From positions 1-20,988 of IMG/VR virus record IMGVR_UViG_3300013307_000053: a DNA stretch of 20,988 bases; one strand, given 5' to 3'. Source of the stretch: a virus. The notes below the pieces were generated by a model, which was not told the origin of the DNA, made no database searches, and worked only from the letters and a program-made list of their open reading frames with translations. Shown here piece after piece: positions 1 to 20,988 of the stretch (position 1 is the stretch's first letter; the number at the start of each line of letters is the position of its first letter). A program made the position numbers and the translations under genes.

Positions 1-273
1 CTCGTCTGGGCCGAGGCCAACGGACCGATCCCTGATGGAGTGGTGATCAGACACAAGTGCGACAACCCGCCTTGCTACAACCTGGACCACCTTGAGCCAG
101 GAACCAAGAAGGACAACACCCAGGACATGATCGCTCGGAACCGCAACAGCAATGGGCAGAAGGACAAGACCCACTGCAAGCACGGTCACGAGTTCACCGA
201 GTTCAACACGTACATCACCAAGCAGGGCTGGCGACACTGCCGTACCTGCGACCGGAATCGCCACAAGAAGTGA
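1..273 (+). CDS. HNH homing-type endonuclease, 5' end cut by window edge
   Basis: The frame is open from base 1 to the TGA at 271-273 and gives about 90 residues, so the true start lies left of the window; the GTG at 40 is probably internal because the preceding codons already read like this family (a G-x-IPDG stretch). The fold signature is visible as IRHKCDNPPC, then NLDHLEPGT, then DNTQDM, which matches the metal-binding HNH module of phage-encoded DNA-nicking or cutting enzymes of the I-HmuI type. The C-terminus carries a second set of metal ligands (CKHGH and CRTC) resembling a small zinc ribbon. It is the only gene here on the plus strand and converges on the last tail gene with 5 bases between the stop codons. 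Such genes are usually selfish insertions that spread by homing and are not needed for the virion. The HNH assignment is firm; whether it is intact is unknown. Confidence 0.88.
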   Translation, partial: LVWAEANGPIPDGVVIRHKCDNPPCYNLDHLEPGTKKDNTQDMIARNRNSNGQKDKTHCKHGHEFTEFNTYITKQGWRHCRTCDRNRHKK

Positions 274-278
274 CCCGC

Positions 279-2489
279 TCATGACGTTCCAGGCTCCTGT
301 CGGAAGAAGCGCCCCAGGAAGTACACCGGCTGGGTGCCTTGGTCGTCACAGAAGATCTGGACGAACAGCATCCCGGAGTACTCCTCGTTGGCGGTCAGGC
401 GCGGGTTGGTCAGGGCCAGCCGGGAGGTCAGGTCCCAGGTCCACGCAGTGGTGTCCGAGAGTTGTCCGGTGCGACTGGCTCCCTTGGAGAACCGGCCAGG
501 GTAGTAGCCAGCAGGCTCGTAGTAGTTGCCCCAGCCGATCACCAGCTCAGAGCCGTTGGCGGGCAGCATCGAGTCGTTGTCGTACTCGGTGCCGTCAGGC
601 TTGATCCGCTCCCAGGCTCCCTCGAAGAACGGGTTCGCCTGGCCTACCCCGTAGTTCACCGAAACCGAGTCCGGCTTGAGGAACTTCACCGCCCCAGGCG
701 GATCGTCCGGGTCAATCGGGAACTTCGGCATCGCATCGGCTGCCACCCCGTCGCTGGCGTACACCGAGACGTGGAAGCGCACCGGTGCCACCGTGCCATC
801 GCCCCAGTACGCCGCGATCTGAGAGAGCTTGATCGATCCGGCCTGGCTCATCCGGATCGGGATGCTCATCACCGCCGTGCCGTCCCGAGCCTCAGCAGCC
901 CAGTTCTTGTTGGAGTCAGTGGTGTTGGTCGGGTTGATCTTGATGTAGTAGTGCGCGTAGTTCGGGTTCGACGGCGGGAACGTGGTGGTGAAGTCGGTGT
1001 AGGGGAAGGTCGCGTCGTTGGGCAGCTTCTCCATGAAGAACTCCTTGGAGCCCAACGGGATGCAACCCGAACCCTCCTTGTAGGACCAGGGCATGAACAG
1101 GTCCTGGACCGTGTTGGAGTACTTCCCGACCTGGAGCGAGCGCAGCGGGGTGAGCGCGTCCTTGGTGCGTGCCTTGACCTCTTCGACGGTCAGCTCGTCG
1201 CGGTACTTGGAGTCGATGGTCAGGGTCACCGACAGCGCCTTGAAGTCCACCGTGGCGGCGGTGACGTGCACCAGCAGCCCTTCGCGAATCCCCAGCATCC
1301 CCTTGAGCCGGATCGTGCGGCCAGCCTGAATCAGCAACCGGGGGAATGGCTGTCCAGAAGCTAGCCGCACGTCCGTGGTAAGAGTCAGTGTGCCAGTGAT
1401 TCCCGGCTCGTTGAAGCGGTAGAGCTGAGCCTGGGCGATCTTCAGCGCGGTGTCCTCAGAGACGCCCTGCTGGAACTGGACCATGACCTCCTTGGGCTTC
1501 ACGTCGCTGATGAACGACGGGTTGCCCTGGCGCGGGTAGGAGACCGGAGAGTAGGCGAACGGCTTGAAGTAGGTGGCGTCCCCGTTCGGGGTCACCTGCA
1601 TCCCGTTGAACGCCACCCCAGCGTCGTCCTGGCCGTTGCCGTAGATCACGTTCGCGCGCTGGGTGTAGTCCTTGGACACTTGAAGCGCTACTCCCGGTGC
1701 GCCGAGATCGACTTCGAGGATGTCTGGATCGCTTGAGTGCGGCTTCTGGCGCAGGTACAGCTCCGGACGACGGTATCCGTTGTTCCGGATCGTCCACTGC
1801 GCGCCACCATCTGCGAACATCACCGTCAGCAGGGACTGGACGTGCCCAGTCAGCACCGGCTCCCAGGACCCAGTCGAGCGCGAGGTGAACCCAGTCCAGA
1901 GCTGCCCGGTGCTCACGCCCCAGGGCTTGAGGAAGTTCAGGTACTCCGGGTCGTTGTTGTCCGGGACCCGCAGGTCCCAACCATCGGGGAAGGTCATCAT
2001 CAGCGGACCCAGCCGACACGGATTGCGGCTCTGGTCGAAGGCACGCCGGATCAGGTGCTCGTAGGGGATCGGCTGCTTGGGGTAGGCAGGCTTGGCCAGG
2101 TAGTCGTCCAGGCCGTAGAGCGCGCCCTTCAGCGAGACGCTGAACGAGGACTCGCTGCCGCCCACCGACATGTCGAAGTTGACGATGAAGCCTTCCCAAC
2201 GCCAGTTGAAGGTGTACGGGCCCATCGGCTGGAAGACGATGTCGATGTCCGCGTCCGGGACACACCAGTCCAAGTCACCATCGCCCAGGTTGTCCCACAT
2301 CGTCACCTGAGGCAGCTCCAGAGAGGCGGTCTGCTCACTGAACGGGTCAGTGGTCGTGGCTGAGCCAACCACCACCGGGGTGCCCCGAAAGATGGTGATC
2401 TCCCGGCGAGTACCACCAGGCGGGCGGGCGTAGATCCGGAAGTAGCCGACCTGGCTGAACTCAGAGCGCTGGGCAGTCAGGCTGCTCAT
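279..2489 (-). CDS. Minor tail protein, probable tail-tip/baseplate hub
   Basis: This 736-residue protein is the last structural gene in transcription order and lies four genes after the tape measure, where siphoviruses encode tail-tip hub (Tal/Dit-like) proteins. The first 450 or so residues are rich in beta strands and aromatic residues, and include a segment near residues 270-310 (RANVIYGNGQ, then a Pro-rich stretch) that resembles the hub proteins of actinophages. The rest (about 455-736) is also beta-rich, with many Trp, Tyr and Pro, and could be an attached receptor-facing domain. No enzymatic motif was found. The ATG overlaps the previous stop as ATGA, implying translational coupling. 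The role is inferred from position and composition; an exact family was not identified. Confidence 0.72.
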   Translation of the reverse strand: MSSLTAQRSEFSQVGYFRIYARPPGGTRREITIFRGTPVVVGSATTTDPFSEQTASLELPQVTMWDNLGDGDLDWCVPDADIDIVFQPMGPYTFNWRWEGFIVNFDMSVGGSESSFSVSLKGALYGLDDYLAKPAYPKQPIPYEHLIRRAFDQSRNPCRLGPLMMTFPDGWDLRVPDNNDPEYLNFLKPWGVSTGQLWTGFTSRSTGSWEPVLTGHVQSLLTVMFADGGAQWTIRNNGYRRPELYLRQKPHSSDPDILEVDLGAPGVALQVSKDYTQRANVIYGNGQDDAGVAFNGMQVTPNGDATYFKPFAYSPVSYPRQGNPSFISDVKPKEVMVQFQQGVSEDTALKIAQAQLYRFNEPGITGTLTLTTDVRLASGQPFPRLLIQAGRTIRLKGMLGIREGLLVHVTAATVDFKALSVTLTIDSKYRDELTVEEVKARTKDALTPLRSLQVGKYSNTVQDLFMPWSYKEGSGCIPLGSKEFFMEKLPNDATFPYTDFTTTFPPSNPNYAHYYIKINPTNTTDSNKNWAAEARDGTAVMSIPIRMSQAGSIKLSQIAAYWGDGTVAPVRFHVSVYASDGVAADAMPKFPIDPDDPPGAVKFLKPDSVSVNYGVGQANPFFEGAWERIKPDGTEYDNDSMLPANGSELVIGWGNYYEPAGYYPGRFSKGASRTGQLSDTTAWTWDLTSRLALTNPRLTANEEYSGMLFVQIFCDDQGTQPVYFLGRFFRQEPGTS

Positions 2490-3490
2490 GTGTCACCGCC
2501 GTAGGCGCGGGAGAGCTTGGAGATCTCGGTGATCACCTGCTGGTCGGTGAGCACGTCGGCGTACATGTCGATCTCGAACACAGCCATGTCAGCAGTGTGC
2601 AGCACATCCCCGGTAGACCGGCCCAGGACCACTGAGGGCGACAGCGGGTTGACCGTCGTCCCGGTCGGGACGATCACCTTGTGCATCGAGGACGGACCTG
2701 AGCCTGCGTAGAGCGCGGCGTTGGGTCGGTTGAAGCTCATCACCAGGTACATCGGGGAGTTGGAGTTGAGCTGGTCATGGATGCCAGGGCCCCGAGACAC
2801 CTCGGTCTGGTCGGTCTCCAGGTAGACGAAGTTGCCCATCGTGGTGACGTTCATGAAGGAACTGGAGGGCTCGGAGAAGGTGTCCCCAGGCGGGGTGGCT
2901 TCGCCGTAGCACCAGATCCCGTTGTAGGGCACGTCCACGTCACGCCCATAGGCGCTGTTCGGGCTCATCACCATGATCACCGTGTAGCCGGTGGGGTTCA
3001 TGATGTTGTGCATATCCATCCACATGTGGTTACGGGTATCCGAGTCGAAGTTCAGCGCTGGCAGCGTGAACACCTCGGAGTTGAACCGGTAGGTGTAGTC
3101 GGCGATGTAAGACGGCATGTACTCCACTGAGGAGCGCCACTCCAGGTCGGTGCCTCGCTGGATCGCCCGCCAAGCCAGGTCGGTGTAGTCCACGTAGTCG
3201 GGGTCGACGATCCAGCGCATCAGCGCGTTGGTGACCACCTGGTAGGGGTCAGGCCGGTCTGCCAGATGCTCGCCGTCCCCAGAGCACAGGGTCTTGGCCT
3301 GGATGTCCATCGGCGGGATCGGTGCAGGCCAGCCGTTGCGCATCCGGTATTGGTCGATCTCGAAGATCGCGATCCGCAACGGGACCAGCCCACCAGGAGC
3401 CTCGAAGACTAACGGCAGGTCGGTGTCGAACCGAGCCCGCATCGTGACGCTAAGCGATGTGCGCCCCGGCTTGACGGCCTTGACTGCCAT
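2486..3490 (-). CDS. Minor tail protein with probable LamG/concanavalin-like domain
   Basis: This protein has 334 residues. The C-terminal part has the look of a laminin-G/concanavalin jelly roll: a strand ending in SVVLGR, then the typical closing element MAVFEIDMYADVLTDQQV and a helix (ITEISKLSRAYGG). In such folds this element follows the pattern 'small-molecule-like strand, then a turn with LTDxxI'. LamG-like domains in phage tails commonly contact host glycans, so a cell-wall-binding role is plausible but is inference. The N-terminal 60 residues look like an attachment domain. The gene starts in a TGATG junction with the preceding gene and ends in an ATGA junction with the next, inside the minor-tail block. 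No signal peptide or membrane segment is seen. Confidence 0.68.
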   Translation of the reverse strand: MAVKAVKPGRTSLSVTMRARFDTDLPLVFEAPGGLVPLRIAIFEIDQYRMRNGWPAPIPPMDIQAKTLCSGDGEHLADRPDPYQVVTNALMRWIVDPDYVDYTDLAWRAIQRGTDLEWRSSVEYMPSYIADYTYRFNSEVFTLPALNFDSDTRNHMWMDMHNIMNPTGYTVIMVMSPNSAYGRDVDVPYNGIWCYGEATPPGDTFSEPSSSFMNVTTMGNFVYLETDQTEVSRGPGIHDQLNSNSPMYLVMSFNRPNAALYAGSGPSSMHKVIVPTGTTVNPLSPSVVLGRSTGDVLHTADMAVFEIDMYADVLTDQQVITEISKLSRAYGGDT

Positions 3491-3930
3491 CAGACCTCCC
3501 AGGAGGCGAAGAACGGTCCTAGCTCGCAGCTCAGGTCACCCGGACTCACCCTGGCGATGTCCCCGGTCAGTACAGTTTGTGGTGAGTCCAGTTGTCCCAC
3601 GAAGTACGGCGAGCCGCCCGAGGTCGCGTTACACAGTGCCCAATACCGGATTGTTCCCCAGTCGGCAGTGGCTGCGATGAAGTTGATGGTGACCTGTAGG
3701 GCGGTGATGTTCAGCGCTCCTGCGTTCGACCATGTCGCAACATCGTTGGGCACAGCGGCGCGTGCGTAAGCGCCCCCGAGCGGCTCGTCTAGCTCCGCAC
3801 CGCTGACGTACGGAGTGGGCGCGATGTCCTTGATCAGAGCCAGGTAGAAGGTATTGGGGATCAGCGCGGTCTTGGTGAACACCGCGTTGATGAACTCCCC
3901 CGCGCCCCACAGAGTGAGCTGACCGGACAT
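3490..3930 (-). CDS. Small minor tail protein (tail-fibre-like beta protein)
   Basis: This 146-residue protein has the pattern of a widespread family of small phage tail proteins: an N-terminal FINAVF segment followed by TFYLALIK, then GGAYARAAV, a central FIAATADWGTIRYWALC block, and a final GD followed by a hydrophobic strand. The ATADWG core and the 'YLAL...' strand are the features I rely on. These proteins sit between the tape measure and the receptor-binding proteins and are thought to be part of the tail tip or fibre; the exact role is not settled. The start forms a TGATG junction with the upstream stop. No enzymatic residues or membrane segments are visible. Confidence 0.7.
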   Translation of the reverse strand: MSGQLTLWGAGEFINAVFTKTALIPNTFYLALIKDIAPTPYVSGAELDEPLGGAYARAAVPNDVATWSNAGALNITALQVTINFIAATADWGTIRYWALCNATSGGSPYFVGQLDSPQTVLTGDIARVSPGDLSCELGPFFASWEV

Positions 3931-4412
3931 CAGTTGATCGTCTCCCTGGTGATCTCGGGGTAGCGCGGGATCGTGAAGCTCATCCGCGCCATCAGGTTGT
4001 GGGTCCAGACCTGGTTACGAGATCCGTTGGCGTCTGGGAGCTGACAGCGCCAGGTCTCCCGAGACTCGTTCAGCGTCCACCTGATCCGGAAGTCCCACTG
4101 CTCGAACAGGGTCTCCAGCAAGGCGTAGTTCTCAGCCAGCTCGGTCTGGTCATCACCGTAGATCCACACCGCCAGGGTCTCGTTGACCATGTCCGGGACC
4201 GCGTGCACCAGGTAGTTGCCGCCCAGGATCGGGGACTCGGTGGTGATCTTCTTGTAGGTCTTCTGGACGTTGTCGCGGGTGCCCTCAGCGCCGATCCGGA
4301 ACCGAACGTGATCGTTGATGTTCTCCCAGCGGGAGCCCCAGGAGACCTCCACCGCCATGTAGTCCAGACGACCAGAGGATTCGGCCAGACCGTAGGGCAC
4401 CGGGTTGGTCAT
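3930..4412 (-). CDS. Minor tail protein immediately downstream of tape measure
   Basis: This 160-residue protein lies directly after the tape measure, the usual position of the first tail-tip component (distal-tail-type protein). It is a soluble mixed alpha/beta protein with a DNVQKTYKK stretch and a region with many acidic and aromatic residues (around WIYGDDQTELAENYALLETLF). The start overlaps the tape-measure stop as ATGA and has a good Shine-Dalgarno (GGAGG) upstream inside the tape-measure gene. The family is one repeatedly seen at this position in actinophage tail clusters, but I cannot assign a fold from sequence alone. Distal-tail function is inferred from position. Confidence 0.62.
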   Translation of the reverse strand: MTNPVPYGLAESSGRLDYMAVEVSWGSRWENINDHVRFRIGAEGTRDNVQKTYKKITTESPILGGNYLVHAVPDMVNETLAVWIYGDDQTELAENYALLETLFEQWDFRIRWTLNESRETWRCQLPDANGSRNQVWTHNLMARMSFTIPRYPEITRETIN

Positions 4413-7400
4413 ACCTTCACACCTCCAAGGGCCGGGTTCGCCATAGCCATCATCCTCTGTCGCTGCTGGAGCGCCGCGATCAACTGGCCAGGGTTGTCAG
4501 CCTGAACGGTGATCGCCCCGGAGAAGGTGGTCGACCGGTCGATGTGGTAGGTGTTCTGGTTGCTGATGTAGATCGGCTGGCTGCCCCGAACGTTCAGCGC
4601 ACGGCCCGCGTTGCCAGAGCCGTACTTGCTCATCAGGTTGGTCATGAAGTCCGCGCCCCGGTCGTTCAGCGGGATCACCGCTTCCGGGCCGCGCTCACCA
4701 ACACCGATGGTCTGAGCCCCGGAGAACACCGCGCCGTCGCCGTACCAGTGGTGGGCCTGCCAGAAGTCCCAGGCCTTGTTCGGGTTCCCGTAGCGCTCCT
4801 TGATGTACTTGGTGCCGTACACCGCCTGGAGGTAGGGGTCAGCGGTCTTGTGTCCGCCGACGCTCGCCCAGGTGGAGTCCAGGAACTGGAACATGCCGTA
4901 CGCGGTGGAGGTCGGGTTCTGGGCGTTCGGGTTGAAGCCGGACTCGTGGCTCACGATTTTGGACAGCGCCCGCCACTGGCTAGGCATCCAGCCGTAGTGC
5001 GAGGCAGCGATCCGAACATCAGCCTCAGGGCTGGTCGCGTCCGATGGCCCAGCCGGGATCGGGCTGGCTCCAGCGGTGGAGTCCGGGCTGTCTCCGAACC
5101 CGGACTTCTTGAGCTGGCGGTAGCGCCTGCGTGCCATCTTGTTGATGATCGCCGAGGCATCCCCGACCCCCAGGATGTGCGGCACGATCCCGGCAGCAGC
5201 AGCCTCGACCTTGGGGTAGCTGTCGTGAAGGATCGAGCGCAGCGACCTAACGGTGCCCACATCGGCACCCCCAGCGGAGTAGCCGAAGTCGCCAGCACCA
5301 CCCAGGTGGTAGACCGTGGTGAAGCCGGGGTCGCGGTAGCCACGGGCCCCAGGACCGACGATCACGCCGTGTCCGCCTCGGGACTCCACGTTCATCCCGT
5401 CCAGGGTTCCGGCCATGTGGCCTACCGAAGAGCCGGGGTAGTGCTTGGTCGAGCCGATGGTGAACTGACCGACACCCGGAGCGAATCCAGGCCACGGGAA
5501 GGACGCAGTCGAGCCGAAGCGGTGGTAGGGGTTGTTGCCCAGCAGCACGTTGGTCAGCGCGCTCATGAAGCCCGAGCAGTCGTAGCCGTTAGGGCCAACC
5601 CCACCCCAGACGTAGGGGTCACCCACCTGAGCCTTGGCGAACCGCTTGGCCTCGTCCAGTCGGGGCTGCGGGATCACCCCACCGTCACGGAAGGCCATCC
5701 GCATCCCGGTGCGGGCAGCCTTGTTCATCTCCGCGACGGCCTTCTCGCCACCGACCATTCGGGTCCACTCAGGGACCATGATCGCCTCGCCGCCAGACAG
5801 GTGCAGGTTGCCTGCGGTGGGGCTGTAGAAGTGGTGCACGTCCTGGCCTGGGGTGTAGCCCGGAAGCACACCACCAGCGGCCTGGTGCACGTCCATGATC
5901 TCGGCGCGGTTCTTGGCAGCCTGGTTGCTGATCGCCTTGGCCTTGGGCGGGGTCCACTCGATCCCGAAGATCGCCGCCAGCGCGGTCATGATGTCGGTGG
6001 AGGCTCCGGTGGTGGAGTCCTTCAGCGCGTTGAACTGGTCCAGCACCGTCTGGGCCTGTTTCTTGGCGTGGCCTCCGAGCTTGTTGACCGCCTTGGTCAG
6101 GATCTCCTCGAAGTTACCGTCGATGGTCTTCGCCGAGCGCGCCAGGTCATCAGCAGCGCGCTGCATCGACAGGTTGTACTGGTCGCGCTGGCGATCCATC
6201 GAGGTGTTGAAGTCGTGCTGCTGGCGGTGCAGCGAGGTCTGGAAGTCGGTGTCCTGGCGACTCAGCGACTTCTTGAAGTCCTCACGAGACTGCTTCATCG
6301 ACAGCTCGAAGTCATCTGCCGCCCTGCTCCGGGACAGGTTGTAGGAGCGCTGGAACTCCTGCCAGTCGGTAGAAGACTCGTCAGTGACCAGATCACGGGC
6401 AGCGGCCAGTCGAGTCTTGACCGCGTCGTTGAACGACTTCACCAGGTTCGGGTCCGCCGCGACCTCAGTGACGAACCGGGAGAGCTGCTGCTGGTTGGAG
6501 GAGTCGGTCAGGTTGAGCTGCTGGATGGCGTCGTCGCTCAACCCCATCTTCCGGAGCTGTCCGAGCTGAGCCTCCTGCTTCTGCATCCGCTGGAGCTGGT
6601 CGTTGGCATTGACCAAGATCCATCGCGCTGAGTTGGTCCGCTGGACGTTGACCCGCTCGTACATCGAGTACATGGCCTTGGCCTGCTGCTCGACCATCAG
6701 CATCACCTGGTGCTGGTGATCCTTCTCTTCACGGTCGCGCTGGAGGTTGAACTGATACCGGTTCCGGCTTACCGACAGCGCGTAGTCCGCCTCGGCGCGC
6801 TTCCGCTGGAGCTGGAAGTCGTGCTCGGAGCGGGACCGCTGGAGATCGAAGTCAGTGAGCGCGTATTGCCGCTGAGTGTTGAAGTCGTCCTCAGCCCGCT
6901 GGCGCGAGACGTTGAACTCGCGCTGCTGGTAGAGCATCTGCTTGAAGTAGTTGTACTGCTCCTGAGTCGACTGCTGGAGCGAGGCCATCTGGGTGTCCAG
7001 GTTCTCCTGGGTGAACCCACCGCTGAAGCCCTTCGCCCGAACCGTGTCCAGAACACCCTGAGTCTGCGCAGTCACCGCACCGAACTGCTGAGGCCGAGTC
7101 ATGTACGGCATCTGGTAGCCGAGGTTCCGCTGAGCGATGGTGAGACCGCCACCGATCAGTCCAGCGCCCATCGAATCGTCCCCGCCAGCGACCTGCTGCA
7201 TCCCGGTCAGAGCCGCGAACTGAGCGCGAATCCCTTGACCGCTGGTCTTCCGCTGGATCTCGTTGATGGCGGCGTACTGCGCGTTCACGTCACCGGTGTT
7301 GGTCAGCGCGGTCTGCACCGCCCGGTTGCCCAAGATGCCAGAGACTCCGAACAGGTTCGCCGAGGCGTCCTTCAGCAGGTCCTGAGTGGTCTCCTGAGTG

Positions 7401-10400
7401 GACTCCCACTTCTTGTAATCCGGGCCGTTCTTGATGGTGTTGTACAGGGCGGTGGCGAACTGCTTGTCGCTCATCCCCTTGTAGTCGATGCCGTAGCGCT
7501 CAGCGACATCCTTGCGGTTGTTGTCGTTGCTCAGCGCCCCGCGTGTGGCCAGGTCAGTGATGTAGCCCTTGAGGTTCTTGCTGTAGCCAGCCTGCTCGAT
7601 GGTTCCACCGGTATCGAAGATCCCGCCGAACGCACCGTTCTCACCCTGGTAGTTGACGTTCTTCAACCCCAGGACGTTCTTCATGAACTGGTGCTCGAAG
7701 GAGCGCCGCTCCGGGGTGGAGACATCACCACCGGCGAAGGCGGCGTACCCCTCAGCAATCCCTCGACCTCGCGTCTGAGCAGCAGCTTGGGCACCAGAAG
7801 TCTGGTAAGTCACGTCAGTCAGGTCGTTGAGCGCGCCGTAGTACTGGTCCAGTGCCTTGGACGAGGCCTTCCCAGAACTCAGCGCGCCGAAGTGCGCCGT
7901 GCCCACCGAAGCCTGATGAGCCAGGTCGGTGAGTCCAGGAAGCTTGCCAGAGTCGAGCTGCTTGAGCATCTGGTTGGCCTGGGTCTCACCGAACTTGTCG
8001 ATCAGGTCCAGCTTGACCGCGTTGATCGCCTCAGGACTCTGGCGCAGTGTCTGCCACTGGATTCCCAGCCGAGCCAGCGCCTGGTCCTTGCTCAGCCCCT
8101 TCAGCGCCGAGTTGGTGAGCTTGTGAGAGTCCGACTTGGCGTAGGCGATGTCAGCCGGGGTGACACTCAGCGCAGCACCGATGCTGGTGACCGCAGGCCG
8201 TTGACGCGCGTAGGAAATGTTCGCGGTCGGCGGTGCACTGATCCCACCAGCCTGGAAGTAGGCCCCACCGAAGTTAGAGGTGTTGACCATCTGGGTGTTG
8301 GCCGAACTCTGGTTCATCCGGCCTAGCATCGACAGGCCAGCGACCCCACCCATGATCCCGAGCATCCAGGGGTTCAGTCCGATAGCGCCCAGACCACGGC
8401 CAGCCAGCTTGCCCGCGTCACGCATCGCGCCACCGGCAGTACCGGCCATCATCATCGACAGGTTGCCCAGGCCGCGACCCAAGGTCATTGCACCTTGTGA
8501 GGCACCCCTGGTGGCTCGCTCCAGGTTGCCCATCGCGGTAGCAGTGCGAGCGTGGAGCGTGGCTTCCCGCTCAGCAGCAGCCCTGCGCTCAGCGTCAGAA
8601 GACAACCCAGCCAGCCGGGAGCCAGCCATCCGCTGCATCCGGCGCTGGATGTCCTCTTCATCTGGCCCAGTAGGCATTCGGCTCAACACCGAACCGGTGA
8701 ATCCAGCCCGGATCGAACCCATGAACCCGGTGATCGGCTTCATTGACTCACCGAAAGTAGGCGCGGTGAACATGTTCCAGCGCCTGGTGATGTCGTTGTA
8801 GCCACCCGAGTTCGGGGTGAACGGCATCCGCATCGCGCCCGCGCCGTAGAGCATGTTGCCGGTCATTCGGGCCAGGCCACCGGTGCCTGCCATGATCGCG
8901 CCAGCGCCCCGACTCATCAGCCCTGGGCCTTCACCACGCGCAGGTAGGAAGGAGCCGAGCTGACGACCGGTGTTGTAGAACGCCCGGTTGGTCCAGGAGC
9001 CGCGCTCCATCACGTTGCGACCCTGCGGACCCAGCGCCGTCCCTGAAGCCATCAGCGCTTGCTGCTCAGCGAACGGGATGCCTCGGCCCTCGCGAACACC
9101 CGAGATCAGACCGCCCCGTACCACCTGGTTGATTGCCGCGAAGGCAGTCAGAGCCTTGGCAGCCATCAGGATCGTCCCGGCCAGAGCGGCGAACGGGGCG
9201 GTGACTCCGACGACCAGCGCAGCCATCTTGCCGAACGGCGAATCCACGACAGCGTGAACAGCCTTGGCGATCATGGTCATCGAATCGAAGAAGTACTTCG
9301 CTGGCTTGGCGAAGGCCGAGCCGAAGTCCTCAGCAGTCTGGGTCATCTCGATGCGGAGCTTGCGCATCGAGTCGGTGATCCCGCTCAGTGCGGCCTGAGA
9401 GCCCCGGTTCATCGCGTTCGGGTCAGCACTACGCGCAGCCGCGATCTCTCCAGCAAGGCCACCCTGCTGGGCCATCGCGGTGATCGTTCGGACTGTGCGC
9501 AGACCGTCCAGACCCATCCGGTTCAGGGTGGTGATCGCTTGGGGACCCTGACGGTTGATCGCGTCGAAGATCTGAGTGATCTGCCCAGTACCGCCCAGCT
9601 CCTTGAACTGCTGGGTGGTCATCCCGACGAGGTTGGCGTACTTGGCCAGTTCCGGAGAGCCCGAGACCGTCGCCTGGGTGATGTCGGTGAGCATCCGGGT
9701 GACCACGTTGGCGGCCTGGTAACCGTCCTGGCCAGCCTTGATGAAGGCGTTCGACATCCCCATGATGTCGGTCTGGCTGATGTTCGCCACGCGCGCGACC
9801 GGGGCGATGGAGTTGGCGAAGCTCAGGATCGAGGACGCCGCTGCGTTGGAGCGCGCCTGGAGCACCGTCAACTGGTTGTTGAACATGTTGGTGTCGCGCT
9901 GGGAGGTGCCCATCGTGCGCTGGAGCTGAAGCATCGAGGCAGCCAGCGAGGACGAAGACTCCCCCATCGCGGCACCGAGCTTGCCGAAGGAGCGCTCCAG
10001 TTGGGTCACCGGAGCGGTCTGGTCGCTCATCTTCGAGATGGTCTGGACCAGTTGGGCAGCCTCAGAGGTCGACTGCGCGAAGTCCCGGCGCAGGCTGTTG
10101 ACCTGGCGTCCGTACTCATCGAACTGGCGACGGCCATCACCCAGAGTGCGGGAGAGCACCGCAGCCTGGACGTTGAGAGAAGTCATCTGCTTCTCCCACG
10201 CGGCGTACGCGGCAGTGGCACCGACGATCACGGCGGTGTCGGCAGCGGACACACCCAGGAGCTTGCGACCAGCGCTCTTGGCGAGCTTGTCTAGCTTGGC
10301 TCCGAGGGAATCAACGGAGGCGGAAAGGGCGTCAGTCTGCTGGGCCGAGCCAGCCATCGCCTGGTTGTACTGAGAGGTATCCGCTGTCAGTACGACGTTG

Positions 10401-10423
10401 GACTGAACGTCCTGATCCGCCAC
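4409..10423 (-). CDS. Tape measure protein with NlpC/P60 and lysozyme-like domains
   Basis: At 2004 residues this is the largest gene and sets tail length. Residues about 60-330 match the conserved N-terminal region of phage tape measures (long amphipathic helices, then a TDIMGMSNAF-like segment). Hydrophobic stretches lie near 396-430 and 680-700 and may cross the host membrane on ejection. Two blocks of 11-residue repeats occupy 1170-1235 and 1361-1426. From about 1600 there is an NlpC/P60 papain-like domain: Cys1616 in YDCSGF and His1669 in VGHMAG are the probable catalytic pair. From about 1800 a lysozyme-like transglycosylase domain follows, with Glu1827 in HESGFNP and a downstream AYGMFQF motif. 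Both would cut peptidoglycan during tail penetration. The start is GTG, preceded by a GAGAGAGG ribosome site and 2 bases after the chaperone stop. At roughly 0.15 nm per residue the helical part predicts a tail of about 230 nm. Confidence 0.95.
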   Translation of the reverse strand: MADQDVQSNVVLTADTSQYNQAMAGSAQQTDALSASVDSLGAKLDKLAKSAGRKLLGVSAADTAVIVGATAAYAAWEKQMTSLNVQAAVLSRTLGDGRRQFDEYGRQVNSLRRDFAQSTSEAAQLVQTISKMSDQTAPVTQLERSFGKLGAAMGESSSSLAASMLQLQRTMGTSQRDTNMFNNQLTVLQARSNAAASSILSFANSIAPVARVANISQTDIMGMSNAFIKAGQDGYQAANVVTRMLTDITQATVSGSPELAKYANLVGMTTQQFKELGGTGQITQIFDAINRQGPQAITTLNRMGLDGLRTVRTITAMAQQGGLAGEIAAARSADPNAMNRGSQAALSGITDSMRKLRIEMTQTAEDFGSAFAKPAKYFFDSMTMIAKAVHAVVDSPFGKMAALVVGVTAPFAALAGTILMAAKALTAFAAINQVVRGGLISGVREGRGIPFAEQQALMASGTALGPQGRNVMERGSWTNRAFYNTGRQLGSFLPARGEGPGLMSRGAGAIMAGTGGLARMTGNMLYGAGAMRMPFTPNSGGYNDITRRWNMFTAPTFGESMKPITGFMGSIRAGFTGSVLSRMPTGPDEEDIQRRMQRMAGSRLAGLSSDAERRAAAEREATLHARTATAMGNLERATRGASQGAMTLGRGLGNLSMMMAGTAGGAMRDAGKLAGRGLGAIGLNPWMLGIMGGVAGLSMLGRMNQSSANTQMVNTSNFGGAYFQAGGISAPPTANISYARQRPAVTSIGAALSVTPADIAYAKSDSHKLTNSALKGLSKDQALARLGIQWQTLRQSPEAINAVKLDLIDKFGETQANQMLKQLDSGKLPGLTDLAHQASVGTAHFGALSSGKASSKALDQYYGALNDLTDVTYQTSGAQAAAQTRGRGIAEGYAAFAGGDVSTPERRSFEHQFMKNVLGLKNVNYQGENGAFGGIFDTGGTIEQAGYSKNLKGYITDLATRGALSNDNNRKDVAERYGIDYKGMSDKQFATALYNTIKNGPDYKKWESTQETTQDLLKDASANLFGVSGILGNRAVQTALTNTGDVNAQYAAINEIQRKTSGQGIRAQFAALTGMQQVAGGDDSMGAGLIGGGLTIAQRNLGYQMPYMTRPQQFGAVTAQTQGVLDTVRAKGFSGGFTQENLDTQMASLQQSTQEQYNYFKQMLYQQREFNVSRQRAEDDFNTQRQYALTDFDLQRSRSEHDFQLQRKRAEADYALSVSRNRYQFNLQRDREEKDHQHQVMLMVEQQAKAMYSMYERVNVQRTNSARWILVNANDQLQRMQKQEAQLGQLRKMGLSDDAIQQLNLTDSSNQQQLSRFVTEVAADPNLVKSFNDAVKTRLAAARDLVTDESSTDWQEFQRSYNLSRSRAADDFELSMKQSREDFKKSLSRQDTDFQTSLHRQQHDFNTSMDRQRDQYNLSMQRAADDLARSAKTIDGNFEEILTKAVNKLGGHAKKQAQTVLDQFNALKDSTTGASTDIMTALAAIFGIEWTPPKAKAISNQAAKNRAEIMDVHQAAGGVLPGYTPGQDVHHFYSPTAGNLHLSGGEAIMVPEWTRMVGGEKAVAEMNKAARTGMRMAFRDGGVIPQPRLDEAKRFAKAQVGDPYVWGGVGPNGYDCSGFMSALTNVLLGNNPYHRFGSTASFPWPGFAPGVGQFTIGSTKHYPGSSVGHMAGTLDGMNVESRGGHGVIVGPGARGYRDPGFTTVYHLGGAGDFGYSAGGADVGTVRSLRSILHDSYPKVEAAAAGIVPHILGVGDASAIINKMARRRYRQLKKSGFGDSPDSTAGASPIPAGPSDATSPEADVRIAASHYGWMPSQWRALSKIVSHESGFNPNAQNPTSTAYGMFQFLDSTWASVGGHKTADPYLQAVYGTKYIKERYGNPNKAWDFWQAHHWYGDGAVFSGAQTIGVGERGPEAVIPLNDRGADFMTNLMSKYGSGNAGRALNVRGSQPIYISNQNTYHIDRSTTFSGAITVQADNPGQLIAALQQRQRMMAMANPALGGVKV
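6146..6343 (-). repeat. Tape-measure 11-residue repeats, block 2
   Basis: Six further 33-base units encode residues 1361-1426, for example YNLSRSRAADD, FELSMKQSRED, FQTSLHRQQHD and YNLSMQRAADD. They keep the same aromatic-first, acidic-last pattern as block 1. The blocks are separated by about 125 residues of ordinary helix-forming sequence. Confidence 0.88.
6719..6916 (-). repeat. Tape-measure 11-residue repeats, block 1
   Basis: Six consecutive 33-base units encode residues 1170-1235. Each unit starts with an aromatic residue (F or Y) and usually ends with D, with Arg or Gln in the middle, for example FNTQRQYALTD, FDLQRSRSEHD and FQLQRKRAEAD. The period is exactly 11 with no gaps. An 11-residue (hendecad) period suits a long straight or slightly right-handed helical bundle. 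Confidence 0.88.
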
Positions 10424-10425
10424 CG

Positions 10426-11213
10426 CTACACCTCTCTCATTCTCCGACGCCTCTTAGCCTTCACTGCCATCTCGGCTTTGAGCAATGGAGTCGTTGGAAC
10501 CAGTTTGACATTGGTCCCCGGCAACGAGGTGGATTCGGTGTCAGAGAACATCGCCTTCTGGTAACAACCTCGACAGAACTCGTCGATTGCGGTGTAGGCG
10601 AACTTGTTCTCTTCCCACTCCCACGGAGCGGTCCCGCACATGGTGCACCGTGCGTTGGTCTCCATGATGTAGGCCAAGACCTTGGCACGGTCCTCGGGGT
10701 CCCACTCCAAGAACACCGAGTGCGGGATGCCCTTCTCCGAGCAGTAGGACATCTCTAGGCTGAAGTTAGCGTCCTTCCTCAGCCGTTCGCGCTGAAAGGG
10801 ATGTCGAGACCCCGGTTGTTCAGCTCGACGGCGTTACGGAAGAGCACCATCACGTCACCGCGAGACCAATCCGGGCTGTCCCAGATCTCCTTCGCGTCGC
10901 TGACGCTCATCTCTGGCTCGACGCAACAGGCTGAGATCAGAGCAGGGGCGAAGGTGTCAATGTTGAAGCTGGCACCTTCGACCCGCTGCTCTGGTGTGGG
11001 CGGATGCTTGGAGACGAGCTTGTCGTACTCCCTCTGCCCGATTGCCTGGTACTTCAGAGTCACCTCAGTCTGTTCTCCATCCTCGTCAGTGAGGAAGAGG
11101 GAGAACTCCGTGGTCGCACGCGGCTTGTTCTTCAGCATGTCGAGCGTGGCGCGCTTGGACGCCTCACTCTGCTTGCGCCGCGCCGTCACGGTCTTAGTGG
11201 CGGTGTCGGTCAT
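10426..11213 (-). CDS. Tail assembly chaperone fusion made by -1 frameshift (G-T type)
   Basis: Reading the shorter chaperone to the heptamer at 10800-10794 and slipping back one base (join of 11213-10794 and 10794-10426) gives one uninterrupted 262-residue product. The downstream frame is open across the junction (QRERLRKDANFSLE, then the ATG at 10752), so it does not need its own start. The extension contains paired Cys motifs, CTMC and CRGC, suggesting a small zinc-binding site, and a very basic C-terminus. In lambda and most siphoviruses the equivalent G-T protein binds the tape measure and recruits tube subunits, and is absent from the finished virion. The gene sits directly before the tape measure, as expected. 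The ORF beginning at 10752 lacks a good ribosome site. Confidence 0.85.
10758..10800 (-). promoter_or_regulatory. Programmed -1 frameshift site: CCCTTTC plus stem-loop
   Basis: On the minus strand the heptamer CCCTTTC (10800-10794) is in the correct phase for slippage: the zero frame reads ATC CCT TTC and the shifted frame CCC TTT. After a 9-base spacer (10793-10785), GGCTGAGG (10784-10777) can pair with CTTCAGCC (10765-10758) as an 8-bp stem with one G-U pair and an 11-base loop. The zero-frame TGA lies inside the stem. A weaker alternative stem, TCAGC with GCTGA, overlaps the spacer. Confidence 0.85.
10779..11213 (-). CDS. Tail assembly chaperone, unshifted product (G type)
   Basis: This 144-residue protein ends at the TGA at 10781-10779. 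It has a basic disordered N-terminus, a beta-rich middle (TTEFSLFLTDEDGEQTEVTL) and a helical second half with PPTPEQR and a WDSPDWSRGDVMVLF stretch. This layout is typical of the first chaperone of actinophage tails, located between the tube gene and the tape measure. A clear Shine-Dalgarno (GGAAGG) precedes the ATG. Most ribosomes should make this short form and a minority the frameshifted fusion. It should assist tape-measure and tube assembly in the cytoplasm. Position and the recoding signal at its 3' end make the assignment strong. Confidence 0.85.
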   Translation of the reverse strand: MTDTATKTVTARRKQSEASKRATLDMLKNKPRATTEFSLFLTDEDGEQTEVTLKYQAIGQREYDKLVSKHPPTPEQRVEGASFNIDTFAPALISACCVEPEMSVSDAKEIWDSPDWSRGDVMVLFRNAVELNNRGLDIPFSANG

Positions 11214-11264
11214 GTTGCCTTCCTGGGCGGTAGGAAAGGGACGCTATGGAGTTGTACTTCAGGA

Positions 11265-11747
11265 TCAGGCTGCGACGGTCGCGGCCTCAGCAGGCTCCAC
11301 GTTCACCGAGCAGGACGCGGTGAAGGTGAGCACGGTGTTGCTGCTCATGTTGGCCATCGTGCGCGAGGTGACCATCACCGGCCAGACCTCGACCTCGTCA
11401 CCAGAGACCGGCAGGTTGGCGGTTCCAGAGCCACCAAACCGGCTGATGATGAAGAAGCCACGGGTACCACGCGGGAGGGTCTCCCAGGCGGTGTCTTCGT
11501 CGTCATCGCGGTAGAAGTCAGCGTCGAACGTCGCTGCCGACGTACCAGCGGTGGAGGTCTCGAACAGCGAGTCGAAGCTCGGAGTCGGGACGGTGTTGCC
11601 GCGCGAAGAGGCGTTCAGGCTGATGCAGAAACCAGTGAGGTCAATGGCAGCAGCTACCTGCGCAGCGGTAGGGGCCTCGATGTCGGTGATAGATCCGGCA
11701 GCCGCGAAGCCGATCCAGGTGTTCTCATTGGGAATCAGGCGAGCCAT
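11265..11747 (-). CDS. Major tail tube protein
   Basis: This 160-residue protein lies between the tail terminator region and the chaperones, the standard place of the tube subunit. It is beta-rich, with an N-terminal WIGFAAAG/DIEAPTAAQ segment, a DFYRDDDEDTAWETL loop and a C-terminal half of alternating strands (GFFIISRFGG, EVWPVMVTSR, LTFTASCSV). These match the short tube proteins of actinobacterial siphoviruses. The start forms a TAATG junction with the preceding stop and has a near-consensus ribosome site, fitting a protein needed in high copy. It should polymerise around the tape measure to form the DNA channel. No immunoglobulin-like C-terminal domain is present. Confidence 0.85.
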   Translation of the reverse strand: MARLIPNENTWIGFAAAGSITDIEAPTAAQVAAAIDLTGFCISLNASSRGNTVPTPSFDSLFETSTAGTSAATFDADFYRDDDEDTAWETLPRGTRGFFIISRFGGSGTANLPVSGDEVEVWPVMVTSRTMANMSSNTVLTFTASCSVNVEPAEAATVAA

Positions 11748-11968
11748 TACCCGTTCTCCTTCTTGGTCTCGTCAGCCTTGGCGCTGTCGGTCTTCGGTGC
11801 GTTCCGAACCTGTTGCGCAGGCACGATGGCAGGCGCTTCAGCAGGCTCGTCACTACTTCCATCATCTACGGCAGTCCAGCCGTTACGCTCCCAGGCCTTG
11901 AGAGCCTCGCGGGTCACTTCGCCCTCGATCCCGTCCTTTTCGATCTTGACGGTCGCAAGCTTGGCCAT
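11747..11968 (-). CDS. Small hypothetical protein between tail terminator and tube
   Basis: This 73-residue protein has a short N-terminal folded part (KIEKDGIEGEVTREALKAW) followed by a disordered tail rich in Ala, Pro, Glu and Lys. The first part resembles the small strand-helix modules found before tube genes in actinophages. Its function is not recognised. A good ribosome site (GGAGAGGTGAG) precedes the ATG, and the stop overlaps the tube start, so it is clearly translated as part of the operon. It could be a minor assembly factor; nothing in the sequence decides this. Confidence 0.7.
   Translation of the reverse strand: MAKLATVKIEKDGIEGEVTREALKAWERNGWTAVDDGSSDEPAEAPAIVPAQQVRNAPKTDSAKADETKKENG
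11754..11761 (-). promoter_or_regulatory. Strong ribosome binding site of tail tube gene
   Basis: The minus strand reads AAGGAGAA, 6 bases before the ATG. It lies inside the end of the preceding small gene and fits high-level translation of the tube protein, and it supports the chosen start. Confidence 0.75.
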
Positions 11969-11974
11969 TCGTTC

Positions 11975-12442
11975 TCACCTCTCCTTGGTGACCCAGACAT
12001 CAAACGAGTCTGCCTGGGACGAGTAGTCGGGGAGAGTGCTCCCCACCCGGTTGTTGTTCCCGATGTTGGTGCAGGAGATCTTCATGATCTTCCAGTTCCC
12101 GGTCGGCGTGGACACGGCCTCACGAGCGATGTTGGTCAACGATTCCCGCATCTTGTCCGCCAGCGCTTCACACTGCTTACGCGACACACCGGCGTAGTAG
12201 ACGGTGTAGGTCATCCGCCACTCGGTGCCGGTGTCCCCCATAGCCCCAGGGACGGTCTGAGGCAGCGCTGTACCCGGTGCCAGGGTCATCCAGGGGGTGA
12301 AGGTCGATCCGTCCCCGTTCGGCTCTCCTTGCCAGCCGTAGGGCTCCGTAGGCTGGGCGTTGTCGCCCACCGGGAAGCCTTCAGTAGCCAGCTCCGCAAG
12401 AAGCCGAGTGGTCACTGGTCCACGCGAAGGGCTACTAGGCAT
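11975..12442 (-). CDS. Tail terminator protein
   Basis: This 155-residue protein lies between the gp10-like protein and the tube gene, where the terminator that caps the tube at its head-proximal end is encoded. Its layout fits: a helical N-terminus (TTRLLAELATEGFPVG), a central strand containing WRMTYTVYYAG, a long helix (RKQCEALADKMRESLTNIARE) and final strands around DSFDVWVTKER. The start overlaps the previous stop by 8 bases. It probably forms a hexameric ring that stops tube growth and binds the neck. The call rests on position and predicted topology, not on a diagnostic motif. Confidence 0.75.
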   Translation of the reverse strand: MPSSPSRGPVTTRLLAELATEGFPVGDNAQPTEPYGWQGEPNGDGSTFTPWMTLAPGTALPQTVPGAMGDTGTEWRMTYTVYYAGVSRKQCEALADKMRESLTNIAREAVSTPTGNWKIMKISCTNIGNNNRVGSTLPDYSSQADSFDVWVTKER

Positions 12443-12893
12443 TGCGCTTGATCACCTCGATGTTGGCCTGTGCAGCCATCGGACCAAGGCTGTCCACCCA
12501 CGCCTGGAAGGCAGGCAGCACGAACGGCTGTGCCTTGGTCCCAGGGTGGTGGACCTTGCGCGCGAAGACCTTCTGTCCGTTCACGGTGAACACCAGCACC
12601 CCGCCGACCCGCTTTGGCTTGATCTCGTGGGGCTTGGTGCCCTGATCGACGTAGGGTGCGTACGGCGCGATCAGCAGGTTCGGCCCGATGATCACCCGCT
12701 GTCCCTCAGCACGGATCTGCAAGGAGTTGTACAGCCGCCTGCTCTTGACCGGCACCCGGTGCTGCATCTCGATCAGGATGTAGTTCGAGGACTCGATCAG
12801 GACGTTGTAGGTAGTGGCGTCGGCCTGCTGACCGGAGGTACGCAGCGCGTCCGCCAGCCTGGAGATGTTTGCCGAAGCTACCGACTGAGCCAT
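12435..12893 (-). CDS. HK97 gp10-like neck/tail-completion protein
   Basis: This 152-residue protein carries the marks of the HK97 gp10-like family: an N-terminal helix with RVPVKSRRLYNSL, then an IGPN strand, the loop APYVDQGTKPHEI, and the conserved HHPGTKAQPFVLPAF segment near the C-terminus. Members join the connector to the tail tube. The ATG forms a TGATG junction with the metallopeptidase gene before it, and the gene ends by overlapping the tail terminator start. Identification is confident because the 'VDxGT' loop and 'HPGTxAQPFxxPA' block occur in the right order and spacing. Confidence 0.86.
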   Translation of the reverse strand: MAQSVASANISRLADALRTSGQQADATTYNVLIESSNYILIEMQHRVPVKSRRLYNSLQIRAEGQRVIIGPNLLIAPYAPYVDQGTKPHEIKPKRVGGVLVFTVNGQKVFARKVHHPGTKAQPFVLPAFQAWVDSLGPMAAQANIEVIKRNA

Positions 12894-13720
12894 CAGGACT
12901 TCCTATTCTGCTTGCGCCACTTGGCCGCAGCCATCTTGCCCTGAACCTCGTTGTACCCGCGCTGGAACTGCTCGCCACCGGGGTATTGCCCAGTGGTGGG
13001 CTTCCCGTGCGCGATGAAGTCGGCGCGGCCCTCCTCGCGGCCCTTGCGGGTCTCGTCCTTGACCCGCTCCTGGAAGTGCACCGGGTTACGACGTGGGCCG
13101 ATGTGAGCCATCTCGTGGCGGTAGGTAGCCGCAGGATCGTGGGCGTCACGGTGGACGAAGGCCATTCCACCACCGCGTCCGTTGATCAGGCTGAAGCCCT
13201 CCATGTTGTTGGGCGAGCCAGTCTCAGCCTTGGAGTACTGCGGGAAGACCTGCTTCAGCTTCCCTCTGGGGGTCTTGATCCCAGGGTTGATCTCGGTGCG
13301 CCCGCTCTGGGGTCGCACGATCCCCTTCTTGCGCGCAGCCGCGTTGCCGAGGGTGGCGTTGCGAACGATGTGCCGCTCGACGTGATCCAGCTTGGCAGCG
13401 GCCTTGTAGCCCACTCCAGGGACGTAGGACTTGGCGACCTCAGGATTCCCGAAGATCGGCTTACGGTTCTGGTCACGCACCTTGCGCTTGGTTCGGGTGA
13501 GTCGTCCCAACGGCTTCTTGTACATCCCCCGAGAGATAGTCATGCGCTGAGCGAGCGGCCCTGCTTCAGAGATCCGATTCAGTTCAAGTCGGGAGTGCGC
13601 GTACGACTGCTTGCGCCAGTTCCCCAGGCTGTAGTCCGATGCGGCATTCTTCAACGCAGCGATGTGGTTCGGCTTCAAGCTCTTCTCGATGCTGTGGGTC
13701 ACCCCGAAGGCACTGATCAT
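12893..13720 (-). CDS. Putative zincin (gluzincin-type) metallopeptidase with N-terminal SAFG tag
   Basis: This 275-residue protein begins MISAFGVTH, the peptide shared with five other proteins in this locus. Near the C-terminus it has HEMAH (His202, Glu203, His206) followed 23 residues later by EGRAD beginning at Glu230. HExxH plus a downstream ExxAD is the zinc-binding and catalytic pattern of gluzincin peptidases, with Glu203 as the expected catalytic base. The first half is basic and predicted helical. There is no signal peptide, so it should act in the cytoplasm or within the virion. It sits between head-closure and gp10-like genes, an unusual place for a peptidase. The start overlaps the previous stop as ATGA. 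Substrate unknown: maturation of virion proteins or action on host targets are both possible. Confidence 0.7.
   Translation of the reverse strand: MISAFGVTHSIEKSLKPNHIAALKNAASDYSLGNWRKQSYAHSRLELNRISEAGPLAQRMTISRGMYKKPLGRLTRTKRKVRDQNRKPIFGNPEVAKSYVPGVGYKAAAKLDHVERHIVRNATLGNAAARKKGIVRPQSGRTEINPGIKTPRGKLKQVFPQYSKAETGSPNNMEGFSLINGRGGGMAFVHRDAHDPAATYRHEMAHIGPRRNPVHFQERVKDETRKGREEGRADFIAHGKPTTGQYPGGEQFQRGYNEVQGKMAAAKWRKQNRKS
13694..13714 (-). other. SAFG tag copy 7 (SAFGVTH, N-terminal)
   Basis: Residues 3-9 of the zincin-like protein, continued by SIEKS. Confidence 0.85.
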
Positions 13721-14133
13721 GAGGTCTTCTCCATGCTGATCACGGTGAACCTACGGGTAGGCCGCATCTCGCCAGCCTTGGCGCTGTCCTGGATCTGGAA
13801 GCGCTTGTTCAACAGAGCCGGATCAGTAGGAGCGCTGGTGATCAGTACCTCGTCGTTGCGCTGCGGGACCACCGGCACGTCCCAAGGGATGGAGAGGTTG
13901 GTGGACTGCATCACGATGTCGGACTCGTTGATCACCACCGGGGAACCGCCAGAGACCTCCCAGACCCGGCAGACACCTTCGTAGATCACCGTCCGTGACC
14001 CTGGGGTGTAGACCAGGCTGTCCTCGTCATGCTCGCCAGCGGTGACCCGTTCGATCCGGCACTGGTACTGCATGACCTCGGTCGCCCGCTTGCGGACGAA
14101 GTCGATGGCCTGCCGACTGATCGGGTAGACCAT
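13717..14133 (-). CDS. Head closure protein
   Basis: This 138-residue protein follows the head-tail adaptor, the position of the head-closure (stopper) protein that seals the connector after DNA packaging. It starts with a helix (ISRQAIDFVRKRATEVMQYQC), then beta strands including RVTAGEHDEDSLVYTPG, CRVWEVS and VVPQRNDEVLITSA, and ends in RRFTVISMEKTS. This resembles the beta-barrel stopper family of actinophages (DUF6093-like). I chose the ATG at 14133, which makes a TGATG junction and lies 6 bases after AGG; a GTG at 14136 would add one residue. The role rests on gene order and predicted fold. Confidence 0.72.
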   Translation of the reverse strand: MVYPISRQAIDFVRKRATEVMQYQCRIERVTAGEHDEDSLVYTPGSRTVIYEGVCRVWEVSGGSPVVINESDIVMQSTNLSIPWDVPVVPQRNDEVLITSAPTDPALLNKRFQIQDSAKAGEMRPTRRFTVISMEKTS

Positions 14134-14612
14134 CACGCACCTGGGTATTCCTCGGCAGGGAAGTAGATCGCGCCTCGGTCGCCGTAGTCCTGCTGACCAG
14201 CAGCCAGATCGTCGTGCATCCCGGTGCCGAAGCTGAAGTTCCTGATCTCAGGCGAGCGCTCCTCGTAGGGGGAGACGCCGCCCACGTCTGGAAGACCCCC
14301 TACGAGGAGACTCTTGTGCTGCTCGCGGAGGCTGGCAGCAAGTACACGGAACTGGTCTCCCACCGGTCCCAGCGACACGCTGACCCCGTCAGCGCTGTAC
14401 GAAGCTTCAGGGGCGTATCGCGCGGCGATGGTGTCAGCCAGCGCCGATGCCACGAACTCGTAGGTCCCGTACTTGGGGAACCACCGGTCGTAGGCGAACT
14501 GGATCTCCTCGTCTTCGAGGTAGTGCCCAGTGTCCTTGGTGTCGGCCAGCAGGAAGCGCACCGTGTCCACAGGATCGGTGCCCAGCTCGGAGGGGTCGTA
14601 GGAGAACGTCAC
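14133..14612 (-). CDS. Head-tail adaptor (connector) protein
   Basis: This 159-residue protein begins with a pattern typical of head-tail connectors: DTVRFLLADTKDTGHYLEDEEIQFAYDRW, a helical region that in this family packs against the portal. Several more helices follow (EFVASALADTIAARYAP and QFRVLAASLREQHKSLL), then a Gly- and acid-rich C-terminal tail. It should bind below the portal and accept the closure protein. The start is GTG, overlapping the previous TAG as TAGTG. Its gene contains the perfect inverted repeat at 14259-14309, encoding residues around LLVGGLPDV to SPYEER. The assignment is strong from the N-terminal pattern and position. Confidence 0.82.
   Translation of the reverse strand: MTFSYDPSELGTDPVDTVRFLLADTKDTGHYLEDEEIQFAYDRWFPKYGTYEFVASALADTIAARYAPEASYSADGVSVSLGPVGDQFRVLAASLREQHKSLLVGGLPDVGGVSPYEERSPEIRNFSFGTGMHDDLAAGQQDYGDRGAIYFPAEEYPGA
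14259..14309 (-). repeat. Perfect 14-bp inverted repeat with nested hairpin inside the adaptor gene
   Basis: CTCCTCGTAGGGGG (14259-14272) is the exact reverse complement of CCCCCTACGAGGAG (14296-14309). A 5-bp stem, AGACG (14273-14277) with CGTCT (14285-14289), nests inside with a 7-base loop. On the mRNA this makes 14 bp, a 6-base one-sided bulge and a 5-bp cap. No U-rich run follows on either strand, so a simple terminator is unlikely. The protein frame is uninterrupted. Confidence 0.9.
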
Positions 14613-15172
14613 TACTTCGCCTTCGTCTGGAGCTGTCCCCCGCCGATCTTCGGCTTCTTGGTGACCGGGGCCTTCTTCATCCCGACCAGGTGCTTCTCAG
14701 CGTCACCCATGTACTTGGTCGCCTTGGCAGCGCCCGGACCGAACGGCTTGACCCCAGGGAACCGGATCGCCTTGGACACGTCGTGGTTGATCCCGAAGGC
14801 GCTCTTGGTGACCACACCGTTGACGGTCTTCTTCTTGTTGTTCCCGTGTCGGTACAGCGCGTAGCCACCGCCTCCGATCACCGCAGCACCGGTCAGCCCC
14901 GGCTTGTAGTTCAGCACGCGCCCGATCCCAGTGCCGACCTTGGCGGTGCCAGTGCCCACGCCGTGACCGATGTCGGCCATGCTCACCTTGGTGTTGGTCA
15001 CCTTGGTGGTGAACCCAGCAGCCTTACGCCCAGCGTTGCCGATCTTCTCGCCCACCCCAGGACGCGCCTGACGCGCCTGTTCGCGCGCGGTGGCATCAGC
15101 GCTCACCCTGCGGAAGCGCGGCCCGCGACGTGCCTTGTTGATCTCGTGGGAGACACCGAATGCGCTGTTCAT
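14612..15172 (-). CDS. Basic Gly-rich virion-locus protein with two SAFG tags
   Basis: I do not recognise a named family for this 186-residue protein. It starts MNSAFGVSHEINKA and carries a second copy of the peptide, KSAFGINHDVSKA, at residues 123-135. Between them lie a basic helical part and a Gly-rich hydrophobic stretch (PGLTGAAVIGGGGYALY, 91-107) followed by a basic linker (RHGNNKKK). It reads like two modules joined end to end: the second tag sits where a gene boundary occurs between the neighbouring 121-residue protein and this one. It is very basic overall, with a Lys-rich C-terminus. The hydrophobic stretch could insert in a membrane or pack in a helical bundle. It starts 4 bases after the previous stop and ends as TAGTG with the adaptor. 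Function unknown. Confidence 0.72.
   Translation of the reverse strand: MNSAFGVSHEINKARRGPRFRRVSADATAREQARQARPGVGEKIGNAGRKAAGFTTKVTNTKVSMADIGHGVGTGTAKVGTGIGRVLNYKPGLTGAAVIGGGGYALYRHGNNKKKTVNGVVTKSAFGINHDVSKAIRFPGVKPFGPGAAKATKYMGDAEKHLVGMKKAPVTKKPKIGGGQLQTKAK
14783..14803 (-). other. SAFG tag copy 6 (SAFGINH, internal)
   Basis: Residues 124-130 of the 186-residue protein, continued by DVSKA. It lies at an apparent module boundary after a Gly-rich stretch and a basic linker. Confidence 0.85.
15146..15166 (-). other. SAFG tag copy 5 (SAFGVSH, N-terminal)
   Basis: Residues 3-9 of the 186-residue protein, continued by EINKA. Confidence 0.85.
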
Positions 15173-15176
15173 GGCC

Positions 15177-15542
15177 TCACTGCCTCTTCCGGTTCATTCC
15201 GAACGCGCCGACACCCCCGGCTGCGGCACCGCCAGCAAGGGCCCCGCCAGTCAGACCGGGATTGGCCTTCATCTTGTTTCCGGCGTTCATCATGCCGAGG
15301 CCGAGCTTCATCTGGCCGGTCCCGATCTTGGACCCGACAGTCCCACCGAAGGCACCGCGATTCAGCCCACTCGCGCCGAGCTTGAACCCAGCCTTGGTAG
15401 TCGCGTCACCAGCCTTGTTGCCCAGCGCCCTGAACCCGCCCCCGATGGTCTTGCCAGCGTTGGAGACCGAGCCAGGGATCTTGGGCATCGCGAACGCCTT
15501 GGAGACATCGCCGTGGTCGACGCCGAACGCAGACTCAGTCAT
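15177..15542 (-). CDS. Small Gly/Ala-rich protein with N-terminal SAFG tag
   Basis: This 121-residue protein begins MTESAFGVDHGDVSKAF. The rest is dominated by Gly, Ala and Lys, with regularly spaced glycines and a C-terminal hydrophobic segment (PGLTGGALAGGAAAGGVGAF, 95-114) closed by the basic MNRKRQ. The same PGLTG, Gly-rich, basic-end order occurs in the middle of the next gene. Glycine-zipper spacing of this sort is seen in proteins that insert into or oligomerise within membranes; that is family knowledge, not proof here. The ATG overlaps the preceding stop by 8 bases (ATGACTGA). No signal peptide or enzymatic motif. The function is unknown; it is located directly after the capsid genes. 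Confidence 0.7.
   Translation of the reverse strand: MTESAFGVDHGDVSKAFAMPKIPGSVSNAGKTIGGGFRALGNKAGDATTKAGFKLGASGLNRGAFGGTVGSKIGTGQMKLGLGMMNAGNKMKANPGLTGGALAGGAAAGGVGAFGMNRKRQ
15513..15533 (-). other. SAFG tag copy 4 (SAFGVDH, N-terminal)
   Basis: Residues 4-10 of the 121-residue protein, continued by GDVSKAF. Confidence 0.85.
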
Positions 15543-15960
15543 CGAGGATTCCCTTCCGACCCTTGCCGTTGACCTCGGCGTTGATCACTCGGTCGTACTC
15601 ATCCTGGTCGATGTGGTCGGACAGCAGGTACTCCAGCACCTCGTTGACGCCGAAGTTGCTGGGGTCATCTCCCGGCCCCATCTTCGGCTTCTCCTTCTTC
15701 GGAGACTCCGACTTCTGCTTCACCCCGAGCTTGTCGAGGACTTCAGACTTGATCCGCACCTCGCGGTGCCAGTGACGCGGCTTCACGTCGTAGGACTCCA
15801 CCACCGGGATGACGTGCCGAGTACGCACCAGCGTCTCGATTCGACCCAGCGCCTCATCCTGAGGGAAGTCTTCGCCGAGCTTGTAGTCCTTGCCGTTGAA
15901 CGTGAAGTTCCGTCCGCAGATGAACTCGACGTTGTCGTTGGTGATGAGCTGACTGGGCAT
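15535..15960 (-). CDS. Small acidic protein after the capsid gene, possible connector-associated
   Basis: This 141-residue protein has a beta-rich first half (VEFICGRNFTFNGKDYKLG, then RHVIPVVESYDV) and a charged linker with many Lys and Pro. It ends in a helix-turn-helix-like tail (NEVLEYLLSDHIDQDEYDRV, then KGRKGILDD). The tail resembles the 'VLxYL...ExxRVxxAExxGKxRKGI' ending of small proteins encoded between capsid and connector genes in several actinophages. Its function is not established; a head-vertex or connector accessory is plausible. A ribosome site (AGGAG, 5 bases before the ATG) lies just after the stem-loop that follows the capsid gene. It has no SAFG tag; SNFGVNE at about residue 115 is only a weak look-alike. 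Confidence 0.65.
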   Translation of the reverse strand: MPSQLITNDNVEFICGRNFTFNGKDYKLGEDFPQDEALGRIETLVRTRHVIPVVESYDVKPRHWHREVRIKSEVLDKLGVKQKSESPKKEKPKMGPGDDPSNFGVNEVLEYLLSDHIDQDEYDRVINAEVNGKGRKGILDD

Positions 15961-15977
15961 TTGTTCTCCTATGACTA

Positions 15978-16007
15978 AGGGGGCCAGGGCCGAAACCCCA
16001 GCCCCCT
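15978..16007 (-). terminator. Stem-loop after the major capsid gene (possible partial terminator)
   Basis: AGGGGGC pairs with GCCCCCT; after a symmetric 2-base mismatch, GGG pairs with CCC around a 6-base loop. It lies 18 bases after the capsid stop (16025) and just before the ribosome site of the next gene. The minus-strand sequence after it has no U-run, so it may act as an attenuator or mRNA-stability element that separates high capsid expression from lower downstream expression. Confidence 0.6.
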
Positions 16008-16024
16008 CGGCATCAGCCGGTCGA

Positions 16025-17023
16025 TCAGGCGACGGCGTCCTTCAGGAAGATCCCCATGTCGGGAGCAACGACCTTCATGTCGTAGGTCATCTCACCCTCG
16101 ATGCGGTCCGCAGCGATGTGCTCCATGCGGAAGTTCTTCATCCGGATGCCGTAGGAGTTGCCTCCGAGGTAGCCGTTCCAGGTGAAGGTGTAGCCCGCAG
16201 CAGGCGTCATGAGCGACGGCGTGTTCGGCGTGTAGCAGAGCAGCGCCGACTTGCTGTTGGTCATGAACTCGTAGGTCGCAGCGTCGTCCTGCTCGACCGT
16301 GTCGTTGCGCTCGGCAACGTCGGTGAACGAGGCGTATGACACCAGGACCTTCTCCACATCGAAGAGCGAGGCCAGAAGGTCCTCGGTCACGACACCACGC
16401 TGGGTGTACTTGATGCGGTCGATGATGTCCGGGTGGTTCTTCAGCGAGGTGATCGCTTCAGCCCCGAGCACCAGCGTGTTGGCCTTGCGGCCCGCCTGGA
16501 GCACGAACTCGGTCTGGAGGTTCGCGAACTGCACGATGGGGTCCGAAGCCGAGTCGCTCCACCGAAGGAACTGGGTGGAGTTCGGGGACGAAGCCACACC
16601 GGTGAGGTCCTTGGCCCAGACGCCCTCCTTGAAGTAGGAGTCGTTCCAGTCGAGGTCGCGGCGAAGGAGAAGCTGGTTGGTCACGAACGTGGTCGCGTCC
16701 TTGTCCAGGCTCCAGTTCGAGTCCGCGTTCGCACGGATCTGGTCGTCGATGTCCTTGTGGACACCCCAGACCTGGGCGAAGTACTGATCGGTGTCGACCT
16801 TCCAACCAGTACCTGCGGTCTCGGTACCCGGCGCGCGCTTCTGCGCGTCGGTACGCCGCCAATCGGACTTGCTGTACTTCCAGTACAGATCCGACTGCTT
16901 CTGGACGGGCACGCGAGGAAAGATCTTGTCCGCGATGAACGAAGACTTGTCCTGCATGTACGCCACAGAGACGTTGGTGAGCGGCACATTGACGTGCAGA
17001 TCGCTCTGAGTCGGGTTAGGCAT
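16025..17023 (-). CDS. Major capsid protein (HK97-fold type)
   Basis: This 332-residue protein has the characteristic N-terminus of a large capsid family in which a short arm is followed by SSFIADKIFPRVPVQKQ and then a Y/W-rich strand (DLYWKYSKSDWRR). The central part holds LLLRRDLDWNDSYF and later LVLGAEAITSLKNHPDIIDRIKYTQRG, a spine-helix region of HK97-fold capsids of this type. The C-terminal strands (YTFTWNGYLG, GEMTYDMKVVAP) fit the axial domain. It lies after the scaffold and decoration genes and has the strongest ribosome site in the window. No fused protease or long delta-domain is present, so the separate scaffold-like gene probably guides assembly. It should form the icosahedral shell that holds the DNA. 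Confidence 0.9.
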   Translation of the reverse strand: MPNPTQSDLHVNVPLTNVSVAYMQDKSSFIADKIFPRVPVQKQSDLYWKYSKSDWRRTDAQKRAPGTETAGTGWKVDTDQYFAQVWGVHKDIDDQIRANADSNWSLDKDATTFVTNQLLLRRDLDWNDSYFKEGVWAKDLTGVASSPNSTQFLRWSDSASDPIVQFANLQTEFVLQAGRKANTLVLGAEAITSLKNHPDIIDRIKYTQRGVVTEDLLASLFDVEKVLVSYASFTDVAERNDTVEQDDAATYEFMTNSKSALLCYTPNTPSLMTPAAGYTFTWNGYLGGNSYGIRMKNFRMEHIAADRIEGEMTYDMKVVAPDMGIFLKDAVA

Positions 17024-17030
17024 TACTCAC

Positions 17031-17038
17031 TCCTCCTT
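17031..17038 (-). promoter_or_regulatory. Consensus ribosome binding site of the capsid gene
   Basis: The minus strand reads AAGGAGGA, 7 bases before the ATG at 17023. This is the full anti-16S consensus at ideal spacing and fits the high copy number needed for capsid protein. Confidence 0.85.
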
Positions 17039-17046
17039 CAGAGCGC

Positions 17047-17445
17047 TCAGTAGAGAAGAACGGAGACGAGTTCGCCTGCGTTCGCCGTAGTGGACAGCGC
17101 CACACCGACAGCATCACCGGTGCCAGCGGCAGCGGCCTGTCCGTCAGCGGAAGCTGCAACTTCGTCGCCAGCATCGAGGGCTGCATCGCAGACCACCTTG
17201 CTGACGCCTCGGATCGCGACCGTAGCCGCGTTGCCCTCGTGCTGGGGCTTGTTCTGGAGAACACCGATGACCTTGTCTCCGGACCCGGCCAGACCGCACT
17301 GGTGTGCACCAGTCACCTTCACGAAGTGGTACTGCTTGCCACCGTGAGGGCTGGGCGAACCAGGCTGGTTCGGGACACCGGTGTACACAGCCAGGCTGTC
17401 ATCAGCGTTCAGCGTGATGGACCGAAGGCTCTCTTCGTACGCCAC
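17047..17445 (-). CDS. Capsid decoration/stabilisation-type protein
   Basis: This 132-residue protein is encoded directly before the major capsid gene, where many siphoviruses encode a decoration protein. It is beta-rich with a Gly/Ala repeat-like middle: a strand (QYHFVKVTG), GSGDKVIGVLQNKPQHEGNAATVAI, then ALDAGDEVAASADGQAA and a final VGVALSTTANAGELVSVLLY. This 'KVIGVLQN...G..V.I.G..KV...A....GD.V....G' order is typical of the DUF2190-like small capsid protein family. The start is GTG, with AGGA 7 bases upstream; no nearby ATG competes. It likely binds the shell surface and stabilises it after expansion. Confidence 0.78.
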   Translation of the reverse strand: MAYEESLRSITLNADDSLAVYTGVPNQPGSPSPHGGKQYHFVKVTGAHQCGLAGSGDKVIGVLQNKPQHEGNAATVAIRGVSKVVCDAALDAGDEVAASADGQAAAAGTGDAVGVALSTTANAGELVSVLLY

Positions 17446-17468
17446 AGCGGTTTCCTACCTTCCCTGTC

Positions 17469-18275
17469 TCAGAATCCCCGCTGCGCGGAGAGGTACTCGT
17501 CGTAGGCAGCAGGGTTCTGGTCGAACACCGCGCTCACGTTCTCGGGGGTTGCGGCCTTGCCGATCTCGACAGCCTGCTGCTCCACCATGCTCATGATGTC
17601 GCCGTTGTCGCCGCCACCCTGGTAGCCAAGCTCGGTGAAGAGGATCTCCCCGGTGGACTCCAGGCACTTGGCGATCACCGCGCAGTCCTCGTAGGACATC
17701 GTCTCGGCCATCCGGTAGAGCACCGGGCCAAGCTCCTGCGGGTCCACCGGAAGGTTGTACTCGGCAGCCTTGGAGATGTACTCGCGGGTCAGGCGCAGGT
17801 CCCGCTCCGACTTCGCGATCTGCTCGGCCTGCTGGTACCGCTTCTCGATCTCGTCCACCCGGCTGAAAGCCTTGGCGAGAACTGCATCGCGCTCGTCGTC
17901 CGAGAACGCCTTCGACAGCTCCTCGCGGATCTGGTCGGCGAAGTTGGTGCTGCGGCTCTGGGACTTGCCGAAAGCAGACTTCGCGACAGCCAGTTCCTTC
18001 TCCTTGGCCTCGGCCTCGGGCTTCTCATCGCCCTCGTCCTCTGCGCCAAGCTCGAACTGGTAGGCGTTGCCCTCCTCGTCGTACACGATGTCACCATCGT
18101 TCAGGGCATTCTCGTCAACGAGACTTCCGTCTTCGTTGTACAGATCGGGCATTACATCCTCCTCGGTAGCCCTCTTTGCGATGGTGATCATCGCGTGCTG
18201 GTTGGCACCCTTGTCGACCAGAGAAATCTCATCGATCTCCATGTCCGACAGGCTTCGGATCGGCCTCTTCGGCAT
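17469..18275 (-). CDS. Scaffold-like protein with XkdF-type ISLVDKGAN motif
   Basis: With the ATG at 18275 this is 268 residues. Residues 15-28 (DEISLVDKGANQHA) match the segment that ends XkdF-type phage protease domains ('EVSLVDxPAN'), but the rest of that domain, including any catalytic Ser and His, is missing. What follows is acidic (about 45-95) and then strongly helical (SKAFSDDERDAVLAKAF, a coiled-coil-like segment up to about 160), ending in AAYDEYLSAQRGF. That composition fits an internal scaffold encoded just before the decoration and capsid genes. It also contains KSAFGK at 99-104, a partial look-alike of the SAFG tag. I chose 18275 because AGAGG lies 8 bases upstream; ATG 18281 and GTG 18284 are too close to that site. 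A degenerate protease remains possible. Confidence 0.7.
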   Translation of the reverse strand: MPKRPIRSLSDMEIDEISLVDKGANQHAMITIAKRATEEDVMPDLYNEDGSLVDENALNDGDIVYDEEGNAYQFELGAEDEGDEKPEAEAKEKELAVAKSAFGKSQSRSTNFADQIREELSKAFSDDERDAVLAKAFSRVDEIEKRYQQAEQIAKSERDLRLTREYISKAAEYNLPVDPQELGPVLYRMAETMSYEDCAVIAKCLESTGEILFTELGYQGGGDNGDIMSMVEQQAVEIGKAATPENVSAVFDQNPAAYDEYLSAQRGF

Positions 18276-18315
18276 CTCCATCACCTCTAGTTCTCAGTCT
18301 CGTAGGTACGTCTAG

Positions 18316-19164
18316 TCAGTCGTGTAAAACGCCGAAAGCTGATGTAGCGCTCTTGGAGTAAGAAGCCCAGCTCGCGGAGTCGCGCTTGTGCTTCAGGTGC
18401 TTCGACCCTGCCGCCGCAGCCGCCGAAGATAGCCCCAACGCGGCAGCGGTCTTCAGATTCTTGCGCCCCGCCGTCCGCAGCACGGTTCCCTGCCCCTTAG
18501 CCCAGGAAGCCTGCCCACGAGTCATCGGCCCGACCAGACCCTTGGGGCGCACCACCCGAGAGCGCAGCAGCTTGTCTGCACCAGCTCCAGCCGACGCAGC
18601 CGCGCCAGCTCCCGCAGCAGCCGACACGCCGGTGGCGAGCTTGGGGTAGGTCTCAGCGCGCTTGCGCCGGTTGGCCTCCGGGTCGTACTTGCGTGCGACC
18701 GGTTCCCACTGCTTCGCGAAACCTACGACACCGTAGGTAGGAGCCATCTCGTCCATGCTCTTGGCCACCTTCTGTCGCTTCCGGGACTCCGCGTTGGTGT
18801 ACGCCGCGAAGTTGTAGCCACCCACGCCGCCGATGCCACCGGAGACCAGACCGATGTTCTGTGCGCCCTCGCGGAGCTTGTCGGGGTTGGCCTTCTTCAG
18901 CCCAGGGACTGCCTTGAGCAGCCCCGGCTTCTTCTTCAGCGCCAGCGAGGTACCGAGCAGCCCGACACCAGTCAGACCCAGGGTCGAGGTGGTTCGGCTG
19001 ATGTGGCCCTGGAGCTTCTTGCGCCGACGCAGCTCAGCGTCGCTCATCAGCGGCTTCTCGGCCTTGGCGACCTTCTTGCGCCGGATCTCGGCATCCCACT
19101 TCGCCGCGATCTCTGGGTGCTTGGCGTGCATGTACCGCCGCTGGGCATCGCTCTTGTACGGCAT
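18316..19164 (-). CDS. Basic virion-locus protein with KSDAQRRYMHAKHPEIA head and C-terminal SAFG tag
   Basis: The first 24 residues (PYKSDAQRRYMHAKHPEIAA and on) match a short conserved head found on many phage proteins of unknown role ('KSxAQxRYMxAxHPExAxxW'). After it come basic linkers and four Gly/Ala-rich hydrophobic stretches, at about 61-76, 103-122, 166-186 and 239-253, then the ending SAFGVLHD (275-282). Total length is 282. The Leu in the tag uses the codon TTA, uncommon in this G+C-rich DNA. The start forms a TGATG junction with the preceding tagged gene. It looks like a protein that can insert in or associate with membranes, or that binds DNA through its basic parts. The function is not known; the pattern is shared with its two upstream neighbours. 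Confidence 0.7.
   Translation of the reverse strand: MPYKSDAQRRYMHAKHPEIAAKWDAEIRRKKVAKAEKPLMSDAELRRRKKLQGHISRTTSTLGLTGVGLLGTSLALKKKPGLLKAVPGLKKANPDKLREGAQNIGLVSGGIGGVGGYNFAAYTNAESRKRQKVAKSMDEMAPTYGVVGFAKQWEPVARKYDPEANRRKRAETYPKLATGVSAAAGAGAAASAGAGADKLLRSRVVRPKGLVGPMTRGQASWAKGQGTVLRTAGRKNLKTAAALGLSSAAAAAGSKHLKHKRDSASWASYSKSATSAFGVLHD
18319..18342 (-). other. SAFG tag copy 3 (SAFGVLHD, C-terminal)
   Basis: These are the last eight codons of the 282-residue protein. One extra Asp follows the His, as in the internal copy where Asp also follows. Confidence 0.82.
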
Positions 19165-19991
19165 CAGTGCTCGATTCCGAAGGCGCTAGCGTTCTTCTTC
19201 ACGTTCCTGCGGCTGGCCGCGTAACCGGCAGCTCCACCAGCCGCCGCCATCCCCACGGTAAGGGCAGTACCAGAACGCCCGGTTGCGGCGTGCGCCATGC
19301 CTCGCTTCAGCTTCCAGCCAGGTAGGTCCTTGGGGTAGTTGATGTTGTACTGCCGCCAGCCAGGGTGACCTGCCTGAGCGTTCTTCGGCAGGTAGGCGTC
19401 TCGGTGCGTCTTCCACTTCGCCTTCAGATTCGGGTCGTTCTTGATCTTGCGCTCGGCTGGCTTCTCGAACGGCTTGGCTGCGAGAGAAAGACCCTGGTAG
19501 CCGAACCCGCCCGCGACCGCACCACCGACTGCGGCATCAGCATCCCGACGCCGGGTTGGGGCACGCTTCTCGAACTGGTTGCGGATTCCGTGCCAGGCCA
19601 TCGGGACCCCCACACCAGCGCCGACTGCCCAGGCGTTGGTCTGGTTGTTGAAGACCTTCATCTTCTTAGCGTTCCGGGCGATTCGGTAGGACTTGTCCGC
19701 CTTGCCTTGAAGGGTGCGGATCTTGGTAGCCCGCTTGGCCTTGTCCGCCGCACTCTCTGCTGAAGCGAAGTGGGACAGCTTGCCGTTGGACACCACGCGC
19801 GGCTTGGGCCGGTTCGCCTTCAGATCACCGATCTTGGCCTCTTGGCTCTTGGCCCGGTTGGTGAACGCGGTGCTGACCCGGCCTCGGACGGCGTGCTCAG
19901 CGCGAAAGCCAGCAGGGACTCCAGTGGCCATCGCCGTACCGACGCCAGCCTCTGCGAGCCCTACCTTCTGCTTCCGGGTGCGCTCAGGCAT
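19164..19991 (-). CDS. Basic Gly/Ala-rich virion-locus protein with C-terminal SAFG tag
   Basis: I do not recognise a named family for this 275-residue protein. Hydrophobic, glycine-spaced stretches lie at about 10-28, 120-133, 152-171 and 241-260, separated by Lys/Arg-rich linkers (such as RATKIRTLQGKADKSYRIAR). The last stretch is followed by RRNVKKNASAFGIEH, so the tag sits at the extreme C-terminus directly after a basic linker. A Trp/Pro-rich part near 192-227 could be a small folded domain. There is no signal peptide in the Gram-positive sense. The start is 3 bases after the previous stop, with only a weak ribosome site, implying coupling. A virion or ejection role is inferred from location and composition. 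Confidence 0.68.
   Translation of the reverse strand: MPERTRKQKVGLAEAGVGTAMATGVPAGFRAEHAVRGRVSTAFTNRAKSQEAKIGDLKANRPKPRVVSNGKLSHFASAESAADKAKRATKIRTLQGKADKSYRIARNAKKMKVFNNQTNAWAVGAGVGVPMAWHGIRNQFEKRAPTRRRDADAAVGGAVAGGFGYQGLSLAAKPFEKPAERKIKNDPNLKAKWKTHRDAYLPKNAQAGHPGWRQYNINYPKDLPGWKLKRGMAHAATGRSGTALTVGMAAAGGAAGYAASRRNVKKNASAFGIEH
19167..19187 (-). other. SAFG tag copy 2 (SAFGIEH, C-terminal)
   Basis: These are the last seven codons of the 275-residue protein. The peptide is identical to copy 1, but several codons differ (for example GGA against GGG and TCT against AGC), so it is not a recent exact duplication. Confidence 0.85.
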
Positions 19992-19994
19992 CGC

Positions 19995-20909
19995 TCAGTG
20001 CTCGATCCCGAACGCAGAGACGCTCGCGCTCTTACCCAGCGCAGTCTTGTACTTGCGCTGACCCTTGACCCGACCGACGTAGTCACCGCGCTGTTGACCA
20101 GCGAAGGCACCGAGGAACCCACCGCCAATCGCGCCCTGCTTCGGGGTGATCCGACCACGAGAAGCGGCAGCAGCGCCAATACCAGCCGCAGTCCCAAGCG
20201 CACCACCAGCAAGAGCACCCTTGCCTTGGCCCTTCAGTTGCTCCTTGGACTGGATCTTGGCAGCGACCCGACGCTCCTGCTTGTTGTAGGGACCCTTGTT
20301 GGTGAAGTCGGAGTTCCAGACCAGAGCCTTGTGGCGCTCCTGGGGCGTGGCGTTCAGCCGCTTGCTCAGTCCAGCCATCTTCTGCTTCTTCCGGTAGAGG
20401 TCCTGCCTGTCCTTGGCGTCTTGCATCTTGGCCCGGTAGCCGAGCGGGGCCCCTACTGCGGCAGCACCAACGGTGGCGTACTTGACCGGCTTGAGCCCAG
20501 GCCAGCGCGGCTGCTTCAGCTTGGATGCCGCAGAGCCCAGCTCGGTGATCTTGTAGACCTTCGCCTTCCCGAACTTCTGAGCGTCGGGGTACTTCTTCTT
20601 CGACCTCCGGTGAGCCGCCGCCGCTCCAGCACCAGCACCACCAAGCAGACCAGCGGAGCCACCAGTGATAGCAGCATTGGTGAGGATGCTGGTCCTGGCT
20701 TCCTGCTCAGCGAACCCCAGGCCTTCTGGGGCGCGGTACTTGTTGCTGCCGATCTTGTCCCCGGTGTGCGGGTTCCGCGCGCGAGTCGAGGTGGCGTTGC
20801 CGAAGAGGTTCTTCGCCTTCGCACCCATCCGGTTGGGGCGCTTGAACGGCGGTGGCTTGGGCGGTTTGAAGCCGGGGAGATGCACCATCTCCGCGTGGAT
20901 GTTCGGCAT
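19995..20909 (-). CDS. Basic Gly/Ala-rich virion-locus protein with C-terminal SAFG tag
   Basis: This 304-residue protein has no family I can name. The N-terminus is Pro/Lys-rich (PGFKPPKPPPFKRP). Glycine-spaced hydrophobic stretches lie at about 75-99, 145-157, 231-249 and 259-271, again divided by strongly basic linkers, and the last seven residues are SAFGIEH. The organisation parallels the next two genes, suggesting a related set produced by divergence or shuffling. The start overlaps the previous stop as TGATG. Membrane insertion during genome delivery, or packing inside the capsid, would both suit the composition; neither is shown by the sequence. Confidence 0.68.
   Translation of the reverse strand: MPNIHAEMVHLPGFKPPKPPPFKRPNRMGAKAKNLFGNATSTRARNPHTGDKIGSNKYRAPEGLGFAEQEARTSILTNAAITGGSAGLLGGAGAGAAAAHRRSKKKYPDAQKFGKAKVYKITELGSAASKLKQPRWPGLKPVKYATVGAAAVGAPLGYRAKMQDAKDRQDLYRKKQKMAGLSKRLNATPQERHKALVWNSDFTNKGPYNKQERRVAAKIQSKEQLKGQGKGALAGGALGTAAGIGAAAASRGRITPKQGAIGGGFLGAFAGQQRGDYVGRVKGQRKYKTALGKSASVSAFGIEH
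19998..20018 (-). other. SAFG tag copy 1 (SAFGIEH, C-terminal)
   Basis: These are the last seven codons of the 304-residue protein, preceded by a basic linker and a Gly-rich hydrophobic stretch. Confidence 0.85.
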
Positions 20910-20988
20910 CAGTCTTCCCTCTTCAGGTAGCCCTTGCGCTGGTTGCGGTTCACACCGAGCTGGGTAGCCGCACCCTGAGCTGCCAGTC
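20909..20988 (-). CDS. C-terminal end of an unidentified upstream gene
   Basis: One frame is open from the window edge to the TGA at 20911-20909, which overlaps the next ATG as TGATG. It encodes LAAQGAATQLGVNRNQRKGY and then LKRED. The Ala/Gly-then-basic composition resembles the ends of the following genes, but it has no SAFG tag. Too little is present to name it. Confidence 0.6.
   Translation of the reverse strand, partial: LAAQGAATQLGVNRNQRKGYLKRED

Follow-up and report, generated by a model that had tools for sequence, protein, structure and literature searches.

A seven-residue peptide with the core consensus SAFG[VI][DE]H is shared by largely unrelated, basic accessory proteins encoded in the late operon of an uncultivated phage and its relatives, a large group likewise uncultivated. 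Reasoning from sequence, we consider it probable that these proteins use the peptide to dock on one shared partner in the head during assembly, and thereby enter the procapsid and are probably delivered with the DNA. The peptide would be a portable address tag: a short linear motif for docking, which a protein can acquire at its N- or its C-terminus. The tag would bind its partner within the head, the docked proteins would become enclosed in the procapsid, and once enclosed they would probably enter the cell along with the phage DNA at infection. The docking partner may be the scaffold-like protein p4, or otherwise the inner shell or the portal.

The tag in the window

The window, meaning the whole stretch of DNA that was analysed, comprises 20,988 bases of a fragmentary IMG/VR virus record and holds a phage late operon on the - strand. 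SAFG[VI]xH occurs seven times in six window genes, all on the - strand, and each copy listed by a first-pass annotation was found where that annotation had placed it (extensions in brackets):

19998..20018, - strand, SAFGIEH, C-terminus of p1, residues 298-304 of 304
19167..19187, - strand, SAFGIEH, C-terminus of p2, residues 269-275 of 275
18319..18342, - strand, SAFGVLH-D, C-terminus of p3, residues 275-281 of 282
15513..15533, - strand, SAFGVDH(GDVSKA), N-terminus of p5, starting at residue 4
15146..15166, - strand, SAFGVSH(EINKA), N-terminus of p6, starting at residue 3
14783..14803, - strand, SAFGINH(DVSKA), internal in p6, starting at residue 124
13694..13714, - strand, SAFGVTH(SIEKS), N-terminus of p7, starting at residue 3

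The DNA pattern used for the window scan, WSNGCNTTYGGNRTNNNNCAY, gave 7 matches where 0.01 were expected from shuffled DNA, and the tag was observed 7 times in the window proteins against 0.0003 expected from shuffled proteins. A partial eighth copy, SAFGK, lies at 17978 inside the scaffold-like p4 gene (17469-18284). The six proteins with complete copies are:

19995-20909, - strand, p1, accessory protein with tag, 304 aa, pI 10.8, Gly/Ala/Lys-rich
19164-19991, - strand, p2, accessory protein with tag, 275 aa, pI 11.1
18316-19164, - strand, p3, protein with tag, 282 aa, pI 10.7
15177-15542, - strand, p5, small basic protein with tag, 121 aa
14612-15172, - strand, p6, basic protein with two tags, 186 aa
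12893-13720, - strand, p7, protein with tag, 275 aa, predicted zinc peptidase

The pI of these carriers is 10.7-11.1; for the rest of the head and tail proteins of the window it is mostly 4-5.4. The first-pass annotation had regarded the carriers as otherwise dissimilar. For most of them this is right, but p5 resembles the first half of p6 as a weak paralogue (E 5e-4). The first 116 residues of p6 also match free-standing proteins with the tag, and p6, with its 'internal' copy, appears to have arisen when two tagged genes fused. The protein p7 is likely a zinc peptidase, because HExxH and GREEGRAD are invariant among p7 and its homologues; its fold model is poor (pLDDT 52).

The tag is not obligatory, since p3 occurs untagged in relatives and one p7 homologue (L010), in a genome with tags, is without the tag core. 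The p3 family counts 60 ORFs in the related loci, 36 of them tagged, and in the homologues without the tag the protein stops just ahead of the tag position.

The N-terminus of p3 (18316-19164) has a second recurrent peptide, MPYKSDAQRRYMHAKHPEIAAKWDAE, which is also found in L036, L201, L219 and L289 (Streptomyces phage FlowerPower gp48). Its carriers differ greatly in length and some come from lineages in which the tag is missing; a W-type tag directly follows it in L215 and L219.

Number, placement and codons of the tag in related loci

Related loci were fetched from IMG/VR by their major capsid protein (16025-17023 in the window), and the tag was also searched for directly by pattern; the records are fragments and partly redundant, and gene calls were simple. 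These loci hold 267 distinct tag contexts (200 N-terminal, 49 C-terminal and 18 other). Many of the 18 are chance matches, and the distinct copies number about 250. The motif as first described is thereby confirmed, on a far larger scale than the seven copies from which it was noticed.

All 200 N-terminal copies lie within 12 residues of the start codon, 163 of them as exactly Met-x-SAFG. Their usual consensus is M-x-S-A-F-G-[VI]-[DE]-H-G, with a looser [VI]-x-K after it. The C-terminal copies mostly stop at the histidine or shortly past it and are preceded by K(R)D(T/A). Because all four Ala, all four Gly and all six Ser codons are in use among the copies, selection acts on the peptide and conservation is at the protein level.

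An unbiased search for terminal peptides in common ranked the tag first in L045 and L052 and near the top in L054; in deeper lineages the same search gave no shared terminal peptide above noise. The N-terminal form was searched for by pattern in 84,980 genomes of bacteria and archaea; of the three matches none was a convincing tag with extension, and a motif of host or prophage genes was rejected on this count. A short tblastn query of the tag, a search of low sensitivity, gave no match in cultured phages, and no tag was seen in those phage loci of Arthrobacter and Microbacterium that were examined. We found no phage paper containing 'SAFGV' and no publication on the tag. The host is at a guess actinobacterial, going by the nearest cultured phages, which infect Arthrobacter and Microbacterium.

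Proteins that carry the tag

With the tag masked, the carriers in the related loci form 99 BLAST groups, about 90 of them without evident chance matches, and remote homology may merge some of these. The N-tagged proteins (n=188) are small and very basic, with a median pI of 10.9 and 99% above 9, and their net charge per residue is +0.12 versus -0.015 for untagged neighbours. Against the untagged genes of these loci, a set obtained by simple ORF calling with some spurious ORFs among them, carriers are more positive and richer in Gly+Ala and in GxxxG (each p<1e-22).

Few carriers match known families, namely portals (three loci), one MuF protein, a GNAT acetyltransferase and Gly-zipper domains, and searches of the carriers with PADLOC and NCBIfam gave almost no matches. 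The tag of the portals is C-terminal in L177 and L179 and lies behind the portal domain in L176, and that of the MuF-type minor head protein lies just past the MuF domain; Phage_Mu_F matched only 1 of the 108 carriers scanned. The earlier statement that connector proteins are free of the tag thus holds in the window and fails in relatives, where some portals and one MuF protein have it. Portals and MuF proteins are families tied to the portal vertex or the interior of the capsid, and as carriers they point towards the head interior.

An ADP-ribosyltransferase identity for L176:3657-4127 was a guess that got no support. In L206, positions 6947-8839 encode a 630-residue N-tagged protein beside two small tagged genes; its sole family match is a short PHROG.

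Genomic position and lineage-specific spelling

The carriers are late-operon accessory genes lying between the terminase/portal and tail genes. In gene maps the tagged genes are inserted among core genes for portal, protease half, scaffold, cement, capsid, p10, adaptor, stopper and tail, several of these names resting on synteny with annotated Arthrobacter phages. Counted by hand over 12 whole records with tags, about 58 of the 73 strict matches lie within 10 kb of the capsid gene. Most of the more distant ones that could be mapped flank portal, terminase or fibre genes, and a few are unmapped.

Within the window's clade on a tree of the capsid protein, 39 of 40 members have the tag; outside this clade it is patchy, a distribution that needs about seven changes when F-type tags only are counted. 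Lineages first scored negative turned out to have variants, including SVWGVDH two to three times in one genome and forms in SAW, SYW and SPW; a first impression of a sister clade without tags was dropped once these W-type variants turned up. The sister lineages spell the tag SVWGVDH or SAWG[VI]xH, and F and W are rarely mixed within a genome. In 36 groups with at least two tags, F and W were mixed in 2 versus 10.2 expected, and 4 were W-only versus 0.1 expected, the groups being joined by shared sequence, so that the test is approximate and shared descent contributes. This uniformity of spelling within a lineage suggests one shared, co-evolving receptor, and the agreement within genomes could in part be shared descent.

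More tentatively, and with somewhat less than even confidence, we propose that the tag is a position-independent code for entry into the head, with a lineage-specific spelling (SAFG, SxWG) read by one docking site, used by an open-ended set of about 90 basic families and, in some lineages, by portals and MuF proteins, and possibly mimicking a scaffold segment of the form S..F...ELSKAF.

Core head genes and the candidate receptor

Four core head genes of the window are free of the complete tag:

17469-18284, - strand, p4, scaffold-like, with the C-terminal strand of an S78-type prohead protease and a long helix; candidate receptor
17047-17445, - strand, p9, structural cement/head fibre-like protein, never with tag
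16025-17023, - strand, major capsid protein, phrog_1005, never with tag
15535-15960, - strand, p10, head-region protein of unknown function, never with tag

Across the loci the tag was found on 0 of 81 scaffold, 0 of 73 cement, 0 of 87 capsid and 0 of 53 p10 ORFs.

Our best guess for the receptor is p4, for four reasons: every one of these phages has it, it contains a long helix, its flexible, disordered linker includes the partial tag (SAFGK / SAFF), and LSK(A) is invariant in one of its helices. p4 also has an EELSKAF helix; the resemblance of the invariant LSK(A) helix to the [VI]SKA extension of the tag may be chance. The p4 model is helical and scaffold-like (pLDDT 71), and a comparison of this fold with the PDB gave no confident match. 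Alignment columns separating F from W lineages numbered 1 in capsid, 8 in scaffold and 1 in cement, and are unconvincing, being confounded by phylogeny. p10 is present almost throughout the main tagged clade, and few of the sister lineages have it. It was rejected as receptor: despite tracking the main clade, it is absent from the tagged outliers L064, L066, L072 and L073.

The prohead protease is seemingly split. An upstream half (L045:4831-5868) ends in GFSIHG and matches a phrog of head maturation proteases, and the last conserved protease strand, EIDEISLVDKGAN, opens the scaffold-like p4 gene (17469-18284). Genes of the p3 type with the tag sit between the two protease halves in gene order.

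Alternative explanations

A docking or packaging tag, as the first-pass annotation proposed, is the reading best supported by the late head region, the terminal placement, the basic and largely unrelated carriers, the portal C-termini and MuF protein, and the spelling; docking to a head component, packaging and ejection of the carriers are steps that we infer.

The tag might instead be a recognition site of the prohead protease, with carrier ends trimmed during maturation. Such a protease is encoded beside the tagged genes, apparently in two parts, one upstream and the other at the start of p4, the flexible p4 linker contains the partial SAFGK / SAFF, and in T4 the capsid-targeting sequences (CTSs) are removed by the protease (PMC5694885). 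This alternative, already raised in the first-pass annotation, is weakened because no junction is common to the two sets of copies: [VI]xK follows the N-terminal ones, and K(R)D(T/A) comes before the C-terminal ones. All seven residues are conserved whichever side they are on, and where a C-terminal copy ends exactly at His, as several do, only the tag itself could be removed. We regard processing as an unlikely role.

We attach similarly little probability to docking at another virion site, such as the neck, the outer capsid or the tail. Tagged genes do interleave with adaptor, stopper and tail-completion genes as well, but a genuine tag was seen on no tail, tube or tape-measure protein, and the carriers, with their high basicity and many Gly-zipper (GxxxG) stretches, resemble ejected or DNA-associated proteins. 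The portal tags are C-terminal, where by homology they would be expected to face the lumen.

It is equally doubtful that the tag has no assembly role and acts after injection, binding a host or phage partner in the cell as an effector motif, stabiliser or degron. T4 internal proteins do act in the host, and a few carriers are enzyme-like (the GNAT acetyltransferase match and the HExxH protein p7). A motif of this sort, however, is hard to square with its presence on portals and a MuF protein, with the location of the mapped copies in the late operon, and with a spelling that tracks phage lineage.

An artefact of DNA or of gene history, either a recombination sequence at gene borders or relics of repeated single-gene duplication, is very improbable: although copies sit at gene ends and some carriers (p5, p6) are paralogous, the peptide is nearly invariant while synonymous codons are saturated, copies occur at both N- and C-termini of families with no other detectable likeness, and duplication alone would not preserve just seven residues. 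A DNA recombination or regulatory element in particular is refuted by the lack of any conserved nucleotide sequence together with the use of every Ala, Gly and Ser codon.

Comparison with known systems

The closest parallel to a docking tag for head entry is the CTS of phage T4, which directs the internal proteins IPI, IPII, IPIII and Alt into the prohead core (PMC3012670, PMC12373910, PMC5694885). The leader that packages the T4 proteins Ip1-3 is all that they have in common; once injected, they work against host defences (PMC12373910, PMC3012670). In both cases a short terminal peptide is the sole similarity among unrelated accessory proteins, and the T4 carriers IPII and IPIII are likewise basic (pI 9.3 and 9.5). 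The T4 sequence, MKTYQEFIAEA in IPII and IPIII, is unrelated to the SAFG tag, and it is N-terminal and cleaved, whereas the SAFG tag may be N-terminal, C-terminal (49 copies) or internal. T4 further has its own type of scaffold and protease, while the tagged phages use a different capsid lineage, phrog_1005, and the SAFG tag is on many more carrier families, portal and MuF proteins included. The SAFG tag thus appears to work like the T4 CTS yet stands outside that family, because its sequence differs and it is not restricted to the N-terminus.

The first-pass annotation had likened the tag to encapsulin cargo peptides, a comparison less apt than that with the T4 CTS. Cargo-loading peptides of encapsulins, short and mostly C-terminal, bring unrelated proteins into a shell of the HK97 fold, but this shell is no phage head and does not package a genome. 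The SAFG tag is mostly N-terminal, its shell is the phage capsid phrog_1005, and the late operon of the relatives has a portal. It is not an encapsulin cargo peptide, because the shell is that of a DNA phage.

In SPP1, the portal targets the MuF protein gp7 to the procapsid interior (PMC6316719). SPP1 gp7-type proteins and MuF effector fusions thus resemble our proposal in being carried into the procapsid interior by way of the portal, and one tagged carrier is itself a MuF protein; in the effector fusions a whole domain is fused to the cargo, where here a seven-residue tag would suffice. N-terminal propeptides of ejection proteins in the giant phages SPN3US and phiKZ have been proposed to steer them into the prohead (PMC5694885); unlike the SAFG tag, several of these exceed 100 residues, and they are cleaved. 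A column of scaffold has been proposed as the docking site of the P22 ejection proteins (PMC12005531).

In T4-like phages, families of injected anti-defence proteins came to light once a common leader peptide had been detected. If a tag of unrelated phages can be read in this way, their injected effectors could be listed from metagenome sequence alone, and head-entry tags would then not be peculiar to T4. The tag would also offer a seven-residue handle for loading proteins into another type of capsid, and with a defined peptide, cargo and candidate receptors the entry of accessory proteins into such heads becomes testable.

Additional features of the window

Positions 1-273 hold, on the + strand and so opposite to the late operon, a truncated frame that by eye is HNH-endonuclease-like. 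The tape-measure-like protein (4409-10423) has near its C-terminus an NlpC/P60-like stretch, DPYVWGG...YDCSGF, and a lytic-transglycosylase-like segment, SHESGFNPNAQNPTSTAYGMFQF, both likewise judged by eye.
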